This document shows, in pieces, positions 1-64,000 of a stretch of 64,000 nucleotides of DNA. The DNA lies in the NCBI RefSeq assembly GCF_024227715.1, contig NZ_CP100448.1, forward strand, positions 372,001 to 436,000. Reading direction: 5' to 3'. The position numbers and the translations under genes are program-made. Origin of the DNA: Halomarina litorea (GTDB taxonomy: Archaea; Halobacteriota; Halobacteria; Halobacteriales; Haloarculaceae). The stretch's first letter is position 1, and the number at the start of each line of letters is the position of its first letter. The notes beneath the pieces are model-generated. The model was not told the origin of the DNA and searched no databases. It saw only the letters and a list, made by a program, of their open reading frames with translations.

Positions 1-19
1 GCGCCGGGAAAAGCCTGCA

Positions 20-1288
20 CTACACCGTCACCGTCTCACCCAGTTCGGGGGCGCTCGCGTCGTAGCCCGCTTCGCGCAGTTCCCCGGCGAACCACGCACA
101 TCGGTCGCCGTGGTTGCAGAGCACCCGTGCGTCCTCGTAGTCCGCGAGGAACGACTCCAGCCCCGGGCGGTCGGCGTGCGCCGAGAACTCGAAGAGGTCG
201 GTGCGGGCCGCGACGGGCATCACCCGCCCGTCGAGTTCGGCGCTCCCCGTCTCCAGCAACTCCCGACCGGGCGTCCCCTCCACCTGGTAGCCCACGAACG
301 CGACGAGATTGGTCGGGTGGCCGCGAATCTCGGGGACGTACGTCATCGCCGGGCCGCCCGAGAGCATCCCGCTGGTGGTGACGACGACGGTGTTCTGGGC
401 GGCGATTCGTTTGCGCTGTCCGTCGCGCCCCGTCACGAACCGGGCGCGCGAGGTGGCACGCTGGAGGGCGTCGGCGTCCCGGACGAACTCGGGATGGGAG
501 TTCAGCATCCGGGTGACGCGCTTTCCCATCCCGTCGACGTAGCACTCCACGTCGTTGGCCGCACACGCCAGCAACACCTCCTGTGTCCGCCCGATGGCGA
601 AGGCGGGGACGACGACGGTACCGCCTCCGACGACCGTCTCGCGCAGTGCCCGCGCGAACCGTTCTTCCGTCTCGGCGCGGTCCGCGTGGGTCACGTCGGC
701 GTACGTCGACTCGCATATCACGACGTCCGCGTCGGGCCGCTCCGTACTCGGCGCGACGAGTCGCTGGCCGTTCTCCGGGGCGGGCGCGCGCGGTCGTTCG
801 GGGTTCCCGACGTGGAAGTCGCCCGTGTAGAGCAGTCGGGCGTCTCCATCGTCCACGAGGACGTGCGCGCTCCCGGGGATGTGGCCTGCGTTGTAGAGGG
901 TGATTTCGTAGCCGGCGGCCTCGAAGGACTCGCCGTAGCCGTGCGTCTCGGAGACCTGCGTGAGTCGCGCCACGTCCGTCTCGGTGAACGGGCAGTGCGG
1001 GGTGCCGCCGTGGAGTTTCAGCGTGTCGCGCGCGAGCGTCAGCGCGAACTCCCGCGTCGGCGGCGTCCAGTGGACGGGCGGTCTGGCCCGCCCCGAGAGG
1101 AGCGCCGGGAGCGCCCCCACGTGGTCGAGGTGACCGTGCGAGACGACGACCGCCTCCGGGTCGGGCGACCCGACGGGGTAGCTCGGCGGGTTCGTACTCG
1201 CCATCCCGTAGTCCAGGAGCAACGTGTCGTCGACGAGCACCGCGCTCCGGCCCACCTCGCGCGCGCCGCCCAGAAAGCGCAGTTCCAT
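20..1288 (-). CDS. beta-CASP metallo-beta-lactamase RNA nuclease
   Basis: A 422-residue MBL-fold protein of the beta-CASP class, expected to act on RNA in the cytoplasm as a zinc-dependent exo- or endonuclease. The metal motif HGHLDH lies at residues 51-56, the motif III aspartate in TGDFHVG near residue 156, and the C-terminal beta-CASP histidines in FSAHAD (about 370) and CNHGD (about 391). It begins directly with the MBL domain, so it lacks the N-terminal KH domains of aCPSF1 and resembles the short archaeal aCPSF2/RNase J-like paralogs. The ATG start fits the conserved MELRFLGG beginning. The exact RNA substrate cannot be read from the sequence. Confidence 0.9.
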   Translation of the reverse strand: MELRFLGGAREVGRSAVLVDDTLLLDYGMASTNPPSYPVGSPDPEAVVVSHGHLDHVGALPALLSGRARPPVHWTPPTREFALTLARDTLKLHGGTPHCPFTETDVARLTQVSETHGYGESFEAAGYEITLYNAGHIPGSAHVLVDDGDARLLYTGDFHVGNPERPRAPAPENGQRLVAPSTERPDADVVICESTYADVTHADRAETEERFARALRETVVGGGTVVVPAFAIGRTQEVLLACAANDVECYVDGMGKRVTRMLNSHPEFVRDADALQRATSRARFVTGRDGQRKRIAAQNTVVVTTSGMLSGGPAMTYVPEIRGHPTNLVAFVGYQVEGTPGRELLETGSAELDGRVMPVAARTDLFEFSAHADRPGLESFLADYEDARVLCNHGDRCAWFAGELREAGYDASAPELGETVTV

Positions 1289-1333
1289 TGCGCCTCGTTG
1301 CCCGCGCGGGCGCTTGTGTCCGTCGGGTTCGAC

Positions 1334-1645
1334 TCAGCGCTCGACGCGCCACACCTGGAACTCGGCGTAGCCCGCGTCGTCGTCCCCGCCCTCGCCGTAG
1401 GCGAGCGCGAGCGACCCGAGCCACCAGTTCCACTTCTCGGGCAGCCCCTCGTCGGGGGCGTCCCGGAGGTGCGAGACGACCGTCTCGGGAGTCAGGTCGT
1501 GGCCCGCGTCGCGGGCGTAGCGTCCCGAGTCGGCGAGGTCGGTCACCTCCCGGCTCACGGCCCGGAACTCGTCGGGCGACCCGTCGAACGCGGCCCGGAG
1601 CGCCCGCTCGAACCGCTCGCGGTTCGTGGGTTCCTCGCGGTCCAT
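1334..1645 (-). CDS. hypothetical haloarchaeal protein
   Basis: A 103-residue soluble acidic protein that I do not recognise. It has a charged helical N-terminal half and a Trp-rich stretch (KWNWWLGS) in the second half, with no membrane segment or metal motif. It ends 46 nt downstream of the beta-CASP nuclease start and faces the same way, so the two may be cotranscribed. Typical haloarchaeal codon use supports it being real. Confidence 0.6.
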   Translation of the reverse strand: MDREEPTNRERFERALRAAFDGSPDEFRAVSREVTDLADSGRYARDAGHDLTPETVVSHLRDAPDEGLPEKWNWWLGSLALAYGEGGDDDAGYAEFQVWRVER

Positions 1646-1695
1646 GGGTCCCGTCGGTGCCCGGCCGGGTTAGTCGCGGCGGCCGCCGTCCGGCG

Positions 1696-2049
1696 TCACT
1701 CGCGGGGGTCGCCGTCGCCCTCCGTCCCGGTACGGACGTCGAACCCGTCGGGGAGCATCGTCGTCCCCCGCACGGCGAGCACGTGCATCTCGCTGACGGT
1801 CGCGGCCATCCCGCGGAGGCGTCGCTGGATTCGCTCGGCGTCGGGCGTGGAGCGCTTCGTCGAGAGGACCACGTCGGTCGCCTGTCGGTGGAGCCGTTCG
1901 GTGAGGTGGGGGTACGGTGCAGTCTGGACGTCGTCGAGGGCCTCGCTGGCGTGGTGGGCGACGCGCTTCCACTCGGCGAGGCGAGCGTGGCGACGGGCCC
2001 GGTCGACGGCGTAGGCCGCCCCGTCGTACGCCGGTCGGTCGGTCGGCAT
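1696..2049 (-). CDS. hypothetical protein, member of a tandem paralog pair
   Basis: A 117-residue soluble helical protein with no recognised family. It is clearly paralogous to the next gene on the same strand (ending at 2133): both share an N-terminal AYD-x-A-x-YA segment, an EW-x-RVA motif, an APY-x-x-L-x-ER motif, a TDV motif and a C-terminal R-x-x-RRL helix in the same order. The pair looks like an old tandem duplication. No signal peptide or membrane segment is seen. Function unknown. Confidence 0.65.
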   Translation of the reverse strand: MPTDRPAYDGAAYAVDRARRHARLAEWKRVAHHASEALDDVQTAPYPHLTERLHRQATDVVLSTKRSTPDAERIQRRLRGMAATVSEMHVLAVRGTTMLPDGFDVRTGTEGDGDPRE

Positions 2050-2132
2050 GCTACGAGGTCACGCGCCCAGCGGGAGGTCGCTTCCAGCTACGTCCGTAGC
2101 CTCGCGACGCCCGCGGGGGTACACAAGGAGTC

Positions 2133-2477
2133 TCACGCGGAGCCGCGGAGTTCGTCGGTCAGCGCGCGGCGCTGGAGTGCCTCGATGGCGCCGCGGAGTT
2201 CGTAGAGCCGGCGGCGGACCCGCCGGTAGTCGGGGCGCTCGCGGCCGAGTACCGCGAGGACATCGGTACCGAGCGCCCGCGCACGCTCGACGAGCGTCCC
2301 GTAGGGAGCCTGCTTGATGGCGTCGAGGACCGTCCGGACGAGCGTGGCGACCCGCCGCCACTCCTCCCGGTCGCTTGCGGCCACGGCCGCGTCCGCCGCG
2401 TACGAGGCGTCGTCGTACGCCGGGGAACGGCCGGTGTTCGTCGGTTGCACGGTCGTATATCCGCTAGCAATGAGCAT
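2133..2477 (-). CDS. hypothetical protein, second member of tandem paralog pair
   Basis: This is the paralog of the gene at 1696-2049, sharing the motif order AYD, EW-x-RVA, APY-x-x-L-x-ER, TDV and R-x-x-RRL. The start is uncertain. The ATG at 2477 is used here, giving 114 residues. A GTG at 2450 would align best with the paralog's N-terminus and has an A/T-rich stretch about 27 nt upstream; a GTG at 2528 would give 131 residues. The protein is helical and soluble, with no known function. Confidence 0.55.
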
Positions 2478-2624
2478 ATCCTCTCCGTAACGGCCCAGTA
2501 ACGACGGGCGGTCTGGTGAGCGGGTCACCCTCCCCCCATCACGTCACCATCTCCGGGCCGGCGGCCCGGGGTCGTCGCGCGCCGCCCCTGAGGTCGGGGC
2601 GTCGGGACGCGAACGAGCGTTTCA

Positions 2625-2638
2625 GTACCCTTTTTGCC
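2625..2638 (+). promoter_or_regulatory. TATA-like promoter of rps6e
   Basis: A T5 tract (TACCCTTTTTGCCA) lies 25-29 nt before the ATG at 2660. This is the spacing expected if transcription starts at or next to the start codon (leaderless mRNA). The same arrangement recurs before many genes in the window. Confidence 0.5.
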
Positions 2639-2659
2639 ACTCGTCGATTCACACCCGGT

Positions 2660-3073
2660 ATGGCTGAGTTTCAGGTCGTCGTCGCCGACCCCGAGGACGG
2701 CACGACCCACCAGTTCGACGTGGAGGGACAGGACGCGAACCGATTCGTCGGTCGCAGCATCGGCGAGGAGGTCGACGGCGGGAGCGTCGGCCTCGACGGC
2801 TACACGCTCGAGATCACCGGCGGGTCGGACAACGCCGGGCGCCCGATGCGCGGCGACGTCGCGGGCCCGAACCTCAAGGCGGTCCTGCTGACCGGCGGCG
2901 TCGGCTTCGAGCCCGAGGTCGACGGCGAGCGAAAGCGCGTCACCGTCCGCGGGAGCGAGATCAGCGAGGAGACCCGACAGATCAACGCCAAGATATCCGA
3001 GCGCGGGAGCCAGTCGGTCGACGAACTCCTCGGTCTCGACGGCGACGACGAGGCCGAGGCCGACGACGAGTAA
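2660..3073 (+). CDS. rps6e: 30S ribosomal protein S6e
   Basis: A 137-residue protein matching archaeal ribosomal protein S6e: an N-terminal beta-rich [14 protein letters not shown] start, the GRPM-x-GDV motif near residue 58, and an acidic tail typical of halophiles. It is a component of the small ribosomal subunit. The ATG at 2660 is preferred over the upstream in-frame start because it begins at the conserved N-terminus and sits 25-29 nt after a TATA-like tract. The DUF7112-type gene follows after 3 nt, so the two are almost certainly cotranscribed. Confidence 0.95.
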
Positions 3074-3076
3074 GCA

Positions 3077-3499
3077 GTGTCCGACCGCATCCCGCACGAC
3101 CACTCCTCCGTGTCGACCCACCGCGCGACACTCGCGCGGGCGGGCCGCACCGACCGCCCGAAGATCGTCCTCCCCGAGGACCTGTCGGTGCCGGAGGGGC
3201 CGGTTCGAATCGTCCTCGACGGCCGGACGTACCACACGCTGGTCGACGTGGACTTCGACGGCGTCCCGGAGGTGCGCGGGGTCTACGAGAACGCCCGGAT
3301 GGCCCGCGAACGCGAGGGGTCGAGCCACCTCGCGGAGTGGGTCGAGGAGCGCAACCTCGAGTTCGGCCGCTCGGTCCACGTCGACGTGGTCGAAGCCGAC
3401 CTCCTCGGCGTCCGCGCGCCCGGCGAGACGGCCGTCTACACCGCCTCGCCCGGTCCGGACGACTCGCTCGCGGACATCGCCCGCAACCTCGACGAGTAG
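3077..3499 (+). CDS. DUF7112-type conserved haloarchaeal protein
   Basis: A 140-residue soluble protein with a GTG start 3 nt after the rps6e stop codon, indicating translational coupling. The sequence pattern (a proline-bounded VLPEDL strand, VVEADLLGVRAPGE, and a C-terminal DSLADIARNL) matches my memory of the haloarchaeal family annotated DUF7112. No catalytic motif or membrane segment is visible. Its fixed position next to S6e hints at a ribosome- or translation-linked role, but that is inference only. Confidence 0.75.
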   Translation: MSDRIPHDHSSVSTHRATLARAGRTDRPKIVLPEDLSVPEGPVRIVLDGRTYHTLVDVDFDGVPEVRGVYENARMAREREGSSHLAEWVEERNLEFGRSVHVDVVEADLLGVRAPGETAVYTASPGPDDSLADIARNLDE

Positions 3500-3579
3500 T
3501 TCCGGCGGGTCCGTCCGCGCGAACCGTCACGCTCGCCCCGAACAGCGGCGCTTTTCCGTCTCCTGTCTGTAGTCGGCGT

Positions 3580-4020
3580 ATGGACACCCCACGACGCGAG
3601 TTCCTCGACGGCGACCGCCCCGACGACGTCCTCATCTACGTCGCGGGCGAGGACGCCGACGACGTTGACGCCCTCGCGGCCCACGGCGAACGGGTCGACG
3701 ACGGCGTCGTCCTCGTCCTCCCCGGCGACCAGGGCCGCAGCGTCTTCCAGCGTGCGACCGGCATGGGCGCGATGGACTTCGCGGGGGCCGCGATGAAGAC
3801 CGACGGCGAGGTGGCAGACGACCTCACCGGCGGCACCTGCCCGAGCGCTCACGACGACGAACCAGACGCCGACCACCGCGCGCAGTTCGTCCTCGCGTTC
3901 GCCGAGGCACAGAACGAGGAGGTCGGCGGCATCTACGAGGAGGGCACCGTCGTCCACGCCTACGTCTCCTGTTCCTGTGGGACCGCCTACTCGGACCGGT
4001 GGGTCGTCGGCGACGCGTAA
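3580..4020 (+). CDS. DUF5807-type conserved haloarchaeal protein
   Basis: A 146-residue cytoplasmic acidic protein matching the haloarchaeal family annotated DUF5807. It has an N-terminal RPDDVLIYVA segment, a central GRS-x-FQ-x-ATGMGAMDFA helix, and a C-terminal pair of cysteines (SCSCG) after HAYV that could bind a metal. It has its own TATA-like TTTT tract 25-28 nt before the ATG, so it is probably transcribed separately from the rps6e pair as a leaderless message. Function unknown. Confidence 0.75.
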   Translation: MDTPRREFLDGDRPDDVLIYVAGEDADDVDALAAHGERVDDGVVLVLPGDQGRSVFQRATGMGAMDFAGAAMKTDGEVADDLTGGTCPSAHDDEPDADHRAQFVLAFAEAQNEEVGGIYEEGTVVHAYVSCSCGTAYSDRWVVGDA

Positions 4021-4060
4021 GAGCAGCCGAAAGCCCCCTTTTGGCAGTCGTTCTCCCCGC

Positions 4061-5197
4061 CTAGCGCTCGCTCTCGATGCCCTCGTCGTCCTCGTCGGGG
4101 AGGTCCTCGAAGGCCTCGAGGATGACGCGCTTGGTCACCGCGCCGCGCGTCGTCCAGTGGTGGGCGTAGTCGAGCATGTCGTCGTAGATGTCGGGCTTGC
4201 ACCCGGCGGCCTTCGGGTGGCCGCCGCCGCCGACCCGTCCGGCCACCTCGTGGCACCGCTGGAACTCGTCGGTACCTCGGATGGAGGCGCTCCCGGAGGG
4301 TTTGACGATGACGGCGGCGTCGGACCCCTGTTCGCGCAGGGCCTCCGCGACCTCGTTCTGCGAACACCGGCCGTAGGTGACGGCGACGGTGACGCCGTCG
4401 ACGTCGTGGAACTCGGCCCGTCCGACGGCGAGGTCGACGAGCGCGCGCTTCTCGACGCGCCGCGCTTCGAGGTAGTCCGTCGCCACCTCGGGGAGGTCCG
4501 CCCCGTGGACGCGGACCGTCGCCACGTACGTCTCGCTTCCCACCCAGTAGGCGAAGTCCGCCAGGTCGTCGCTCCGCGGGTCCTCGCGGAGCCACAGGTC
4601 GTGGTCGCGGGTGACGGCCGCGAGCGTCTCGTATCGCTCGTCGAAGTCGTGGTCGAGACTCCGGAGGGCCACGTCGGTGGTACACTCCTCGTCGGACTCC
4701 CCGACGACGAGGTCGACGCCCGCCGCCCGTACCCGCTTCGTCAGCGAGTCGTCCCACTGGTGGTGGTCGAACCAGTGGACGTCGTCGGCGTGGGCCGCGA
4801 GGTCCGGGAGGGACTCGAGGTCCTCCTCGCCGTCCGGACAGAGGTCGCAGACGTACACCGTGACGCCCTCGGGGGCGTGCTCGACGACCTGTTCGAACGC
4901 CTCGGGGAACCAGTGGGGGGAGGCGGCGACGACGGCGACCGTCCCCTCGTAGACCGCGTCCGTCTCCTCCGGGTCGAGCAGGTCCGCCGTAGGGACCGGG
5001 TCGCCCTCGGCCTCGCGGACGAGCGCCGCACTGCCCAGTCCGTCGGCGTCACCGTCGGCGACGACGACCGCATCCGCGCGTTCGAGCGCCGCGATTCGTT
5101 CCTCGGGCGGTCCCTCGCGGTCGGGGGCGAAGAAGCCCGCCCCGGGGATGACGGACTTCCGGGAGAGCGGCAGGTCGTCGTAGAGTGTGTCGTCCAT
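4061..5197 (-). CDS. DHH family phosphoesterase (RecJ-like)
   Basis: A 378-residue DHH-DHHA1 protein. Motif I is DGDADG at residues 48-53, motif III is DHHQWD at 144-149, and the C-terminal DHHA1 substrate motif GGGGHPKAAG lies near residue 330. Members are Mn2+-dependent phosphodiesterases acting on single-stranded DNA, oligoribonucleotides or cyclic dinucleotides; in archaea several act as RecJ-like nucleases. The start at 5197 is chosen because the longer in-frame extension runs into the repeat-rich intergenic region and has non-coding composition. An A/T tract about 26 nt upstream fits a leaderless message. The exact substrate is not predictable here. Confidence 0.88.
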   Translation of the reverse strand: MDDTLYDDLPLSRKSVIPGAGFFAPDREGPPEERIAALERADAVVVADGDADGLGSAALVREAEGDPVPTADLLDPEETDAVYEGTVAVVAASPHWFPEAFEQVVEHAPEGVTVYVCDLCPDGEEDLESLPDLAAHADDVHWFDHHQWDDSLTKRVRAAGVDLVVGESDEECTTDVALRSLDHDFDERYETLAAVTRDHDLWLREDPRSDDLADFAYWVGSETYVATVRVHGADLPEVATDYLEARRVEKRALVDLAVGRAEFHDVDGVTVAVTYGRCSQNEVAEALREQGSDAAVIVKPSGSASIRGTDEFQRCHEVAGRVGGGGHPKAAGCKPDIYDDMLDYAHHWTTRGAVTKRVILEAFEDLPDEDDEGIESER

Positions 5198-5292
5198 GGA
5201 CTGTCGAGACAGCCCGGCGCAATCAACCCGGTGGTTCGTGGGCGTTCCGGGCGCTCGCTCCGAGTCGCGCAGCTCGCGGCGCTCTTCGGTCG

Positions 5293-5343
5293 CTCGCCAC
5301 TCCGGGATTCTCACTCGCTTCGCTCGTTCGAATCCCGCAGCTC
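5293..5343. repeat. 51-bp direct repeat, copy 1, containing a stem-loop
   Basis: This 51-bp unit is repeated exactly at 5421-5471, a period of 128 bp. It contains a perfect 7-bp inverted repeat, GGGATTC (5304-5310) and GAATCCC (5330-5336), separated by a spacer centred on CTCGCTTCGCTCG. It belongs to the stem-loop family found at several other intergenic positions in the window. Confidence 0.85.
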
Positions 5344-5352
5344 GCGGCTCCG

Positions 5353-5407
5353 TTCACTACCAGCGGCCGCAGGCCGCCGGTTTTCAGCGGGACGACTCCG
5401 CCGTCCC
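5353..5407. repeat. composite palindromic element between the 51-bp repeats
   Basis: GC-rich DNA with nested palindromes (GCGGCC near 5364, CGGGACG...CGTCCCG near 5389-5407). A close copy, with CACT, a GCGGCCGC-like core, GCCGCCGGTTT, CAGCGGGACG and CGCCGTCCCG in the same order, lies at about 49386-49444 beside the aminopeptidase gene. No coding potential is seen. The region 5198-5493 as a whole holds only this repeat family. Confidence 0.7.
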
Positions 5408-5420
5408 GTCCCAGTCGCCG

Positions 5421-5471
5421 CTCGCCACTCCGGGATTCTCACTCGCTTCGCTCGTTCGAATCCCGCAGCTC
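5421..5471. repeat. 51-bp direct repeat, copy 2
   Basis: Exact copy of the unit at 5293-5343, with the GGGATTC/GAATCCC stem at 5432-5438 and 5458-5464. It lies downstream of the stop codon (5494) of the stress-protein gene read on the minus strand. Confidence 0.85.
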
Positions 5472-5493
5472 ACGAGTCGTCTCTCCTCGCTCG

Positions 5494-5913
5494 CTACTCC
5501 GCGGTTCTCGGGCTCTCCGAGCCTTCCGAACCGCGGAGCTCTCGCACGGTCAACACGGGCACCGGACACTCCCGGACGACGGCCTCGGCGACGCTCCCGA
5601 GGTGATAGGAGAAGGGGGCGTCGCGTCCGCGGGTGCCCGTCGCGACGACGTCGGCGTCCACGCGCTCGGCGTACCCGACGATGATCTCGACGGGGTCGCC
5701 CTGCCGCACGGCAGTCGTCACCGGGCGGTCCGTCCGCTCGCTGAAGCGCGCGAACGTGGTCCGGACCGTCTGTTCGTGCTCCGCGTCGTCGTCGTCGAGC
5801 ACCGAGAGGACGTGTACCGCGGCGTCGAACCGCTCGGCGAGGTCGAGCGCGGTCGCGACCGCCCGCTCGGCGCTCGCGCTGGCGTCGGTCGCGATGACCA
5901 CCGTCTCGAACAT
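5494..5913 (-). CDS. universal stress protein (UspA family)
   Basis: A 139-residue single Usp domain. It begins with the usual hydrophobic strand and D-A-S (VVIATDASASAERA) and carries an intact ATP-binding signature near residue 93 with spacing G-2x-G-9x-G-S (GTRGRDAPFSYHLGS). It is expected to be a cytoplasmic, nucleotide-binding dimer. The last dozen residues (RGSEGSESPRTAE) extend past the usual family end and are encoded by a stem-loop of the repeat family at 5501-5534 (GCGGTT...AACCGC), so the tail appears to have been created by the repeat. Three more Usp genes lie in this window. Confidence 0.88.
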   Translation of the reverse strand: MFETVVIATDASASAERAVATALDLAERFDAAVHVLSVLDDDDAEHEQTVRTTFARFSERTDRPVTTAVRQGDPVEIIVGYAERVDADVVATGTRGRDAPFSYHLGSVAEAVVRECPVPVLTVRELRGSEGSESPRTAE

Positions 5914-6039
5914 ACCACACCCTCTGTGTGGGGTCCTCTAATAGCCGGTGGTCGACACGCCCCCGCGCGGGCACGGTCGCCGGGTCGCCGTCCCCCCGGA
6001 CCGCCCGACGCGGTTCGGAGCGCCCGAGGGGGCGGAGCG

Positions 6040-6384
6040 CTACAGTTCGCCCGTGCGGGCGTACCGGAGCAGAGGGCGCAGGTCGTCGCTCGCGGGGCCG
6101 AGTTCGACCTCGCCGGCCGCGTCGTGGTGGACTATCGCCCCGGCGTCGTCGAGTTTCGGCAGGTCACCGTGTCGAAGCGCGAGGTACATCTCGTCGACTC
6201 GCTCGTCGGCCACCGACACGGGGTCAGCATCCTCGCTGCGGGCGACGACCCGGCGGGCCAGCCTGCGTTCGTCGAGCGCTCGCCCGGCGTCGAAGAGGAC
6301 GGCGAGGACGCGCCGCCGTCGCTCGCTCGTCACGAGTCGGAACGCTGTCTCTGGGGGGAGCATACGTACGGAGGGGACCGTCAT
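6040..6384 (-). CDS. DUF7344-like winged-helix protein
   Basis: A 114-residue protein with an HTH core near residues 15-60 (LVTSERRRRVLAVLF is the typical first helix) and a second recognition segment (EMYLALRHGDLPKLDDAGA) as in haloarchaeal DUF7344 winged-helix proteins. These are presumed transcription regulators with usually unknown targets. It is transcribed divergently from the Usp gene at 6503. The start is uncertain between ATG 6384 (used) and ATG 6363, which would give 107 residues. The far-upstream start would overlap the divergent promoter and is rejected. Confidence 0.65.
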   Translation of the reverse strand: MTVPSVRMLPPETAFRLVTSERRRRVLAVLFDAGRALDERRLARRVVARSEDADPVSVADERVDEMYLALRHGDLPKLDDAGAIVHHDAAGEVELGPASDDLRPLLRYARTGEL

Positions 6385-6470
6385 GGGGACGGTGGCCCGT
6401 TCGAGCCGACTGACAAAAGCCCTCCGGCCGCGTGCCGACGCGAGCGGGCGCGACACCCTGACGACCACGG

Positions 6471-6480
6471 GGTTTTTGCC
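6471..6480 (+). promoter_or_regulatory. TATA-like promoter of Usp gene at 6503
   Basis: A T5 tract (GGTTTTTGCC) lies 26-30 nt before the ATG at 6503, the spacing of a leaderless haloarchaeal transcript. Confidence 0.45.
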
Positions 6481-6502
6481 CTCGCTCGCGGAGTGCTCAC
6501 GT

Positions 6503-6883
6503 ATGGACATCGAGACGGTGCTGGTGCCCGTCGACGGCAGTTCCCAGTCCGCTCGCGCGGTCGAGGTGGCCGCGGCCATCGCGAACCGCTACGACGGGGG
6601 CGTCCACGCGCTCTACGTCGTCGACGACGTCGAGGACGGCCGAACGGAGCAGTTGATGGTCGCGACGCGGGCGGCCGCCGGCGACGTCCCGCTCACGCAC
6701 TCCTCGGCGTACGGGTTCTCTACCTCCCACCTCTCGCACCACCCGGGGAGCGTCGTCCTCGACGCCAGCGAGGACGCCGGGGCGGACTTCATCGTCGTCC
6801 CCCGCGAGGACCCCTCGGACCTGCTCGGAAAGGCCGCGGGCTACGTCCTCCAGTACGCGGAACAGCCGGTGTTGTCGGTCTGA
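6503..6883 (+). CDS. universal stress protein, atypical (no ATP signature)
   Basis: A 126-residue Usp-fold protein. The N-terminal strand-helix (VLVPVDGSSQSARAVEVAA) is typical, but the region where the G-2x-G-9x-G-S/T nucleotide motif should be (VVPREDPSDLLGKAAGY) lacks the glycine pattern. It therefore probably belongs to the non-ATP-binding subgroup. It ends convergently, 2 nt from the acetyltransferase gene. The ATG start is supported by the upstream TATA-like tract. Confidence 0.8.
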   Translation: MDIETVLVPVDGSSQSARAVEVAAAIANRYDGGVHALYVVDDVEDGRTEQLMVATRAAAGDVPLTHSSAYGFSTSHLSHHPGSVVLDASEDAGADFIVVPREDPSDLLGKAAGYVLQYAEQPVLSV

Positions 6884-6884
6884 C

Positions 6885-7430
6885 TCAGGCGAGTCGCAGC
6901 GACATCTCCAGTTCGAAGCTCTCGGTGCCGCTCGTCTCGAAGCCCACCTTCCGGTAGAGGGCGATGGCGGCGTTGTTCCAGCGCTCGACGGTCAACCAGA
7001 CGCGGTCGACGCCATCGGCCTGCCCCGCGCCGAGCAGTCCCCGGATGAGGGTGGTCCCGATGCCCGCGTTCTGGAAGTCGTTGAGGACGAAGATGGCGAG
7101 TTCGCAGGCTCCCTCCGAGTCCGGGACGAGCGTCGCGTGCCCGACGAGGTCCGTCCCCGGCGTGTCCTCGTGTTCGGCGACGACGTTGATGCAGTCCTCC
7201 GTGAGGATGTGCCCGAGCCACTCGCGGATGCGGGCCTCGCCGGTCGGCGGGATGCCCTGTGCCCGGTCCTCGGGGTCGAAGGCGACGTACATCTCGACGA
7301 GCGCCTCCCGGTCGGCCTCGCCCTCCAGTCGCCGGACGACGACGGGTCGGTCCGCCCGGTCGGCGAAGCGCAGGGGCGGTCGGTCGAAGTCCCCGGCCGG
7401 TTCGTCGGGGTAGATGCGGTCGGCGGTCAT
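6885..7430 (-). CDS. GNAT family N-acetyltransferase
   Basis: A 181-residue protein with a GNAT domain. The acetyl-CoA binding region (ELAIFVLNDFQNAGIGTTLI, carrying the Q-x-x-G-x-G-like signature) lies near residues 112-131 and is followed by an NNAAIALYRKVGF segment typical of motif B. The substrate (protein N-terminus, small amine or antibiotic) cannot be inferred. Its ATG overlaps the stop codon of the upstream Usp gene by 4 nt (ATGA), so the two are translationally coupled. The long N-terminal extension possible in this frame reads through the Usp gene and is rejected. Confidence 0.85.
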   Translation of the reverse strand: MTADRIYPDEPAGDFDRPPLRFADRADRPVVVRRLEGEADREALVEMYVAFDPEDRAQGIPPTGEARIREWLGHILTEDCINVVAEHEDTPGTDLVGHATLVPDSEGACELAIFVLNDFQNAGIGTTLIRGLLGAGQADGVDRVWLTVERWNNAAIALYRKVGFETSGTESFELEMSLRLA

Positions 7431-7795
7431 CGTATCAGCGTCACCGAGGTCTTGGCGTTCAACAGGACGAACTCGCCGATGCTCCCGATGTTGATCTTCC
7501 CCAGCGGACTCGTCTCGCCGCCCCCGAGGACGATGCGGTCGAACCCCTCGCGGTCGGCCAGGTCGACCAGTTGGCTCCCGGCGTGTCCCTCGAGGACGCA
7601 CACCTCGGCGTCGAGGCCCTCCGCTTCGAGGTGGTCGTGGACGCGTGATTCGACCTCCTCGACCGACAGCGGCGAGTCGGGGTTCTCGACGACGGCGACC
7701 GTCACCTCGTCGCCGGCCGCCGCGGCGCGGGCCAGTGCGACCTCCAGTGCCCGCAGGGAGTCCTCGCTTCCACCGATGCCGACCAGCGTTCGCAT
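7427..7795 (-). CDS. universal stress protein
   Basis: A 122-residue Usp domain starting MRTLVGIGGSEDS. The nucleotide loop is a variant (LGGGETSPLGKINIGS): the final GS is present but the preceding glycine spacing differs from the canonical G-2x-G-9x-GS. It is first in a two-gene operon with the GNAT acetyltransferase (4-nt overlap), which suggests stress-linked acetylation, though this is inference. A TTTT tract (AAAA on the plus strand at 7821-7824) lies 26-29 nt upstream. Confidence 0.82.
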   Translation of the reverse strand: MRTLVGIGGSEDSLRALEVALARAAAAGDEVTVAVVENPDSPLSVEEVESRVHDHLEAEGLDAEVCVLEGHAGSQLVDLADREGFDRIVLGGGETSPLGKINIGSIGEFVLLNAKTSVTLIR

Positions 7796-7839
7796 GGAGG
7801 TGACTCTACCGGCCGAGAGCAAAAGCGTCCCGGACGACA

Positions 7840-7849
7840 CGCTTTTTCA
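7840..7849 (+). promoter_or_regulatory. TATA-like promoter of DUF5806-type gene
   Basis: A T5 tract (CGCTTTTTCA) lies 24-28 nt before the ATG at 7871, consistent with a leaderless mRNA. Confidence 0.45.
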
Positions 7850-7870
7850 CCACAAGCATCGAGAGGGGGT

Positions 7871-8593
7871 ATGACCGACGAGTCGCCGCCGGACGACGAC
7901 CCCGCAGGACCCACCGACCGCGAGGACGCGCCGCCCGAAGCTACCCCCGCCGACGCCCCCGAACCCCCCGCCGAGGAGCGGACGGAGGCCGACGACGCCG
8001 GGGGAGACGACGTCGAGGCCGACGCCGGAAGGGACGCGAGCGCGGACCGTGAGACCACCGACGAGAGTTCCGCGTCCACCGACTCGGAGGGGTCCCGGGA
8101 GGTCCCGGAGGACGTGCGCAAGTACGAGCGCTTCAAGAAGATCGACGGCGCGCGCTACGAACGCGCCAACACCTTCCTCCGGGACCGGACGTACATCACG
8201 GCCCGCGAGTGGGCCATCGCGCGCCTCTGTTCGGACTTCCGCACGGAGACGGGCGTCGAGATGACGAAGATCGGGAAGAACCTCCCCGAACTCGTCCCGT
8301 TCATGGAGGACACCTACACGCCACAGGCGGTCAATCAGGCCCGCTCGGCCTTCGAGGACAAGATTCGGAAGGCGGGCGCGACGTTTCTCTACGGCGCGAT
8401 GTGCGACTTCTTCACCGCCGAGGAACTGGACGACGTGATGTACGAGGCCACCGAGGTGGCGAAGTTCCTCCTCGAAGTGGAGGGCGTCGACCTGAGCGTC
8501 GAGGAGGAACTGGAGGCCGAAGAGCGCATCTCCAGCGTCATGCGGGAGGTGCGCGCCGCGAGCGCGGACCTCCGCGAACAGGAACAGGACTGA
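7871..8593 (+). CDS. DUF5806-type conserved haloarchaeal protein
   Basis: A 240-residue soluble protein with two parts. Residues 1-75 form a disordered acidic Pro/Asp/Glu/Ala-rich leader. From about residue 80 onward is a conserved helical domain (KYERFKKIDGARYERAN, TYITAREWAIARLCSDF, EMTKIGKNLPELVPF) that matches my memory of the family annotated DUF5806. The helices and Arg/Lys-rich faces would suit nucleic-acid or protein binding, but no specific function is known to me. It ends 4 nt from the convergent lipoprotein gene. Confidence 0.78.
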   Translation: MTDESPPDDDPAGPTDREDAPPEATPADAPEPPAEERTEADDAGGDDVEADAGRDASADRETTDESSASTDSEGSREVPEDVRKYERFKKIDGARYERANTFLRDRTYITAREWAIARLCSDFRTETGVEMTKIGKNLPELVPFMEDTYTPQAVNQARSAFEDKIRKAGATFLYGAMCDFFTAEELDDVMYEATEVAKFLLEVEGVDLSVEEELEAEERISSVMREVRAASADLREQEQD

Positions 8594-8597
8594 CCGG

Positions 8598-9671
8598 CTA
8601 GTTCAACTGCCAGAACGCCTTGTCGCCGAGTTCGAGCAGCGAGAACTCGAAGGTGAAGTAGAGCGTCTCCGTGTCCTTCGGGACCTGATACGAGAGTTCG
8701 CCACGTCGAGTCTCGCCGCCGGCGAGTTCCGACCCCTGTGCAAACTTCTGGTCGAGTTGCGAGTAGCTCCCGATGTCGACGGTGTAGGAGTTGCCCTCAC
8801 CGTCTTTGACGCCCATCTGGAGGCTGATGGAGACGTTGAGCGCCTCAGACGTGCCGTTCTCGACACTGATGTCCGGGATGACGTACTGCTTCCCCTCGTC
8901 GGCTTTCGTGTACTCTCCCAGTTCGTCCGTGGTGCGAACGTTGTTGAGCGTCACGGTGACGTCCTCGTGGCTGACGGTGTCTCCAACTGAGTTCACGTCG
9001 ACTTGGAGGTCCTGCTGGAGGTCGCCTATCGAGTCCGCCTCCTCGCCGAGGGTAACGGTGACGCGGTCGAGTTCGAACAGGTCGAACGCGCTGAAGTCGA
9101 ACTGGAGCGAGAGTCCGCCCGCGCTCTCGGGGACCTCGTAGACGAGGTTCCCACGCTCGACCTCTCCCGGAGCGAGCTGTCCCGAGCCGAAGTCGGAGCC
9201 GCTGCCGGTGCTGGCGATAGCTTGGTCGTAGACGTGGTCCTCGTCGTCCTTGACGCGCGACTGGAGGAACCCGGAGAAGTTGACGAACTCGTCCGACGTC
9301 TTGTTCTTCACCTCCATCTGGACGACCTGATAGACGTTCCCCTCGTCCGCTTCCTGGAACTCCCCGAGTTTCTTCGTGGACTCCACGCTCGTCACGACCA
9401 TCGCGAGCTTCTCGTTCGAGACCACTTCACCGACTGCGGCAGTCTCCGACCCACCCGACTGCCCGTCGTCGGAACTGGAACTGTCGTCGGCACCACCCTC
9501 ACCGCTTCCGTTCGACTGTCCGCCACCGTCCTGTCCCGACTCGTTCGCCCCATCGCCGCCCGTGGAGTTGCCGTCGCTGTCCGACGCACAGCCTGCGAGC
9601 GCGAGGGCAGCACCCGTCGCAGCGACCGACTGGAGGTACGTGCGACGTGACTGGCTGTCAAAATTTACCAT
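8598..9671 (-). CDS. Tat-exported lipoprotein with two DUF4352-like domains
   Basis: A 357-residue lipoprotein. The N-terminus carries a Tat-like SRRTYLQ motif and a lipobox ending LAGC at about residue 28, followed by a Gly/Ser/Asp-rich linker to about 75. Two beta-rich repeats then follow (about 80-205 and 210-357), each with an E-L-G-E-F/Y-x-x-A-D-E-G segment, a GDSVGD/VGEVVSNEK-like strand and a RRGEL/RGNL-x-YEVP/QVPK segment; they look like tandem telokin/DUF4352 immunoglobulin-like domains. The protein should be anchored outside the membrane; its ligand is unknown. The ATG at 9671 is preferred over the TTG one codon upstream. Confidence 0.85.
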   Translation of the reverse strand: MVNFDSQSRRTYLQSVAATGAALALAGCASDSDGNSTGGDGANESGQDGGGQSNGSGEGGADDSSSSDDGQSGGSETAAVGEVVSNEKLAMVVTSVESTKKLGEFQEADEGNVYQVVQMEVKNKTSDEFVNFSGFLQSRVKDDEDHVYDQAIASTGSGSDFGSGQLAPGEVERGNLVYEVPESAGGLSLQFDFSAFDLFELDRVTVTLGEEADSIGDLQQDLQVDVNSVGDTVSHEDVTVTLNNVRTTDELGEYTKADEGKQYVIPDISVENGTSEALNVSISLQMGVKDGEGNSYTVDIGSYSQLDQKFAQGSELAGGETRRGELSYQVPKDTETLYFTFEFSLLELGDKAFWQLN

Positions 9672-9688
9672 CAATCGTCAAATCACTA

Positions 9689-9702
9689 CGTCTATATATA
9701 CT
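9689..9702 (-). promoter_or_regulatory. AT-rich TATA box of the DUF4352-like lipoprotein
   Basis: On the minus strand a TATATATAGA-type box lies about 26 nt before the ATG at 9671. The surrounding 9672-9750 segment is far more AT-rich than the rest of the window and contains no gene. Confidence 0.5.
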
Positions 9703-9758
9703 ATTTTCGGAACAGTCTGTATATCGACATACTATCCAGTCGAGACTAGTCTCTGTGC

Positions 9759-10220
9759 TCACTCCTCGCCGCCACTCCGCGGGACGAACAGGCTCGGGTC
9801 GTCGAACTGCACCGCCACCGACCGGTCGTCCGCCAGCGGGCGGGCGTACAGCGTGATGACCTCACGGCCGGCCACGCCGCCGACGTTCGAGAGGTCGTAG
9901 TAGAGCGGACAGCAGACGGCCACTCCGTCGTCGGGGGCGGCGACGACGGTCAGGACGAAGGCGACGCCGCCATCGGTCGCGAAGTACACCTCCGTCTTCG
10001 AGAGGGCGGCGTCGCCGACCAGGTCCTCCAGGTCCGCGAACTCGTCGTCGGGCAGGAGCACGTCGAACCCCCCGTCGTCCCGGACGGTCACGTCCCCGGG
10101 GTGGAGTTCGAGCACCTCGTAGCCCGCCTCGCGGTAGTCGGCGGCCGTGACCGCCATGTCGTCGATGGTCTGTTCCCAGCGGTCGGTGGCTCCCGCGAGG
10201 GGGTGGTCGCCGTCGCGCAT
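9759..10220 (-). CDS. DUF7529-like conserved haloarchaeal protein
   Basis: A 153-residue soluble protein. Features include an N-terminal W-x-x-T-x-x-DM helix, the ELHPGDVTV strand near residue 40, and a CCPLYYDLSNVGGV segment near 105. The pattern resembles a haloarchaeal family I recall as DUF7529; function unknown. It sits between the lipoprotein gene and pyrC, on the same strand as both. Confidence 0.65.
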   Translation of the reverse strand: MRDGDHPLAGATDRWEQTIDDMAVTAADYREAGYEVLELHPGDVTVRDDGGFDVLLPDDEFADLEDLVGDAALSKTEVYFATDGGVAFVLTVVAAPDDGVAVCCPLYYDLSNVGGVAGREVITLYARPLADDRSVAVQFDDPSLFVPRSGGEE

Positions 10221-10305
10221 ACCCAGAATCCGCGACCCGGAGGGGAAAGGGTTGCGTGGTCTCGTCGCCGGTCCGACGGAGGGGTGAGACGGACCGATGT
10301 CCCGG

Positions 10306-11601
10306 TCAGTCGCCGGTCTCCCCGGCCCGGACGTTCCGTCCGACGGGGTCGCCGAACGTCTCCTCGTCGCCTTCCCGGCGGTAGACGACCTCGCCGCGGA
10401 CCATCGTCCACTCGGGGAACACCCCGCGTCTGCCCTCGAACGGCGTCCAGTCGCACTTCGTGTGGAGGTCGGCGGCGCGTATCTCCTGGCTCGCGTCGGG
10501 GTCCACGAGGACGAGGTCGGCGTCGTACCCCTGCCGAATCCGGCCCTTCTTCGTGAGACCGAACAGGCGCGCCGGGTTCCGCGCGGTGAGGTCGCGCACC
10601 CGCTCGTAGCTCAGGTCGTCGACCCGGGCGGCCTCCAGCAAGAGGGGGAGGGCCGTCTCGACGCCGGGGACGCCGCTGGGCGCCTCCCAGATGCCCGCGT
10701 CCTTCTCCGCGCGGGTGTGCGGGGCGTGGTCGGTCGCGACGACGTCGACCGTCCCGTCGGCGACCCGGTCGAACAGGTCCCGTCGACGCTCCTCGCTCCT
10801 GAGCGGCGGGTTCATCCGCCCGAACGTGCCGAGGTCCGGGAGGTCCTCTCGCGAGAGGAAGATGTGATGGGGCGTGACCTCACAGCTCATCCCCGCGCCG
10901 TCGGCGTGGTCGACTGCCTCTGGCGTGGACGTGTGGGCGATGTGGAGGCGCGTCCCGACGCGGTCGGCCACCTCGCAGGCGCGTTCGACGGCAGTGACCT
11001 CTGCCTCGGCGGTCCGGAAGGCGCTCCAGGCGTCCGCGTCGTCTCGCTCGCGGGCGTCCTCGTCGAACAGGTCGGCGTCCTCGGCGTGGACGGTGACGCG
11101 CACCTCCGCCTCGTCGGCGCGTTCGACGGCGTCCGCGAAGGCGTCGGCCTCGATGCCCATGTCGCCCGTCGAGTCGGCGAGGAACACCTCGCCGAGGGCG
11201 AACAGCGGTCGCTCGAACAGCGAGTCGGGGTCCCACTCGGGCGTGACGCCGCCGTTGACGCCGTAGTCGACGAGCGAGCGCTCGGCGAGCGCGCACTTCC
11301 CGTCGAACGCCTCGCCCGAGACGGTTGGCGGGTCGGTGTTCGGCTGGTCGACGACGGTGGTGACGCCGCCCGCGGCGGCGCTCTTACTCCCCGTCTCCCA
11401 CGTCTCCTTGTGCGAGAACCCCGGTTCGCGGAAGTGGACGTGGACGTCTATCATCCCCGGCAGGAGGAGTTTCCCGTCGGCATCCACGATGGTCTCGTCG
11501 TCGCTCGCGCCGAGGTGCTGGCCGACCGTCGCGATAGTCCCGTCGCGCACGCGGACGTCCCGCACCCGCCCGTCCGCGAGCGTCGCGTCCCTGATGAGCA
11601 T
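10306..11601 (-). CDS. pyrC: dihydroorotase
   Basis: A 431-residue amidohydrolase that interconverts carbamoyl-aspartate and dihydroorotate in pyrimidine biosynthesis. The metal motif DVHVHFREPG is at residues 52-61 (His54, His56). Further signature segments are IAHTSTPEAV, EVTPHHIFLS (third metal histidine region), NPPLR, and the catalytic ATDHAPHT near residue 305. The length and motifs match class I dihydroorotases rather than hydantoinases. It is a stand-alone gene here, with no other pyr gene adjacent. Confidence 0.93.
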   Translation of the reverse strand: MLIRDATLADGRVRDVRVRDGTIATVGQHLGASDDETIVDADGKLLLPGMIDVHVHFREPGFSHKETWETGSKSAAAGGVTTVVDQPNTDPPTVSGEAFDGKCALAERSLVDYGVNGGVTPEWDPDSLFERPLFALGEVFLADSTGDMGIEADAFADAVERADEAEVRVTVHAEDADLFDEDARERDDADAWSAFRTAEAEVTAVERACEVADRVGTRLHIAHTSTPEAVDHADGAGMSCEVTPHHIFLSREDLPDLGTFGRMNPPLRSEERRRDLFDRVADGTVDVVATDHAPHTRAEKDAGIWEAPSGVPGVETALPLLLEAARVDDLSYERVRDLTARNPARLFGLTKKGRIRQGYDADLVLVDPDASQEIRAADLHTKCDWTPFEGRRGVFPEWTMVRGEVVYRREGDEETFGDPVGRNVRAGETGD

Positions 11602-11798
11602 ACCACCGTCTCCGTCGGGGGCTACCCTAACCCTGCCGGACGCGAGCGTTTATCAGGGAGGACGGAACCACCGACGGCGTGCGCTGACCGCCGCCGCGGG
11701 ACGCACCGCGAGGGCCACCCCTCGGACCCACGGGAGTGGGAGTGCGACGCCACGTCCCGCGGACGCCACCGAGCGGCGTCGCCTGCTCGCTCCCGTCC

Positions 11799-12473
11799 TC
11801 AGCGGACGCGCTCCACGACGACTTCCTCGCCGGCCAGCGCCCGCTCGATAGCCCGCGCCACCGTCTCGGGGTCGTCGGGCCCGCCCGCGCGGGCGACGCT
11901 CCCCACGTTCGTCGGGTCGAAGGGCACGTCCAGCGCTGCGTACACGGGGTCCAGCACGGTCGCGATGGCCTCGTGGTCGCGGACGACGCAAATGCCCGCC
12001 ACCAGCGCCGCCCCTCGCTGGACTCGCTGGGCGATGCCGACTATCTTCCCCTCTGTCGACAGCGAGTGACTGCCGGGACAGTACGAGTCGGGCGGTTCGC
12101 CGCGCTCGGCGGTGACGCCGAGATCGGCGAGCGCCACCCGGAGGTCTGCGACGGCCTCGTCGTAGCGTGCGGTCAGTCCCTCGCGCATCTCGACGAGCGG
12201 TTCGACCCGCGCGAACGCCAGCGTGTTGCCCGTGTAGGCCACCGCTCGTCCCCCGACCCGTCGTTCGTAGGGCGGGAAGCCCCGCTCCTCGGCGGCGGCC
12301 CACGCCCGCTCATAGCCATCGCTCCGGGCGTCCCGGCGGCCGAAGGCGACCTGCCGGTGTGGGGTCCAGACGCGGACGGCGGGTTCCCCCGTCTCTCGCG
12401 TGTCGGCGACGAGCGACTGCGTCACCGCCCGGTCCTCGTCGATGTCCCCCGCCCGCCCCCGGAGTGCGCGCAT
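11799..12473 (-). CDS. lipoate-protein ligase A family protein
   Basis: A 224-residue BPL/LplA-fold protein, expected to attach or transfer lipoate/octanoate onto 2-oxoacid dehydrogenase E2 or GcvH. The substrate loop RRVGGRAVAY near residue 68 corresponds to the family RR-x-GGG motif but has Arg in place of the third Gly. The catalytic lysine is in EGKIVGIAQR near 140. The longer in-frame N-terminus overlaps the divergent gene and looks non-coding, so the ATG at 12473 is used. A second, more canonical paralog lies at 53083-53919. Confidence 0.83.
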   Translation of the reverse strand: MRALRGRAGDIDEDRAVTQSLVADTRETGEPAVRVWTPHRQVAFGRRDARSDGYERAWAAAEERGFPPYERRVGGRAVAYTGNTLAFARVEPLVEMREGLTARYDEAVADLRVALADLGVTAERGEPPDSYCPGSHSLSTEGKIVGIAQRVQRGAALVAGICVVRDHEAIATVLDPVYAALDVPFDPTNVGSVARAGGPDDPETVARAIERALAGEEVVVERVR

Positions 12474-12523
12474 ACCCCTCGTGGTATCCGAGGGGGCTAA
12501 AGCGCCGCGCCCGTAGGGGGGCC

Positions 12524-13420
12524 ATGCCGACCCTGTCGGAGGGCGTCCTCGAACGGTACGAGCGCTTCTCGCTGTACAACTCGCCGTACGCCGCCCACGA
12601 CCGCGGCTGTGCCGTCGACCTGTACCCGGAGGCGGGACCACACCGTGCCACCAGCGCACCCTCGCCCGTCGCGGGTGAGGTGCTCGACACCCGCTCGGTC
12701 CGCGCCCCGCCGAAGGAGTACGCCGCCGAACAGGACCACCTCGTCCTCGTCGAGGTGGACCCCGAGGCGTCGGGTTTCGACGTTCCCGAGGGGACCGTCG
12801 CCCGGACGCTCCACGTCGACCCGAGCGTCGACCCGGGCGACCGAGTCGAGGTGGGCGACTCGCTTGGCACGCTCGTCCGCGCCGGCTTCTTCGCCCCGTG
12901 GGTCGACAACCACATCCACCTCGGCTTTCGCGCCCCGGACGCGAACCCCTATCGCGCCGCCGGGTCGCTCCCCCTCGACGTGGCCGTCGACGTGGAACCC
13001 CTCTCGTGGGACGGCCGCGGGACCGTCCGCGAGACCGGCGAGACGTATCTCGTCATCGACGCACCGACCCACCCCGCGCCCGGCGAACGCTTCGTCGGTA
13101 TCGCCGCCGAGGGCAGCGACGGGTCCGTGGGCGTCCTCGACGGCGGCCTCGTCCACTACGACGGCGGCGGCCTGCACGGTGGTCCCGACGGCCTCGTCTC
13201 CCTGTTCGGCGAACGTGTCGGCGTCGCCGAGGACCGGACCGTCACGTGGGACCCCCTCGCGGTGTTCGCGAACGGCGAGCGCTGTACCGGCCTCTCGCTG
13301 TTCTGCGCCCGCGACGAGCGCTTCGGCGCGAAGGTCGTCGCCCCGGGACACGGGTTCGCCGTGGGCGACGAGGTGCGAGTGACCGTGGAGGGGACGGACG
13401 ACCCGACGGTCCTCAGCTAG
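12524..13420 (+). CDS. conserved haloarchaeal protein with M23-like (LytM) features
   Basis: A 298-residue soluble protein. The first half (about 1-150) resembles a lysostaphin/M23 fold: an early HDRGCAVDLYP segment with His and Asp, a VAGEVL turn, and a DNHIHLGFR motif with the HxH pair typical of M23 metallopeptidases. The second half has no recognised domain. No signal peptide is seen, which is unusual for M23 enzymes, so it may be a non-peptidase relative. It is divergent from the lipoate ligase gene. Archaea lack murein, so the substrate is unclear. Confidence 0.7.
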   Translation: MPTLSEGVLERYERFSLYNSPYAAHDRGCAVDLYPEAGPHRATSAPSPVAGEVLDTRSVRAPPKEYAAEQDHLVLVEVDPEASGFDVPEGTVARTLHVDPSVDPGDRVEVGDSLGTLVRAGFFAPWVDNHIHLGFRAPDANPYRAAGSLPLDVAVDVEPLSWDGRGTVRETGETYLVIDAPTHPAPGERFVGIAAEGSDGSVGVLDGGLVHYDGGGLHGGPDGLVSLFGERVGVAEDRTVTWDPLAVFANGERCTGLSLFCARDERFGAKVVAPGHGFAVGDEVRVTVEGTDDPTVLS

Positions 13421-13870
13421 CCCGACCGCTCGCGGTGGGCTTCCCTCGCCGCCCGATAGGTCTCGTCGTCCTCGACCATCCCCCACCAGACCTCGTAGCC
13501 GAGCGCCGCCTCGCGCTTGTCGTGGTCGGCCCAGTGTTCCGGGTCGCGCTCTTCCCCCGAATCGAGGTACTTCTTGCCCGTCGGGATAGCGCGCGTAGCG
13601 CATCGCCCGCGTGTAGCCCATCTGGAGGTACTTGCGGGCCATATCCATCCCCGGAACGTCTCCCCCCTCGCGGTACTCGCGGAACTTCCGGTAGATGGCT
13701 TCGCCGGACTCGTCTGCGGTCTCGCGGTCGGCGTAGCCCCACAGCGGCAGGAGTTCGGACTTGTGGGGTTCGACCTTGAACACCCCTTCCTCGCCGCGCC
13801 CGATTTCGTACTGCTCCGGGTTCGCGCGGACGTCGATGTCGTACTCCGGGTCGTCGTCCTCGTCGGTCAT
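13417..13870 (-). pseudogene. DUF4385 family protein, single-base frameshift
   Basis: Read on the minus strand, the first frame (13870 down to about 13577) encodes a DUF4385-like N-terminus: DIDVRANPEQYEIGRGEEG, VEPHKSELLP, then MDMARKYLQMGYTRAMRYA. The C-terminal part (KKYLDSGEERDPEHW, then YEVWWGMVEDDETYRAA, ending at a TAG at 13417-13419) lies in another frame. Removing one G at about 13576 (plus strand CTTCTTGCCC) joins them into a 150-residue protein of normal length. Both halves keep coding composition, so this is either a recent mutation or a sequencing error. The uncorrected N-terminal frame reads on to 12497 with nonsense sequence. Confidence 0.82.
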
Positions 13871-13930
13871 GTGGGGTGAGAGAGGGCCGACCGACGGGTC
13901 ACTCCCCGCCCGGCGGCACGGGTTGCCGGC

Positions 13931-14887
13931 TCACTCCTCCTCGTCGTCCAGCAGTTCCGCGAGGTCGGCCAGTCGCTCGTCGCGCCGTTCCACCACCGCG
14001 TCCTCGCTCTCGTCGTACGCGAAGAACCCCTCGCCGGCACGGACGCCGGTCTTCCCCGCGTCGATGCGCTCTGCGAACTCCGTGCCGGGCCCGTCGTCGT
14101 CCGCGAGGTGCGGGTAGAGGTCCGACGCGATGGTGGCGAACAGCTCCAGCCCCGCGAGGTCGACCGTCTCGAACGGGCCGACGACGGCGGTGCGGCGGGC
14201 GTAGCCGTCGCGGACCGCCCGGTTCACGTCCTCGACGCTGGCGACGCCCTCGCGGACGAGGTGCGCACACTCCCGGAGGACGGCGAACTGCACGCGGTTC
14301 CAGACGAAGCCGGGGACGTCGCGTTCGACGAGGACCGGGTCGCGGTCCACGCTCTCCACGAACGCTCGGGTTCGCTCGACCGTCCGGTCGCTCGTCGCCT
14401 CGCCGCGGACGACTTCGACGGGTCGGAGGAGGTACGGCGGGTTCCACCAGTGACAGCCGACGACGCGGTCCGCGGCGTCGGGGACGCCCTCTGCGAGCGC
14501 GGTGACGGGGAGCCCCGAGGTGTTCGAGGCGAGAATCGCGTCGTCGGGCGCGTGGGCGGCCACGTCGCCCACCACCTCGCGTTTGACCGCGAGGTCCTCG
14601 CTGACGGTTTCGAGGACGATGCCGGCATCGGCGACGGCGTCCGCGCGGTCCGTCGTCCCGCCGATGGTGCCGAGCACCGACTCGGGGCGCCTGCCGGTCC
14701 GACCCGCCTCCGAGAGGAACTCCACGGCGGCCCCGACACGCTCCGCGGCGCGGTCGAGGTTCGCCTCGCGGTGGTCAGTGAGCGTCACCACGCATCCTTC
14801 GAGGGCGCACTGGACGGCCAGTCCGTAGCCCATCGTCCCCGCGCCGACGACGGCGACGCGGTCGATGGGGGGTGCACTGTCGGTCAC
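13931..14887 (-). CDS. 3-hydroxyacyl-CoA dehydrogenase
   Basis: A 318-residue NAD-dependent L-3-hydroxyacyl-CoA dehydrogenase. It has an N-terminal Rossmann motif VGAGTMGYG, the LASNTSGLP strand with the substrate-contacting Asn/Ser, GCHWWNPPYLLRPVEVV carrying the catalytic His, and the C-terminal helical domain (ETVDLAGLELF). The enzyme oxidises 3-hydroxyacyl-CoA in beta-oxidation or related pathways; carnitine dehydrogenase-like relatives are an alternative. Translation starts at GTG 14887, supported by an AAAA tract 25-28 nt upstream (TTTT on the coding strand). A MaoC hydratase gene lies upstream on the same strand. Confidence 0.9.
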   Translation of the reverse strand: MTDSAPPIDRVAVVGAGTMGYGLAVQCALEGCVVTLTDHREANLDRAAERVGAAVEFLSEAGRTGRRPESVLGTIGGTTDRADAVADAGIVLETVSEDLAVKREVVGDVAAHAPDDAILASNTSGLPVTALAEGVPDAADRVVGCHWWNPPYLLRPVEVVRGEATSDRTVERTRAFVESVDRDPVLVERDVPGFVWNRVQFAVLRECAHLVREGVASVEDVNRAVRDGYARRTAVVGPFETVDLAGLELFATIASDLYPHLADDDGPGTEFAERIDAGKTGVRAGEGFFAYDESEDAVVERRDERLADLAELLDDEEE

Positions 14888-15179
14888 GACTGGTCGTTGG
14901 CGACGGACGCCAAAAGCCTCGCCCGTGGCTGGCGGGCGTGAAGGTGGAGGTCGGCCGGTCGGACGGCGGCCGGTGATGGAGTGCGGGTGGCGGGCGCACC
15001 CGCCGGGTGTCGATGAGCGAAGTTCCCCCGAGGGAGTCGGTGTCCGACGACGGAGGGCGGGGTCCTCCGTGGGTCTCGTCCCGCATCGGTACGGCAGTGC
15101 CCGTCGCCCACCTCTCTGGTGGCTACACCTGTCGCCCGACCCGGTGCCGGCGGCGATAGGTGTAGCCTCGTCGGCGGGG
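14888..15179. other. 292-bp gene-free interval with strong stem-loops
   Basis: I see no ORF. Near the MaoC end is a 16-bp inverted repeat, GGCTACACCTGTCGCC (15121-15136) and GGCGATAGGTGTAGCC (15152-15167), with a single G-U-type mismatch and a 15-nt loop. Other short GC hairpins (GGAGG...CCTCC near 15050-15075, GCGGG...CCCGC near 14990) fill the interval. It may be a terminator region after the MaoC gene or a structured RNA; I do not recognise a known ncRNA. Confidence 0.4.
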
Positions 15180-15635
15180 CTACGCGTCCTCGGCGTGGTC
15201 CCGACGTTCGTACATCGCGAGGCCGACCCAGGAGATGACCTCCTCGTCGTCGCCGTTGCGGGCGCTGATTCGGCTCTCGACGTGGCCGATGCGGGGGTTG
15301 CTCTCGGAGGGGCGCTTCTCGAGGAACTCCAGTTCCGCGGTGAGGGTGTCACCGGGGTGGACGGGGGCGCGCCAGCGCAGTTCGTCGACGCCGCGCGCGC
15401 CCATGCTCGCGTAGTCGTTGAGGTGCTCGTCGACGAGGAGGCGCATCACGAGGCCGGCGGTCTGCCACCCGCTGGCGATGAGGCCGCCGAAGATGGTCTC
15501 CTCCGCGGCCTCGTCGTCGAGGTGGAACGGCTGGGGGTCGTACTTCTCGGCGAACTCCAGTATCTCCTCGCGCGTGACCGACGTGCTCCCCAGTTCGTGG
15601 ACGGCACCGACCTCGATGTCCTCGTAGTACTGCAT
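15180..15635 (-). CDS. MaoC family dehydratase
   Basis: A 151-residue hot-dog protein of the MaoC type. It opens with MQYYEDIEVGAVHELGSTSV, has the hydratase-like FAEKYDPQPFHLDDEAA segment with the catalytic Asp and His near residues 33-38, then GGLIASGW and a central helix. Such proteins hydrate enoyl-CoA, as PhaJ does in polyhydroxyalkanoate synthesis. The neighbouring 3-hydroxyacyl-CoA dehydrogenase on the same strand fits fatty-acyl-CoA metabolism. The ATG is conserved, and an A/T tract lies about 26 nt upstream. Confidence 0.9.
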   Translation of the reverse strand: MQYYEDIEVGAVHELGSTSVTREEILEFAEKYDPQPFHLDDEAAEETIFGGLIASGWQTAGLVMRLLVDEHLNDYASMGARGVDELRWRAPVHPGDTLTAELEFLEKRPSESNPRIGHVESRISARNGDDEEVISWVGLAMYERRDHAEDA

Positions 15636-15685
15636 AGCTCGTGGTCGGTCAACGGAGGGAAATAGCTTGCGCGCAGGCCGTCCGC

Positions 15686-16225
15686 TCAGTCGTACACCTC
15701 GCCCATGCGCCGGCGCGTCGCCACCCACGTCCCGAGGGTCAGTCCGTAGACGACGTGGCCGACGTGAAACACCAGCCGTTCGTCGTCGTCGAGGGCCGTC
15801 CCGGCGACGTACGGCATGAGGACGCGGGAGCCGAACGCCGACAGCAGGAGGCCGAACGCGAGGCCGCCGGCGGCGCCGAGGTGGTCCCGCGAGAGGGGGG
15901 TGCGGCCGTCGAGCGAGTGGAACACCGGCCCGAACAGCGCCCCTGCGACGGTCCCGTAGAGGAGGTGCAGGAGGAGGCCGACCCCCTGGTGGTCCTCGGC
16001 CTCGCCGCCGGCCACGTACTTCGCCCAGACCTCGGCCGTCGGGGGGAGCGTCCGGAAGACCGGTGCCCGGTAGAGCGTCATGACCAGCGTCGCGATGAGG
16101 CCGCCGACCGTGCCCCGGAGCGCGGAGCGGGCGAGCAGTCGGGACCCGGGACGGTCGGACCGCCCCGGGTCCGACTCGTCCGTGTCGGCCGAACGGACGC
16201 GCGGGAGAGCGTGGATGAGGGACAT
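15686..16225 (-). CDS. multi-pass membrane protein (DUF6789-like)
   Basis: A 179-residue membrane protein with about four hydrophobic helices: GTVGGLIATLVMTLYRAP (about 40-57), GVGLLLHLLYGTVAGALFGPVF (about 81-102), GAAGGLAFGLLLSAFGSRVL (about 116-135) and FHVGHVVYGLTLGTWVA (about 150-167). The pattern resembles a haloarchaeal family I recall as DUF6789. No transport or catalytic motif is evident. It lies in the plasma membrane with a charged N-terminal tail. It is on the same strand as MaoC, 50 nt upstream of it. Confidence 0.72.
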   Translation of the reverse strand: MSLIHALPRVRSADTDESDPGRSDRPGSRLLARSALRGTVGGLIATLVMTLYRAPVFRTLPPTAEVWAKYVAGGEAEDHQGVGLLLHLLYGTVAGALFGPVFHSLDGRTPLSRDHLGAAGGLAFGLLLSAFGSRVLMPYVAGTALDDDERLVFHVGHVVYGLTLGTWVATRRRMGEVYD

Positions 16226-16464
16226 GCTGATACGTCCTCTCCGAGAGCCTCTCCGCGTATCTGTCGGCTGCTTGCCGACGCGCCGCCCGTCGAGCGACTC
16301 CCCGTGGTCCGAGCGCCGACGGACACGGGCGCACTCGCGCCCGGACCGACGGCAGAGCTATCCGCCCGGGCGGCCTCCTAGTCACTCCCTGACACGAGGG
16401 GTGCTCTGGGTCGGGCGGTCGTCCCCCGACGGGCGGCCGGTGCTTCGACCCTCGGGGCCAGACT

Positions 16465-17346
16465 ATGACCGACACCAACGACTCGACGATGACCGACGCC
16501 GACCTCGCCGTCCTCGCGGCGCTCCGAGGGGGGGACGTCCCGCGGGCGGCCCTCGACGGGCGGGTGGACCTCCCCCCGGCGACGCTCGGCGAGCGTCTCG
16601 CCTTCCTGACGGACAACGGTCTCGTGCGCGAGCGAGACGAGGGGGAGTTCGCACTCACCGACAGCGGCCGGCAAGTCCTCGGGGGTCCCGGTGACGGCAC
16701 CGGCGACAACTCGCTCGACGCGCCGCCCGACGTGGTCCGGGCGCTGGAGGCCCGCGACCTCCGCGCGGACCACATCGACGCCGTCTGCGCCGCCTTCGCG
16801 TTCCTGCGCTTCTGGGGGCGGGCGACGGCCGCCGAGGTGCGAGACGGCGTGTTCAGCGAGGTGCCACTCGACTTCGAGACGCCGACGGTGTGGTGGGACG
16901 CCGTCCGCGACCACCTCGCCGCGGTCCCGTACGTCGAGGCACCCACCGACGACGGTGGCGAGACGGGCTTCTGGCGGTTCACGGGCACGCCCGGCGTCGC
17001 CGACCCCGGTGCGGACGTGCGCTTCGCGCGCGCCGTCCGCGGGGCCGGGGACGACGACCCCTACGCCAGCGCCACCGAGGCCCTGACCGACCTCGGCCTG
17101 TCCGACGACGAGCGACTGGCCGCAGCGGGGGCGCTCGCGGCACTCCAGCGGGGAGAGTGCGAACCGGCGGCGCTCCGCCGGGCCGCGGCGGGCGTCGGAG
17201 CGGGCGACGTCGGCGAAGCGTGGCTCGATTCGACGCTGTTCGAGGTGATCGAACGACTTCCCGGCGTCGTCCCCGTCGACGAGGGGTGGGCCTACACCCT
17301 GACGCCCGCGGGGTACGCCGCGTACAACCCCTCGTCTGGGGAGTGA
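16465..17346 (+). CDS. winged-helix domain protein, function unknown
   Basis: A 293-residue soluble acidic protein. Residues 15-75 look like a winged helix (ADLAVLAALRGGDVPRAALD, then LGERLAFLTDNGLVRERDEG), and a similar two-helix plus wing pattern recurs near the C-terminus (VPVDEGWAYTLTPAGYAAY). The middle part is helical with a WWDAVRDHLAAVPYVEA segment. It is presumably a haloarchaeal DNA- or protein-binding regulator; no family name is certain. Confidence 0.68.
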   Translation: MTDTNDSTMTDADLAVLAALRGGDVPRAALDGRVDLPPATLGERLAFLTDNGLVRERDEGEFALTDSGRQVLGGPGDGTGDNSLDAPPDVVRALEARDLRADHIDAVCAAFAFLRFWGRATAAEVRDGVFSEVPLDFETPTVWWDAVRDHLAAVPYVEAPTDDGGETGFWRFTGTPGVADPGADVRFARAVRGAGDDDPYASATEALTDLGLSDDERLAAAGALAALQRGECEPAALRRAAAGVGAGDVGEAWLDSTLFEVIERLPGVVPVDEGWAYTLTPAGYAAYNPSSGE

Positions 17347-17419
17347 CCGTCGCTGGCCGGCGTCCGACTCACGTCACCCCAGGGCCGCGGTGACGATTCG
17401 CGGGACGGCGACGTCCCGA

Positions 17420-18940
17420 CTACGTCATCCGCCGGACGTTCCGCACCATCGTGTAGACCGGCGTCGGTGCCCTGAACATCATCCCGGAGAGGAACCGGTC
17501 GACCCGCTCCATCCCCTCGATACTCGGCTCCTCGTGCGGGTTGACCGGGATGTCGAGGCACTCGGGCCACAGTTCCCCGATGACTCGGTAGAAGAGTTCG
17601 TTGCTCCGACGGTGTTCGTACTCCACCGACAGCATCTTCTTCAGCAGATACCTGTTGTTGAACAGCGATATCTCCTCCTGGGCGATACTCGTCTCGAGGA
17701 ACCACAGCGAGAGCCAGCAGCCGATTCGGCACTCCCAGTAGAACAGGTCGTAGACGTCGTACCCGTGGACGTCCCCCCGCGGGAACTCGGCCCTGTCGAT
17801 GAAGTCCTCGTACATCGCCTGGACGTAGGCGGTCTGGGACTCGAAGCCGTAGAGCTTCGCCAGAACCTCCGCGTCCACCTCGTCCGGGAGGAACCGGAAC
17901 CGGTCCCGGTAGAACGTCCTCGCTATCTCGGCGACGTTCGACCTGATTCCGACCGTGCCCTCGGCGGGTCGACGCCGGTGGAAGAGGTTGTAGGCGTTCC
18001 GACATCGGTTCGGACGCGACATGCCTGCGGTGTTCGTCGTGAAGCAGTCCGCGAACGAGTCGTCGGGGGTCTCCGACAGGTCGGTGGGGGTGTACTCGAC
18101 ACCCACGTTCTCGGAGAGTTCCTCGACGGTCGCCACCTCCTCGTCGCCGTCGCCGGTCACCCAGGTGGTGTAGTACACGTCGTCGGAGACGTCCCGGGTC
18201 GCGGCGAGGCTCAACCGACTGTCGAGTCCGGCGGACAGCGACAGCGACAGGTCGTTGTCACGGTCGAGCAACTCCACAGACGTGCGGAAGACGTCGGCCA
18301 CGTCGGCGACCAGGTCGTCGGTCAGCGGGTTCTCGGGGAGTCGCTCGCGCGGGAAGAACCGCCTGACCGCGTTCTCGGGGAGCGTGAGCAGCGTGTTCGG
18401 GGTCAGCAGTTTGACCTCCGCGTACGGGGTCGCGGCGCCCGGGAACCAGGGCGCGTCGGCGCTCCGAATCGCCGCCGCCCCGCCCGTCGGTCGGTAGCCC
18501 CCCATCTCCGCGACGAGTCCGGGATGGGTCGCGAGGACGCAGCGCTCGGGGTCGTCGTCGTCGTAGAACAGCGCGTGGTTCCCCGTCGCGTCCTGGAGTG
18601 CGAACGCCCGCTCTCCCGCCTCGGCGAGCAGGACGAACCTGCCGCTGAGGCGGTCGAGATAGTCGAAGAACCGGTCGTCGGACTCTCCCAGCCGCCGAGC
18701 GAGGGTCGCGAGGATGGTGTCCGTATCCGCGACGCCGCCGACCGGGTCGAAGACCCGTCCGCTGATTCCCACGCTCGTACCGCCCGTCTCCACCGCCGAG
18801 TACCGGAGGTCGGGATGGGTGCGGAGGACGTACCGACCGAACCGTTCCCTCCCCCAGTCCTCGATTCGGGACGGTACGTCGACGCCGCACCCGTCCTCGA
18901 AGAGCACGAACCCCCTCCTGAACAGTAACTTGTCGTACAT
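17420..18940 (-). CDS. asparagine-synthase-like protein
   Basis: A 506-residue protein with an N-terminal region resembling the class II glutamine amidotransferase half (LSGRFVLLAEAGERAFALQD, then DATGNHALFY) and a C-terminal ATP-pyrophosphatase with a PP-loop-like SLSAGLDSRLSLAA near residue 235. The catalytic N-terminal Cys of true asparagine synthetase is absent, so it is probably not glutamine-dependent. Such proteins occur in surface-polysaccharide or peptide-modification loci, but this one stands alone. The ATG at 18940 is preferred over the GTG at 18961, because an AT-rich TATA-like stretch is about 26 nt upstream of it. The flanking DNA is unusually AT-rich, suggesting transfer. Confidence 0.82.
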   Translation of the reverse strand: MYDKLLFRRGFVLFEDGCGVDVPSRIEDWGRERFGRYVLRTHPDLRYSAVETGGTSVGISGRVFDPVGGVADTDTILATLARRLGESDDRFFDYLDRLSGRFVLLAEAGERAFALQDATGNHALFYDDDDPERCVLATHPGLVAEMGGYRPTGGAAAIRSADAPWFPGAATPYAEVKLLTPNTLLTLPENAVRRFFPRERLPENPLTDDLVADVADVFRTSVELLDRDNDLSLSLSAGLDSRLSLAATRDVSDDVYYTTWVTGDGDEEVATVEELSENVGVEYTPTDLSETPDDSFADCFTTNTAGMSRPNRCRNAYNLFHRRRPAEGTVGIRSNVAEIARTFYRDRFRFLPDEVDAEVLAKLYGFESQTAYVQAMYEDFIDRAEFPRGDVHGYDVYDLFYWECRIGCWLSLWFLETSIAQEEISLFNNRYLLKKMLSVEYEHRRSNELFYRVIGELWPECLDIPVNPHEEPSIEGMERVDRFLSGMMFRAPTPVYTMVRNVRRMT

Positions 18941-18961
18941 ATCTTCGAACCTGTATTTCAC

Positions 18962-19030
18962 CTGTATGATAATATCTCATAACAGTTCTCCAATTTTACA
19001 TATGTTACACACTATTTCTCATGTCTCTCG
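18962..19030 (-). promoter_or_regulatory. AT-rich promoter region of asparagine-synthase-like gene
   Basis: This short stretch (for example GTATGATAATATCTCATA at 18964-18981) is far more AT-rich than the surroundings and places a TATA-like box about 26 nt upstream of the ATG at 18940. From about 19030 to 19164 the DNA returns to high G+C with no convincing gene. Confidence 0.5.
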
Positions 19031-19164
19031 GGGCGTTGTCGTTACCCGGATACGACGTCTCACCTGCCACGAGGCGGCCCGATGCGGTCGGCAGCGGCGG
19101 TCACGTTGCGGTTCCCGGAGCCACCGATCGCCGGGTACAAACGCACCTCCGGCCAAGGGGGGGT

Positions 19165-19623
19165 ATGCCGGACGACTCCGATTCCGACCCGTTCGCGGGC
19201 GCGCGAGACCTCCTCCAGCGGTTCATCGAGGAGGAACACGGCTATCTCTCGTGGCTCGGCACGACCGTCGAGGACCTGGACGAGGGAGGGGTGACGCTCC
19301 GCGTCCCCTTCGACGAGAAGTTGACCAACCCCACGTCGCCCCCGACGATGCACGGTGGCATCGCGGCCACCCTCATCGACACCGCGGGCGGCGTCGCCCT
19401 CCGGACGACCATCGACGACCCCATCCAGGGGGGCGTCGCCACCATCAACCTGAACGTGAACTACCTCCGGCGGGCCGCGGGCGACATGACCGCCACCGCA
19501 GAGGTCATCCGCACGGGCGGGAGCGTCGGCGTCAGTCAGGTGACCGTGACCAGCGAGACGCCGAACGAGGGCGAACGTCCCGTCGCGGTCGGGCAGGGCG
19601 CGTACCGACTCTTTCAGGGCTGA
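19165..19623 (+). CDS. PaaI family hot-dog thioesterase
   Basis: A 152-residue hot-dog protein. The catalytic-type motif PTMHGGIAATLIDTAGG near residues 66-82 has the conserved HGG and Asp, followed by NLNVNYLRRA, the typical second strand of PaaI thioesterases. It should hydrolyse acyl- or aryl-CoA thioesters; the substrate is unknown. The ATG at 19165 follows a GGGGGGGT run and begins at the family N-terminus, while the longer in-frame extension is non-coding in composition. A second PaaI-type gene lies at 58828. Confidence 0.87.
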   Translation: MPDDSDSDPFAGARDLLQRFIEEEHGYLSWLGTTVEDLDEGGVTLRVPFDEKLTNPTSPPTMHGGIAATLIDTAGGVALRTTIDDPIQGGVATINLNVNYLRRAAGDMTATAEVIRTGGSVGVSQVTVTSETPNEGERPVAVGQGAYRLFQG

Positions 19624-19670
19624 TTTGACCCTCCGGAGGAACTACGTGTCCCTCGGGAAGACTGTCTCCC

Positions 19671-20204
19671 ATGGTCCCACCCTCCACCAGACGTGACGCC
19701 CTCCGACGACTCGCGGGGGCGCTCTCGTCGGCCTCGACGCTGGCGCTCGCCGGGTGTCTCGGCGACGACTCGGACGGCGACTCCTCTCCGACCCAGTCGG
19801 CCACGATGACGCCGACACCGACCCCTTCGCCGGACCCGAACGCGACGACGACGCCCCACCCGGACCCCACCCGGACGCGCGTCCACGCCGACCAGCGGGT
19901 GAGCTACGACCACGTCGTCCGCCTGGAGAACGACCGCGACGAGTCCCGGCGCGTCTCGATTCGTGTCACGGCGGAGGACGGCGCCGTCGTCCACGAGGAG
20001 ACGTACGACCTCGGTCCCTACGAGGGGCGCGACGCCTTCGACTTCTCGTCGCTGGCGAGCGGCGAGATTCGGGCGTTCACGGTCCGGGCGACCCACGACG
20101 GGCAGTCGAAGTCGGTGCTCGTCCGGACGACCGAGTGCTACGGGAACGTCCTCGTCGCGTTCACGCCCGAGGGGGAGTTCGTCGTGACCTACAGCGTCTG
20201 CTGA
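19671..20204 (+). CDS. Tat-type lipoprotein, function unknown
   Basis: A 177-residue lipoprotein. The N-terminus has twin arginines (STRRDALRRLAG), a hydrophobic stretch and a lipobox ending ALAGC at about residue 29, followed by a Thr/Pro-rich linker (TPTPTPSPDP). The mature beta-rich domain (about 75-177) has two cysteines, one in TTECYGNVLV and one at the C-terminus, that could form a disulfide. It is anchored on the outer face of the membrane. It is a common haloarchaeal lipoprotein type with no known role. Confidence 0.78.
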   Translation: MVPPSTRRDALRRLAGALSSASTLALAGCLGDDSDGDSSPTQSATMTPTPTPSPDPNATTTPHPDPTRTRVHADQRVSYDHVVRLENDRDESRRVSIRVTAEDGAVVHEETYDLGPYEGRDAFDFSSLASGEIRAFTVRATHDGQSKSVLVRTTECYGNVLVAFTPEGEFVVTYSVC

Positions 20205-20205
20205 C

Positions 20206-20778
20206 TCACGCGAACTCGACGTCCGCGTGTTCGCGCACCTCGCCGAACAGCCAGTCCGCGTGCTCCAGTGCGTAGTCGCGGTGGCCGGGTTCGATGAACC
20301 CCACGCAGTCCTCGACGACGACTGGCCGGAAGTCGCGCAGGCCCGCGCTCCCGGCGGTGTGGAGGACGCAGACGTTCGCGAGCGTCCCGCAGATGAGCAG
20401 GTCGTGAATCCCGTGGGCGTTCAGCCACCCCTCCAGGTCCGTCTGGTAGAAGGCGTCGTAGGTGTGTTTCGTGACGACGTGGTCGTCGGGGCGGACCTCC
20501 AGTCCGTCCACGATGTCGGTCTCCCACGTCCCCTCCACGACGTGTTCGCCCCAGCGCTCGAACTCGTCGTAGTAGTGGTTGCCCTCGAACTGCTCGGGTG
20601 GGTGGACGTCGCGCGTGAAGACGACGTGCGCGCCGGCGTCCCGAACCCGCGCGAGGAGGTCGGCGACGGGGTCGATGGCCGCCTCGCTGTCGGACGCGTA
20701 GAGGCTCCCCTCCGGGTGACAGAAGCCGTTCTGCATGTCGACGACCACGGCCGCGGTGCTGTCGGGGTCGAATTGCAT
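20206..20778 (-). CDS. isochorismatase family hydrolase, likely nicotinamidase
   Basis: A 190-residue cysteine hydrolase. The catalytic triad is visible: Asp in VVDMQNGF near residue 14, Lys in VVTKHTYDAF near 103, and Cys in GTLANVCVLHTA near 138. Metal-site residues of nicotinamidases are suggested by the FTRDVHPP segment (Asp and His). Such enzymes convert nicotinamide to nicotinate. The nicotinate phosphoribosyltransferase gene 3.5 kb away (24340) makes this the likely NAD salvage partner, though other isochorismatase-family substrates remain possible. It is convergent with the lipoprotein gene. Confidence 0.85.
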   Translation of the reverse strand: MQFDPDSTAAVVVDMQNGFCHPEGSLYASDSEAAIDPVADLLARVRDAGAHVVFTRDVHPPEQFEGNHYYDEFERWGEHVVEGTWETDIVDGLEVRPDDHVVTKHTYDAFYQTDLEGWLNAHGIHDLLICGTLANVCVLHTAGSAGLRDFRPVVVEDCVGFIEPGHRDYALEHADWLFGEVREHADVEFA

Positions 20779-20843
20779 GACTGGTGACAGGTGGTGACGG
20801 GTGATAAACGGACCTCCCGGGGTGCCCCGTCGGTCGCCCTCGA

Positions 20844-21092
20844 CTACTGTTCGGTGGGTGTCCCCGCGACGTGTTCCGCGTACTCCTCCCGGTGGGCCCT
20901 GCACAGTCGGACGACCACCTCGCCACCCTGGTCGGGGCACACACGGAACTCGCCGACGGCCCTGTTCCGACATCGGGTGTAGTCGTCCGCCGACAGCGTG
21001 CCGTTGGTACACGGACTGGCCTCGTGTGGGCGTCCCGAGACGAGGAGTTCACAGCCGTTCCCCTCGCGGTCCGGGTCGGTCGAGTCGATCAT
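20844..21092 (-). CDS. small cysteine-containing protein
   Basis: An 82-residue soluble protein with spaced cysteines (GCELLVSG, ASPCTNG, TRCRNR, RVCPDQGG, RLCRAH) that could form a zinc-binding module. It also has a terminal CRAHREEY segment typical of small haloarchaeal zinc proteins. The start is uncertain: ATG 21092 is used because upstream in-frame sequence looks non-coding, but starts at 21188 or 21197 would give about 114-117 residues. Function unknown. Confidence 0.55.
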   Translation of the reverse strand: MIDSTDPDREGNGCELLVSGRPHEASPCTNGTLSADDYTRCRNRAVGEFRVCPDQGGEVVVRLCRAHREEYAEHVAGTPTEQ

Positions 21093-21227
21093 AGGGGTCG
21101 GTCTCTGTCGCGTGTGTTCGGACAGAACCCGGATACCGTTTGGGGGTTCGGGGCCGGCGCGGCCCCCGGTCGCGTGTGGGTCGATCATTGGCCACACGCC
21201 CCGTGTGCAGCGGGGTCAAGGGTCGGA

Positions 21228-21236
21228 CCTTTAACC
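21228..21236 (+). promoter_or_regulatory. TATA-like promoter of Hvo_1808-type gene
   Basis: The sequence CCTTTAACC centres 26-29 nt before the ATG at 21259, consistent with a leaderless transcript of the two-gene Hvo_1808-type operon. Confidence 0.45.
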
Positions 21237-21258
21237 GAGGGTCCCGCAGGTGGGGTGT

Positions 21259-22950
21259 ATGCGACGCCCCGCGCTCGTCGTGGTCGCGCTGGTGGTGCTG
21301 TCGGTCGTCACGCCGGCGGTGGCCCTCCAGTCCGCGGCCGCACCGACTGCCGCCGCCCCGGCCGCACCGACCGACACCGACGCGCCCGCCACCCAGTCCA
21401 GCGCCCCGCCAGACCCCGAACGGGACGTCCTCGGGTGGGAGAACGGCTACTGGTACAACGAATCCGTCGCCGTGAACTCCGGCGACGGCCTCAACCAGAC
21501 GGAACTCGACGCCGTCGTCGCCCGCTCGATGGCGCGCGTCGAGGAGGTGCGCCAACTGGAGTTCGAGTCCACGGTCCCCGTCGACATCCTCTCGCGGGCT
21601 GAGTTCCGCGAGCAGAACCGCGAGGGCTACAGCAACGTTTCCATCGAGAACAGCCTCCACCAGAACGTGAAGTACGAGGTGCTGTTCATGGTCAACGAGA
21701 CCACCGACGCCGTCGCCGTCCAGGAGGCCAATCAGGGCGCGAGCGTCGGCGGCTACTACTCGCCGGCCGAGAAGCGCATCGTCGTCGTCTCGGACAACAC
21801 CACCTCGCCGCAGTTGAGCGAGGTGACACTCGCCCAGGAACTGTTCCACGCGCTCCAGGACCAGCAGTACGACCTCACGTCGTTCAACCAGTCCACCCGC
21901 GAGAAGCACAACGCCATCGACGGCATCGTCGAGGGTGACGGCAACTACGTCGACTACCTCTACCAGCAGCGCTGTGAACTCAACGAGGGTGCGGAGGGCT
22001 ACTGGGGCGAGTGTCTCCAGGACACCCCCACCAACGGTACCGGTGGCGGCCAACTCGCCAACATCGGCCTCTATCTGCTGGTCTACCAGCCCTACAGCGA
22101 CGGCCCGCCGTTCGTCAAGCAACTCCACGAACGGGGCGGCTGGGAGGCGGTCAACGCCGTCTACGAGAACCCGCCCGCGAGCACGGAACAGACCATCCAC
22201 CCCAAGAAGTACGGCGAGGATGCCCCCACGCCGATTCGCATCGAAGACCGCTCGAACGAGTCGTGGGAACCCCTCGACCTGCCGGACTCGCTCGACTACG
22301 CCGAGTTCGGCGAGGCGGGTGTCTTCTCGATGTTCATGTACCCTGCTCTCGAGACGCAGGGGCAGACACAGATCATCCCCGCTGCCTCGTTCTTCAACCG
22401 TAACGGCGCAGGCGAAATCAACCCGCTCGACCCGTACAACTACACCAGCCAGTACAGCGCGGGGTGGGACGGGGACAAACTGCTCCCGTACGTCACCAAC
22501 GGTTCCGCCGACACCAACGAGACGGGCTACGTCTGGAAGCTCGCCTGGGACTCCCCCGATGACGCAGAGGAGTTCTACACCGGCTACCGGCAGTTGCTGG
22601 ACTACCGCGGTGCCGAGCGGGTGGGCGAGGACACCTACGTCCTGCCCGACTCGGGCGGCTACGGCGACGCCGTCCACGTGATGGTCGAGGGCAACACGAC
22701 CACCATCGTCAACGCGCCGACCGTCGACTCATTGTCGGGCGTCGACGACCGCATCGAGGTGCAGGAGGTGCCGAACGGCACGAACGTCACGAACGGGACA
22801 AACGGGACCGCCGGCACGTCCGACGCCGGCGAGGACACGTCCGACGAGGACGCCTCGACGGGTGACGGCCCCGGCTTCGGCGTCGTCGCCGCCGTCGTCG
22901 CCCTCCTCGTCGCAGCACTGTTCGCCCGCACGCGAACCCGACGCGACTGA
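21259..22950 (+). CDS. Hvo_1808-family surface protein, PGF-CTERM anchored
   Basis: A 563-residue exported protein. It has an N-terminal Sec-type signal (about 1-23), an Ala/Pro/Thr linker, a conserved domain from about 53, and many N-glycosylation sequons. The C-terminus has a Thr/Asp-rich stalk and PGFGVVAAVVALLVAAL, a PGF-CTERM signal for archaeosortase processing. At residues 193-197 the sequence is QELFH, where the paralog 3 nt downstream has the zinc-protease motif HELVH. The later EGDGNY segment is kept. The first zinc ligand is therefore missing here (CAG at 21835-21837 instead of a His codon) and the protein may be an inactive homolog. It is probably cotranscribed with that paralog. 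Confidence 0.87.
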   Translation: MRRPALVVVALVVLSVVTPAVALQSAAAPTAAAPAAPTDTDAPATQSSAPPDPERDVLGWENGYWYNESVAVNSGDGLNQTELDAVVARSMARVEEVRQLEFESTVPVDILSRAEFREQNREGYSNVSIENSLHQNVKYEVLFMVNETTDAVAVQEANQGASVGGYYSPAEKRIVVVSDNTTSPQLSEVTLAQELFHALQDQQYDLTSFNQSTREKHNAIDGIVEGDGNYVDYLYQQRCELNEGAEGYWGECLQDTPTNGTGGGQLANIGLYLLVYQPYSDGPPFVKQLHERGGWEAVNAVYENPPASTEQTIHPKKYGEDAPTPIRIEDRSNESWEPLDLPDSLDYAEFGEAGVFSMFMYPALETQGQTQIIPAASFFNRNGAGEINPLDPYNYTSQYSAGWDGDKLLPYVTNGSADTNETGYVWKLAWDSPDDAEEFYTGYRQLLDYRGAERVGEDTYVLPDSGGYGDAVHVMVEGNTTTIVNAPTVDSLSGVDDRIEVQEVPNGTNVTNGTNGTAGTSDAGEDTSDEDASTGDGPGFGVVAAVVALLVAALFARTRTRRD

Positions 22951-22953
22951 GGG

Positions 22954-24276
22954 ATGTCCCTCGCTCGTCGTCCCGCACTCGCCGTCGCCCTCGCGGCACT
23001 GCTCGTCCTCGCTGGCTGTAGCCTGCCGCCGTTCGGTCTCCGCGAGGACCCGAACGACCGGCTGGGGTGGGAGAACGGCTACGCCGCGAACGCCAGCCTC
23101 CCCGTCACCGAGGACGACGGTCTGAACGAGAGCGAACGCGAGGCCGTCGTCGCCCGCTCGATGGCCCGCGTCGAACTCATCCGCGACCTCGAGTTCCGGG
23201 AGTCGGTCCCCGTCCGCCTCGTGACCCGCGAGGAGTACCGCGAGTCGCGCGGCGGCGGGGAGACGGACGCCGCGCGCCGCGCCTTCGAGGACGTCGTCTG
23301 GGAGGCGTCGTTCGTCGTCGGCGAGACGCGGGACGCGGCGGAGGCCCGCGAGACGGTGTTCGGATCCGCGGTGCTCGGGTTCTACTCGCGCAACGGGAAC
23401 ATCGTCATCGTCAGCGACAGCGAGACGCCGACGCTCGACCCGCGCACGCTGGCCCACGAACTCGTCCACGCCCTGCAGGACCAGCGACTCAGCCTCGGGC
23501 CGAACCGCCCCACCCGCGACGGGAACCTCGCGCGCAACGGCCTCGTCGAGGGCGACGCCAACTACGTCGAGGCGCGCTACGCGGAGCGCTGCGAGTCGGA
23601 GTGGTCCTGCCTCGCCCTCCTGAACCAGTCCGGGGCGACCCGGCCGGACGGCTTCGTCGAGGGCATCTACCAGACGGCGATCCACCCGTACGTGATCGGT
23701 CCGCGGTTCGTCGACTCGCTTCGCGAGCGGGGCGGCTGGGAGGCGGTGAACGACGCCTACGAGGACTTCCCCGCGAGCACCGAACAGACCATCCACCCCG
23801 AGAAGTACGGCGCGGAGGCTCCCGTCGAGGTGACCGTCGAGGACCGCACCTCGGGCGGGTGGGAGCGCTTCGACGTCGACCACCCGACGCAGACGCTCGG
23901 GGAGGCGTCGATCTACGTCACCTTCTCGCAGACCGGCGTCGTCGGCGAGGACCACGCGACGTACAACTACTCCCACCCACTGTCGGCGGGGTGGGCCGGC
24001 GACCGACTCGTCCCGTACCGACTGGACGAGGGCGGGGCGACCGAGTACGGCTACGTCTGGAAGACGGAGTGGGACACCCCCGAGAACGCCCGGGTGTTCC
24101 TCGCGGGCTACCGCGACCTGCTCGCGACGTACAACGCCACCCGCGACGGTGACGTGTACGTCATCCCGGAGGGGGGCTACGCCGACGCCTTCCGCGTGAC
24201 GCGCGAGGGGACGACGGTCACCATCGTCAACGCGCCCACGACGGACGCCCTCGACCGGGTCCACGCCCGCGAGTGA
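22954..24276 (+). CDS. Hvo_1808-family surface lipoprotein with intact HExxH
   Basis: A 440-residue lipoprotein. The signal peptide ends in LVLAGC with Cys22 as the lipidated residue. The mature domain aligns with the upstream protein along its whole length (GWENGY, VVARSMARVE, GGWEAVN-x-x-YE, ASTEQTIHP-x-KYG). It has a complete gluzincin-like HELVH motif at 168-172 and an EGDANY segment about 30 residues later that could supply the third zinc ligand. It is predicted to be a membrane-anchored extracellular metallopeptidase. The gene starts 3 nt after the upstream stop, so the two form an operon and a duplicated pair. It has no PGF-CTERM; the two copies use different anchors. Confidence 0.87.
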   Translation: MSLARRPALAVALAALLVLAGCSLPPFGLREDPNDRLGWENGYAANASLPVTEDDGLNESEREAVVARSMARVELIRDLEFRESVPVRLVTREEYRESRGGGETDAARRAFEDVVWEASFVVGETRDAAEARETVFGSAVLGFYSRNGNIVIVSDSETPTLDPRTLAHELVHALQDQRLSLGPNRPTRDGNLARNGLVEGDANYVEARYAERCESEWSCLALLNQSGATRPDGFVEGIYQTAIHPYVIGPRFVDSLRERGGWEAVNDAYEDFPASTEQTIHPEKYGAEAPVEVTVEDRTSGGWERFDVDHPTQTLGEASIYVTFSQTGVVGEDHATYNYSHPLSAGWAGDRLVPYRLDEGGATEYGYVWKTEWDTPENARVFLAGYRDLLATYNATRDGDVYVIPEGGYADAFRVTREGTTVTIVNAPTTDALDRVHARE

Positions 24277-24308
24277 GGGTGTGCGAGGCCCGCGGGGCGA
24301 ACTACCTC

Positions 24309-24317
24309 CATTTTTGG
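24309..24317 (+). promoter_or_regulatory. TATA-like promoter of nicotinate phosphoribosyltransferase
   Basis: A T5 tract (CATTTTTGG) lies 25-29 nt before the ATG at 24340, consistent with a leaderless mRNA separate from the upstream surface-protein operon. Confidence 0.45.
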
Positions 24318-24339
24318 AGCGGCCCCGTCTACTCGGGGT

Positions 24340-25488
24340 ATGTTCGACATCGTCTCCGCCGACGCCATCCGCGAGGGGCGGGCCACGGACGCCTACTTCG
24401 ACCGGACGGTCGAGGCACTGGCGGCCGCCGACCGCGACCCGCACGTCGTCGCGGAGGTCACGGCCGACCAGTTTCCCACCGGCGAGTTCGAACTCCTCGC
24501 CGGTCTGAAGGACGCCGCCCACCTGCTGGAGGGCCTCCCCGTCGACGCCGACGCCCTCCCCGAGGGGACCCTGTTCGACGGCGGCCCGGTCATGCGAATC
24601 GAGGGGACGTACACCGACTTCGCGCGCTACGAGACGGCCCTGCTGGGCTTTCTCTCGCACGCGAGCGGCGTCGCGACGAACGCCCTCCGGGCGCGACGGG
24701 CCGCCCCCGACTCGTCGTTGCTCTCGTTCGGCGCGCGCCACGTCCACCCGTCCATCGCCACGATGGTCGAGCGGTCGGCGCTCATCGCGGGGTTCGACGG
24801 CTTCTCACACGTCGCGGCGGGCGAGCAGTTGGGCCGAGACGCCAGCGGGACGATGCCCCACGCGCTGGTCATCTGCTTCGGTCCCGGCGAACAGGAGGCG
24901 GCGTGGCGGGCCTTCGACGAGGCCTCGCCGCCCGAGACGCCCCGAATCGCGCTCTGTGACACCTACACCGACGAGACCGACGAGAGCCTCCGGGCGGCGC
25001 GGGCGATAACGGACCTCGACGGCGTCCGCCTCGACACCACTGGCTCCCGACGCGGGGACTTCCGCCACATCGTCCGCGAGGTGCGCTGGAAACTCGACGA
25101 GGAGGGGTTCGACGACCTCGACGTCTTCCTCTCGGGCGGTCTCGGCCCCGCCGAACTCCGCGAGTTGCGCGACGTGGCCGACGGCTTCGGTGTCGGAGGC
25201 TACGTCTCGAACGCCGACCCCGTCGACTTCGCGCTGGACATCGTCGAACGCGAGAGCGAACCGGCCGCCAAACGAGGCAAACTTCCCGGCGTCAAGTCGG
25301 TCTACCGCACCGCCGACGGCCGCCACGAGGTCCGCCCGGTCGACGAGGCCGCCCCCGACGGCGCCGAGGACCTCATGGAACCCCTCGTCCGGGACGGCGA
25401 GGTGATCCGCGAGTTCGACGTGGACGCGGCGGCCGACCGGGCGGCCGAGGACGCCGAACTCGTCGGGTTCGGCGCGGAAGACGAGTAA
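24340..25488 (+). CDS. pncB: nicotinate phosphoribosyltransferase
   Basis: A 382-residue protein matching archaeal nicotinate phosphoribosyltransferase, which makes nicotinate mononucleotide from nicotinate and PRPP in NAD salvage. Signature segments are TADQFPTGEFELLAG, the SFGARHVHPS loop with the phosphoribosyl-transfer histidine near residues 128-137, the DGFSHVAAGEQLG strand, the LDTTGSRRGDFRHI region, and the phosphate-binding FLSGGLGPAELREL near 262. It is a short archaeal type without the eukaryotic C-terminal extension. It fits functionally with the nicotinamidase-like gene at 20206-20778. Confidence 0.93.
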   Translation: MFDIVSADAIREGRATDAYFDRTVEALAAADRDPHVVAEVTADQFPTGEFELLAGLKDAAHLLEGLPVDADALPEGTLFDGGPVMRIEGTYTDFARYETALLGFLSHASGVATNALRARRAAPDSSLLSFGARHVHPSIATMVERSALIAGFDGFSHVAAGEQLGRDASGTMPHALVICFGPGEQEAAWRAFDEASPPETPRIALCDTYTDETDESLRAARAITDLDGVRLDTTGSRRGDFRHIVREVRWKLDEEGFDDLDVFLSGGLGPAELRELRDVADGFGVGGYVSNADPVDFALDIVERESEPAAKRGKLPGVKSVYRTADGRHEVRPVDEAAPDGAEDLMEPLVRDGEVIREFDVDAAADRAAEDAELVGFGAEDE

Positions 25489-25491
25489 CCG

Positions 25492-25502
25492 AACGACCTT
25501 TG
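25492..25502 (+). promoter_or_regulatory. candidate promoter of rnpB
   Basis: The sequence AACGACCTTTG ends about 22-26 nt before the predicted 5' end of the RNase P RNA at 25524, the position expected for an archaeal TATA element. Confidence 0.4.
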
Positions 25503-25523
25503 GACGCCTGCCGACTACTTCGG

Positions 25524-25928
25524 GTGTGGCAGCGGGTGACCGGCCGCCGTGGACAGACGTGCCAGCAGGCACGCGCACGAGGAAAGTCCCCCCACCGGCC
25601 GGGCAGGTGACCGGGCGCAAGCCCGGGACGGGAGACCGTCGGCACTGGAACAGAAACGAGACCCCTCCCCGCCAGCGATGAGGCGTGCGAACCCCGAGGA
25701 GACGAGGGGGAGTTGACCCGCCGAGCGACCCCGTGCCAGCGGGCACGCTCGCGCCAGCAGGCGCGCTAACGGGGAGAACGGATGGAACGGCGAATCCTCA
25801 CCGGTGCAAGCCCGCGGTCGGTAAGGTAGCCCGGCCGCCGAGACGACTCGGCTCCCGAACGGGACCGCCGCGGGCGCTCAGCCGAATGCCGGTTAGAACA
25901 GAAGGGGGCTTACGGCCCGCAGCCACAC
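25524..25928 (+). ncRNA. rnpB: RNase P RNA (archaeal type A)
   Basis: About 405 nt with the hallmarks of the catalytic RNA that removes tRNA 5' leaders. The conserved CR-I GAGGAAAGTCC lies near 25600, an ACAGAAAC segment near 25650, and the 3' conserved block GCCGAATGCCGGTTAGAACA then GAAGGGGGCTTA at 25881-25911. The ends pair as helix P1: GTGTGGCAGCGGG (25524-25536) with CCCGCAGCCACAC (25916-25928), one mismatch. No ORF of real coding quality runs through it; the overlapping open frames are shadows. The 5' and 3' ends are set by P1 and could shift by a few bases. Confidence 0.96.
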
Positions 25929-25991
25929 TCTCTCCCGACGAGCGACCGCGCCACAACAGTATTGCTCCGTCGCTCACTACCTCCCGAATAG

Positions 25992-27071
25992 ATGAGCCGC
26001 CGCGCCCTCCTGCTGGTCTGTCTCGTCGTTCTGAGCGGGTGCGCCGCGATTCCGTCGCTCCCCGACGGCCCGCCCTTCGCCGACGAGTCGAGTCCGACCC
26101 CGGCCCCGCCCACGACCGACGAACGGGCCATCGAGACGACGGCGGGCGCGACGGTCGGTCCCACCGGGACCGCCGTCCCACGGCCCAACCCCTACGAGGA
26201 GGAGACGCTGACCGTCGCCATCAGCGACGAGGCCGACACTGGACGGGACTTCCGACCGCTGGTCCGCGAGGCGCTGGACTTCTGGGAGGCGAACGACCGC
26301 CGGTACGTCGGCTACTCCGTCGAGTACCGCCTCGTGTCCGACGCCGAGGACGCGGACCTCCTCGTCAGGTTCGTCGAGTCGGTCGACGAGTGCGGCCGCG
26401 AGGACCACGTCGCCGGCTGTGCTCCCCTCGTCACCGCCGGCCCCGTCGACCGTCCCGTCACGGTCCGGGTCCGCAGCGGCTTCTCCGACGACTCGACGGT
26501 CCTCGTCCTGCAACACGAGTTGGGTCACACGCTCGGCCTCGGCCACGACGACGCCCCCGCGGACGTGATGAACGCCCGGTCGGTGCTGACGACGCTCCCC
26601 CAGCGGAACGCGAGCGAGAAGGCGCTCCCGTGGAACCGCTCGACGCTCTCGGTGTACGTCGACACCGCCACGGTGCCCCCGGACGACCTGACCGAGACCC
26701 GCCGGCAGGTCGACGCCGCCCTCGGCTACTTCGAGGACGGGGCCGAGGGGACGGTGCCCGAGGAGGTGTCGTTCGTCCGGGCGCGCTCGCCGGAAGAGGC
26801 CGACGTCGTGGTCCGGTTCAGCGAGGAGTCGCCCTGTCAACCCGGGCCGGGGTCCTGCGGGGCCATCGCGGGCCTCGATCCCGACGGCGACGGCGCGCTG
26901 GAGACGTACACCCGCCTCGAAATCACGCTCACGGACCTCGACACCGACGCCGTCGCGTGGCACGTCGCCCGCTGGCTCGGACAGGGGATGGGTCTCGAAG
27001 GCGAGGAACTGCCCGAACCGCTCCGGGAGACCTCGACGTTCGGCGAACGCCGCGGCGAGTGGTGGGCCTGA
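25992..27071 (+). CDS. matrixin-like metalloprotease lipoprotein with degenerate second domain
   Basis: A 359-residue lipoprotein. The signal ends in LVVLSGC (Cys17), followed by a Pro/Thr/Ser linker. The first domain (about 70-200) has the metzincin motif HELGHTLGLGH at 175-185 with zinc ligands His175, His179 and His185, and a following Met-turn (DVMNAR, Met193). The second domain (about 212-345) repeats the same layout (VYVDTATVPPDD, then ADVVVRF), but the zinc-site position reads AWHVARWLGQGMGLE, with the metal ligands lost. It is predicted to be an extracellular anchored zinc peptidase with a tandem pseudo-domain. The gene is immediately downstream of rnpB. Confidence 0.88.
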   Translation: MSRRALLLVCLVVLSGCAAIPSLPDGPPFADESSPTPAPPTTDERAIETTAGATVGPTGTAVPRPNPYEEETLTVAISDEADTGRDFRPLVREALDFWEANDRRYVGYSVEYRLVSDAEDADLLVRFVESVDECGREDHVAGCAPLVTAGPVDRPVTVRVRSGFSDDSTVLVLQHELGHTLGLGHDDAPADVMNARSVLTTLPQRNASEKALPWNRSTLSVYVDTATVPPDDLTETRRQVDAALGYFEDGAEGTVPEEVSFVRARSPEEADVVVRFSEESPCQPGPGSCGAIAGLDPDGDGALETYTRLEITLTDLDTDAVAWHVARWLGQGMGLEGEELPEPLRETSTFGERRGEWWA

Positions 27072-27119
27072 CCCGCCCGGCCCCCGAACCGCTCTTCTTC
27101 CGCTGACTGTCAGTTCCCG

Positions 27120-27540
27120 TGTGGTCCCCTCCGCCGAGCCCTCCGGACCGTCGCCGTCTGCCTCCTCGGCGGGGTGCCCGTCGGCGTCACCGGTGCGATT
27201 GCCGCGCTGGTCGTCTCGTTCGTCGCACGCGGCGAGTTCGAGTCGGCCGGCCTCGTCGTCGTGCTGTTCTCGGTCGTGCCGTTCGGCAGGAGACTCGCGC
27301 TGTTGCATCTGCCCTCCGTCGTCACGAGCGACGGCGAGCGAACTACCGTCGTCCCCTTCGCCTCCTTCGGTGAGTCGGGGGGAGGAGCGGACATTCGACC
27401 ACCGGAGCACCCTCGCTCTCGCCGCTCTCGGTGGGGGCGTCCTCGTCGGCGCGGGCTGGGTCGCCCCCGAACTGGCGTTCGGACTCGTGGGGGTGGGCGT
27501 CGTCGCCCGCCTCCTGTGGGTGGCACTCTTCGAGGGATAG
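27120..27540 (+). pseudogene. small membrane protein, frameshifted
   Basis: Two adjacent frames together encode a small membrane protein. The first reads LRRALRTVAVCLLGG, VTGAIAALVVSFVARGEF and VVVLFSVVPFGRRLALLHL up to VPFASFGESG. The second reads GEERTFDHRSTLALAALGGG and VGVVARLLWVALFEG to the TAG at 27538-27540. They join if one G is removed from the run of six at about 27375-27380, a classic homopolymer slip. No good start codon precedes the first hydrophobic helix (GTG 27174 falls inside it), so the 5' end may also be damaged. It resembles small haloarchaeal transmembrane proteins with three to four helices; function unknown. Confidence 0.6.
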
Positions 27541-27556
27541 AGTGTGACGAGTCGAG

Positions 27557-28417
27557 TCAGGGCGCCCGCGAGCGAATCAGGTCGGCGAGGTCGTCGTAGA
27601 ACCCGGGTTCGTACTTCGTCTCCTCGTCCACCGTCGGGCGGGCGTTCGTCTCGTTGACCACCGCCCGGTCCCCGCTGACCACGATGTCGACGCCGAGGTA
27701 GTCCACGTCGAGGGCGCGGGCGGCCTCCTCCGCGAGGCGTCGCAACTCGTCGGGCAGGGAGACGCCCGTCGCCTCGGCCCCGCGGTGGACGTTGTGCTTC
27801 CACTGGCCCGCGGCGAGGGCGTCCTCGGGGAGGCGGCGCTCTACGGCACCCACGTACCGCCCGTCGACGACCATCGCGCGGTAGTCGCGTGCGTCCGGCA
27901 GGAACTCCTGGAGGAGGTAGGACTTGTCGCCGGTCGCCCGGTAGTCGTGGACCAGCGAGAGGTAGTCCGCGATTCCCAGCAGGGAGTCCACGTCGTGGGC
28001 CTTCGCGATGCCCGTCCCGCGCGTCGTGGCGTTGGGTTTCACGACCACCGGGCCGTCGAAGCGCTCGAAGGCGGCACACAGGTCGGCCTCACCCGTCGGG
28101 TTCGAGACGACGACGGTGTCGGGGACGGGAACGCCCGCCCGGGAGAGGCGCGCCAGCGCCTCGCCCTTGTGCCGCGAGCGCAGTATCGCCTCGCGGTCGT
28201 TGACCCACGGCACGCCGAGGCAGGCGTCGACGACGCCCCCCTCCGCGAGGCGCGAGGGGTAGACGAACCCCACGTCCACGTCGGGGAACGGGTCGCCCGC
28301 GAGGTCCACGAGTCGTTCGTCGCTCGCGACGTGACACACCTCGACCCCGCGGTCGGCGAGTGGGTCGCAGATGCGCTCGTAGGTCTCGGCGCGGGTCGTC
28401 ACCGCGAGGCGGAGCAT
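27557..28417 (-). CDS. RimK-type ATP-grasp ligase
   Basis: A 286-residue ATP-grasp protein. It has an N-terminal pre-ATP-grasp domain (about 1-90), FDGPVVVKPNATTRGTGIAK with the ATP-binding lysine near residues 125-138, LLQEFLPDARDYRAMVVDG, and the metal-binding VVNETNARPTVDEET near residue 258. This is the RimK/LysX-like family, which forms an amide or peptide bond between a carboxylate and an amino acid such as glutamate, on a protein or small molecule. The target cannot be inferred. It lies next to rpl10e on the same strand; RimK-type ligases modify ribosomal proteins in some bacteria, so a link is conceivable but unproven. Confidence 0.87.
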   Translation of the reverse strand: MLRLAVTTRAETYERICDPLADRGVEVCHVASDERLVDLAGDPFPDVDVGFVYPSRLAEGGVVDACLGVPWVNDREAILRSRHKGEALARLSRAGVPVPDTVVVSNPTGEADLCAAFERFDGPVVVKPNATTRGTGIAKAHDVDSLLGIADYLSLVHDYRATGDKSYLLQEFLPDARDYRAMVVDGRYVGAVERRLPEDALAAGQWKHNVHRGAEATGVSLPDELRRLAEEAARALDVDYLGVDIVVSGDRAVVNETNARPTVDEETKYEPGFYDDLADLIRSRAP

Positions 28418-28484
28418 GCGCTGAGGAGGGGCAGGAAGATGAAAAGCGTAGATGACCCGCCGGGGTCGGTTGGCCGAGTCGGTC

Positions 28485-28510
28485 TACGAGACGAGCAGTT
28501 CCTCGCCGCG
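28485..28510 (-). repeat. copy of the 3' end of rpl10e
   Basis: These 26 bases match 28546-28571, the tail of rpl10e, at 24 positions. On the minus strand both encode RGEELLVS followed by a stop (TAG here, TAA in the gene), and the two differences are synonymous. It looks like the leftover end of a second L10e copy. Confidence 0.75.
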
Positions 28511-28544
28511 GTCTCGGACCGGAGCGAGGGGTTGCTCGTTCGTT

Positions 28545-29075
28545 TTACGAGACGAGCAACTCCTCGCCGCGCTCCACGACGACGCGGCACGGCGGCGAGA
28601 CCTTGTTGTACGCGCGACGGAGCGCGTCCTTCGCGACGGGTGCCTGCTCGGGCTGACACCAGATGGTGAACACGCGCTCGCCCTTCGGGATGCGGGCGGC
28701 GGTGCCCACGATCTTCCCGAACGAGAGGCGCATCCCGTCGGAGACACGGTCCGCACCCGCGCCGGTCGCCTGCTTGTTCTCCCGGATGACGTGGTGGGGG
28801 AACTTGCGCAGGATCATCTTGTAGTTCTTCTCGCCCAGTTCCTTGATGAGGTGGCGGTTCGCCGAGAGGCGCGAGGCCTCCAGCGAGCCGTGTCGAATCT
28901 GGACGGCTTCTTCGACGACGAGGCTGATCTGGACCGGGAAGTCGTCGGGGTCGGCGTCGACGTCGCCCATCTTGTGCTGGGCGATCTTCGAGCCGGGAAT
29001 CCCCGTGATGTACTCTCGCCGCGTGTATGGCGGCTTGTTGATGTCCCGGTACATCGAGGCGGGCTTATCGGACAT
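28545..29075 (-). CDS. rpl10e: 50S ribosomal protein L10e (L16 homolog)
   Basis: A 176-residue protein of the archaeal L10e/L16 family, a large-subunit component near the peptidyl transferase and tRNA sites. It has [20 protein letters not shown] at the N-terminus, the [13 protein letters not shown] segment, and the [12 protein letters not shown] and [13 protein letters not shown] motifs typical of the family. The TATA-like box on the coding strand (GGCTTTAAC, plus-strand 29102-29110) is 27-35 nt upstream of the ATG. A short copy of its 3' end lies 60 bp downstream (28485-28510). Confidence 0.95.
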
Positions 29076-29359
29076 ATTACGTGAGGGAAGGACGAGTTCG
29101 CGGTTAAAGCCTTCGAACCACTTTTTTCTTCGTCGGGGTCGCTCCGCGACCCACTCCTCGAAACACCTGGACTAAAAAGGCCGCTCGCTCGTTCGCTGGC
29201 GCTCACTCGCTCGCGGGGGAGTACGCTGGCGTTCCGCACCGCACCCGCACAGTACCGCTACTGCTCTGTCCCGTGTACTCCACCAGTCACCCCCCCCATC
29301 CGGTGACACGCGTGTCCCCTGCAGGTCTTTCAGGGTTCGGGCCATAGTCGTGAGTACCG
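29076..29359. other. intergenic promoter region between rpl10e and GST-like gene
   Basis: A divergent interval of 284 bp. It contains the rpl10e TATA-like element (29102-29110), a T6 run with a GGGTCGCTCCGCGACCC hairpin near 29135-29150, and a stretch of CGCTCGCTCGTTCGC-type sequence at about 29183-29215 resembling the spacer of the stem-loop family found elsewhere. No gene is seen. Confidence 0.45.
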
Positions 29360-30382
29360 ATGGTCAACATGTTCGTCGACGGCGAGTGGCGCACGGACAC
29401 CTACGAGTTCGCCGACGCCGACGGCGAGTTCGACCGGCAGGAGACCACCTTCCGGAACTGGGTCGGCGGCGAGCAGGTTCGAGAGGGCGAGGACCCCGAC
29501 CCCGACGCCGAGTTCCCCGTCGAGGATGGGCGGTACCACCTCTACGTCTCGCTCGCCTGCCCGTGGGCACATCGCACGCTCGTCACGCGCGCGCTGAAGG
29601 GGCTGGAGGACGTCGTCTCGGTCGACGTCGTCGACCCCTACCGCGACGAGGGGGGCTGGCAGTTCACCCCCGAGAAGGCGGGCTGTACGGCGGATTCGGT
29701 CAACGGCTTCGACTACCTCCGGGAGGCGTACGTGGAGGCGGACCCGAACTACACCGGGCGCGTGACGGTGCCCGTCCTCTGGGACAAAGAGGAGGGAACC
29801 ATCGTCAACAACGAGTCCGAGGAGGTCATGCGGATGCTGGACGTGGCCTTCGACGACCTCGCGGACCACGACGTCGACCTCTACCCCGAGGGCTACCGCG
29901 AGGAGGTCGACCGAATCATCGACGCCATCTACGACCCCATCAACAACGGCGTCTATCGCGCCGGGTTCGCGGGGAAACAGGAGGCGTACGAGACCGCCGT
30001 GGGCGACCTGTTCTCGGCGCTCGACCGCTGGGAGGAGGTGCTGGCAGACCAGCGATTCCTCGCGGGCGACCGCCCCACGGAGGCCGACGTGGCGATGTTC
30101 ACGACGCTCGTCCGCTTCGACCACGTCTACCACACGCACTTCAAGTGCAACGTCCGCAAGATCGCGGAGTACCCGAACCTCTGGAACTACCTGCTCGAAC
30201 TGTACCAGTTGCCGGGCGTGGCGGAGACGGTGAACATGGACCACATCACGGAACACTACTACACGACGCACACGGACATCAACCCCACGCAGATTGTCGC
30301 AGTCGGGCCGGACCACGACTTCCGCACCGACCACGACCGGGACCGTCTCCCGGCGGACCTGCCCGACCACCTCGCCGACTGA
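29360..30382 (+). CDS. glutathione S-transferase family protein (Xi/ECM4-like)
   Basis: A 340-residue protein of the glutathionyl-hydroquinone reductase (Xi-class GST) family. The thioredoxin-like N-terminal domain carries the catalytic-Cys motif SLACPWAHRT near residue 69, then VTVPVLWDK and NNESEEVMRML, which bind the thiol cofactor. The helical C-terminal domain includes LAGDRPTEADVAMFTTLVRF and the family HFKCN segment. In haloarchaea the thiol is expected to be gamma-glutamylcysteine rather than glutathione. It should reduce glutathionyl- or thiol-conjugated quinones in the cytoplasm, as inferred from the family. Confidence 0.9.
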   Translation: MVNMFVDGEWRTDTYEFADADGEFDRQETTFRNWVGGEQVREGEDPDPDAEFPVEDGRYHLYVSLACPWAHRTLVTRALKGLEDVVSVDVVDPYRDEGGWQFTPEKAGCTADSVNGFDYLREAYVEADPNYTGRVTVPVLWDKEEGTIVNNESEEVMRMLDVAFDDLADHDVDLYPEGYREEVDRIIDAIYDPINNGVYRAGFAGKQEAYETAVGDLFSALDRWEEVLADQRFLAGDRPTEADVAMFTTLVRFDHVYHTHFKCNVRKIAEYPNLWNYLLELYQLPGVAETVNMDHITEHYYTTHTDINPTQIVAVGPDHDFRTDHDRDRLPADLPDHLAD

Positions 30383-30431
30383 GGGGACGTAGAGTGCACG
30401 GTGGTGCGTGGACGGGGGCGTTCGAACCCAC

Positions 30432-30446
30432 CACAAGATTATTTCG
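30432..30446 (+). promoter_or_regulatory. promoter of the DUF7350/Tp34-like gene
   Basis: The AT-rich box ACAAGATTATTTCGC is centred about 30 nt before the ATG at 30470, consistent with near-leaderless transcription of the exported-protein module. Confidence 0.5.
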
Positions 30447-30469
30447 CCGTCGGAGACTGCTACCGAACC

Positions 30470-31549
30470 ATGCGACGCCGTGACTTCCTCGGTCTCGGCG
30501 CGGGTGTGGGTGCGCTCGCGCTGGCCGGGTGTTCGTCCACCTCAGACGGCGGGTCCCCTACCTCCAGCGCACCCGGTAGGCGGCCGAACGGGTCGGGGAA
30601 CGCCACCGGCACGACCGACCAGTCCGACCTCCGGGGCGTCTACGTCCAGTCCTTCGAGGAGTCGATGTCGATGCAGGGGACGGCCAGCGCCGGTCCCTAC
30701 GAGTTCGCCCTGATGTTCACCGTCCCCCACACGTTCTGGACGGTCACGGGGTCCGACGTCGAGGTGACGCCGAAGGCGGACCACTCGGTGCACCTGATGG
30801 CGACGGTGTGGGACACCGAGACGGAGACGGTCCTGCCCGAGACGGGCCTCTCGGCCGAGATTCTGCGAGACGGCGAGACGGTCAGCCAGGAGGTCATCTA
30901 CCCGATGCTCTCTCAGCCGATGGGCTTTCACTACGGCGGGAACTTCACCCTGCCCGGCGACGGCCAGTACACGACGAGACTGAGCGTCGGTGGGACGAGC
31001 ATCCAGCGCCGTGGGGCCTTCGAGGGGACGTTCGGCGACCCCGCCACCGCCGAGGTTCCCTTGGAGTTCACCGACACGACGCGCTCCGAGGTGACGACCC
31101 AGCAGGTCGAACAGGGCGGCGACCGCGGTGCCCTCGCACCGATGGACGCGATGTTCCCGCAGGCCGTCGCCCCGGAGACGGACGACCTGCCCGGGAGCGT
31201 CGTCGGCGAGGCGACCAGCGGGGAGGCCGTCTTCGTCCTCACGCAGGTCGAGACGGACTCGGCCGACGAGTCGTACCTCGCCGTCTCGGCGCGGACGCCG
31301 TACAACCGCCTGCTCATCCCGGCCATGGGCCTCTCGCTGACGGCGACCCGCGACGGCCGGACGCGCTACGAGGGCGGACTCGCCCGCACGCTCGACCCAG
31401 ACCTGCGCTATCACTACGGCGCGACGGTGCCGACGCTCCGGTCGGGCGACGTACTGACTCTGTCGGTGACGACGATACCGCAGGTGGCCCGCCACGAGGG
31501 CTACGAGGAGGCGTTCGTCGAGATGCCCCCGATGGAGCTCACGGTATGA
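30470..31549 (+). CDS. DUF7350 / Tp34-like Fe-Cu binding lipoprotein, copy 1
   Basis: A 359-residue Tat lipoprotein: MRRRDFLGLG twin-arginine start, lipobox LALAGC (about Cys21), then a Ser/Gly/Thr linker. The mature part has two similar halves. The first holds HLMATVWDTETETVLPETGL and LSQPMGFHYGGNFTLPG, rich in His and Met; the second holds YLAVSARTPYNRLLIPAMGL, LRYHYGATVP and PQVARHEGYEE. Such proteins are annotated as iron transporters related to Tp34/P19, periplasmic Fe2+/Cu2+ binders. A paralog lies at 35084. Its stop overlaps the start of the next gene (ATGA), so they are coupled. The metal and transport partner are inference. Confidence 0.85.
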   Translation: MRRRDFLGLGAGVGALALAGCSSTSDGGSPTSSAPGRRPNGSGNATGTTDQSDLRGVYVQSFEESMSMQGTASAGPYEFALMFTVPHTFWTVTGSDVEVTPKADHSVHLMATVWDTETETVLPETGLSAEILRDGETVSQEVIYPMLSQPMGFHYGGNFTLPGDGQYTTRLSVGGTSIQRRGAFEGTFGDPATAEVPLEFTDTTRSEVTTQQVEQGGDRGALAPMDAMFPQAVAPETDDLPGSVVGEATSGEAVFVLTQVETDSADESYLAVSARTPYNRLLIPAMGLSLTATRDGRTRYEGGLARTLDPDLRYHYGATVPTLRSGDVLTLSVTTIPQVARHEGYEEAFVEMPPMELTV

Positions 31550-32601
31550 CGGGACGTCGCCGAACGCTCGTCCTCGCACTCGCCGCGGTGGTCGCACTGG
31601 CCGTCGGCCCGGCGGCCGCGGGGTTACACTCGAACCACCTCACCGTGGACGCGCAGGTGTCGGAAGACGGTACCGTCGTCATCGAGAACGGCTTCGCGGC
31701 GAGCGAGGCCCTCATCGTCGTCCACGCCGACGCGGGCGGCGAACCGGGCGAGGCCGTCGCCGTGGCGGAGTTCCCCCACCCCGGCGAGTTCGTCGCGCCC
31801 ATCACCGTCTCGCTCCCCGACTCGGTGTGGTCGGACCAGTCGGGCGCGCGCACCTACTGGGCCGTGTTGCACAACGACGCCGACAACGACGGCGAGTACG
31901 ACCCCGGGTCGGACAACGCACTGACCAACTTCGGGAGCGTCGCGGGCGACCGGTTCGTCCTCTCGAAGGGTGACGCGCCCGCCCACGTCGTCGCGCAGGG
32001 CTTCGGCGCACAGGAGAGTCCCGACGGGTCGGTCACGATACCTCGCGTCGCCCTCCCCGAGGACGGCCACCTCGTCGTCCGGGCGCACGGCGAGGACGGC
32101 GCGGGCGAAGTGGTGGCCTCGAAACCCCTCGCGTCGGGCGTCCACGAGGACGTCACCGTCTCGCTCGACCCGTCGTTCTTCGACGGGCAGGGCGACCGCT
32201 TCGCCGTCCACGCGCAGGTCCACACCGGCGAGGTGGGGTCGCCCGTCACCGCGGGGGACAGCGTCGTCGGCACGAAGTTCTTCATCAGCAAGCCCGAGGG
32301 CGCGAGCGCCGCCCCCGACGGGTCGGCGGGGGGGAACGACTCGAACGGGTCGGACGGGAACGCGACGAACGCCCCCGACGTGAACACCCCCGACGACTCG
32401 GACGAACCGCAGGTGAACACGCCGACGGAGACGTCCTCGTCGACCGCCACTGAATCCGGAACCGGGTCCGGGGAGGGCGGGGCCACCGACCCCGCGACGA
32501 CCGGTTCGGGCGGGACGAACGCCGACGGCCCCGGCTTCGGCCTCCCGGTCGCTCTCGTCGCCCTCGTGGGTGGGACCGTCGCCCTCGCCCGGCGAAATTG
32601 A
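31546..32601 (+). CDS. PGF-CTERM surface protein with DUF7282-like repeats
   Basis: A 351-residue exported protein. The Sec signal is at 1-25. Two tandem beta-rich repeats follow, each with a V-A-Q/E-x-G/F-x-x-P/S-DG/EG-x-V-x-I/V pattern, FVAPITVSLPDSVW or HEDVTVSLDPSFF, and a long V-L-H/H-A-Q-V-H strand (repeat 1 about 30-145, repeat 2 about 150-255). An Asn/Ser/Asp/Thr-rich stalk precedes the PGFGLPVALVALVGG PGF-CTERM tail. It overlaps the upstream lipoprotein stop by 4 nt, so translation is coupled. It is probably displayed on the S-layer face near the metal-binding lipoprotein. Confidence 0.85.
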   Translation: MTGRRRTLVLALAAVVALAVGPAAAGLHSNHLTVDAQVSEDGTVVIENGFAASEALIVVHADAGGEPGEAVAVAEFPHPGEFVAPITVSLPDSVWSDQSGARTYWAVLHNDADNDGEYDPGSDNALTNFGSVAGDRFVLSKGDAPAHVVAQGFGAQESPDGSVTIPRVALPEDGHLVVRAHGEDGAGEVVASKPLASGVHEDVTVSLDPSFFDGQGDRFAVHAQVHTGEVGSPVTAGDSVVGTKFFISKPEGASAAPDGSAGGNDSNGSDGNATNAPDVNTPDDSDEPQVNTPTETSSSTATESGTGSGEGGATDPATTGSGGTNADGPGFGLPVALVALVGGTVALARRN

Positions 32602-32602
32602 T

Positions 32603-32619
32603 AATAGTCTAATACTATT
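32603..32619. promoter_or_regulatory. palindromic operator-like site
   Basis: AATAGTCTAATACTATT is a 6-bp inverted repeat (AATAGT and ACTATT) around a 5-bp centre. It sits directly after the stop codon of the PGF-CTERM gene (32601) and immediately upstream of the TATA box of the LVIVD gene, so it is well placed to bind a regulator that controls that promoter. Confidence 0.5.
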
Positions 32620-32633
32620 TGGATATATTTATC
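32620..32633 (+). promoter_or_regulatory. TATA box of LVIVD beta-propeller gene
   Basis: TGGATATATTTATC is a strong archaeal TATA box about 29-37 nt before the ATG at 32662. It gives the LVIVD gene its own promoter within the module, next to the palindrome at 32603-32619. Confidence 0.6.
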
Positions 32634-32661
32634 AGCGACCGGATGTTGTTTCAGACCGCTG

Positions 32662-34122
32662 ATGAGAGACGTTAACAGGCGAACGGTCCTCAGGGGCCTC
32701 GGTGCGGCGGCGGTCGGCACGTCGCTCGCCACGGGCCCCGCCAGCGCGGCACAGTCCTCCCCCCACGGGCGAATCGAACTGCTCGGTCACTCGCTGCTCT
32801 CGGACCCGGCGGGCGGGTACGCGGAGAGCGAAATCCGTGCCGACGGGCGCTACGCGGCCCTCGGAAGCTACTTCGGGACGGGCGGATCGTTCCTCGTCGA
32901 CCTCTCGGACCCGGCGAACCCCTCGCAGGTCCACCGGGTCCCCTCCGAGGAGACGGTGTGGAACGCGGACGTGAAGTTCGACGCTCGCGACGGCATCTAC
33001 TACCGGTCTATCGAACCCCGCGAACAGGGCGCGGGCGGCGGCGTCGAGGTCATCGACTACGGCTACGAGAGCGGGTCCCCGGAGTCCCCGGAAATCGTCG
33101 CCCGTATCGACCGCACCTCGGGCGTCCACAACCTCGACGTCCACCCCGAGGAACCGGTCATTTACCTCGTCAACGGCACCGACAGCGAGGGGAACGCGGT
33201 GGGCGTCAGCGTCTACGACACCAGCGACCCCAGTTCGCCCGAACAGGTCGCCGCGGTCGGACCGGGCGGCTACAACCACGACGTCACCTTCGACGCCGAA
33301 CGCGACCTCGTCCACTCGGCGTACATCGCGGGCGACCAGTTCGTCGGCTGGATGGCCCACGACGTGAGCGACCCGCGGAACCCCGAGGAGGTCGGTCGGT
33401 TCTCCTACGCCGACCGGCCGGACTACGAGGAGGTCGGCACGGCCGGCTTCGAGGTGTGTCACTACGCGCGGGCGGACCCGAACCGTGACCTCGTCTACGT
33501 CGGCGACGAGAAGGGACAGGGCATCCCCGGCGGCAAGCACGTCCTCGACATCGGCTACGGGTCGGGGTCGCTGGAGGACCCGAAGCACCTCGGGTTCACC
33601 CACAGTCCGAACGCGAAAGAACAGGTCAGAGACGAGGCGCTGTACGACTGGACGACTCACAACCACGACGTGGTACAGAAGGGCGACTCCACCTTCCTCG
33701 TCGACGGTGCGTACCACGAGGGGTTCGTCGTCTACGACGTGACCGACCCCGAGAACCCGGTGCCCGCCCACCAGTACCTCACCATCGACGGCGAGGGGGA
33801 GGCGAAGGGGCCGACGTGGACCGGCGCCGCCCCGATGGCGTGGGGCGCGAACTACAACGCGGAGAAGGACGTCGTCGTCGTCTCGGACATGGTCACCGGG
33901 CTGTTCACCTTCCGGGTTCACGACGAGGAGGCGCCCGTCGAGTCCCTGCCCGAGGCCGTCGACTGGAACGGCGACGGCACCGTCCAGCGCTCCGAAGTCG
34001 AGCGCGCCGTCTCGATGTGGGCCAACGGCGAGACCATCCCGAACACGGGCGTCGCGGGCGACAACGACCACCTCGACTGGAAGACCGTCCGGCGACTCCT
34101 CCGGGAGTCGAGCGGGAACTAG
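32662..34122 (+). CDS. Tat-exported LVIVD beta-propeller with EF-hand/dockerin-like tail
   Basis: A 486-residue secreted protein with a Tat signal (NRRTVLRGLG, cleavage after ASAA near residue 30). The body has repeated blades with D-x-SDP-x-x-P or DTSDPSSPE turns, as in LVIVD-type propellers, and conserved His/Asp segments (SGVHNLDVHP, YNHDVTFDAE, TTHNHDVV) that may bind metal. The C-terminal 54 residues hold an EF-hand-like calcium loop (DWNGDGTVQRSE) and a second DNDHLDWKT loop, resembling a dockerin module. It has no lipobox or PGF-CTERM, so it should be released or held by its dockerin-like tail. Substrate unknown. Confidence 0.82.
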   Translation: MRDVNRRTVLRGLGAAAVGTSLATGPASAAQSSPHGRIELLGHSLLSDPAGGYAESEIRADGRYAALGSYFGTGGSFLVDLSDPANPSQVHRVPSEETVWNADVKFDARDGIYYRSIEPREQGAGGGVEVIDYGYESGSPESPEIVARIDRTSGVHNLDVHPEEPVIYLVNGTDSEGNAVGVSVYDTSDPSSPEQVAAVGPGGYNHDVTFDAERDLVHSAYIAGDQFVGWMAHDVSDPRNPEEVGRFSYADRPDYEEVGTAGFEVCHYARADPNRDLVYVGDEKGQGIPGGKHVLDIGYGSGSLEDPKHLGFTHSPNAKEQVRDEALYDWTTHNHDVVQKGDSTFLVDGAYHEGFVVYDVTDPENPVPAHQYLTIDGEGEAKGPTWTGAAPMAWGANYNAEKDVVVVSDMVTGLFTFRVHDEEAPVESLPEAVDWNGDGTVQRSEVERAVSMWANGETIPNTGVAGDNDHLDWKTVRRLLRESSGN

Positions 34123-34214
34123 TCCCCCGACCGCAACCGTCTTTCCGACGCTGGCGCTACTCGGCGCATGAACCGGGCGTTCGGGAACACGCGGCGACAC
34201 CGCGGGGGTCGGTG

Positions 34215-34493
34215 ATGCTGGCGTACGTGCTGGCCGCCGCGGCCCTGCTGGCGGCGCTGGTGTTCGGCGTCGCCCTCGCGGCGGTTGCCCGGCGCCGATC
34301 GTGGTCGTACCTCCTCGTCGCCCTCGCCCTCGGCACCCTCCTGGCGCGGGCGCTCGTGGGCGTCCTCACGATGGAGTCCGTCCTCGACCCGGACCTCCAC
34401 CACGTCCTCGAACACGGCCTCGACGTGGCGATGGCCGCCCTCGTCATCGCGGCGGTGGCCGTCACCCGTGACGCGCGGGGTGGACCGGCGTGA
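34215..34493 (+). CDS. small three-helix membrane protein
   Basis: A 92-residue membrane protein with three hydrophobic helices (about 2-24, 31-49, 69-86), the second preceded by ARRRSW and the loop after it carrying HHVLEHGLD. Similar small membrane proteins paired with winged-helix regulators occur widely in haloarchaea (DUF7471/DUF7521 type, from memory). The regulator gene begins 25 nt downstream, so the two are cotranscribed and may act together as sensor and regulator. Confidence 0.7.
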   Translation: MLAYVLAAAALLAALVFGVALAAVARRRSWSYLLVALALGTLLARALVGVLTMESVLDPDLHHVLEHGLDVAMAALVIAAVAVTRDARGGPA

Positions 34494-34518
34494 CCCGCCC
34501 GGCCTCGGGGTGGCCGTC

Positions 34519-35028
34519 GTGAGCGACACCCGAGAGCGCGTCCGCGCGCACGTCCGCGAGGACCCCGGCGTCCACTTCAGCGACCTGCGGCGGGCGCTCG
34601 ACATCGCCCCCGGGCAGGCCCAGTATCACCTCCGGAGACTCGTCGACGACGGGGGCCTCGTCGAGGACGCTCTCTACGGGCAGACCCATTACTACCCGCC
34701 GTCGTACGACCCGTGGGAGCGCCGGGCGCTCGCGCTCCTCCGGCGGGAGACGAGCGCGGACGTCGTCGCCTGCCTGCTGGACGACGGGCCGCTCCCGCCC
34801 GCGACGGTAGCGGAGCGCGTCGGCATCGCTCGGAGCACGCTCTCGTGGCACGTCGCCCGCCTCACGGAGGCGGGCGTCCTCGTCCGCGACGAGTCGGGCG
34901 CCGACCTGACCCTGCGGGTCGCCCGTCCGGCGGCGACGGCGCGACTGCTCCGGCGGGCGGAGCCGACCCTCCCCGGCCGACTGGTGGACCGCTTCACCCG
35001 ACTGGTCGACGACCTCTTGGAGGAGTGA
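34519..35028 (+). CDS. transcription regulator with two winged-helix domains
   Basis: A 169-residue protein. The first wHTH is at about 3-55 (DTRERVRAHVREDPG, HFSDLRRALDIAPGQAQYHL, RRLVDDGGLV) and the second at about 68-125 (SADVVACLLDDGPL, ATVAERVGIARSTLSWHVAR, LTEAGVLVRDES). This layout is common in haloarchaeal regulators beside membrane partners. It starts at GTG 34519 (MSDTRERVR after initiation); a GTG at 34510 is an alternative. It lies in the middle of the exported metal-binding module and is the obvious candidate for its regulation, possibly at the palindrome 32603-32619. Confidence 0.8.
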   Translation: MSDTRERVRAHVREDPGVHFSDLRRALDIAPGQAQYHLRRLVDDGGLVEDALYGQTHYYPPSYDPWERRALALLRRETSADVVACLLDDGPLPPATVAERVGIARSTLSWHVARLTEAGVLVRDESGADLTLRVARPAATARLLRRAEPTLPGRLVDRFTRLVDDLLEE

Positions 35029-35053
35029 GGGCTTCGACGGTCCGACCACAAGC

Positions 35054-35062
35054 GCCTTTCCC
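35054..35062 (+). promoter_or_regulatory. TATA-like promoter of DUF7350 copy 2
   Basis: The sequence GCCTTTCCC lies 25-30 nt before the ATG at 35084, the usual leaderless spacing. Confidence 0.4.
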
Positions 35063-35083
35063 GTCTGCCGACTAGCCCCGCCA

Positions 35084-36133
35084 ATGAACCGACGGACGTT
35101 CCTCCGCGCGGGCGGCCTCGGGGGGGCGAGCGCGCTCGCCGGGTGCACGGGCCTCTTCGAGACCCGCTCGGCGCGCGTCCCACCACTCCTCGACGAGCGA
35201 CCGAACGCCGTGTACGTCCCCACGCACACCGAGGGGATGGGGATGCTCGGCACCGCCGAGACGGACGGGCTGAAGTTCATGCTCAACTACAGCTACCCGC
35301 ACCGCTTCTGGAACGCCAACGGCTCGAACGTCGAGTTCTCGGAGGTGAGCGGCGACGTCCACCTGATGGCGACGGTGTGGGACACCGAGACGGACATCGT
35401 CCTCCCCGAGACCGGACTGTCGGTGGACGTCCTCAAAGAGGGCGAGTCCGTCGGCGAGGAGGTCATCTACCCGATGCTCTCCCAGCCGATGGGCTTTCAC
35501 TACGGGTCGAACTTCACGCTCGACGGCGACGGGCAGTACACCGGCCGCGTCCAGGTCGGCGGGATGTCGACCCGGCGGACGGGGGCGTTCGCCGACCGCT
35601 TCGCGGAACCGGCGTCGGTGGACATCGACTTCAGCTACGAACGGGAGAAGCGCGACCGCCTCCCCTTCCAGAACCGCGAGGACGCGGGCGAACGGGGTGC
35701 GGTCGAACCGATGGACATGCCCGTCCGCCCGGCCTCGTTCGCCCCGGCCCGCGATGACCTGCCGGGGGAGATGCGCGGGGAGGTCACGACGGGCGACGCC
35801 GTCCTCGTGGTCACCGTCCTCGACTCGCCGCCCGAGGGCGTCGAGGGCGACGGCCAGTACCTCGCCGTCTCGGCGCGGACGCCCTACAACCGGATGATTC
35901 TCCCCGCGATGGGGCTGGAGGGGACGCTCGCCCGCGGGGGCGAGGCGGCCTTCGAGGGCACCCTCCGGCGGACGCTCGACCCGAACCTGAACTACCACTA
36001 CGGGGCCGTCGTCCCCTCGGTCGAGTCGGGTGACGAACTGACCCTGTCGGTGACGACGATGCCGCAGGTCGCCCGCCACGAGGGCTACGAGACGGCGTTC
36101 CGCCAGATGCCCGACCGGACGCTCACGCTCTGA
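35084..36133 (+). CDS. DUF7350 / Tp34-like Fe-Cu binding lipoprotein, copy 2
   Basis: A 349-residue Tat lipoprotein (MNRRTFLRAGG start, lipobox ALAGC, Cys at about 21). It is paralogous to the protein at 30470, keeping HLMATVWDTETDIVLPETGL, EVIYPMLSQPMGFHYG, DDLPGEMRGEVTTGDAV, YLAVSARTPYNRMILPAMGL, NYHYGAVVP and TTMPQVARHEGYE. The His, Met and Tyr positions expected for Tp34/P19-type metal sites are conserved in both copies. The N-terminal linker is shorter. The Dyp-peroxidase-like gene follows by 37 nt on the same strand, so they are probably cotranscribed. Confidence 0.85.
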   Translation: MNRRTFLRAGGLGGASALAGCTGLFETRSARVPPLLDERPNAVYVPTHTEGMGMLGTAETDGLKFMLNYSYPHRFWNANGSNVEFSEVSGDVHLMATVWDTETDIVLPETGLSVDVLKEGESVGEEVIYPMLSQPMGFHYGSNFTLDGDGQYTGRVQVGGMSTRRTGAFADRFAEPASVDIDFSYEREKRDRLPFQNREDAGERGAVEPMDMPVRPASFAPARDDLPGEMRGEVTTGDAVLVVTVLDSPPEGVEGDGQYLAVSARTPYNRMILPAMGLEGTLARGGEAAFEGTLRRTLDPNLNYHYGAVVPSVESGDELTLSVTTMPQVARHEGYETAFRQMPDRTLTL

Positions 36134-36170
36134 CGCCACGCTCTTCCCTCCCACCTCCCAATACCCACCC

Positions 36171-37475
36171 ATGTCCCCACCCCTCGACTCCGACCTCCCG
36201 CGACGCGAGTTCCTGAAGGCCGCCGTCGCCCTCGGCGGCGCGAGCGCCCTCTCGGCGTGTCTCGACCGCTTCGAGGGCGAGGAACCGGTCCCGGGCGGCG
36301 TCTCCGACCCCTCGACGCTCCCCGTCCGCCAGTACGCGTGGGGCGACCACCTCCCGACGGACGACGCCGGCAACACCCTCCTCCCGCACCACCAGACGCT
36401 CTGGTACCTGACCCTGCCGGGAGAGGGTGCGCCGAGCGCCGACGCCCGCGAGGGCGTGGAGACGGCCCTCTCGACGCTCGACCGGGCCTACGAGCGGAGC
36501 AACGAGGGCCTCGTCTACTCCGTCGGCTACTCGCCGTCGTACTTCGAGCGCTTCGATGAGTCGCTCCCGGAGAGCGTGGACCTCCCACAACCACGACGGC
36601 TCTCGTCGTTCGAGCAACCCGAACTGGACACGCAGGACGCCCTCCTCCACCTCGGGAGCGACCGGGCCGACGCGCTCCTCGAGGCCGAACAGGCCCTCCG
36701 CGGCGAGGCCGAGGAGGCGAACGGCGTGCCCGTCGAAACGGCCTTGACGGACGTACTGGACCTCGCGGACCGCCGGACGGGGTTCATGCGGAAGGGTCTG
36801 CCCCACCAGAAGGCCGAGGAGACGGACCTCACCGGCGTCCCCGCGGACAACCCCATCCCGGAGGACTCGCCGCTGTTCATGGGGTTCATGGCGGGGTTCC
36901 GGGCCAATCAGGCGACGGAGGACTATGTCGCCATCGGGGAGGGACCGTTCGCCGACGGGACGACGAAACACGTCGCCAACATCGGTCAGAGCCTCGAAGA
37001 CTGGTACGGCGAACAGGACTTCGACCAGCGGGTGATGGAGATGTTCAGCCCCGGCCACGTCGCGGAGGACCTCGTCGACGGCATCGGGGGAAACCTGGGT
37101 GGGGACAGCGGAATCGACCGCTTCGTCGAGGACATCGAGGAGCACGCGCGGGAGTACGGACGAGTCGGCCACGCCCAGAAGGCCGCCCGCGCCAACCGCG
37201 ACGAGGCGGGGAACGTGAAACTCCTCCGCCGGCACTTCGAGTCCACGGACGGGAACCGCGCGAGCCTCCACTTCCCCTCGCTCCAGCGTGGCATCTCGGA
37301 GTTCGAGGCGGTCCGGAAGGCGATGAACGGCGAGGACGTCACGCAGGTGACGCCCGCCGTCCGCCAGCGGGTGAACAACGGCATCCTCGAGTACATCTTC
37401 GTGCGCCGTCGCGGGAACTTTCTCGTCCCGCCCCGCGACCTGCGGGCGCTCCCGACGCCGACCGGCGAGGCCTGA
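36171..37475 (+). CDS. Tat-exported Dyp-peroxidase-like protein (DUF7405)
   Basis: A 434-residue protein with a twin-arginine N-terminus (LPRREFLKAAVALGG) and a Cys in SACLDRF that may be a lipobox. Several segments resemble dye-decolourising peroxidases such as EfeB: VGYSPSYFERF, a central LFMGFMAGFRANQATEDYV in place of the canonical GxxDG loop, GHAQKAARAN (candidate heme-ligand His), and SLHFPSLQRGISEFEAVRKA. The classical distal Asp is not evident, so heme binding is likely but peroxidase activity uncertain. EfeB-type peroxidases work with EfeO-type binders in iron uptake, which suits the adjacent Tp34-like gene. Confidence 0.72.
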   Translation: MSPPLDSDLPRREFLKAAVALGGASALSACLDRFEGEEPVPGGVSDPSTLPVRQYAWGDHLPTDDAGNTLLPHHQTLWYLTLPGEGAPSADAREGVETALSTLDRAYERSNEGLVYSVGYSPSYFERFDESLPESVDLPQPRRLSSFEQPELDTQDALLHLGSDRADALLEAEQALRGEAEEANGVPVETALTDVLDLADRRTGFMRKGLPHQKAEETDLTGVPADNPIPEDSPLFMGFMAGFRANQATEDYVAIGEGPFADGTTKHVANIGQSLEDWYGEQDFDQRVMEMFSPGHVAEDLVDGIGGNLGGDSGIDRFVEDIEEHAREYGRVGHAQKAARANRDEAGNVKLLRRHFESTDGNRASLHFPSLQRGISEFEAVRKAMNGEDVTQVTPAVRQRVNNGILEYIFVRRRGNFLVPPRDLRALPTPTGEA

Positions 37476-37589
37476 CACCGCCGTTTCTGTCCCCTTCGAC
37501 GCCCGACCAGCGCCGCGTGCGCGATACCCCCCCGACGTTCCGGACCCGGTCATCGACGGGCCGCTCGGCAAACATCATGAACAACCGTG

Positions 37590-37599
37590 TAGATTAAGT
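37590..37599 (+). promoter_or_regulatory. TATA-like element before a 37-codon ORF
   Basis: GTAGATTAAG lies 27-36 nt before the ATG at 37626, matching the leaderless spacing seen before annotated genes. Confidence 0.35.
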
Positions 37600-37625
37600 G
37601 GGTGGGACCCGACGGTGGAAACGCA

Positions 37626-37739
37626 ATGGCTCGCTACACCGACACGGAGAACACGGGTACCCCGGCAGTGCCAGTCCAGCAAGCGGAAGACGACGAGGGG
37701 ACACTCACGGAAGTGGTGTGGAGCCACCGCCTCGAGTAA
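37626..37739 (+). CDS. possible microprotein of 37 residues
   Basis: A short ORF with good haloarchaeal codon use (MARYTDTENTGTP..., EVVWSHRLE at the end) and a TATA-like element about 27 nt upstream. It is acidic and Thr-rich, without membrane or metal motifs. It lies between the Dyp-like gene and a conserved 79-residue gene. I cannot tell whether it is translated. Confidence 0.4.
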   Translation: MARYTDTENTGTPAVPVQQAEDDEGTLTEVVWSHRLE

Positions 37740-37842
37740 CCGAAAGCGTATCCCGTCGGCGGTGCCTCCCTCCGGGTGGATTTGACCGCCGTGACCACCA
37801 CCATCCTGTGGCCGACTCGACGGACAGCGGAGGGGACGCGCG

Positions 37843-38082
37843 ATGCCTGACCCCTTCTCGCAGAACCCCCGGTTCCGGAAGTTCGCGCTCTACCGAAGCG
37901 AGGACGAGACGGGCGTCTCCGGGACCGGTATCGTCGCCTACGGCGTACAGTTCCCGCCGCCCAACGGCAAGTGCGTCGTGGCGTGGACCACCGACGTCGG
38001 CAGCCTGAACATCTACGACAACATCCGCGAGGTACAGGAGATACACGGCCACGAGGGCGGCACCGAGATTCTCTGGGAGTAA
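37843..38082 (+). CDS. small conserved haloarchaeal protein
   Basis: A 79-residue soluble protein (MPDPFSQNPRFRKFALYR at the N-terminus; VQFPPPNGKCVVAW, SLNIYDNIREVQEIHGHEGG). The single-domain beta-rich pattern recurs in halophiles as a hypothetical family. It has no signal peptide. Function unknown. Confidence 0.68.
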   Translation: MPDPFSQNPRFRKFALYRSEDETGVSGTGIVAYGVQFPPPNGKCVVAWTTDVGSLNIYDNIREVQEIHGHEGGTEILWE

Positions 38083-38128
38083 CTCGATTCATCCGGTCGT
38101 GTCGTGGACACGAAACGAAGGGGTCGGA

Positions 38129-38278
38129 CTACTCGTAGGTACCGCTCCAATCGCAGTCGACGCAGGCGGCGAGGCCCTGCCCGTTGACGAGGTCGGCGTC
38201 GCAGTCGGGGCAGGTGGTCGTTCGGCGGGTGACGGTCTCGGGTCGGTCGTCGGGTCGCTGGATGAGTGTCGGGGTCAT
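38129..38278 (-). CDS. small zinc-ribbon protein
   Basis: A 49-residue protein with two CxxC pairs (CPDCDADL and CVDCDWSG), a classic zinc ribbon of the kind that is abundant in haloarchaea. The ATG at 38278 is used. A GTG at 38323 would add 15 residues and has an AAAAA tract (TTTTT on the coding strand) 24-28 nt upstream, so a longer leaderless form is possible. Probably a nucleic-acid or protein-binding small zinc protein. Confidence 0.68.
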   Translation of the reverse strand: MTPTLIQRPDDRPETVTRRTTTCPDCDADLVNGQGLAACVDCDWSGTYE

Positions 38279-38430
38279 AGTCAGGTGCAGTAGCGTCCGA
38301 GTGCGCTCGAACGCGAGTCTCACCCGATACGGGGGACTCTACAGATAAAAAGCCGATTACTAGTTAGCTTAAAATCTCTATATCCAGCGGTCGGCATTAT
38401 ATGCCGTGGGTGGCGCTGTCGCCCGACGTG

Positions 38431-38634
38431 TCAGTAGACGCCGCCGCGCGGGTCGACCGGGTCGCTGTCGGGACTGGTCTCGATGGTGTCGACGACGGCC
38501 TCGACGGGCGCGGGAAGGCGTTCGGCGCTCAACTGGCCCATGACTCGCTGTACGAGCAGTGCGCCGACGGTGAATGCGAGGCTCACTATCACGATGGCGA
38601 CGAACACGATGGCGAGGGTGGCTATCTCTGTCAT
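38431..38634 (-). CDS. single-span membrane protein
   Basis: A 67-residue protein with one long N-terminal hydrophobic helix (IATLAIVFVAIVIVSLAFTVGAL, about residues 4-27) and an acidic hydrophilic tail ending SDSDPVDPRGGVY. A TATA-like GGTTTATCG lies about 27 nt upstream on the coding strand. No family is recognised. Confidence 0.65.
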   Translation of the reverse strand: MTEIATLAIVFVAIVIVSLAFTVGALLVQRVMGQLSAERLPAPVEAVVDTIETSPDSDPVDPRGGVY

Positions 38635-38647
38635 ACCTGTACGTGGG

Positions 38648-39172
38648 CTAGCGCGGGCGATAAACCTGTCTCGCCCGCGAGCGCCCCCGCCCGTGCCGGC
38701 CCCGTCGTCGCCGCCCCCGGCGACGGCCCACGACGACCGCGATGGAGGGCTGGTCGCGTCGCCGTCGCCGCCGTCTCGCGGCCCCGACGAGGCGACGACG
38801 CCAACTGCGCCAGACGGCGGGACCGGTCAGCGTGGCGACGACGCCCGCGAGCGCCGTCACCCCGCTCAGCGCGGCGTTGAACGCGGCGATGCGTGACACG
38901 TCGGGCGAGACGAACGCGACGAACAGGCCGGTGAGGACGACTCGACACGCCAGCGCCAGCAGACCCGTTGTCACCGCCGTGAGGAACGCCGCGCGCTGCC
39001 ACCCGTAGTCCCGGCGCATGTCCCCGCGTTCGTAGTGGAGCGGCGAGCGCCCGACGGCGTACGACCGCAACCGGGCTACGCCCCTGCGCCGCGCCGTCTG
39101 GACCTGCTGGCGGACCGTCGGGTCGAAGCGCTCGCCGAGGGAGGGTTGCTCGGGTGGCGGTCGCTCGGCCAT
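38648..39172 (-). CDS. membrane protein with Arg-rich C-terminus
   Basis: A 174-residue protein. A charged N-terminal region (to about 55) is followed by two membrane spans (AFLTAVTTGLLALACRVVLTGLFVAFV and FNAALSGVTALAGVVATLTG, about 61-87 and 97-117). The last 45 residues are extremely Arg-rich (RRRRRRRDQ then GRRRGRRRRGR), unlike acidic haloarchaeal proteins. Another frame over the same DNA encodes a Gly/Asp/Thr/Ser-rich sequence (GGDGDATSPPS, then GGGDDGAGTGGG) of typical composition, so a frameshift near 38780 may have replaced the true tail. Function unknown. Confidence 0.5.
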   Translation of the reverse strand: MAERPPPEQPSLGERFDPTVRQQVQTARRRGVARLRSYAVGRSPLHYERGDMRRDYGWQRAAFLTAVTTGLLALACRVVLTGLFVAFVSPDVSRIAAFNAALSGVTALAGVVATLTGPAVWRSWRRRLVGAARRRRRRRDQPSIAVVVGRRRGRRRRGRHGRGRSRARQVYRPR

Positions 39173-39292
39173 GGCGGGAGACGTAGTGACCGCACGCGCT
39201 TGAACGTGCGTCAGACTCCTGTCCGACACCGAACCTGTCCGGTCGATTGCCGGTCCACCAACACCTATTGAGCCGCCTCGCGGACTACGGGC

Positions 39293-40132
39293 ATGGTCGA
39301 CAACCAGAGCGGCGCGTTCGACATCGGCGGCGAACTGACCGTCAACCGCCTCGGCTACGGTGCGATGCGCATCACCGGCGAGGACATCATCGGCCGCCCC
39401 GACGACGAGGAGGGGGCGAAGGAGGTCCTCCGGCGGGCCGTCGACCTCGGCGTGGACTTCGTCGACACCGCCGACTCCTACGGGCCGGGGGTCAGCGAAC
39501 GCCTCATTCGCGAGTCGGGCATCGCCGACGACGCCGTAATCGCCACCAAGGCGGGCCTCCTGCGGAATCGCGAGGGCGACTGGCTCCCCCACGGCGACCC
39601 GGACTACATCCGAAATCAGGTGCTCTGCTCGCGGGACCGCCTCGGGGTGGACACCATCGACCTCTACCAGTTCCACCGCCCCGACCCCGACACGGACTTC
39701 GAGGAGAGCGTCCAGGCGTTCGCGGAACTGAAAGACGACGGCCTCGTGGACCACGTCGGCCTCTCGAACGTCTCCGTCGACCAGTTGGAGACGGCCCGCG
39801 ACGTCGTCGAGGTGGCGACCGTCCAGAACCGCTTCAACGTCGGCAACCGCGAACAGGACGACGTGCTGGAGGCGTGCGAGGAGTACGACATCGGGTTCGT
39901 CCCGTGGTTCCCGCTGGGCGCGGGCGACCTCGGGGAGAAAGGCGAGGTGGTCGAGGAGATCGCGGAGGCCCACGACGCCTCGATGATGCAGGTGGGCATC
40001 GCGTGGCTGCTCCAGTTCTCCGACGTGACGCTCCCCATCCCCGGGACGTCGAGCGTCGACCACCTCGAAGAGAACGTCGCCGCCTCGTCGCTCGAACTCA
40101 CCGACGACGAGATGGCCCGCCTGAGCGAGTAA
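39293..40132 (+). CDS. aldo/keto reductase
   Basis: A 279-residue (beta/alpha)8 oxidoreductase. The catalytic tetrad is visible: Asp and Tyr in VDTADSYGPG near residues 58-64, Lys in IATKAGLL near 85, and His in YQFHRPDPD near 126. The NADPH-binding C-terminal part includes LPIPGTSSVDHLEENV near 245. It should reduce aldehydes or ketones with NADPH; the substrate is unknown. The gene stands alone and is preceded by a normal leaderless-type start. Confidence 0.9.
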   Translation: MVDNQSGAFDIGGELTVNRLGYGAMRITGEDIIGRPDDEEGAKEVLRRAVDLGVDFVDTADSYGPGVSERLIRESGIADDAVIATKAGLLRNREGDWLPHGDPDYIRNQVLCSRDRLGVDTIDLYQFHRPDPDTDFEESVQAFAELKDDGLVDHVGLSNVSVDQLETARDVVEVATVQNRFNVGNREQDDVLEACEEYDIGFVPWFPLGAGDLGEKGEVVEEIAEAHDASMMQVGIAWLLQFSDVTLPIPGTSSVDHLEENVAASSLELTDDEMARLSE

Positions 40133-40150
40133 CGCTCCCCCGCCCACTCC

Positions 40151-40372
40151 CTGTCGGACCCCCTCGACGTCGAACTCGGGAACGACCCCACCGAGATCCG
40201 CGAGGGCCTCTCCGCCGCCGAGGTGGACCCGGAAACGCGTCTCCCCGTCTACGAGCGCACGTTCGCCGCCCTCGCCGAGGAGTTCGAGGAGGCGAGGCTC
40301 CCCCTCGACGCGGATGATGTGGTGGAGGTTCTGACCCTCACTGGCCCGCGAACAGGAGCAATCGCCCGCTGA
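40151..40372 (+). pseudogene. coding-like remnant without a start codon
   Basis: This frame encodes a well-composed acidic helical sequence (LSDPLDVELGNDPTEIREGL, VYERTFAALAEEFEEARL, then LDADDVVEVLTLTG) ending at TGA 40372. There is no ATG or GTG between the stop codon of the aldo/keto reductase (same frame) and the sequence; the first plausible initiator is CTG 40151. Its 3' end overlaps the antiporter gene on the other strand by 35 nt. It is either a 5'-truncated gene or one using a non-standard start. Confidence 0.4.
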
Positions 40373-41333
40373 CGAACACGAAGTAGCACGCGACGAGGTA
40401 GAAGCCGTCTCGCCGACGCAGCGTGCGGTCCCGGACCGCGAGCCAGTACGCGAGGAACGCGACGGCGGCGAGGAGTTTGAACGGCAGGTCCCAGAGGACG
40501 ACCACCGGCGGGACGTGGTACGTCGAGAGCACCCCGCCCAGACCGACCGCGAGGAGGGGATTGACGACGTTGCTCCCGAGGAGCGTGCCGACGGCGACGT
40601 TCGGCGCGCGCCGCCTGAGCGCCTCGGCCACCGTCGAGAGTTCCGGGAGTGCGGAGGCGAGGCCGAGGGTCACGACGCCGACCATCGACCCGCCGAGGGC
40701 GAGGTCGTCGACGACCGCCCCCACGACCGCGAGGACGACGTACGCACCCCCGAGGACGGCCACGAGACCGGCTAGCAGGACCCCCACGTCACGCGCGACG
40801 TGTTCGCTCGCGCCGTCGAGAATCGGGACCGGGGGTTCGCGCCGCCGCAGTCGGACGCCGTCGACGACCGACAGGGCGTACGCGACGAGGAGCACGCCCC
40901 CGTCGAACGCCGAGATGCGACCGTCGGCCGCGACGAGGAGGAGCAACGCCGCGGCCAGGACCATGTGCAGGTAGCTCCCCCGAAGGACCGCCCGCGTGAG
41001 CTGGTAGCGGCCGTAGCCGAGGAGGAACACGCCGAACAGGAGCAACTGCTGGGTGACCGACGACCCGACGTTCCCCCCGAGGACCGTCGCGGACGCGACG
41101 CGGTAGTCGAGCGTCCCCGAGAGGATGCCGAGCGAGGCGACGACGTGTGACCCGATTTCGGGGAGGCTCGTCCCCACCGCGACGACGGTGGTGGCGACGA
41201 GGACGTCCGGAAGACCGTAGCGCTGGGCGAGGGACACCGACCGGTCCACCACCGCGCCTGCCCCCGTGACGAGGACGACCAGTGCGAGGCCTCCGAGGAG
41301 GATCGCCAGGAGGGTGTCCACGGTGAGCGTCAT
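40338..41333 (-). CDS. sodium/calcium exchanger family cation antiporter
   Basis: A 331-residue CaCA-family membrane protein with about ten helices. The two alpha-repeats are clear: VVAVGTSLPEIGSHVVAS with GTSLPE (repeat 1, about 52-69), and GLASALPELSTV (repeat 2, about 224-235) followed by GSNVVNPLLAV. The acidic residue of each repeat (Glu59, Glu231 region) would coordinate Ca2+ or another cation exchanged for Na+ or H+. In halophiles such transporters serve Na+ or Ca2+ homeostasis. It lies in the plasma membrane; no regulator is adjacent. Confidence 0.9.
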   Translation of the reverse strand: MTLTVDTLLAILLGGLALVVLVTGAGAVVDRSVSLAQRYGLPDVLVATTVVAVGTSLPEIGSHVVASLGILSGTLDYRVASATVLGGNVGSSVTQQLLLFGVFLLGYGRYQLTRAVLRGSYLHMVLAAALLLLVAADGRISAFDGGVLLVAYALSVVDGVRLRRREPPVPILDGASEHVARDVGVLLAGLVAVLGGAYVVLAVVGAVVDDLALGGSMVGVVTLGLASALPELSTVAEALRRRAPNVAVGTLLGSNVVNPLLAVGLGGVLSTYHVPPVVVLWDLPFKLLAAVAFLAYWLAVRDRTLRRRDGFYLVACYFVFVSGRLLLFAGQ

Positions 41334-41494
41334 GCCTGGTTCGAGGCGCTCGGCGGGGATAACTCCAGACCGGCCGCTCCCGGCGCTGCCCGCGTGCCGA
41401 TACCGACGACACCCCTGAAGATGTGACTGTTCGGTGTAGCGTCGTCGAAGAAATCACGCGTCGTCAGGTCGCCCGCTGGCGACCCACTCCCGAC

Positions 41495-41689
41495 TTACTG
41501 CCGGGTGAGGTTCGTCGCGCGGGGGCCCTTGGGGGCCTGTTCGATGTCGAACTCCACTTCCTGTCCCTCCTCGAGGTCGTCGCCGCCGATGTCTTCCATG
41601 TGGAAGAACACGTCGTCGTCCGCGTCGTCCGTCGAGATGAAACCGTAGCCGCCAGTGTCGTTGAAGAAATCAACCTTCCCTTTCGCCAT
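41495..41689 (-). CDS. cspA: cold-shock domain protein
   Basis: A 64-residue single cold-shock (OB-fold) domain. RNP1 is GGYGFIS and RNP2 is DVFFHMED, with the usual KGKVDFF start and ATNLTRQ end. It binds single-stranded RNA or DNA in the cytoplasm and is typical of haloarchaeal small CSPs. The ATG at 41689 is the family start; a TATA-like CTTATGAG on the coding strand lies about 27 nt upstream. Halobacteria often carry several cspA-like genes. Confidence 0.93.
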   Translation of the reverse strand: MAKGKVDFFNDTGGYGFISTDDADDDVFFHMEDIGGDDLEEGQEVEFDIEQAPKGPRATNLTRQ

Positions 41690-42157
41690 TACATCTGAAC
41701 GGAGTGGACTGCCACTCATAAGGGTTGTGTATCTCTTGTAGTATTCTGCGAGTTCTGTGGACGAATATCCTCAAACGAGACTTTACCGTGGTCGAACGAC
41801 CGCATCTTCACTCTCCGGTCGAATCGCCCTCGGTTCCACCGGCTGTCCGGGGCGTTTCTGTGGGTGTCCACAGTTCCTCTCGTGTGCACCTCGGGACGAG
41901 TCGTCCGTGGGTGTCCCGCAGGTCTAGGTGGCCCAGAGGCGCACTCGGGAGGTCCCCGCGGTCCGACCGTGGCGGCGGGTGCGGTCGCCTCCCAGATTTG
42001 AATCTCGCTCGCAAATCTGAGATTTGCTCGCTGGTTCAGAATCCGGTCGGATTTCACTCATTGAATCCGCCGCGCTCGCTTCGCTCGCGAGAACGGGGAC
42101 AGTTCGGTCTCCGGTTGAGTACGGTGACCGTCGGTCACGAATCGCGTAGAATCGGGA
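41690..42157. other. gene-free interval with tRNA-Phe-like repeat and stem-loops
   Basis: I see no gene in these 468 bp. The segment 41983-42002 (GGTCGCCTCCCAGATTTGAA) matches the 3' end of the tRNA-Phe gene (42158-42177) at 17 of 20 positions. It is followed by stem-loops CAGATTTG...CAAATCTG (41993-42019) and CGGATT...AATCCG (42048-42069) and by GCGCTCGCTTCGCTCGCG (42072-42089), all of the window-wide spacer type. This looks like repeat debris anchored at the tRNA. Confidence 0.55.
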
Positions 42158-42231
42158 TGCCGCCTCCCGGATTTGAACCGGGGACAGCTCGATCTTCAGT
42201 CGAGTGCTCTCCCAGTCTGAGCTAAGGCGGC
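42158..42231 (-). tRNA. tRNA-Phe (GAA)
   Basis: A 74-nt cloverleaf on the minus strand: acceptor GCCGCCT pairs with AGGCGGC, with discriminator A; D arm with AGCTCAG; anticodon stem CTCGA/TCGAG with loop CTGAAGA giving anticodon GAA; T arm with GGTTCAAATCC. No intron and no encoded CCA. A degenerate copy of the 3' end lies about 175 bp away. Confidence 0.95.
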
Positions 42232-42279
42232 TCAGTTCAACCGACGCCCACTACCTGAAAAAGCGTTTCGAAACGCCGG

Positions 42280-42756
42280 TCACGCCGCGCCATTGCCCCC
42301 GCTCCCCGCTGACGGGTCGATGACGCCCTCGGGCGACACCGCGAGGACGGGAATCGACGACCCCATCAGCACGCGTTCGGTGGTGCTGCCGAGCAGGTGC
42401 TCCAGCCCCTCCCGACCCTGCGTACCCATCACGACCAGGTCGACGTCGTGGTCGCGGGCGTATTCGAGGATGGTCTCGTGGACGTGCGTCCCGTGGGTGA
42501 GTTCGGTGGTGACCTCGATGCCATACTCCTCGGCTCGCTGCTCCGCCTCGGCGAGGACTCCCTCGCCGTCCTCCCGGAGGGCTTCGAGGACCGACCGCAT
42601 GCTCTGCGTGCTGAGGAGCATCCTCTCGATGCTCTCGTCGATGACGTAGACGACGTGGACGCTCGCCCCGAGAGCCGCGGCCAGTTCGTAAGCGTGGTCG
42701 GTCGCGGCGAGCGCGATGTCGCTACCGTCGGTCGGGACGAGTATGCGCTCGTACAT
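42280..42756 (-). CDS. universal stress protein
   Basis: A 158-residue Usp domain beginning MYERILVPTDGSDIAL. The nucleotide loop is MGTQGREGLEHLLGS near residues 125-139: G-2x-G is present, but only eight residues, not nine, precede the final GS, a slight deviation from the ATP-binding consensus. The C-terminus has an added Gly/Asn-rich tail. The ATG at 42756 is preferred because upstream in-frame sequence is non-coding. The gene sits between the two tRNA genes; no operon partner is seen. Confidence 0.87.
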   Translation of the reverse strand: MYERILVPTDGSDIALAATDHAYELAAALGASVHVVYVIDESIERMLLSTQSMRSVLEALREDGEGVLAEAEQRAEEYGIEVTTELTHGTHVHETILEYARDHDVDLVVMGTQGREGLEHLLGSTTERVLMGSSIPVLAVSPEGVIDPSAGSGGNGAA

Positions 42757-42884
42757 GCACCACCCTCCGCACGCGGGGGACTTAGCTCCCGCCGTCAGTG
42801 TCGGTGGGCCCGTTCCCCGGGCCGACACGGGTCTCGCCGACGACTGGCTCGCCCGACCCCTCGACCACTCGGCCGGCAGGTTCA

Positions 42885-42960
42885 TCACGGAGGATTCCTC
42901 CGTAGGGATGGGGCGCTGAGGCCCCACGTGAAGCCCACGTCCCCGGAAGGGGACGACTTC
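42885..42960 (+). mobile_element. possible IS200/IS605-type right-end remnant
   Basis: A run of hairpins (ACGGAGGATTCCTCCGT near 42889-42905, CGTCCCCGGAAGGGGACG near 42940-42957) with a TGAAGCCCACG segment. The preceding open frame ends GRFITEDSSVGMGR followed by a stop at 42917-42919. This resembles the 3' end and terminal RNA-structured region of haloarchaeal TnpB-type elements. No transposase gene remains, so the identification is tentative. Confidence 0.3.
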
Positions 42961-43101
42961 TAGAGGCCCCACGTCCGGAGCGACGGCTGCTCGGGTCGTG
43001 GCGGCGCGCTCGAAGAAGTGACAAGTGACGACGCCGAGACACGGCGACGGACGTTCCGCTCTGCGGACCCGTTGACCACGTGAAGCCCTCGTCCGCAGCG
43101 G

Positions 43102-43350
43102 CCGGTCGACATTCCGGGTATCTCGGCGGCGGGCCGACTCGAACTCGACCGTCTGTCGGCGCTCGGTCGCGCCGGCCAGTTCGCTCGCCGTGTCGACGTG
43201 CGAGAACGCACCGACGAGCCTAGGTGGGTTCTCACAGAGGTGGGGGAAAAGCGTGCCGACAGCACCGACTTTTGGGGACCGTCACCCGAACGGGGCGGTC
43301 GCCGTCCTCCCGCGCACTCACTACCCATCTGGTCGAGGGCACACCGATAG
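43102..43350 (+). pseudogene. coding-like remnant near tRNA genes
   Basis: This frame gives a plausible haloarchaeal protein sequence (VDIPGISAAGRLELDRLSAL, then GRAGQFARRVDVRERTDEPR and WVLTEVGEKRADS) down to a TAG at 43350, but the in-frame upstream part meets a stop with no start codon. It may be the tail of a decayed gene. The last 30 codons look less convincing. Confidence 0.3.
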
Positions 43351-43392
43351 ACGCCACTGGTTCACTCCGTTCGCAGGCGGCGTCAGAAACGA

Positions 43393-43626
43393 GTCCGCTC
43401 TCCCCGATTTGAATCCGGTCGCTGCTTCAGTCGCTCCCTATCCAAATCGTTTCGAGGTCGATTCTCTGACCTCACCGCGCTCTCCGCTCGCGGGTTCGGT
43501 CACGAAGAAGTCCGCTCTCCCCGATTTGAACACACTCGCTCCCTCCGGTCGCTCCCTGTTCAAATCGGGTCGAGATGTCCTTCATATTCAGCACCGTTCG
43601 CTGTCGCTCACGGGTGCTGAAATTCA
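43393..43626. repeat. tandem 117-bp units carrying the tRNA-Tyr 3' end
   Basis: The 21-mer that forms the 3' end of the tRNA-Tyr gene (beginning GTCCGCTCTCCCCGATTTGA, tRNA copy at 43627) recurs at 43393 and 43510, each exactly 117 bp apart. Each unit then forms an inverted repeat: GATTTGAAT with ATCCAAATC in unit 1, and a perfect 13-bp CCCGATTTGAACA (43520-43532) with TGTTCAAATCGGG (43557-43569) in unit 2. A TTCAGCACC...GGTGCTGAA stem-loop occupies 43587-43621. The spacers contain CGCT-rich sequence as in the other stem-loops of the window. Confidence 0.85.
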
Positions 43627-43627
43627 G

Positions 43628-43701
43628 TCCGCTCTCCCCGATTTGAACGGGGGACAAGTCGATCTACAGTCGACTGCTCTGCCAGACTGAGCTAAGAGCG
43701 G
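43628..43701 (-). tRNA. tRNA-Tyr (GTA)
   Basis: A 74-nt cloverleaf on the minus strand: acceptor CCGCTCT pairs with AGAGCGG, discriminator A; D arm with AGCTCAG; anticodon stem GTCGA/TCGAC with loop CTGTAGA giving anticodon GTA; T arm with CGTTCAAATCG. No intron and no encoded CCA. Two further copies of its 3' end lie just beyond it. Confidence 0.95.
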
Positions 43702-43799
43702 TCTATCAGACTGGAACAGACGATAGAATTTAACGCTTATCCTTCGCCGTCGGCGGGTTCCACACCACGTGACAGACGAGCGTATGACGTTGTGGCAAG

Positions 43800-43812
43800 A
43801 TTGATATATAGA
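43800..43812 (+). promoter_or_regulatory. TATA box of cdrL-like gene
   Basis: ATTGATATATAGA lies about 25-37 nt before the ATG at 43837, a strong archaeal TATA element in an AT-rich stretch. Confidence 0.55.
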
Positions 43813-43836
43813 CAGTCACAACGCGATACCGACCGA

Positions 43837-44427
43837 ATGAGCAAGATAACGTTCCGCGCCGACGATGACCTCGTCGCACGTCTGGAGGAGTACGACACCT
43901 CCAAGAGCGAGGTCATGCGGGAGGCGCTCCGCGCGTACTTCGCGGAGACCGCGGGTGAGACCGACTCCGCACCCGCGGACGGCACGGAACGGCCCGACGG
44001 CGAAGCGACGGACTCCATCGACGCGTACCTCCACGAGCGCATCGACACCCTTGTCGAGGACCGTCTCGACGCCCTGCTCGCAGACCGCCTCGACGGCGTC
44101 GGACGCACGCCGCAGGACATCAACGTCAACGTCACCGTCGACGGACAGCCCCGCGTGGCGGACGACGAGGCGTCCGACCGAGAGGGGGAAGCGCGTAAGA
44201 CGACCGCCCCGGACCGGCGGCCGGCGGAGGAGGCCGGAGAGTCGCGTAAACAGTGCAACCAGTGCGGAGAGGCCGTCCCGGCGTCTGCGGTCTACTGCTC
44301 GAACTGCGGCGAGAAGACCTCTCACCGGGTCTTCTGTGACTGTGGCGACGAGCTCCGCTCGGACTGGGGGTTCTGCCCCGGGTGCGGACGTCGGACACCG
44401 GCGGCCGACGTGCTCGACAATCCGTAA
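43837..44427 (+). CDS. cdrL: CdrL-like ribbon-helix-helix protein with zinc ribbons
   Basis: A 196-residue protein. The N-terminal RHH DNA-binding domain (KITFRADDDLVARLEEYDT, SKSEVMREALRAYF) spans about 1-35, followed by an acidic coiled linker (HERIDTLVEDRLDALLADRL). The C-terminus holds zinc-ribbon cysteines (CNQCGEAV, YCSNCGEKT, FCDCGDEL, FCPGCGRR). Its place upstream of the short RHH gene and ftsZ2 matches the cdrL-cdrS-ftsZ2 arrangement known in Halobacterium and Haloferax. It is expected to be a transcription factor of cell-division genes. The upstream in-frame start is rejected because it overlaps the TATA box. Confidence 0.85.
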   Translation: MSKITFRADDDLVARLEEYDTSKSEVMREALRAYFAETAGETDSAPADGTERPDGEATDSIDAYLHERIDTLVEDRLDALLADRLDGVGRTPQDINVNVTVDGQPRVADDEASDREGEARKTTAPDRRPAEEAGESRKQCNQCGEAVPASAVYCSNCGEKTSHRVFCDCGDELRSDWGFCPGCGRRTPAADVLDNP

Positions 44428-44477
44428 ACGTGTCTACGGGCGCTCTCGCGTACGTATACGCGACCCACTCGACCGGC

Positions 44478-44484
44478 GTCTTAC
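44478..44484 (+). promoter_or_regulatory. GTCTTAC operator-like site 1
   Basis: One GTCTTAC copy about 15-20 bp upstream of the TATA box of the cdrS-ftsZ2 operon. It is part of an array of identical 7-mers in both orientations between cdrL and cdrS. Confidence 0.45.
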
Positions 44485-44494
44485 GATAGACACA

Positions 44495-44508
44495 ACTTTT
44501 ATTATACC
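44495..44508 (+). promoter_or_regulatory. TATA box of the cdrS-ftsZ2 operon
   Basis: AACTTTTATTATAC is the only strong TATA-like element between cdrL and cdrS. Transcription would start near 44530, giving a leader of about 130 nt before cdrS (44659). This is unlike the leaderless pattern of the other genes. Confidence 0.55.
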
Positions 44509-44529
44509 CCGGACTATGCAAACACCTGC

Positions 44530-44547
44530 GTAAGACGGTCGTCTTAC
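44530..44547. promoter_or_regulatory. GTAAGAC/GTCTTAC palindrome, operator-like site 2
   Basis: GTAAGACGGTCGTCTTAC is a perfect 7-bp inverted repeat with a 4-bp centre, placed at the expected transcription start of the cdrS-ftsZ2 operon. RHH proteins bind as dimers to such short repeats, so CdrS or CdrL is a natural candidate for binding here. Confidence 0.6.
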
Positions 44548-44596
44548 ACGATTGCCGGGCCGGGCGAAACCGCTCGCCGTGGTGCGGTTCTGACGT

Positions 44597-44639
44597 GTAA
44601 GACGTGTGAGTCGCCGTGGCAGACGGCTCGTCGTCTTAC
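44597..44639. promoter_or_regulatory. GTAAGAC (44597) and GTCTTAC (44633) operator-like sites 3 and 4
   Basis: Two further copies of the 7-mer in opposite orientations, 44597-44603 and 44633-44639, lie in the leader. The last ends 20 nt before the cdrS start codon. Another copy lies within the cdrL coding sequence at 44195-44201. Confidence 0.5.
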
Positions 44640-44658
44640 CCAAAGGGGAAATACAACA

Positions 44659-44835
44659 ATGGAGCGTGTGACACTACGGATTCCGAAGCAGCAGATCGAA
44701 GAGGTCGAACGCATGGTCGAGACGGGGGAGTACCCCAATCGCAGCGAGGCCATCCGTGCGGCCGTCCGCGACATGATCAACGAGGAGAACGCGGAGCGCC
44801 GCCGCCAGAACAAACGGCCGTGGGCGAGGGCCTGA
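44659..44835 (+). CDS. cdrS: CdrS, short ribbon-helix-helix cell-division regulator
   Basis: A 58-residue RHH protein ([39 protein letters not shown]) consisting of little more than one ribbon-helix-helix domain. The stop codon directly precedes the ftsZ2 ATG with no gap. This matches CdrS, which in Halobacterium and Haloferax is encoded with ftsZ2 and regulates cell-division genes. It is expected to be a dimeric DNA-binding protein. The leader upstream carries an array of GTAAGAC/GTCTTAC repeats that are plausible binding sites. Confidence 0.88.
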
Positions 44836-46035
44836 ATGCAGGACATCGTCAACTCGGCGCTCGAGAACGCCGAGAAGGAGTCCCGCAAGATGTCCGAGTC
44901 GGACGCGGCCGACGACGAGTTCGGCGACCCGCGCATCGTCATCGTGGGCTGTGGTGGGGCCGGTAACAACACCGTCAACCGCCTGTACAACATCGGCGTC
45001 GACGGTGCGGACACCGTCGCCATCAACACCGACAAACAGCACCTCAAGATGATCGAGGCCGACACGAAGATTCTCGTCGGCAAGTCCCTCACGCAGGGGC
45101 TCGGTGCCGGTGGCGACCCCTCGATGGGCGAGCGCGCCACCGAGATGGCCCAGGGCACCGTCAAGGACGTGCTGGGCGACGCCGACCTCGTGTTCGTCAC
45201 CGCCGGTATGGGTGGCGGTACCGGCACGGGCGCGGCCCCCGTCGTCGCGAAGATCGCGAAGGAACAGGGCGCAATCGTCGTGGGCATGGTCTCGACGCCG
45301 TTCAACGTCGAGCGTGCCCGGACGGTCAAAGCCGAGGAGGGCCTAGAGAAGCTCCGCAACGAGGCGGACTCCATCATCGTCCTCGACAACAACCGCCTGC
45401 TGGACTACGTCCCGAACCTGCCCATCGGCAAGGCGTTCTCGGTGATGGACCAGATCATCGCCGAGACGGTTAAGGGCATCTCGGAGACCATCACCCAGCC
45501 TTCGCTCATCAACCTCGACTACGCCGACATGACCGCCATCATGGGGCAGGGCGGCGTCGCGGTGATGCTGGTCGGCGAGACGCAGGACAAGAACAAGACC
45601 GAGGAAGTGGTCCGCGACGCGATGAACCACCCCCTCCTCGACGTGGACTACCGCGGTGCGACGGGCGGTCTCGTCCACATCACCGGCGGCCCCGATCTCA
45701 CGCTGAAGGAGGCCGAGGGCATCGCCCAGAACATCACCGAACGCCTCGAGGCGAACGCGAACGTCATCTGGGGCGCGCGCATCCAGGAGGAGTACAAGGG
45801 CAAGGTCCGCGTCATGGCCATCATGACCGGCGTCCAGAGCGCCCAGATCCTCGGCCCGACGACCCAGAAACAGGCCGACGCCTCCCGCGAGGCCATCGAG
45901 GGTGGGTCGAACGGGTCGAACGCCGCGAACGGCACCCAGGAGACGTACAACACCGGCGAGACCATCGAGTACGGCGAGACCGACGGCGGCCGCTCGGAAC
46001 TCGAACAGAACAACGGGCTGGACGTCATCCGATAG
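44836..46035 (+). CDS. ftsZ2: cell division protein FtsZ2
   Basis: A 399-residue tubulin-like GTPase. It has an N-terminal extension, the nucleotide-binding [13 protein letters not shown] segment, the tubulin signature GGGTGTG at residues 126-132, and the T7 catalytic loop [11 protein letters not shown], followed by [12 protein letters not shown] disordered Asn/Gly/Thr tail (after about 360) ends in [11 protein letters not shown]. The linkage to cdrS identifies it as FtsZ2, which drives constriction with FtsZ1 in haloarchaea. It polymerises at the membrane through partners such as SepF (known from the family). A T-rich run follows the stop. Confidence 0.95.
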
Positions 46036-46042
46036 TTCACCT

Positions 46043-46060
46043 GATTTTCATTTCTTTTCG
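46043..46060 (+). terminator. T-rich terminator after ftsZ2
   Basis: GATTTTCATTTCTTTTCG, a run of T-rich DNA 8 nt after the ftsZ2 stop codon, matches the oligo-T type of archaeal transcription terminator. Confidence 0.55.
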
Positions 46061-46116
46061 CGGTGCTGTCAGCGGATTGGTGAGTATGGTGTCGCGCTGC
46101 GAGAACTGACAGGTCG

Positions 46117-46584
46117 CTATCTGGTACTGTTCCGCACGCCGTCGTCGGGCGTAAGACGTGCTCCCTCGACTCGCTCCTTGAGCGCCGCGTTCATCGCCCA
46201 GAACCCCCGTTCGACGGCGGGACCGACTCGTCGGTTGATGAGGCCGACGAGCACCCCGGAAAACACCTCGTCGTGGCGGAGGCGGGTAGTGCCGTCGTCG
46301 CGTCTCTCCAGCGCGAACGAGTGTTCCCCGTCGTACAGGCCCGGAACGAGGAGGTCACCCCGCCAGCGGAGTTCGCTCCCGTCGGCGACGAGGACCGTCG
46401 GACGGAACGTCGTCGCCCGCGCGCCCGGCGGGGTCAGGCGGACGGCCAACCGCTCACCCTCGCGTGGCTCCCCCTCGACGGTCATGAAAGGGTTCCACTC
46501 GGAGTAGGCGGCGAAGTCGGTCAGCACGTCCCACACTACTCGGGGTGGAGCGTCGATGTCGATGCTCGTCTCTATCCGTCTCAT
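46117..46584 (-). CDS. SRPBCC (START-like) domain protein
   Basis: A 155-residue helix-grip protein (MRRIETSIDIDAPPRVVWDVLTDF, YSEWNPFM, WRGDLLVPGLYDGEHSF, RHDEVFSGVL). It binds a hydrophobic ligand such as a lipid or an aromatic compound, or acts as a polyketide-cyclase-like protein; the ligand is unknown. The ATG at 46584 is the family start. It is convergent with ftsZ2, and the intergenic T-run separates them. Confidence 0.85.
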   Translation of the reverse strand: MRRIETSIDIDAPPRVVWDVLTDFAAYSEWNPFMTVEGEPREGERLAVRLTPPGARATTFRPTVLVADGSELRWRGDLLVPGLYDGEHSFALERRDDGTTRLRHDEVFSGVLVGLINRRVGPAVERGFWAMNAALKERVEGARLTPDDGVRNSTR

Positions 46585-46651
46585 CTGCGGGTCGGATGGT
46601 CGCCCGAGGGGATAACTCCGCCGTGGTCGCTGCGAGCGAGTCGCAGTCGAG

Positions 46652-47629
46652 TCAGGCCGCGTGAATCGATTCGACCAGCTGGCACTTGCGACAGACCTCG
46701 CCCGTGGTCGCCGCGCCACAGCGCTCGCACTCGCGCAGGTCCGGGCCGTCGCCCTCTTCGCCCCGGTACCGGTCGGCGACGATACCCGCCAGCTCCTCGT
46801 AGCCGGCCATGACCGAGTGGCGCGTTCCGGGGTGGTTCTCCTCTAACTTCAGGAGGAGTTCCTGAATCTCGCCGCGGTAGGCCTCGCTCGCGTGCGGGCA
46901 CTCGGTGATGTGGGCAGGGAGGTCACGGAGGTGGGCGTAGAGAGCGACTTCCTTCTCGGGGACGTCCCGGAGGGGTTTCGCCCGCGGGACGAACGTCTCG
47001 TCGTGGTCGGTCCCGCGCTCCTCGAAGTCGCCCAGCGAGGCGTCGAAGTGCTTGGCGACCTGTCGGACGTCCCCGTCGAGGATGTTCATCAGCGCGGTCT
47101 GCGCCTCGTCGTCCAGGTTGTGGCCCGTCAGGAGTTTGTCCGCGCCGAACTCCTCGGCGTACTTCGAGAGGAGGTCTCGACGGAAGACACCGCAGTACGC
47201 ACAGGGGGCCATCCCCTCGGGGTCGTCGCGGGCCACGTCGTCCATCCGGAGGTCGAACTCCTCCTCGTAGCTGACCACCTCGTGACGGAGGTCCATCGAC
47301 CCGGTGAGTTCGAGGCAGGCGGCGACCGACTCGTCGCGGTAGCCCTCGATACCCTCGTGGATGGTCAGCGCGACCAGTTCGATTCGGGGGTCGTGGGCGA
47401 ACGTCTCGTGGAGGAGGTGGGTGAGGACGACGCTGTCTTTCCCCCCGGAGAGGCCGACGACCCACGTCTCCGGGTCCTCCGGCGTGGCGTCGTCCGACAG
47501 CAGGTGGTCCTCGCGGATGCGCCGGCGCACCCGCTTCTCGACGGAGCGACAGAAGTGTGACTCACAGAGGTGCAGCCCCGAGTACGCGGCGTGCATCACC
47601 GCCTCGTCGCCGCACTTGTCGCAGTCCAT
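46652..47629 (-). CDS. ncsA: tRNA 2-thiolation enzyme NcsA (TtuA/Ncs6 family)
   Basis: A 325-residue zinc- and ATP-using tRNA thiolase. The N-terminal zinc cysteines are in DCDKCGDE and CESHFC, the PP-loop SGGKDS is at 61-66, CAYCGVFRR carries the catalytic and Fe-S-type cysteines near 143, the helix is GHNLDDEAQT, and the C-terminal zinc knuckle is CERCGAATTGEVCRKC. It makes 2-thiouridine at the wobble position using sulfur from a ubiquitin-like SAMP protein in haloarchaea (known from the family). The gene stands alone on the minus strand. Confidence 0.93.
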   Translation of the reverse strand: MDCDKCGDEAVMHAAYSGLHLCESHFCRSVEKRVRRRIREDHLLSDDATPEDPETWVVGLSGGKDSVVLTHLLHETFAHDPRIELVALTIHEGIEGYRDESVAACLELTGSMDLRHEVVSYEEEFDLRMDDVARDDPEGMAPCAYCGVFRRDLLSKYAEEFGADKLLTGHNLDDEAQTALMNILDGDVRQVAKHFDASLGDFEERGTDHDETFVPRAKPLRDVPEKEVALYAHLRDLPAHITECPHASEAYRGEIQELLLKLEENHPGTRHSVMAGYEELAGIVADRYRGEEGDGPDLRECERCGAATTGEVCRKCQLVESIHAA

Positions 47630-47705
47630 GGGGAGCGTTTCGGGTCGACCGGGTTAACGCTTCCACCTCGGCGCGGGCGAGGCGTATCGTGGGAGTCGCC
47701 GGTCG

Positions 47706-48149
47706 TCAGTCGCCCGTCGACGGCGTCGCCACGCCGGAGGCTCCCTCGTCCGTCCCGTCCCCGCAACCTCCCTCACAGCTCTCGGTCCCTTGGCAGTCGT
47801 CGACCCCATCCTCGGAGAACGTCCCGAAGAGGACGGCGGCAACGCCGAACGTACCCAGACAGAGGACCGCCAGCGTGACGGCCACGGCGGTTCGCGACCG
47901 CAGCAGTTCGACTGCGACGAGCGCGAGGCCGGCGGCGAGGAAGGCGTCGAGCGGCCGCGGGGCGAACCGGTCGCGGGCGGCGCGGAACCGTTCCGGGAGG
48001 ACGCGCACCCCCGTCCGGTCGCTCGCCGACGAGGCGACGGCCGCCACCACCATCGCGGCGAGCAACTCCGCGGTGGCGAGCGCGAACAGGCCCGCGAACC
48101 CCGCGAGCAGCGCGCTCTGCCCCTGATATAGCACGACCGTTCCGGCCAT
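47706..48149 (-). CDS. membrane protein with cysteine-rich tail
   Basis: A 147-residue protein with about four hydrophobic segments (AGFAGLFALATAELLAAMVV, AFLAAGLALVAVELL, AVAVTLAVLCLGTFGVAAVL) and a hydrophilic C-terminus carrying four cysteines in DCQGTESCEGGCGDG. The cysteine cluster might bind a metal or form disulfides outside the cell. No family is recognised. Confidence 0.6.
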   Translation of the reverse strand: MAGTVVLYQGQSALLAGFAGLFALATAELLAAMVVAAVASSASDRTGVRVLPERFRAARDRFAPRPLDAFLAAGLALVAVELLRSRTAVAVTLAVLCLGTFGVAAVLFGTFSEDGVDDCQGTESCEGGCGDGTDEGASGVATPSTGD

Positions 48150-48206
48150 GGGGGTCCGTAGGAAAGGGCGCTCATATCCCTCCCGGCTACCGGGCGGGTG
48201 AGAAAC

Positions 48207-48215
48207 GGTTTTTCG
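48207..48215 (+). promoter_or_regulatory. TATA-like promoter of DUF7095-like gene
   Basis: A T5 tract (GGTTTTTCG) lies 25-29 nt before the ATG at 48238, the leaderless spacing. Confidence 0.45.
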
Positions 48216-48237
48216 CGTCGGCGGTCTACGCCCGACG

Positions 48238-48891
48238 ATGAACGAGTTCTCCCGTGCGGCGGCCGTCGACCGGGTCGAGCGACTCGTCGAGGCGGTCGAG
48301 GCGGGACCGATGCCGGTTCCCGTCCGTGAGGTGTGGGTGTACGGCGACGTCGCCCTCGGTCTCGACCCCGTCAGCCGCCTCGACGTCTACCTGACGAAGG
48401 ACCTCCTGTTCGGTCGCGACGGCGACCGGGAGGAGGAGTTCGTCGAGTCACACGGCGTGCAGGGCGTCGGCAAGACGGTCAGCGCCCAGTGGGCCGACGA
48501 ACACCCCGAGTTCCTCCGAGCGAACCACAGCGGCCACGCCGCCCCCGAGAAGTGCCTCGCCGCCCACCTACTGGGCGACGACGAACCGGTCCACCTCGAG
48601 GTGTGCAACACGGGCTTCGAGAACAACGTCACCCAGCGGTTGAAGGGTGCCCGCGCCCGGGAGAACTACGAGCAGATCCTCGACCCGCGCGGGGTCTGCC
48701 TCTGGGTGGACGGCACCCGCAGCGAGGAGGCCTTCGAGAAACTCCGCGAGGGTGACCTCGTCTTCCCGACGCTGTCGGACGCGCTCGGGATGCTCGGGAT
48801 GGACACGGAGGAAGCGGAGACGGCGGCGGCGGCGGTCAGGGAGTTCCGGGAGCGCCAGCAGGGACCCTCGGTCCGAGGGGACGTCGTCTGA
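48238..48891 (+). CDS. DUF7095-like conserved haloarchaeal protein
   Basis: A 217-residue soluble protein. Conserved stretches are VREVWVYGDVALGLDPVSRL (near 30-50), a nucleotidyltransferase-like strand and turn, CLAAHLLGDDEPVHLEVCN, and NNVTQRLKGARARENYEQIL. It corresponds to a haloarchaeal family I recall as DUF7095. No catalytic triad is certain. It ends with an Ala-rich helix. Function unknown. Confidence 0.72.
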   Translation: MNEFSRAAAVDRVERLVEAVEAGPMPVPVREVWVYGDVALGLDPVSRLDVYLTKDLLFGRDGDREEEFVESHGVQGVGKTVSAQWADEHPEFLRANHSGHAAPEKCLAAHLLGDDEPVHLEVCNTGFENNVTQRLKGARARENYEQILDPRGVCLWVDGTRSEEAFEKLREGDLVFPTLSDALGMLGMDTEEAETAAAAVREFRERQQGPSVRGDVV

Positions 48892-49066
48892 CCTGTGACG
48901 ACCCGACGGAGGGGATGGATGCGGTTCCGGTCGCGGTCTCACCCCCCGGGTGCGGGTAGGTATCACGTTCGAATACCGTTTTTCCGAAGTCGGACTAGAG
49001 TCTCACCCAAATTCCCGCCCGAGCAGGCCGTACGTTGATGCGTGGTGGGAGTGTCACCCGTGGTGT

Positions 49067-49276
49067 ATGACCCGACGACGCGACGTCATCGACCGACGGA
49101 CGCTCCTGACTACCGCCGCCGGCGTCGGACTGGCCGCCCTCGCCGGATGTGCCGGTCCCGGCGAGGGGGAAGGTGGCGGAGAGGGTGGCGGAGAAGGTGG
49201 AGAGGGTGGCGGAGGTGGGGAGGGCGGAGAAGGTGGCGGAGGGGGGGAGGAAGACAGCTTCCGCCCGCCGGCCTGA
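49067..49276 (+). CDS. truncated or minimal Gly/Glu-rich lipoprotein
   Basis: A 69-residue Tat lipoprotein: DRRTLLTTAAGVG twin-arginine-like start, lipobox LAGC near residue 28. The rest is almost only Gly and Glu (repeats of EGG and GGEG) and ends DSFRPPA. In other haloarchaeal lipoproteins such linkers precede a folded domain that is missing here, so it may be a truncated gene. A composite repeat element begins just after its stop codon. Confidence 0.55.
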   Translation: MTRRRDVIDRRTLLTTAAGVGLAALAGCAGPGEGEGGGEGGGEGGEGGGGGEGGEGGGGGEEDSFRPPA

Positions 49277-49465
49277 CCCGATAGCGGTTCTCGCTTCGCT
49301 CCGACCCGCGCTACTCCGCGGGTCACTCCGGTTCTCCGCTCCGCTTCGAGGGCTCGTTTCACTCGGTCTCGCTCTCCTCGCGGTTCACTGCGTCACCGGC
49401 GGCCGCTAGCCGCCGGTTTCCAGCGGGACGGCTTCGCCGTCCCGCACGATTCACCGTTCGGTCTC
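49277..49465. repeat. composite palindromic repeat region
   Basis: GC-rich repeats with CGCTTCGCTCC-type spacers and a nested stem CGGGACGGC...GCCGTCCCG (49424-49444). The segment 49386-49444 is a close copy of 5353-5407. No gene is seen. Confidence 0.6.
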
Positions 49466-49500
49466 CGAGGACTTCGCTCGCTGTGCTCGCTCAGTCCTCG
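49466..49500. repeat. stem-loop CGAGGACT...AGTCCTCG
   Basis: An 8-bp inverted repeat flanking the spacer TCGCTCGCTGTGCTCGCTC, of the window-wide stem-loop family. Confidence 0.6.
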
Positions 49501-49531
49501 CTCTCCTCGCGGCTTCGCCGCTCGGAAGTTC

Positions 49532-49558
49532 GGAGGTTCAAGCGAAGCGAGAACCTCC
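49532..49558. terminator. stem-loop abutting the aminopeptidase stop codon
   Basis: GGAGGTTC (49532-49539), spacer AAGCGAAGCGA, GAACCTCC (49551-49558): a perfect 8-bp stem immediately after the TAG of the aminopeptidase gene (49559-49561, minus strand). It may stop transcription or protect the mRNA end. Confidence 0.5.
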
Positions 49559-50638
49559 CTACTCCTCGAACACGAACGTCCCGTCCTCCTGAATTCGCTC
49601 GCCGTCGACCTCGATGAACGAGTCCTCGCTCATGTCCACGATCATGTCCGTGTGAACCGCCGAGTCGTTGCGCTCGTTGTCCTCGCCGACGGTGTCCCCG
49701 TAGGCCATCCCGATGGCCATGTGGACGGTGTCGCCCATCTTCTCGTCGAACAGCATGTTGTAGGTGAACCGGTCGATGTCGCGGTTCATCCCGATGCCGA
49801 GTTCGCCGAGTCGACGTGCACCGTCGTCGGTCTCCAGGAGGGAAGTGAGCACCTCCTCGTTCTTGGCCGCCTCGTGCTCGACCACCTCGCCGTCCTCGAA
49901 GACGAGGCGCACGTCGAGGACCTCCCGGCCCTGGACCATCACGGGCTTGTCGAACAGCACCTCGCCCTCGACGCTGTCGGGGACGGGCGCGGTGAACACC
50001 TCGCCGCCGGGCATGTTGTGTTCGCCGTAGTCGTTCTGGACGACGTTGCCCGCGATGGACATCGTCACGTCCGTCGTCTCGCCGGAGACGACGTGGACCT
50101 CGTCGGCCCCGTCGAGCAGTTCGACGAGTTGGTCCTGATGCTCGCGGACGGCGTCCCAGTCCTTGTTGACGGCGCTGAAGACGAAGTCGGCGTACGCCTC
50201 GGTGCTCATCTCGGCGTTCTGGGCGTCGCCGGGCGCGGGGAACTGCGTGGCATTCCAGCGCTTGTCCATCACGATGTCTTGGATGGGTTTGTTGGCCCGC
50301 CCCATCGCGGCCGTCTTCGCGGGCGGCACGTCGCTCGCCTCGTTGACGTTGCGGTTCGCCCGGACGTTGATGAGCACGTCCGCCTGCTCGTAGCGGGCCC
50401 GAGCCATCTCGTTGAGGGTGACGTCGTCCTCGTCGATGGCGCGACTGTACGCTCGCTGGACGCGGTCGCTCCCGAGGGCCGTGTCGATGACCGCACCCCG
50501 CTCGCCGCACAGTTCCGCGATGGCGACGACGAGGTCCTCGGCCTGCGGCGACCCGTTGATGACGACGTTGTCTCCCGCTTCGACGCGCGTGGAGTGGTCG
50601 ACGACGACTTCGGCGTGCTCCCGGATTCGGGGGTCCAT
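49559..50638 (-). CDS. M29 family aminopeptidase
   Basis: A 359-residue metallo-aminopeptidase of the thermophilic aminopeptidase (AmpS/AmpT) family. The conserved N-terminal VEAGDNVVI strand, GEHNMPGGEVFTAPV with a metal Glu near residue 210, the second Glu-containing strand, and MGDTVHMAIG plus HTDMIVDM near 305-335 (His, His, Asp ligands) are present. It removes N-terminal residues of peptides in the cytoplasm. A stem-loop abuts its stop codon. The ATG has an A/T tract (CAGATAAC region) about 26 nt upstream. Confidence 0.92.
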   Translation of the reverse strand: MDPRIREHAEVVVDHSTRVEAGDNVVINGSPQAEDLVVAIAELCGERGAVIDTALGSDRVQRAYSRAIDEDDVTLNEMARARYEQADVLINVRANRNVNEASDVPPAKTAAMGRANKPIQDIVMDKRWNATQFPAPGDAQNAEMSTEAYADFVFSAVNKDWDAVREHQDQLVELLDGADEVHVVSGETTDVTMSIAGNVVQNDYGEHNMPGGEVFTAPVPDSVEGEVLFDKPVMVQGREVLDVRLVFEDGEVVEHEAAKNEEVLTSLLETDDGARRLGELGIGMNRDIDRFTYNMLFDEKMGDTVHMAIGMAYGDTVGEDNERNDSAVHTDMIVDMSEDSFIEVDGERIQEDGTFVFEE

Positions 50639-50713
50639 ACCCGACGGTTCGGCGGGCGTCAGATAACGGTTTTCAGAAGCGTCGTTCGGTCCGCCAAGTT
50701 ACAGGTTCGGGGG

Positions 50714-51514
50714 TCAGGCCCCCCGCCCGACGGTGACGAAGAAGGGCACCACCTCGCGCCGTCGGTAGGTCCCCTCGGCCATCGCCTCGGCCACCTCGCG
50801 ACCCATCGCCTTCCACTCCTCCCGGAGGGCGTCGTAGGCCTCCGCGTCCAACTCGCCCGCGGTCAACACCTCGCGCTGGTCGGCCAGTCGCGACCCGCTG
50901 ACCTTCCGACGGGCGGCCGCCACGTCCGCCTCCGTGTAGGGCGGTTCGACGGTCCGGGCGAAGTCGTAGCGGGCCGTCTCGACGTCCACCAGCCCCGCCG
51001 CCTCGAACCGGTCGGGCACCGCGCCGAGGCCCACGTCGGTCGCCACCCCGTCGAGGTAGTGGTCGCGTGCGCGCGCGGCCAGACGCTCCTCCGCCTCGAC
51101 GGTAGACTCGACGGTGACCGCCGCGTTGTCGGGTTCGACGACGGCAACGAGGTCCGCGGAGGCGCGCGCGAACTCCCGAATCGCCGCCGTCGGGTCCGGC
51201 AGGTTCACCAGGAGTGCCTGACAGACCACGAGGTCCGCCGTCCCGTCGCGCACGGGCAGCGAGAGCGCGTCCCCCCGGACGGGTTCGACGGGGGCGGGCA
51301 CTTCCCCCAGAAGGTCCGGGTCGCGGTCGACGCCGACCACGCGGGCCTCGCTCGCCTCCGCCGCCAGCACCACCGACAGTTCGCCCGTCCCACAGCCCAC
51401 GTCCACGATTACCTCGCGGTCGGGGAGCGAGAGCGGTTCGAGGGCCGCCCGCTCGCCCTCGGCCCACATCCCGCGGCGGGTGTCGCGCAGGTACTCGGCG
51501 GAGAAGCGTCGCAT
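50714..51514 (-). CDS. class I SAM-dependent methyltransferase
   Basis: A 266-residue protein with a Rossmann-type methyltransferase core. Motif I is VIVDVGCGTGELS near residues 35-47, motif II is an acidic residue in VVGVDRDP, and a motif IV-like segment is VVCQALLVNLPDP near 97. The N-terminus and the C-terminal helices (AARRKVSGSRLADQR, then YDALREEWKAMGREVAEAM) are specific to this protein. The substrate is unknown; it resembles small-molecule methyltransferases of the UbiE/ArsM type. Confidence 0.82.
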   Translation of the reverse strand: MRRFSAEYLRDTRRGMWAEGERAALEPLSLPDREVIVDVGCGTGELSVVLAAEASEARVVGVDRDPDLLGEVPAPVEPVRGDALSLPVRDGTADLVVCQALLVNLPDPTAAIREFARASADLVAVVEPDNAAVTVESTVEAEERLAARARDHYLDGVATDVGLGAVPDRFEAAGLVDVETARYDFARTVEPPYTEADVAAARRKVSGSRLADQREVLTAGELDAEAYDALREEWKAMGREVAEAMAEGTYRRREVVPFFVTVGRGA

Positions 51515-51566
51515 CTGCCCTCGATGGGACGCGGGGCGTGAAAACGGGTGCGGTCGGCCGCCGCGG

Positions 51567-52400
51567 TCACTCCTCGCGGAGTTGGCGAACCCGCTCGATG
51601 TTCCACTCGAAGCTCTTGCCGTCCTCGGTGGGCGTCTCCAGCACCAGCGGAACGTCCGCCAGTTCGGGGTGGTTGAGGAGCGTCTCCATCCCCTCGACCC
51701 CGATCTCGCCCTCGCCGATGTGGGCGTGTTCGTCCTTGTTCGTCCCGCAGGCGTGCTTGGAGTCGTTGAGGTGGATACAGCGCAGGTGCTCCAGTCCGAC
51801 CACGTCGTCGAACTCCTCGACGGTGTCCTTCACGCCCTTCGCCGTCGAGAGGTCGTAGCCCGCGGCGAAGGTGTGGGCAGTGTCCACACAGACGTCGAGG
51901 TCCTGGTCGCTCTCTTCGAGGACGTACGCGAGGTGTTCGAAGTCGCCGCCGAGTTTCGTCCCGCTGCCGGCGTCGGACTCGATGAGGACGGTGACGCCCT
52001 CGGGAATCGACAACTCGTCGAGGACGCTCACGGCGTTGTCGAGGCCGGCCTCGACGCCCGCGCCGGTGTGCGCCCCGAGGTGGACGTTGACGAACTCGAT
52101 GCCGAGTTTGTCGGCGGCGTCGACCTCCTTCTGCATCGAATCGAGGGACTTCGCGCGGAGGTCCTCCTTCGGCGTACAGAGGTTGACGAGGTAGGAGGTG
52201 TGGACGACCCACGGGCCGTCGAGGTGTTCCGCCGTCGTCTCGCGGAACGCCTCGGCCTCCTCGTCGCCGACGTTCGGGTCCTGCCAGACCTGCGGCGAGT
52301 GGGTGAATATCTGCCCGCAGTTCCCGCCGACGGCGCGTTCGTTCCCGACGGCGTTGTCGATGCCGCCGGCGATGGACACGTGTGCTCCGACGCGTAGCAT
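51567..52400 (-). CDS. nfo: deoxyribonuclease IV (endonuclease IV)
   Basis: A 277-residue TIM-barrel AP endonuclease that cleaves 5' to abasic sites in base excision repair. It has the family start [15 protein letters not shown], the NVHLGAHTG metal segment, [47 protein letters not shown] and LVLETPT. These supply the three-zinc site (His, Glu, Asp). The start at ATG 52400 fits the family. It is divergent from the peroxiredoxin gene. Confidence 0.93.
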
Positions 52401-52506
52401 ACCGGAGGCTGGCGACAGGCGCTCAAAGGGACTTCGAAGCCCGGGCCGCGTATCGGGTCCCGATTTCCGAGGGGGGTATTTGTACCACTGATACGTTATC
52501 GAACAC

Positions 52507-53067
52507 ATGACTGATGCGGACGGACTCGCGGTGGGGGAGCGGGCCCCCGACGTCTCGGGGTCGCTCGTCCGGCCCGACGGGCCGGTCGAGGAGACGGCGC
52601 TGACGGCGTTGCTCGCCGACGGGCCGGTGCTGCTGGCGTTCTACACGAACGACTTCAGCCCGGACTGCACGAGGGAGTGGTGTGCGTTCCGGGACTACGA
52701 GTGGTTCGCCGTCGACGGCGCGGTGCAGGTCGTCGGCGTGAGTCGCTCGCGCGTCGGCACCCACCGGAAGTTCATCGACCACCTCGGGCTCTCCTTCCCG
52801 CTGTTCGCGGACACGGACCTCGCGATGGCGCGTGCCTTCGACGTCGACTACCGCACCTTCGGGGTGTTCGCCCGGTCCCGCCGTTCGACGTTCCTCGTTG
52901 GCACCGACCGGACGGTGCGACACGTGTGGCTCGGCGACCACGCCCTCGACCCGACGCTCGACCGACCGGACATGGCCGAACTGCGCGCGGCCATCGAACG
53001 GGAGTTCGGCGACTCGCCCACCGATGACGACCACGCGGCGTTCCGGGCCGCCTGGGAGACCGACTGA
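52507..53067 (+). CDS. peroxiredoxin-like (BCP-type) protein
   Basis: A 186-residue AhpC/TSA redoxin. The active-site region [18 protein letters not shown] near residues 46-63 has the peroxidatic Cys after F-S-P-D and a resolving Cys five residues later, the C-x4-C pattern of atypical two-Cys BCP peroxiredoxins. The conserved Arg near 115 is in a VDYRTFG region. It should reduce H2O2 or organic peroxides with thioredoxin-like partners. Divergent from nfo, so the intergenic region controls both a repair and an antioxidant gene. Confidence 0.83.
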
Positions 53068-53082
53068 CTCGACCCTCTCGCG

Positions 53083-53919
53083 TCAGTCGAGTGGGTCGAC
53101 CCTGTCGCGGTTCCACGCCTCGCTGCCGAACTTCCCGGTCGCGATCTCCTCGGCCCGCTCCAGTTCGGCGTCGGTCCAGGTCCCCTCCTCGGCGCCGGCC
53201 CACGCCGCGAGCGCCTCCTCCAGCGCCGCGACGGCCTCCCCGCGGGTGACCTCGCCGTGTTCGTCGATGCCCGTCACGCGTTCGCGGACCTCCGCGGGCG
53301 TGAGACCGGGGTCGACGAAACAGCCGAGGGTCCGCTCGGGCGTCGCCGAGTAGGTGAGTGACCCGTGCTGGATGACGCTGTCCCGGCGGCGGTACTGGGC
53401 GTTTCCCGAGAGCTTCCGGCCCCGGTAGACCACGTCGTGGGCGGGGTGGAGTTCCCGCAGGTAGCAGGCGGGGTGGTACAGTTCGGGGTACGACTCCTCG
53501 GCGAACCCGGCGGAGACGCCCATCGCGGCGCAGGCGTCGAACAGGGGCCGACAGAGCAGTTCGTACGTCTCCATCAGGTCGCCCGGCAACTCGGCGGCGG
53601 GGGCGATGGTCGAGTAGGAGATGTCGCCGCGGGTGTCGTGGTAGATGCCGCCGCCGCCGGTGGGTCGCCGGACCACGTCGATACTCTCCCGGTCGCAGTA
53701 CTCCCAGTCGATGTCGGCGGGGTCGTTCCGGTAGCCCAGCGAGAGGGTGCTCGGGTTCCACTGGTAGACCCTGACCGTCCGTGGCCCGCCCGCGGCGGCC
53801 GTCTCGGCGGCGACGGCGTCCAGCGCCATGCACATCGGTCCCGGCAACGACTCCTCGCGGACCAGTCGCCACTCCCGGTCGGCGAGTGGTCCCGCGGTTC
53901 CCGCGTCGTCCGTCGCCAT
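53083..53919 (-). CDS. lipoate-protein ligase / octanoyltransferase family protein
   Basis: A 278-residue BPL/LplA-fold protein. The canonical RRPTGGGGIYHD motif near residues 84-95 and KLSGNAQYRRRDSVIQHGSL with the catalytic lysine near 168-187 are both complete. The C-terminal helical tail (about 210-278, ending TGKFGSEAWNRDR) carries the accessory domain. It attaches lipoate or octanoate to E2 or GcvH proteins. This is the more canonical of the two paralogs in the window (the other, 11799-12473, lacks one Gly in its RRxGGG loop). The longer in-frame extension is rejected as non-coding. Confidence 0.88.
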   Translation of the reverse strand: MATDDAGTAGPLADREWRLVREESLPGPMCMALDAVAAETAAAGGPRTVRVYQWNPSTLSLGYRNDPADIDWEYCDRESIDVVRRPTGGGGIYHDTRGDISYSTIAPAAELPGDLMETYELLCRPLFDACAAMGVSAGFAEESYPELYHPACYLRELHPAHDVVYRGRKLSGNAQYRRRDSVIQHGSLTYSATPERTLGCFVDPGLTPAEVRERVTGIDEHGEVTRGEAVAALEEALAAWAGAEEGTWTDAELERAEEIATGKFGSEAWNRDRVDPLD

Positions 53920-53979
53920 GTCCGACGATTCGCCCGGCCACGGATAGCGGTTGTGGGGCGGGCGCGGGAGACGAGGTAC

Positions 53980-53988
53980 CCGTTTTGG
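53980..53988 (+). promoter_or_regulatory. TATA-like promoter of HMA domain gene
   Basis: A TTTT tract (CCCGTTTTG) lies 25-28 nt before the ATG at 54011, the leaderless spacing. Confidence 0.4.
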
Positions 53989-54010
53989 TCGCTCGGCCCC
54001 TCCCTCACGC

Positions 54011-54235
54011 ATGGACGAACGCACCTTCCGCGTCGAGAGGATGGGCTGTACCGGCTGTGAGCGGAGCGTCGAGACGGCCCTCCGGCGGGTCGACGGCGTC
54101 GAGACGGTCGACGCGGACTTCCACACCCGGACCGTCGCGGTCACGGTCGACGAGCACGTCGACGAGGCCACCCTCCTGACCGCCATCGAACACACCGGCT
54201 ACGAGGCGACGCCTGCCAACCCCGAGAGCGCGTGA
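54011..54235 (+). CDS. HMA domain heavy-metal-binding protein
   Basis: A 74-residue ferredoxin-like HMA domain of the copper chaperone type. The metal loop is MGCTGCERSV near residues 11-20 (the M-x-C-x-x-C pattern with one altered residue), followed by the helix and VDADFHTRTVAVTVDE strand. It should carry Cu(I) or Zn(II) to a P-type ATPase or apo-protein; no ATPase gene is adjacent. It lies between the lipoate ligase (divergent) and the proteasome genes. Confidence 0.87.
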   Translation: MDERTFRVERMGCTGCERSVETALRRVDGVETVDADFHTRTVAVTVDEHVDEATLLTAIEHTGYEATPANPESA

Positions 54236-54305
54236 GTCGGTCTCACGCGACCAGCTAAAGACTCTTTTAGCGAGAACTTATCCGACGCGCACTCGCACTG
54301 GAGGT

Positions 54306-54926
54306 ATGGACGCAGAGGACACGGTCGTCAAGACCGGGACGACGACGGTCGGCCTCACCACGGCCGACGGTGTCGTCCTCGCGGCGGACCGGCGCGCCTC
54401 GCTGGGCGGGCGGTTCGTCTCGAACAAGAACGCGGTGAAGATCGAACAGGTCCACCCCCGCGCGGCGGTGACGATGTCCGGGTCAGTCGGCGGCGCACAG
54501 GACTTCATCCGACAGTTGCGCGTCGAGGCGGACCTCTACGAGACGCGCCGCGGGCGCGAGATGAGCATGGACGCCCTCGCCCGACTCGCGGGGAACCTCC
54601 TCCGCGGCAAGCCCGCCAGCCCCCTCCTCGGCGGCGTCGAACGCGATGGAACGCCCCGTGTCTTCTCGGTGGACGGCGCGGGCGGCGTCCTCGAAGACGC
54701 CTACGGCGCGACGGGGAGCGGGATGACCGTCGCGACGGGCGCGCTCGAACGCCTCTACCGCGAGGACCTCTCGCTCGCGGAGGGCGTGGAGGTGGCTGCC
54801 GAGGCCGTCGCCGCCGCCAGCGAGCGCGACACCGCATCCGGTAACGGTATCACCGTCGCGCGTCTCACCGCCGACAGCGTGGACATCGAGAGCTACGACG
54901 ACGCGAACGAGGTTCTCCAACAATGA
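54306..54926 (+). CDS. psmB: 20S proteasome beta subunit
   Basis: A 206-residue Ntn hydrolase, the catalytic subunit of the 20S proteasome. A short propeptide MDAEDTVVKTG precedes the mature N-terminus TTTVGL, so the nucleophile is Thr12 of the precursor. The conserved Asp17 (mature numbering) lies in AADRRAS, and the catalytic Lys in NKNAVKIEQ, one position later than in Thermoplasma because of an extra loop residue. The AAYGATGSGM-like segment (DAYGATGSGM) is typical. Its stop overlaps the alpha-subunit start by 4 nt (ATGA). Confidence 0.95.
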   Translation: MDAEDTVVKTGTTTVGLTTADGVVLAADRRASLGGRFVSNKNAVKIEQVHPRAAVTMSGSVGGAQDFIRQLRVEADLYETRRGREMSMDALARLAGNLLRGKPASPLLGGVERDGTPRVFSVDGAGGVLEDAYGATGSGMTVATGALERLYREDLSLAEGVEVAAEAVAAASERDTASGNGITVARLTADSVDIESYDDANEVLQQ

Positions 54927-55630
54927 TGGGCAACAGCGACCGACAGGCGTACGACCGCAACAGCAACATCTTCTCGCCGGACGGGCGACTCTACCAGGTC
55001 GAGTACGCCCGCGAGGCGGTCAAACAGGGCAGTCCGAGCGTCGGCATCCGGACCGAGGACGGCGTCGTCCTCGCGGCCACCCGCCGCGTGCGCTCGAAAC
55101 TCCTCGAACCCCGCAGCGTCGAGAAGCTCCACAAGGTCGACGACCACCACGGTGTCGCCAGCGCCGGGCACGTCGCCGACGCCCGCCAACTGGTCGACCA
55201 GGCCCGCCGCGCGGCGCAGGTCGAACGCCTGCGCTACGGCGAGCCCATCACCACCGAACAGCTCACCACCGAGGTCAGCGAACACATCCAGGAGTACACC
55301 CAGTCCGGCGGGACGCGCCCGTTCGGCGCGGCGCTCCTCATCGCCGGCTTCAGCGAGGAGGGGCCGCGCCTGTTCGAGACGGACCCCTCGGGGACCGCCA
55401 TCGAGTGGCGCGCCACCGCCATCGGCGGGGGTAGCGAGGGAATCCAGTCCGACCTCGAAGAGCAGTACGACGAGGCGATGGGCATCGAGGACGCCGTCGC
55501 CCTCGCCCGTGACGTGCTGACCGACGACGAGTCGGAGGACGAGGAGGACGACGGCCTCGGGGGCATCGCCGTCGTCGTCATCACCGAGGACGGGTTCGAG
55601 GAGCGCGACTCGAACGAGCACGGCGAGTGA
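54923..55630 (+). CDS. psmA: 20S proteasome alpha subunit
   Basis: A 235-residue alpha-type subunit forming the outer rings and gate. It has the family N-terminus AYDRNSNIFSPDGRLYQVEYA, then ASAGHVADARQLVDQARR and RYGEPIT, GGTRPFGAALLIAG. The C-terminal end after residue 205 is very acidic (DESEDEEDDG), typical of halophiles. It overlaps psmB by 4 nt (ATGA), so both are translated from one message. Haloarchaea often have more than one alpha subunit; a second copy would be elsewhere in the genome. Confidence 0.95.
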   Translation: MMGNSDRQAYDRNSNIFSPDGRLYQVEYAREAVKQGSPSVGIRTEDGVVLAATRRVRSKLLEPRSVEKLHKVDDHHGVASAGHVADARQLVDQARRAAQVERLRYGEPITTEQLTTEVSEHIQEYTQSGGTRPFGAALLIAGFSEEGPRLFETDPSGTAIEWRATAIGGGSEGIQSDLEEQYDEAMGIEDAVALARDVLTDDESEDEEDDGLGGIAVVVITEDGFEERDSNEHGE

Positions 55631-55753
55631 GAGCCGCGGAACGCTGAGCGGGGAGTTGAGCGACCCGCGAGGAGCGAGACGTCGAGTAGCGAAGCCTCGG
55701 AAGAATCGAGCGGTCATCCGACTGACGCCCGTTCTCGAACGCGACTGTCCCTC
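55631..55753. other. intergenic region after proteasome operon
   Basis: GC-rich DNA with CGAGGAGCGAG and AGTAGCGAAGCCTCGG-type sequence resembling the stem-loop family seen elsewhere, between convergent genes. No gene is seen. Confidence 0.4.
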
Positions 55754-56752
55754 CTAGCTCGCCGTCCCCGCCGCGTACTCCTCGTACTCGACGACGCTCC
55801 CGTCGGCCCCCACGAGGAGTTCGAGTCCGTCGCCGTCGAGTTCCGTCGCCACCCGGACGCACCACGGGTCGTCCGAGAGGACGCCCTCGGTCCACTCCGG
55901 TCCGACGTTCCAGATGGGTCGCTCGCGCACGTCGACCGAGTGATCGTGGTAGAACGAGACGACGGCGGGATGGTCGAGCACGGCGAGCGTCACCGGACAG
56001 CGCATCGCGTACCCGCAGGCCGCACACTCCAGTTCGAGGCGGACCGGCCGCGACGGGTCCGCGTCGTCGTCCATCTCGTCTCCTTCTTCCCGGGCGTACT
56101 CGACGCGCGAGTCGCTCGCGCCGCCACACTCCGGGCAACTGCCCCGGGTCATCAGCGCCACGCGGTGGCGGTGGAGGCGGTCGAACGCCGCCGGGAGGGA
56201 GTCGTCGTCGTGGCTCCGGTGGCCGCCGGGCGGGAACGACAGCGAGAGCACGTCGCGCTCGCAGGCGGTACAGGAGACGGCGACGGTGTTGTCGGCCGCG
56301 CCGGCCACGAGCGTCTCCCCGTCGCAGAACGGACAGGGGTCGCCGACCGGGACCGGGTCGCGGTCCACGCTGTCGGTGTACGCGCCGGAGACGATGGCGC
56401 GGGCGACCCGGAGGCCCGCGTCGGTGAACGTGTAGCCGCCCTCGACCTCCCGCAGGTAGTGGTCGGTGAGTTGGCGGAGGTGGTAGGCGAACCCGGCCGT
56501 CGTGTCCGCCCCCGACGCCTCGAATAGCTCCGAGAAGGTCCGCGTCCGCGGTGCGACCTCGTTTCCAACCCCCTCCTCGCCCTCGGGGGAGAGGAGGGCC
56601 GCGAGGACGCGCACCCGCGTCTCGTTGCCGAGGGGGGCGAACGCCTCGCTGGGGTCGACGGCCGACGCCTCGTCGGGGAGGGCACCCCCCGCGTCTTCGG
56701 GCCCGACGTCGACCCCGGACTCGGCGGCGACGCCCCCCGCTCGTTCGCTCAT
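55754..56752 (-). CDS. winged-helix regulator with zinc-finger-like C-terminus
   Basis: A 332-residue protein. The N-terminal ArsR-like wHTH (LGNETRVRVLAALLSPEGEE, FSELFEASGADTTAGFAYHL, RQLTDHYLREVEGGYTFTD) spans about 40-115. The rest contains repeated CxxC pairs (CPFCDGE, CTACERD, CPECGGA, CAACGYAM) suggesting zinc ribbons. The end of the protein has no known motif. This is a common haloarchaeal regulator type (DUF7351/DUF7347, from memory). The ATG at 56752 is used; the upstream in-frame extension is non-coding. Confidence 0.82.
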   Translation of the reverse strand: MSERAGGVAAESGVDVGPEDAGGALPDEASAVDPSEAFAPLGNETRVRVLAALLSPEGEEGVGNEVAPRTRTFSELFEASGADTTAGFAYHLRQLTDHYLREVEGGYTFTDAGLRVARAIVSGAYTDSVDRDPVPVGDPCPFCDGETLVAGAADNTVAVSCTACERDVLSLSFPPGGHRSHDDDSLPAAFDRLHRHRVALMTRGSCPECGGASDSRVEYAREEGDEMDDDADPSRPVRLELECAACGYAMRCPVTLAVLDHPAVVSFYHDHSVDVRERPIWNVGPEWTEGVLSDDPWCVRVATELDGDGLELLVGADGSVVEYEEYAAGTAS

Positions 56753-57065
56753 GACTCCTCTTATTCCGTCCTGTCGGATAAACCGTCCCCCGATGTGGGG
56801 TGGGGCACGGACTCGGCGTGGTTCCCGAGGGGTCTCCACTCGGCCTCGATACTCGCTTCCGAACCTCGTCGCTCGCGGCTCCCGCACGGGTCACCGTTCG
56901 CATTCTCGCGGTTCTCGTTCGCTCGCGCTCACTCCGAACCGCGCTACTCCTCACGGCTCCCTCCGTTCGCCGTTCAGATTCTCCGAGGCCTTCCCGCTGG
57001 TCAGGCCTCGCTACTCGCTCCGAATCTCGTCGCTCGCGGCTTCGCCGCTCGCCTCACCGAGATTC
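56753..57065. repeat. intergenic palindromic repeats
   Basis: No gene is seen. Stem-loops include GCGGTT...AACCGC (56908-56942) around TCGTTCGCTCGCGC, GAGGCC...GGCCTC (56985-57009) and GAATCTC...GAGATTC (57022-57065) containing a nested GCGGCTTCGCCGC. The last stem ends exactly at the stop codon of the DJ-1/PfpI gene (57066). The spacer sequences match the stem-loop family of the window. Confidence 0.65.
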
Positions 57066-57665
57066 TCACACCCTCCGGTCGTTCCGAATCTCGAACTCCA
57101 TCTCCGTCGCGATTCGCTCCGCCGTCTCCCGGTCGACCAGTCGCTCCACGAGGTGCAGGGCGAGGTCGATACCCGACGTGACGCCGCCGGCGGTGACCAC
57201 GTCGTCGTCGTCCACGACCCGGTCCTCCCTGACCTCCACGTCGAACTCGCGCAGGTCGTCGAGCGCGCCGTGGTGGGTGACGGCGGGACGGCCGTCGAGG
57301 ACGCCGCCGTGCGCGAGAATCATGCCCCCGGTGCAGACGGAGGCGACGGTAGCGCCCTCCTCGTGGGCGCGGGCGGCCGCCTCTGGCAGGTCGCCGCGTT
57401 CGACCTCCGACCACGCGCCGGCCGAACTCCGGTCGTTCCACCCGCCGCCGGGGACGACGAGGAGGTCCGGGTCGTCGAGGACCCCGTCGACGCCGACGCG
57501 GAGGCCGTGACTCGCGGTCACCGTCTCCCGCGGTTCGAGCGTCACGAGCGAGACGGTCAGGTCGGCTCCATACCGGGCGGCGTTGGCGAACACCTCGAAC
57601 GGGCCGACGGCGTCGAGTTCGTCGAACCCCTCGTAGAGCACTATCTGGACGTCGGTTTCCGTCAT
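57066..57665 (-). CDS. DJ-1/PfpI family protein
   Basis: A 199-residue glutamine-amidotransferase-like protein. The nucleophile elbow TVASVCTGGMILA near residues 104-116 has the conserved Cys, with the acidic YEGFDELDAVGPFEV region near the N-terminus and an HHGALDDLREFD segment near 130 that may complete the active site. Members are chaperones, glyoxalases or isonitrile-hydratase-like. The ATG at 57665 is the family start; the upstream extension is rejected. Confidence 0.87.
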   Translation of the reverse strand: MTETDVQIVLYEGFDELDAVGPFEVFANAARYGADLTVSLVTLEPRETVTASHGLRVGVDGVLDDPDLLVVPGGGWNDRSSAGAWSEVERGDLPEAAARAHEEGATVASVCTGGMILAHGGVLDGRPAVTHHGALDDLREFDVEVREDRVVDDDDVVTAGGVTSGIDLALHLVERLVDRETAERIATEMEFEIRNDRRV

Positions 57666-57814
57666 GGGCGGCGCTTGGCGGGGGGAGGGCTTAGCTGGTC
57701 GCGTCCGCGGGGGTCCACGAGTCACGAGTCGTGAGTCGCGAGCGGTGACACGCGCGTCACCACCTGACCCGCGTGTCCGCGCCGACTGAAGTACCGCGAG
57801 GGCGTAGGCGGGGT

Positions 57815-58771
57815 ATGACGAGTACGCCACCGCCGATTCCGGGCATCCACCACGTCACTTGCATCGCGGGCGACCCGCAGGAGAACTACGAGTTCTACAC
57901 CGACACGCTCGGTCTCAGGCTGGTCAAGCGGAGCGTCAACCAGGACGACCCGACCACCTACCACCTGTTCTACGCGGACGCCGAGGGGTCGCCGGGGTCG
58001 AGCATGACGTTCTTCCCGTGGGAGGGGATGCAGTCGGGACGGGTCGGTGCCGGGCAGGTGAGCACCACCGCGTTCCGCGTCCCCGAGGGGTCGCTCGACT
58101 TCTGGCTCGACCGTTTCGAGGAACAGGGCGTGGACCACGACGCGCCGGTGAAACGGTTCGGGGAGCGCGTCCTCCCGTTCCGCGACCCGGACGGCCTGCC
58201 CCTCGAACTCGTCGAGGGTCCGGACGCGGGCGTGCCGTGGACCGAGTCGGTGCCCGAGGAGGCCGCGATTCGGGGGTTCCACGGTGTCGCCCTCGCCGTC
58301 CGCGACGTGGGTCCGACGGCCGAACTCCTGCGGACCATGGGCTACACCGAGGTGGACGGCGAGGCGGCGGACGACCGAACGCGCTTCGAGTCCTCGGGCG
58401 ACCTCGGAGCGGTCGTGGACCTCGTGCCCACCGACAGGGAGGGGACGCAGGGCTACGGCACGGTCCACCACGTCGCGTTCCGGACTCCCACGGACGAGGA
58501 CCAGGCGGCGTGGCGCGACTCCCTGACGGACCTCGGCTTCCAGCCGACGCCCGTCATCGACCGCGAGTGGTTCCACTCGGTGTACTTCCGCGGCGGCACG
58601 CGCGAGGCGAACACCGGTGGTGTCCTGTTCGAACTCGCGACCCACGAACCGGGCTACACGGTCGACGAACCTCTCGACGAACTGGGGTCGTCGCTCGTCC
58701 TCCCCCCGAAGTTCGAGTCGATGCGCTCGCAGATAGAAGCCGCCCTCCAGCCACTCTCGACGGACGACTGA
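57815..58771 (+). CDS. VOC family ring-cleaving dioxygenase-like protein
   Basis: A 318-residue protein with two vicinal oxygen chelate domains. The first has GIHHVTCIAGDPQENYEFY with the metal His near residues 10-12; the second has GFHGVALAVRD and GTVHHVAFRTP, and ELATHEPGY supplies a metal Glu near 280. The family (MhqO/LinE-like) cleaves hydroquinones or catechols with Fe(II). The ATG at 57815 fits the conserved start and follows a GGGG run. Confidence 0.88.
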   Translation: MTSTPPPIPGIHHVTCIAGDPQENYEFYTDTLGLRLVKRSVNQDDPTTYHLFYADAEGSPGSSMTFFPWEGMQSGRVGAGQVSTTAFRVPEGSLDFWLDRFEEQGVDHDAPVKRFGERVLPFRDPDGLPLELVEGPDAGVPWTESVPEEAAIRGFHGVALAVRDVGPTAELLRTMGYTEVDGEAADDRTRFESSGDLGAVVDLVPTDREGTQGYGTVHHVAFRTPTDEDQAAWRDSLTDLGFQPTPVIDREWFHSVYFRGGTREANTGGVLFELATHEPGYTVDEPLDELGSSLVLPPKFESMRSQIEAALQPLSTDD

Positions 58772-58827
58772 CGCCGCCCGGGTCGCCCGTCCCGGGGAGC
58801 TATTACGCCCCGGGCGGACTCACTCGC

Positions 58828-59412
58828 ATGACCGACCACACCGTCGAACTGTCCCTCTCCGCCGAGGAGTACGACCGTCTGACCGACGTCGCCGACGACC
58901 CCGAGGCGTTCGTCCGGGCGGCGACCCTCGACCGGGTCGAACAGGAGGAGTCCGTCGCGTTCACGCAGGCGGGCGGGTTCCGCGAGGCCGACCCGGAAGA
59001 CCGGGCCACCGACTCGGACGTGCCCCGCCCCCCGGTAGCGGCACTCGTCGGCTTCGACATCGAGTCGATGGGCGACGGCGAGTCGCTGGTCACGTTCGAG
59101 GCGGGCCCCGAACACGCCAACCCGATGGGGACGCTCCACGGCGGCATCCTCTGTGACGTGGGCGACGCGGCGATGGGAGTCGCCTACGCGAGCACCCTCG
59201 GCCCCGAGGAGTCGTTCACCACGCTCGAACTCGACGTCAACTACCTCCGGCCCGTGTGGGACGCGCGACTGGAGGCGACCGGACGGGTCGTCTCCGGGGG
59301 GCGGACCATCGGCCTCGTCGAGTGCGACGTCCACGACGAGGAGGGCCGTCTGGTCGCCCGCCTCTCCAGTACCTGTATGACCCTGCGCGGGGAGGGCGCG
59401 GCGGGACGATAA
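58828..59412 (+). CDS. PaaI family thioesterase with N-terminal extension
   Basis: A 194-residue protein. The C-terminal hot-dog domain has NPMGTLHGGILCDVGDAAMG near residues 91-110 and LDVNYLRPVWDARLEA. The extra N-terminal 45 residues (VELSLSAEEYDRLTDVADDP, EAFVRAATLDRVEQEE) resemble a CopG/RHH-like strand-helix-helix, an unusual fusion to a thioesterase. It hydrolyses CoA thioesters of unknown identity. It lies 56 nt after the VOC gene on the same strand. Confidence 0.82.
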   Translation: MTDHTVELSLSAEEYDRLTDVADDPEAFVRAATLDRVEQEESVAFTQAGGFREADPEDRATDSDVPRPPVAALVGFDIESMGDGESLVTFEAGPEHANPMGTLHGGILCDVGDAAMGVAYASTLGPEESFTTLELDVNYLRPVWDARLEATGRVVSGGRTIGLVECDVHDEEGRLVARLSSTCMTLRGEGAAGR

Positions 59413-59474
59413 CCCCCGGCCTCCGCCGTGGGAACCCGCGGCAAGGTTATCTCGTCCGGGCGGCTAGCACGGCC

Positions 59475-59774
59475 GTGGCAAAAAAGGACTTCAGTGACGT
59501 CACCGGCCTCCCGGACGACCTCGGCATCGGGGACGACCTCGCTCGCGCGGAACAGCACCTCACGGTCCGCGTCGAGTCGCGCCGCTACGGCAAGCCCATG
59601 ACCATCGTCGAGGGGTTCGAAGACGACAGCGTCGACCTCCGGGAACTCGCGTCGACGCTGAAACGCCGCCTCGCGACCGGCGGCACCGTCGACGGCGGGC
59701 ACATCGAACTGCAGGGAGACCACGCCGCCCGCCTCCCCGACGTCCTCCGCGAGGAGGGCTTTCAGGTCGACTGA
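59475..59774 (+). CDS. translation initiation factor aIF1 (SUI1)
   Basis: A 99-residue SUI1/eIF1 domain protein (DDLGIGDDLARAEQHLTVRV, SRRYGKPMTIVEGF, LRELASTLKRRLATGGTVDG, IELQGDH). It binds the small ribosomal subunit and helps start-codon selection. It starts at GTG 59475, supported by a GGTTATCT box about 26 nt upstream, the leaderless spacing. A convergent small gene follows. Confidence 0.93.
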   Translation: MAKKDFSDVTGLPDDLGIGDDLARAEQHLTVRVESRRYGKPMTIVEGFEDDSVDLRELASTLKRRLATGGTVDGGHIELQGDHAARLPDVLREEGFQVD

Positions 59775-59775
59775 C

Positions 59776-59970
59776 TCACTCGCCCGCCCGGTGGACGGTG
59801 ACGGCCAGTCGTCCGTCGAAGCGCCAGCGAGCGACCGGCGACTCGCGGTCGAACCGCGCCGGGACGCCGACGGTCTCGCCGTCGAACGTCTGTTCGTAGG
59901 TCTCGCCCTCCTCGGCGCTCAGGACGCCGTCGGCGAACGCGCGGACCGGCTCAGGAACTGTCTCGCTCAT
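59776..59970 (-). CDS. small conserved haloarchaeal protein
   Basis: A 64-residue soluble protein (MSETVPEPVRAFADGVLSAE, GETYEQTFDGETVGVPARFD, RWRFDGRLAVTVHRAGE). The beta-rich C-terminal half and short length match a conserved haloarchaeal hypothetical family. It is convergent with aIF1 (2 nt apart). Function unknown. Confidence 0.65.
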   Translation of the reverse strand: MSETVPEPVRAFADGVLSAEEGETYEQTFDGETVGVPARFDRESPVARWRFDGRLAVTVHRAGE

Positions 59971-60099
59971 GTCACCCCGTTGGTCCGCCTGCCCGATAGC
60001 CGTTGGCCCGCCGCGCGCCGGCCGGTCGTCTCCGGGAGACGACTCTCCCGAATCCGAGCATTTCGTATCGCGCTCGGTGGTTTATCCGGCCGACACGCG

Positions 60100-60110
60100 G
60101 GGCTTTTACT
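60100..60110 (+). promoter_or_regulatory. TATA-like promoter of RIO2
   Basis: A TTTT tract (GGGCTTTTACT) lies 25-28 nt before the ATG at 60132, the leaderless spacing. Confidence 0.45.
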
Positions 60111-60131
60111 CGCTGACCGTGAATCGGGGGT

Positions 60132-61037
60132 ATGGTGCGGAACGTCGCGGAGTTCTTCCGCGAACTCGAACCCGAGGACTTCTATCTGCTCTCCGGGCTG
60201 GAACACGGGATGCGGTTCTCGCGGTGGGTCGACCGCGACCGCCTGACCGAGTTCGCTCGCCTCGACGGTGAGGAGGTCGACTACCGACTGGACCGGTGTG
60301 AGGACCGCGGCCTGGTCGAGCGCAAGACCATCCAGTATCAGGGCTTCCGGCTCACCTTCGAGGGGTACGACGCCCTCGCCCTGCGGACGTTCGCCGAACG
60401 CGACACCATCGAGGGGTTCGGCGCGCCCCTCGGGGTGGGCAAGGAGAGCGACGTCTACGAGGTGCGCTCGTACAAGCCGCTGGCGCTGAAGTTCCACCGC
60501 GAGGGCTACACCAACTTCCGGGAAGTCAGGAAGGAACGGGAGTACACCGCCGACAACCAGCACGTCTCGTGGTTCTACACGGCTCGGAAGGCCGCAGAAC
60601 GGGAGTACGAGGTGCTGGAAGCGCTCTATCCCGACGTCCGGGTCCCCCGGCCCATCGACCAGAACCGCCACGCCATCGTCATGGAACAGTTGGGCGGCGT
60701 CGAACTCTCGAAGGCGGGACTGGACGACAGGCAGGTGGTGGGCGTCCTCGACCTCGTCCTCGACGAGGTGGACGGCGCGTACCGCGCGGGCTACGTCCAC
60801 GCCGACATGAGCGAGTACAACGTCTCGGTGGACACCGACGGCGTCACCGTGTTCGACTGGCCCCAGGCCGTCGCCACGGACCACGAGAACGCCGACGAAC
60901 TGCTGGACCGCGACCTGGAGAACCTCCTGCGCTACTTCGAGCGCAAGTACCCTCAGCAGGTCGACGACCCGGACCTTGCCGCCCTCGCGACGGCAATCCG
61001 TGACGGGGAGTTCGAGTCGGTCCGCGCGTTCCTCTGA
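60132..61037 (+). CDS. rio2: RIO2 serine/threonine kinase
   Basis: A 301-residue RIO-type kinase. The N-terminal winged helix (about 1-85) is the RIO2-specific domain. The kinase part has the nucleotide loop GVGKESDVYEV near residue 100, the catalytic HADMSEYNV near 225, and a metal-binding DWPQ (DFPQ in most RIO2 proteins) near 243. RIO2 acts in the final maturation of the small ribosomal subunit in archaea and eukaryotes. It lacks a protein-kinase activation loop, as expected for RIO kinases. Confidence 0.93.
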   Translation: MVRNVAEFFRELEPEDFYLLSGLEHGMRFSRWVDRDRLTEFARLDGEEVDYRLDRCEDRGLVERKTIQYQGFRLTFEGYDALALRTFAERDTIEGFGAPLGVGKESDVYEVRSYKPLALKFHREGYTNFREVRKEREYTADNQHVSWFYTARKAAEREYEVLEALYPDVRVPRPIDQNRHAIVMEQLGGVELSKAGLDDRQVVGVLDLVLDEVDGAYRAGYVHADMSEYNVSVDTDGVTVFDWPQAVATDHENADELLDRDLENLLRYFERKYPQQVDDPDLAALATAIRDGEFESVRAFL

Positions 61038-61104
61038 CCCGCGGACTGTCCCGTGCGGCGCGCACCTAGGCTTATCGGCCCCTCGGAGGTAGGTTCGGAC
61101 GAAC

Positions 61105-61959
61105 ATGACCGACGACCTCACCGAAGCGCCGACGCTCGCCCGCGAGGACTTCCTGACGCTCGACGACCCCTACTTCACGCGCGACAACGTCGCCCTCGTC
61201 ACCGGCGGCGGGTCGGGCATCGGGCAGGCCGTCGCCCTCGGGATGGCCGAGAACGGCCTCACCGCTCTCGCCACCGACATCGACGAAGAGGGCCTCGAAG
61301 CGACCGCCGAGAAGGCCGATGACCTCGGTATCGAGGGCGTCCACACCGTCGAGGGCGACCTGACCAGCGACGAGGACATGGACGCCATCGTCGAGGAGGC
61401 CGCCTCGCTCGGCGACATCAAGTTCCTCGTCAATATCGCGGGCCTGCAACACGTCGCGCCCATCGAGGACTTCCCGATGGAGCAGTACGACCTGATGCAC
61501 GACGCGATGCTCCGCGCGCCCCTCTACCTCACCAAGCGCTGTCTGCCCCACATCCGCGACAGCGAGGACGGCGTCGGCGCGGTCGGGAACATGTGTTCCA
61601 TCCACGGCCACTACGTGACGAAGGACAAGGTGGCGTACAACATGGCGAAGTTCGGCCTCCGGGGTCTCACGCAGTCCATCGCCGCCGAGGGCGAGGGGAA
61701 GGTCCGCGCGTTCACCGTCTCCACCGCCTACGTGAAGACGCCTCTCGTGACGAACCAGATCGCCGACACCGCACAGGAGCGCGGCATCTCGGAGGAGGAA
61801 GTAGTCGAGGACGTGATGCTCGGGCAGGCCCGCGTCAAGGAGATGATGACGCCCGCCGAGGTGGCGAACCTGTTTACCTTCGCCTTCTCGGAGAACGGGA
61901 AGTACCTCGACGGCGGGGACCTCCTGTGGGACGGGGGGTACACCCTGACGTACGAGTAG
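61105..61959 (+). CDS. SDR dehydrogenase, 3-hydroxybutyrate dehydrogenase-like
   Basis: A 284-residue classical short-chain dehydrogenase with a 25-residue N-terminal extension. The NAD(P) motif ALVTGGGSGIGQ is near residues 31-42, NIAG near 110, the catalytic serine is in NMCSIHGHY near 160-168, and the Y-x-x-x-K pair in VAYNMAKFG near 177. The closest match in memory is 3-hydroxybutyrate dehydrogenase, which would feed acetoacetate metabolism or PHA breakdown. The gene is followed by stem-loop repeats directly after its stop codon. Confidence 0.87.
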   Translation: MTDDLTEAPTLAREDFLTLDDPYFTRDNVALVTGGGSGIGQAVALGMAENGLTALATDIDEEGLEATAEKADDLGIEGVHTVEGDLTSDEDMDAIVEEAASLGDIKFLVNIAGLQHVAPIEDFPMEQYDLMHDAMLRAPLYLTKRCLPHIRDSEDGVGAVGNMCSIHGHYVTKDKVAYNMAKFGLRGLTQSIAAEGEGKVRAFTVSTAYVKTPLVTNQIADTAQERGISEEEVVEDVMLGQARVKEMMTPAEVANLFTFAFSENGKYLDGGDLLWDGGYTLTYE

Positions 61960-62140
61960 TGCGAGGCGCGAGCGCCAGCGAGCGCCTCGAATGACGAACG
62001 GTGAGCGAAGCGAACCGTGAGTAAGGCGCGGTTCGGAGCGACCGGAAGGGGACGAGAAGCTCGAAGACACGAACGGCAACCGGAGTGAGCCGTGAGAAGA
62101 GCGCGGTTCGGGGGGCTCGAAGAGCCCGAGAACCGCGAGC
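61960..62140. repeat. stem-loop repeat cluster after the SDR gene
   Basis: Stems include CGAGGCGC...GCGCCTCG (61962-61989), ACGGT-GAGCGAAGCGA-ACCGT (61998-62018), and CGGTTC...GAACCG (about 62108-62140). The last is nearly the reverse complement of the stem-loop at 5501-5534 in the stress-protein gene. The interval up to 62438 has no gene. Confidence 0.7.
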
Positions 62141-62438
62141 AGGGCGAGCACAGCGAGCGCCTCGAACGCCGAACGGTGGGCCTCGCCTCCGGACCACACG
62201 GCGAGTTCGACACATCTCTCCTCGGAAACTTCCGAAATGACGTCTTCTGGAGCGCTAGCGTCTGACCACGGTTTTCGCGGGAGCGTCACCGACTGCCGCC
62301 GATAAACCACGAGCCGCGATATCAATCGAGTTCGTGACTGTCTCGGAGGGGGTATCTCTCCGTCGTCGGGAGCGGACGGACGCCCCTCGCACCAACCCGG
62401 TGGTCCGTTTATGCGACCTCCGTCCCACCTCCCGGTCG
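62141..62438. other. gene-free interval upstream of DUF63-like gene
   Basis: No convincing gene is seen; a possible minus-strand frame at 62255-62491 has poor composition. The GTTTATG box at 62407-62413 lies 26-32 nt before the ATG at 62439 and is the likely promoter of the next gene. Confidence 0.4.
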
Positions 62439-62870
62439 ATGCTGTCCCCGTTCGTCTGGCCGGCCGTCGTCCTCGTCGCCGCCGTCGCCACGAGCGCGGG
62501 CGTCTGGGTGGCCCTCCGGCGCTACCGGCCGTCGCTCACCGCGAGCGGGTGTCTCGGCCTGTTCGTCGTGTTCGGGCAGACGCTCGACGGCCTCTCGACG
62601 CTCGTAGCCGTCGACGTGCTCTCCTTCACCGAGCGGGTGGCCGCCTCGCGGGCCGTCCTCGCGTTCGCGGGCGACCTGCCCGTTGCGCCAGTGCTCGGAA
62701 CGGGGTGGCTGTTCGTCCTCGTGAAACTCGGCCTCGCGCTCGTGCTGGTCTCGCTCGTCCGTCCGGAACTGGAGGAGTCGCCCGCGGTCGGACGAGCGCT
62801 CCTGTTCGTCGCCGGGAGCGTCGGCTTCCTCCCGGGGGCAAGCAACCTCCTGCGGTTCCTCGCGGTCTGA
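62439..62870 (+). CDS. half-length DUF63-like membrane protein
   Basis: A 143-residue protein with about four hydrophobic helices (WPAVVLVAAVATSAGVWVAL, LTASGCLGLFVVFGQTLDGL, LGTGWLFVLVKLGLALVLVSL, ALLFVAGSVGFLPGASNLLR). The GQTLDGLSTLVAVDVL segment and the C-terminal GFLPGASNLLRFLAV resemble the second half of DUF63 membrane proteins, which are usually about twice as long. It is therefore either a short single-repeat variant or a truncated gene; the clean ATG, promoter box and stop favour a real gene. Function unknown. Confidence 0.65.
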   Translation: MLSPFVWPAVVLVAAVATSAGVWVALRRYRPSLTASGCLGLFVVFGQTLDGLSTLVAVDVLSFTERVAASRAVLAFAGDLPVAPVLGTGWLFVLVKLGLALVLVSLVRPELEESPAVGRALLFVAGSVGFLPGASNLLRFLAV

Positions 62871-62879
62871 CAGGGCGGG

Positions 62880-64000
62880 TCACGGACCGTCTTCCTCTCC
62901 GTCGCCGTCGGTCCGCGCGCGGCGGGCGAACAGCGCCTCGGCGGCCCGTTCGCCCGCCTGAATCGTCCAGAGCGTGGCGTACAGGCCGTCGAGGGCGAGC
63001 AGGTCGTCGTGACTCCCCGACTCCACGATGCGGCCCTCGTCGACGACGTAGATGCAGTCGGCGTCCTTGATCGTCGAGAGGCGGTGGGCGATGACGAGGG
63101 TGGTCCGGTCTTCGGTCAGGCGGGCCAGTCCGCGCTGGATGAGCACCTCCGTCTCGGTGTCGACGGCGCTGGTCGCCTCGTCGAGCACCAGAATCTCGGG
63201 GTCCTGTAACATCGCGCGGGCGATGGCGACCCGTTGTCGCTGACCGCCGGAGAGTTTCACGCCGCGTTCGCCGACGCGGGTGTCGTAGCCGTCGGGCAGG
63301 TCTTCGATGAACTTGTGGGCCTCCGCGGCGCGGGCCGCGTCCGCTATCTCCTCGTCCGTGGCGTCGAAACTCCCGTAGGCGACGTTCTCCCGGACGGTGC
63401 CGTCGAAGAGGAACACGTCCTGCGAGACGTAGCCGATGGCGTCCCGGAGGCTGTCGACCGCAACGTCGCGCACGTCGAGGCCGTCCACCCGGATGATCCC
63501 GGCGTCGACCTCGTAGAGGCGCAAGAGGAGTTTCGCGGCGGTCGACTTCCCCGCGCCCGTCGGGCCGACGAACGCGACGGTTTCACCGGGGGCGACCGAC
63601 AGCGAGAGGTCGCGGACCACGGGGAGGTCCTCGCGGTAGCCGAAGGTGACGTCCTCGTACTCCACGCGGCCCTCGATGCGGTCGGGGACCACCGCGCCCT
63701 CCCGGTCGCGGACCACCACCTCCCGGTCGAGGAAGGAGACGACGCGTTCGGCGGAGGCGCGGGCGTCCTCGTAGGAGGCGACGATGCGCCCCGCCCCCGA
63801 GAGCGGGTCGATGAACCGCTGGGTCATGAACAGGAAGGTGACGAACTCCCCGACGAGGAGGGTCCCCGAGAAGGGACCCGGCGGCCCGGCGACGAGCCAG
63901 TAGCCCCCCAGCGCGAAGGTGGCGGCGAAGGCGACCCCTGCCAGCAGTTCCATCGTCGGCTGATAGAGGTACTCCAGGCGGGCGACGGCCCACGTCCGGA
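62880..64000 (-). CDS. ABC exporter, fused membrane and ATPase domains (5' end outside window)
   Basis: Part of an ABC transporter of the exporter (type IV) class; its N-terminus lies beyond 64000, and the frame stays open to the window edge (the sequence upstream of the first internal Met reads RTWAVARLEYLYQPT). The visible part has the last transmembrane helices, then the nucleotide-binding domain: Walker A GPTGAGKS, Q-loop VSQD, signature LSGGQRQR, Walker B ILVLDEAT and the H-loop AHRLS. It exports lipids, drugs or peptides as a homo- or heterodimer; the substrate is unknown. The C-terminal tail is charged. Confidence 0.9.
   Translation of the reverse strand, partial: RTWAVARLEYLYQPTMELLAGVAFAATFALGGYWLVAGPPGPFSGTLLVGEFVTFLFMTQRFIDPLSGAGRIVASYEDARASAERVVSFLDREVVVRDREGAVVPDRIEGRVEYEDVTFGYREDLPVVRDLSLSVAPGETVAFVGPTGAGKSTAAKLLLRLYEVDAGIIRVDGLDVRDVAVDSLRDAIGYVSQDVFLFDGTVRENVAYGSFDATDEEIADAARAAEAHKFIEDLPDGYDTRVGERGVKLSGGQRQRVAIARAMLQDPEILVLDEATSAVDTETEVLIQRGLARLTEDRTTLVIAHRLSTIKDADCIYVVDEGRIVESGSHDDLLALDGLYATLWTIQAGERAAEALFARRARTDGDGEEDGP

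Follow-up and report, generated by a model that had tools for sequence, protein, structure and literature searches.

An array of the 7-mer GTAAGAC (GTCTTAC on the opposite strand) lies upstream of the cdrS-ftsZ2 operon in Halomarina litorea, and its conservation shows that it is a genuine operator of this operon in haloarchaea, ancient and almost universal among them. The window in which it was found is a stretch of 64,000 nucleotides, where cdrL, cdrS and ftsZ2 follow one another in the same direction. The reading that we consider probable as a whole is that the array is read by CdrL, that CdrS reads a sister operator, that the two regulators are joined in a feedback loop, and that the array is a retuned form of an ancestral array with which CdrS regulated itself. 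The features of the locus are as follows.

43837..44427, plus strand: cdrL, with an RHH N-terminus, a CdrL_M middle region and a double zinc ribbon
44478..44484, minus strand: single GTCTTAC upstream, immediately 5' of the BRE/TATA region
44497..44506, plus strand: TATA-like box TTTTATTATA of the cdrS-ftsZ2 promoter
44530..44547, unstranded: inverted pair GTAAGAC-GGTC-GTCTTAC at the core of the array, with 11 bp between the half-site centres, covering the predicted start
44548..44658, plus strand: remaining predicted 5' leader (foldable RNA)
44597..44603, plus strand: leader site GTAAGAC near -60
44633..44639, minus strand: leader site GTCTTAC near -25
44659..44835, plus strand: cdrS, a 58-aa RHH regulator
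44836..46035, plus strand: ftsZ2, tubulin/FtsZ family

CdrS scored above the RHH_1 cut-off (35.8 bits compared to 20.5), and CdrL scored above the CdrL_M and DZR cut-offs with an RHH_1 score of only 18.1 bits (cut-off 20.5). When the 231-bp gap between cdrL and cdrS was searched, five copies of the 7-mer were found where about 0.02 are expected, the core-pair half-sites being at 44530 (plus) and 44541 (minus); in 20,000 shuffles of the gap the mean was 0.021 copies and the maximum was 2. Thus, the five positions listed in the first-pass annotation are all present as given and far above chance, and its reading of an array in a 5' leader roughly 130 nt long is supported, as an operator array with a start that is predicted from the TATA box. 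Across the whole window, where 3.3 copies are expected, 7 were counted, and the 7-mer is not a rare one there. The two copies outside the gap are at 44195 (plus), within cdrL, and at 46151 (plus), beyond ftsZ2, and the latter is not conserved, any copy within 400 bp after ftsZ2 being present in just 7 of 79 loci.

The conservation of the array was examined in 80 loci, that is, 79 loci from contigs of relatives and that of the genome itself. The core inverted pair was exact in all 80, with a spacing between centres of 11 bp in 65 loci, 12 bp in 14 and 13 bp in one. The -25 site was kept in 79 of the 80 loci and the -60 site in 53, and an exact upstream leader site was present in 57 in two lineage-specific forms, namely the GTCTTAC form in 32 loci and, replacing it in 25 others, a plus-strand site near -190. 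The first-pass annotation had named absence or random placement of the 7-mers in related genomes as the outcome that would count against it, and this comparison did not refute it. When 242 Halobacteria genomes were searched, GTAAGAC-N4-GTCTTAC was found in 232, as a single copy in 231 and as two copies in one, while the reversed pattern used as a control was nearly always at zero. All 66 pairs that could be placed against cdrS were 95-135 bp before its start codon. Among the ten genomes where the pair was not matched, four carry one or two base changes in a half-site (for three of them, either the spacer is changed too or this is the sole change), five have a two-base spacer, and in one cdrS was not found either. 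Short half-sites repeated about one helical turn apart, which is the layout of RHH operators, are therefore what the pair presents, and cooperative binding is plausible from this geometry; among the other site-to-site distances in haloarchaea no 11-bp regularity was seen. The distance from the centre of the TATA box to the pair was 28-31 bp in 78 loci, and with the box about 29 bp upstream the pair covers the predicted start, from which the leader is predicted to be about 130 nt long. For Hfx. volcanii, strong transcription initiation upstream of cdrS, with a 5' leader, has been reported (PMC8406309).

Which protein reads the array was approached first from published occupancy. In CdrL ChIP-seq of Hbt. 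salinarum the only reproducible site in the genome is the region upstream of cdrS-ftsZ2 (PMC7439475); this signal is region-level and was published without a CdrL motif. The single ChIP site matches the one pair per genome, which lies upstream of cdrS as a CdrL operator should. CdrL is thus the likeliest main reader of the array in haloarchaea. The first-pass annotation had proposed CdrS and/or CdrL, and of these CdrL stands on the ChIP-seq data (PMC7439475), whereas direct autoregulation by CdrS does not, as it was not seen in the ChIP-seq of Hfx. volcanii (PMC8406309); a reading mainly by CdrL is therefore drawn for haloarchaea, and one by CdrS for the ancestral state, from the CdrS-type arrays of relatives that have no cdrL. 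The residues of the DNA-reading ribbon are strongly conserved in both proteins, with R3-T5-R7 in all 81 haloarchaeal CdrS proteins and in 33 of the 35 from elsewhere, and K3, T5, F6 and R7 in 79 of 79 CdrL proteins. The ribbon stretch of CdrS and CdrL aligns without gaps to that of E. coli NikR, in which R3, T5 and T7 contact DNA bases.

The pair is not confined to places where CdrL is encoded. CdrL could not be detected in three haloarchaeal genomes (G001, G002 and G007), and at locus L024 cdrL is not beside cdrS, the upstream gene being tRNA-Tyr as usual. In all four the pair is still exact and the -25 site is retained, and their -60 site is degenerate. This is at odds with the published statement that every sequenced member of the Halobacteria encodes CdrL. 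Since the pair is kept without cdrL, CdrL is not the sole protein that maintains it; at these loci CdrS may also bind the array, perhaps being masked where CdrL is present, or another protein may do so. At L106, L107, L108 and L024 no cdrL lies between tRNA-Tyr and cdrS, and the operator pair is retained. In a small haloarchaeal genome of 1.9 Mb (L114) a second RHH-like ORF was seen upstream of cdrL.

The operator of CdrS, GTCNGAC-N4-GTCNGAC, was deduced from the promoters of published CdrS targets, the ChIP-seq of Hfx. volcanii having given 18 sites that include ftsZ1, dacZ and hisB but not cdrS (PMC8406309). In haloarchaeal ftsZ1 promoters a pair of this type with at most two mismatches was found in 14 of 14, and was exact in nine; it sits in a fixed place just before the BRE/TATA, and shuffles mostly had 3-5 mismatches. 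When three Haloferax genomes were scanned for the exact pattern, 11 sites were obtained, and the genes next to them, named by reading the ORFs, were ftsZ1 in all three genomes and hisB in two; of the remaining sites, one set marks an uncharacterised promoter that all three genomes share, a second such promoter has the pattern in two genomes, and a single site falls in a coding region. Near matches were present at several dacZ loci, and a good pair was not found in psmB promoters, so the motif misses some published targets at this stringency. Compared to the leader array, the CdrS operator has the same architecture and differs by one base per half-site, and GTC-N-GAC is symmetric whereas GTA-A-GAC is not. 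In the 80 cdrS leaders of Halobacteria there were 349 copies of GTAAGAC as against 32 scattered copies of GTCNGAC, which is not what a CdrS operator of the deduced type would give. In text searches of titles and abstracts neither the GTCTTAC nor the GTCAGAC motif turned up in any paper.

The promoter of cdrL itself carries a site of this kind, which in H. litorea is degenerate.

43771..43788, unstranded: CdrS-type pair in degenerate form, GACAGAC-N4-GTATGAC, lying in the promoter of cdrL 12 bp ahead of its TATA-like box

A CdrS-type pair with at most two mismatches was found in the cdrL promoters of 42 of 79 genomes, compared to 0.4 expected, and it typically lies 9-12 bp before the TATA-like box. 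The site is absent from nearly all Natrialbales-type genomes, and in Haloferax it is down to about one half-site, which is consistent with cdrL missing from the CdrS ChIP list of Hfx. volcanii. Other sequences of the CdrS type were also observed. In the window, at 39210-39227, the pair GTCAGACTCCTGTCCGAC lies about 65 bp before an aldo/keto-reductase-like ORF that starts near 39293, and elsewhere in the same genome a pair at C1:1403405-1403422 (L254) is upstream of an S-layer-glycoprotein-like ORF. In the leaders of Natrialbales-type genomes (L033, L034, L041 and others), the interval from the -60 to the -25 site holds a CdrS-type half-site, GTCTGAC, within a highly conserved stretch, GCGTCTGACAGGGGCGCGC, that can also form a hairpin.

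Outside Halobacteria a different picture was obtained. In a phylum-wide sample of 148 genomes, CdrS was present in 45 outside Halobacteria, and CdrL was not found outside Halobacteria, save for two weak matches to the zinc-ribbon part. No GTAAGAC pair was found before cdrS in these relatives; instead, their cdrS leaders carry arrays of GTCNGAC downstream of the TATA box. In 28 non-redundant leaders of this group there were 59 exact copies of GTCNGAC where 0.4 are expected, and 120 of 153 pairwise distances (78%) were exact multiples of 11 bp, as against 6% in shuffles, the shuffles being mononucleotide. Taking the 35 cdrS leaders of relatives that have no cdrL, there were 76 copies of GTCNGAC and one of GTAAGAC, as a CdrS operator would give. 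The simplest reading of these arrays is autoregulation by CdrS, with dimers that would be stacked one turn apart, and the likeliest ancestral reader would then be CdrS. In several of these genomes (L123, L127, L135, L148 and similar ones) cdrS is divergent from a CobD/HisC-like PLP-enzyme gene about 200 bp away; CdrS has been linked to cobalamin genes in Hfx. volcanii (PMC8406309).

This raises the question whether in haloarchaea, too, the GTAAGAC array is read mainly by CdrS, which would regulate itself directly with CdrL as a competitor or a partner. The presumed role of CdrS at the homologous array outside Halobacteria fits with this, as do the four haloarchaeal loci that retain the pair and the -25 site without cdrL and the 1.3- to 2.2-fold fall of ftsZ2 upon deletion of cdrS in Hbt. 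salinarum (PMC7439475). We nevertheless regard it as unlikely, because cdrS is absent from the 18 CdrS ChIP-seq sites of Hfx. volcanii and because the targets that CdrS does occupy carry GTCNGAC and not GTAAGAC. The same four loci would also be accounted for if the array were read by another DNA-binding protein and the ChIP signal of CdrL were indirect. This is quite improbable, as the array has the spacing of the CdrS operators and departs from them by a single base per half, and a search by regular expression only, over up to about 1.5 kb upstream of cdrS in 35 non-Halobacteria relatives, gave no RHH-like gene.

The copy of the 7-mer in the cdrL coding region, which the first-pass annotation had mentioned in passing, proved to be conserved as well.

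44195..44201, plus strand: GTAAGAC within cdrL (CGT AAG ACG, Arg-Lys-Thr), 335 bp 5' of the pair

It was present in 43 of the 80 loci, or 43 of 74 cdrL coding sequences, compared to about three expected. It falls in a variable linker, always on the plus strand and in a constant frame, and is spelled CGT AAG ACN. The arginine codon of this Arg-Lys-Thr was CGT in 49 of 49 cases, whereas CGT makes up 15% of the other arginine codons of cdrL; the probability of such a bias is near 1e-40 under independence, a value that takes no account of shared ancestry. At three loci, L045, L056 and L073, the residue is serine and the 7-mer is nonetheless intact. This codon bias and the intact 7-mer despite the change of residue show that the constraint acts on the DNA, independently of coding. 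The internal site and the plus-strand site near -190 are exclusive, as 25 of 25 genomes with the latter are without the former. Measured from the internal site, distances to the pair form clusters at 284, 318 and 329 bp, and phasing with the pair is not claimed since too few independent lineages lie behind these clusters. The operator embedded in cdrL may work via looping to the promoter.

The leader also has properties of a folded RNA, and the 7-mers could be kept as RNA if the -60 and -25 sites and the halves of the pair formed hairpins in the leader through which translation or processing was controlled. The stretches of leader between the sites are better folded than their dinucleotide shuffles (z of -1.99 and -1.33, as against 0.04 for a coding control), each clade alignment folds better than its own column shuffles, and the operator repeats contribute to this signal. 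The cdrS-ftsZ2 operon of Hbt. salinarum has also been reported to be under post-transcriptional control (PMC8303175). When 43700-44900 was searched against Rfam there was no match near threshold and one sub-threshold match that is due to chance. The reading was demoted because the folding signal lacks an excess of compensatory changes: in 49 leaders, and by clade, these were not above shuffles, and the invariant core pair gives no covariation. The -60 site decays while the -25 site stays exact, one of the 7-mers is upstream of the promoter and another is inside cdrL, and the same type of site is found upstream of the TATA box in the ftsZ1 and cdrL promoters. An RNA structure may exist in the leader, and the leader may add post-transcriptional control as the first-pass annotation suggested, but judged from these patterns RNA structure is not what explains the 7-mers, and their being kept as RNA is very improbable. 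That they are a chance cluster of a 7-mer that is not rare window-wide has virtually no likelihood left, given five copies in 231 bp and the in-register conservation in 80 loci and 232 genomes by which it is refuted.

From the site sequences, their spacing and phasing and the published occupancy of CdrL and CdrS, we infer the following circuit. The array would be the operator through which RHH regulators act on the cdrS-ftsZ2 operon. Dimers of CdrL would occupy the inverted pair over the predicted start as neighbours spaced by one helical turn, and would probably also bind the single sites, which are found in the leader, upstream of the TATA box and within cdrL. From the position of the sites, CdrL most likely represses or gates transcription of cdrS-ftsZ2. 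CdrS would read GTCNGAC-N4-GTCNGAC at ftsZ1, at its further targets and in the cdrL promoter, where a site upstream of the BRE/TATA would fit an activator. A loop is thereby predicted in which CdrS acts on cdrL and CdrL on cdrS-ftsZ2, and which would set the supply of FtsZ1 and FtsZ2. A probable ancestor is an autoregulatory CdrS array with GTCNGAC sites phased at 11 bp, of the kind that relatives without cdrL would have retained, and in Halobacteria this array would have been retuned to GTAAGAC, by one base per half-site, as CdrL joined. In its most specific form, which we offer tentatively and rate somewhat short of an even chance, an ancient CdrS autoregulatory array was taken over by CdrL in the ancestor of Halobacteria through that single base, the old code stayed in use by CdrS at ftsZ1 and is also its code at cdrL, the two near-identical codes wire an FtsZ loop, and the operator embedded in cdrL may loop to the promoter.

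Little is understood of how archaea control the supply of their division tubulins, and few regulators besides CdrL and CdrS are known. If this reading is true, it provides candidate operator codes for both proteins, accounts for the differing sites in the two ChIP-seq studies, predicts a feedback loop, and gives a natural case in which a related regulator takes over a promoter via a one-base change of its operator.

One of the closest known systems is CdrL at cdrS-ftsZ2 of Hbt. salinarum (Darnell et al. 2020, PMC7439475), which is the same locus, with a single ChIP site, and most likely the same interaction; that study is without a motif, the array, the geometry at the start site, the site inside cdrL or the ancestral form. 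The CdrS regulon of Hfx. volcanii (Vogel, Liao et al. 2021, PMC8406309) has a symmetric motif upstream of ftsZ1, dacZ, hisB and others, and the two 7-mers 11 bp apart that were deduced from its promoters have the architecture of the array. The haloarchaeal leader array has GTA where the CdrS sites have GTC, and the CdrS sites lie upstream of their promoters whereas the pair of the array lies over the predicted start. In Sulfolobales aCcr1, an RHH repressor of cdvA, is likewise an archaeal RHH protein that acts on a division gene through a recognition sequence in the promoter, as described in two reports (PMC7617429, PMC12796447); the division machinery is different. Among bacteria, the heptads of the omega regulator and the hexads of RelB (PMC4803016, PMC2812701) are, like the array, short repeats in an operator that overlaps the promoter. 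In bacterial RHH operators one dimer binds each repeat and the dimers line up next to one another along a single face of the helix, as proposed here. Arc, MetJ and NikR have further bacterial operators of this short-repeat type. Unlike in these bacterial systems, two paralogous regulators with nearly identical codes would share the circuit here, and the sites span several hundred bp into the neighbouring gene.
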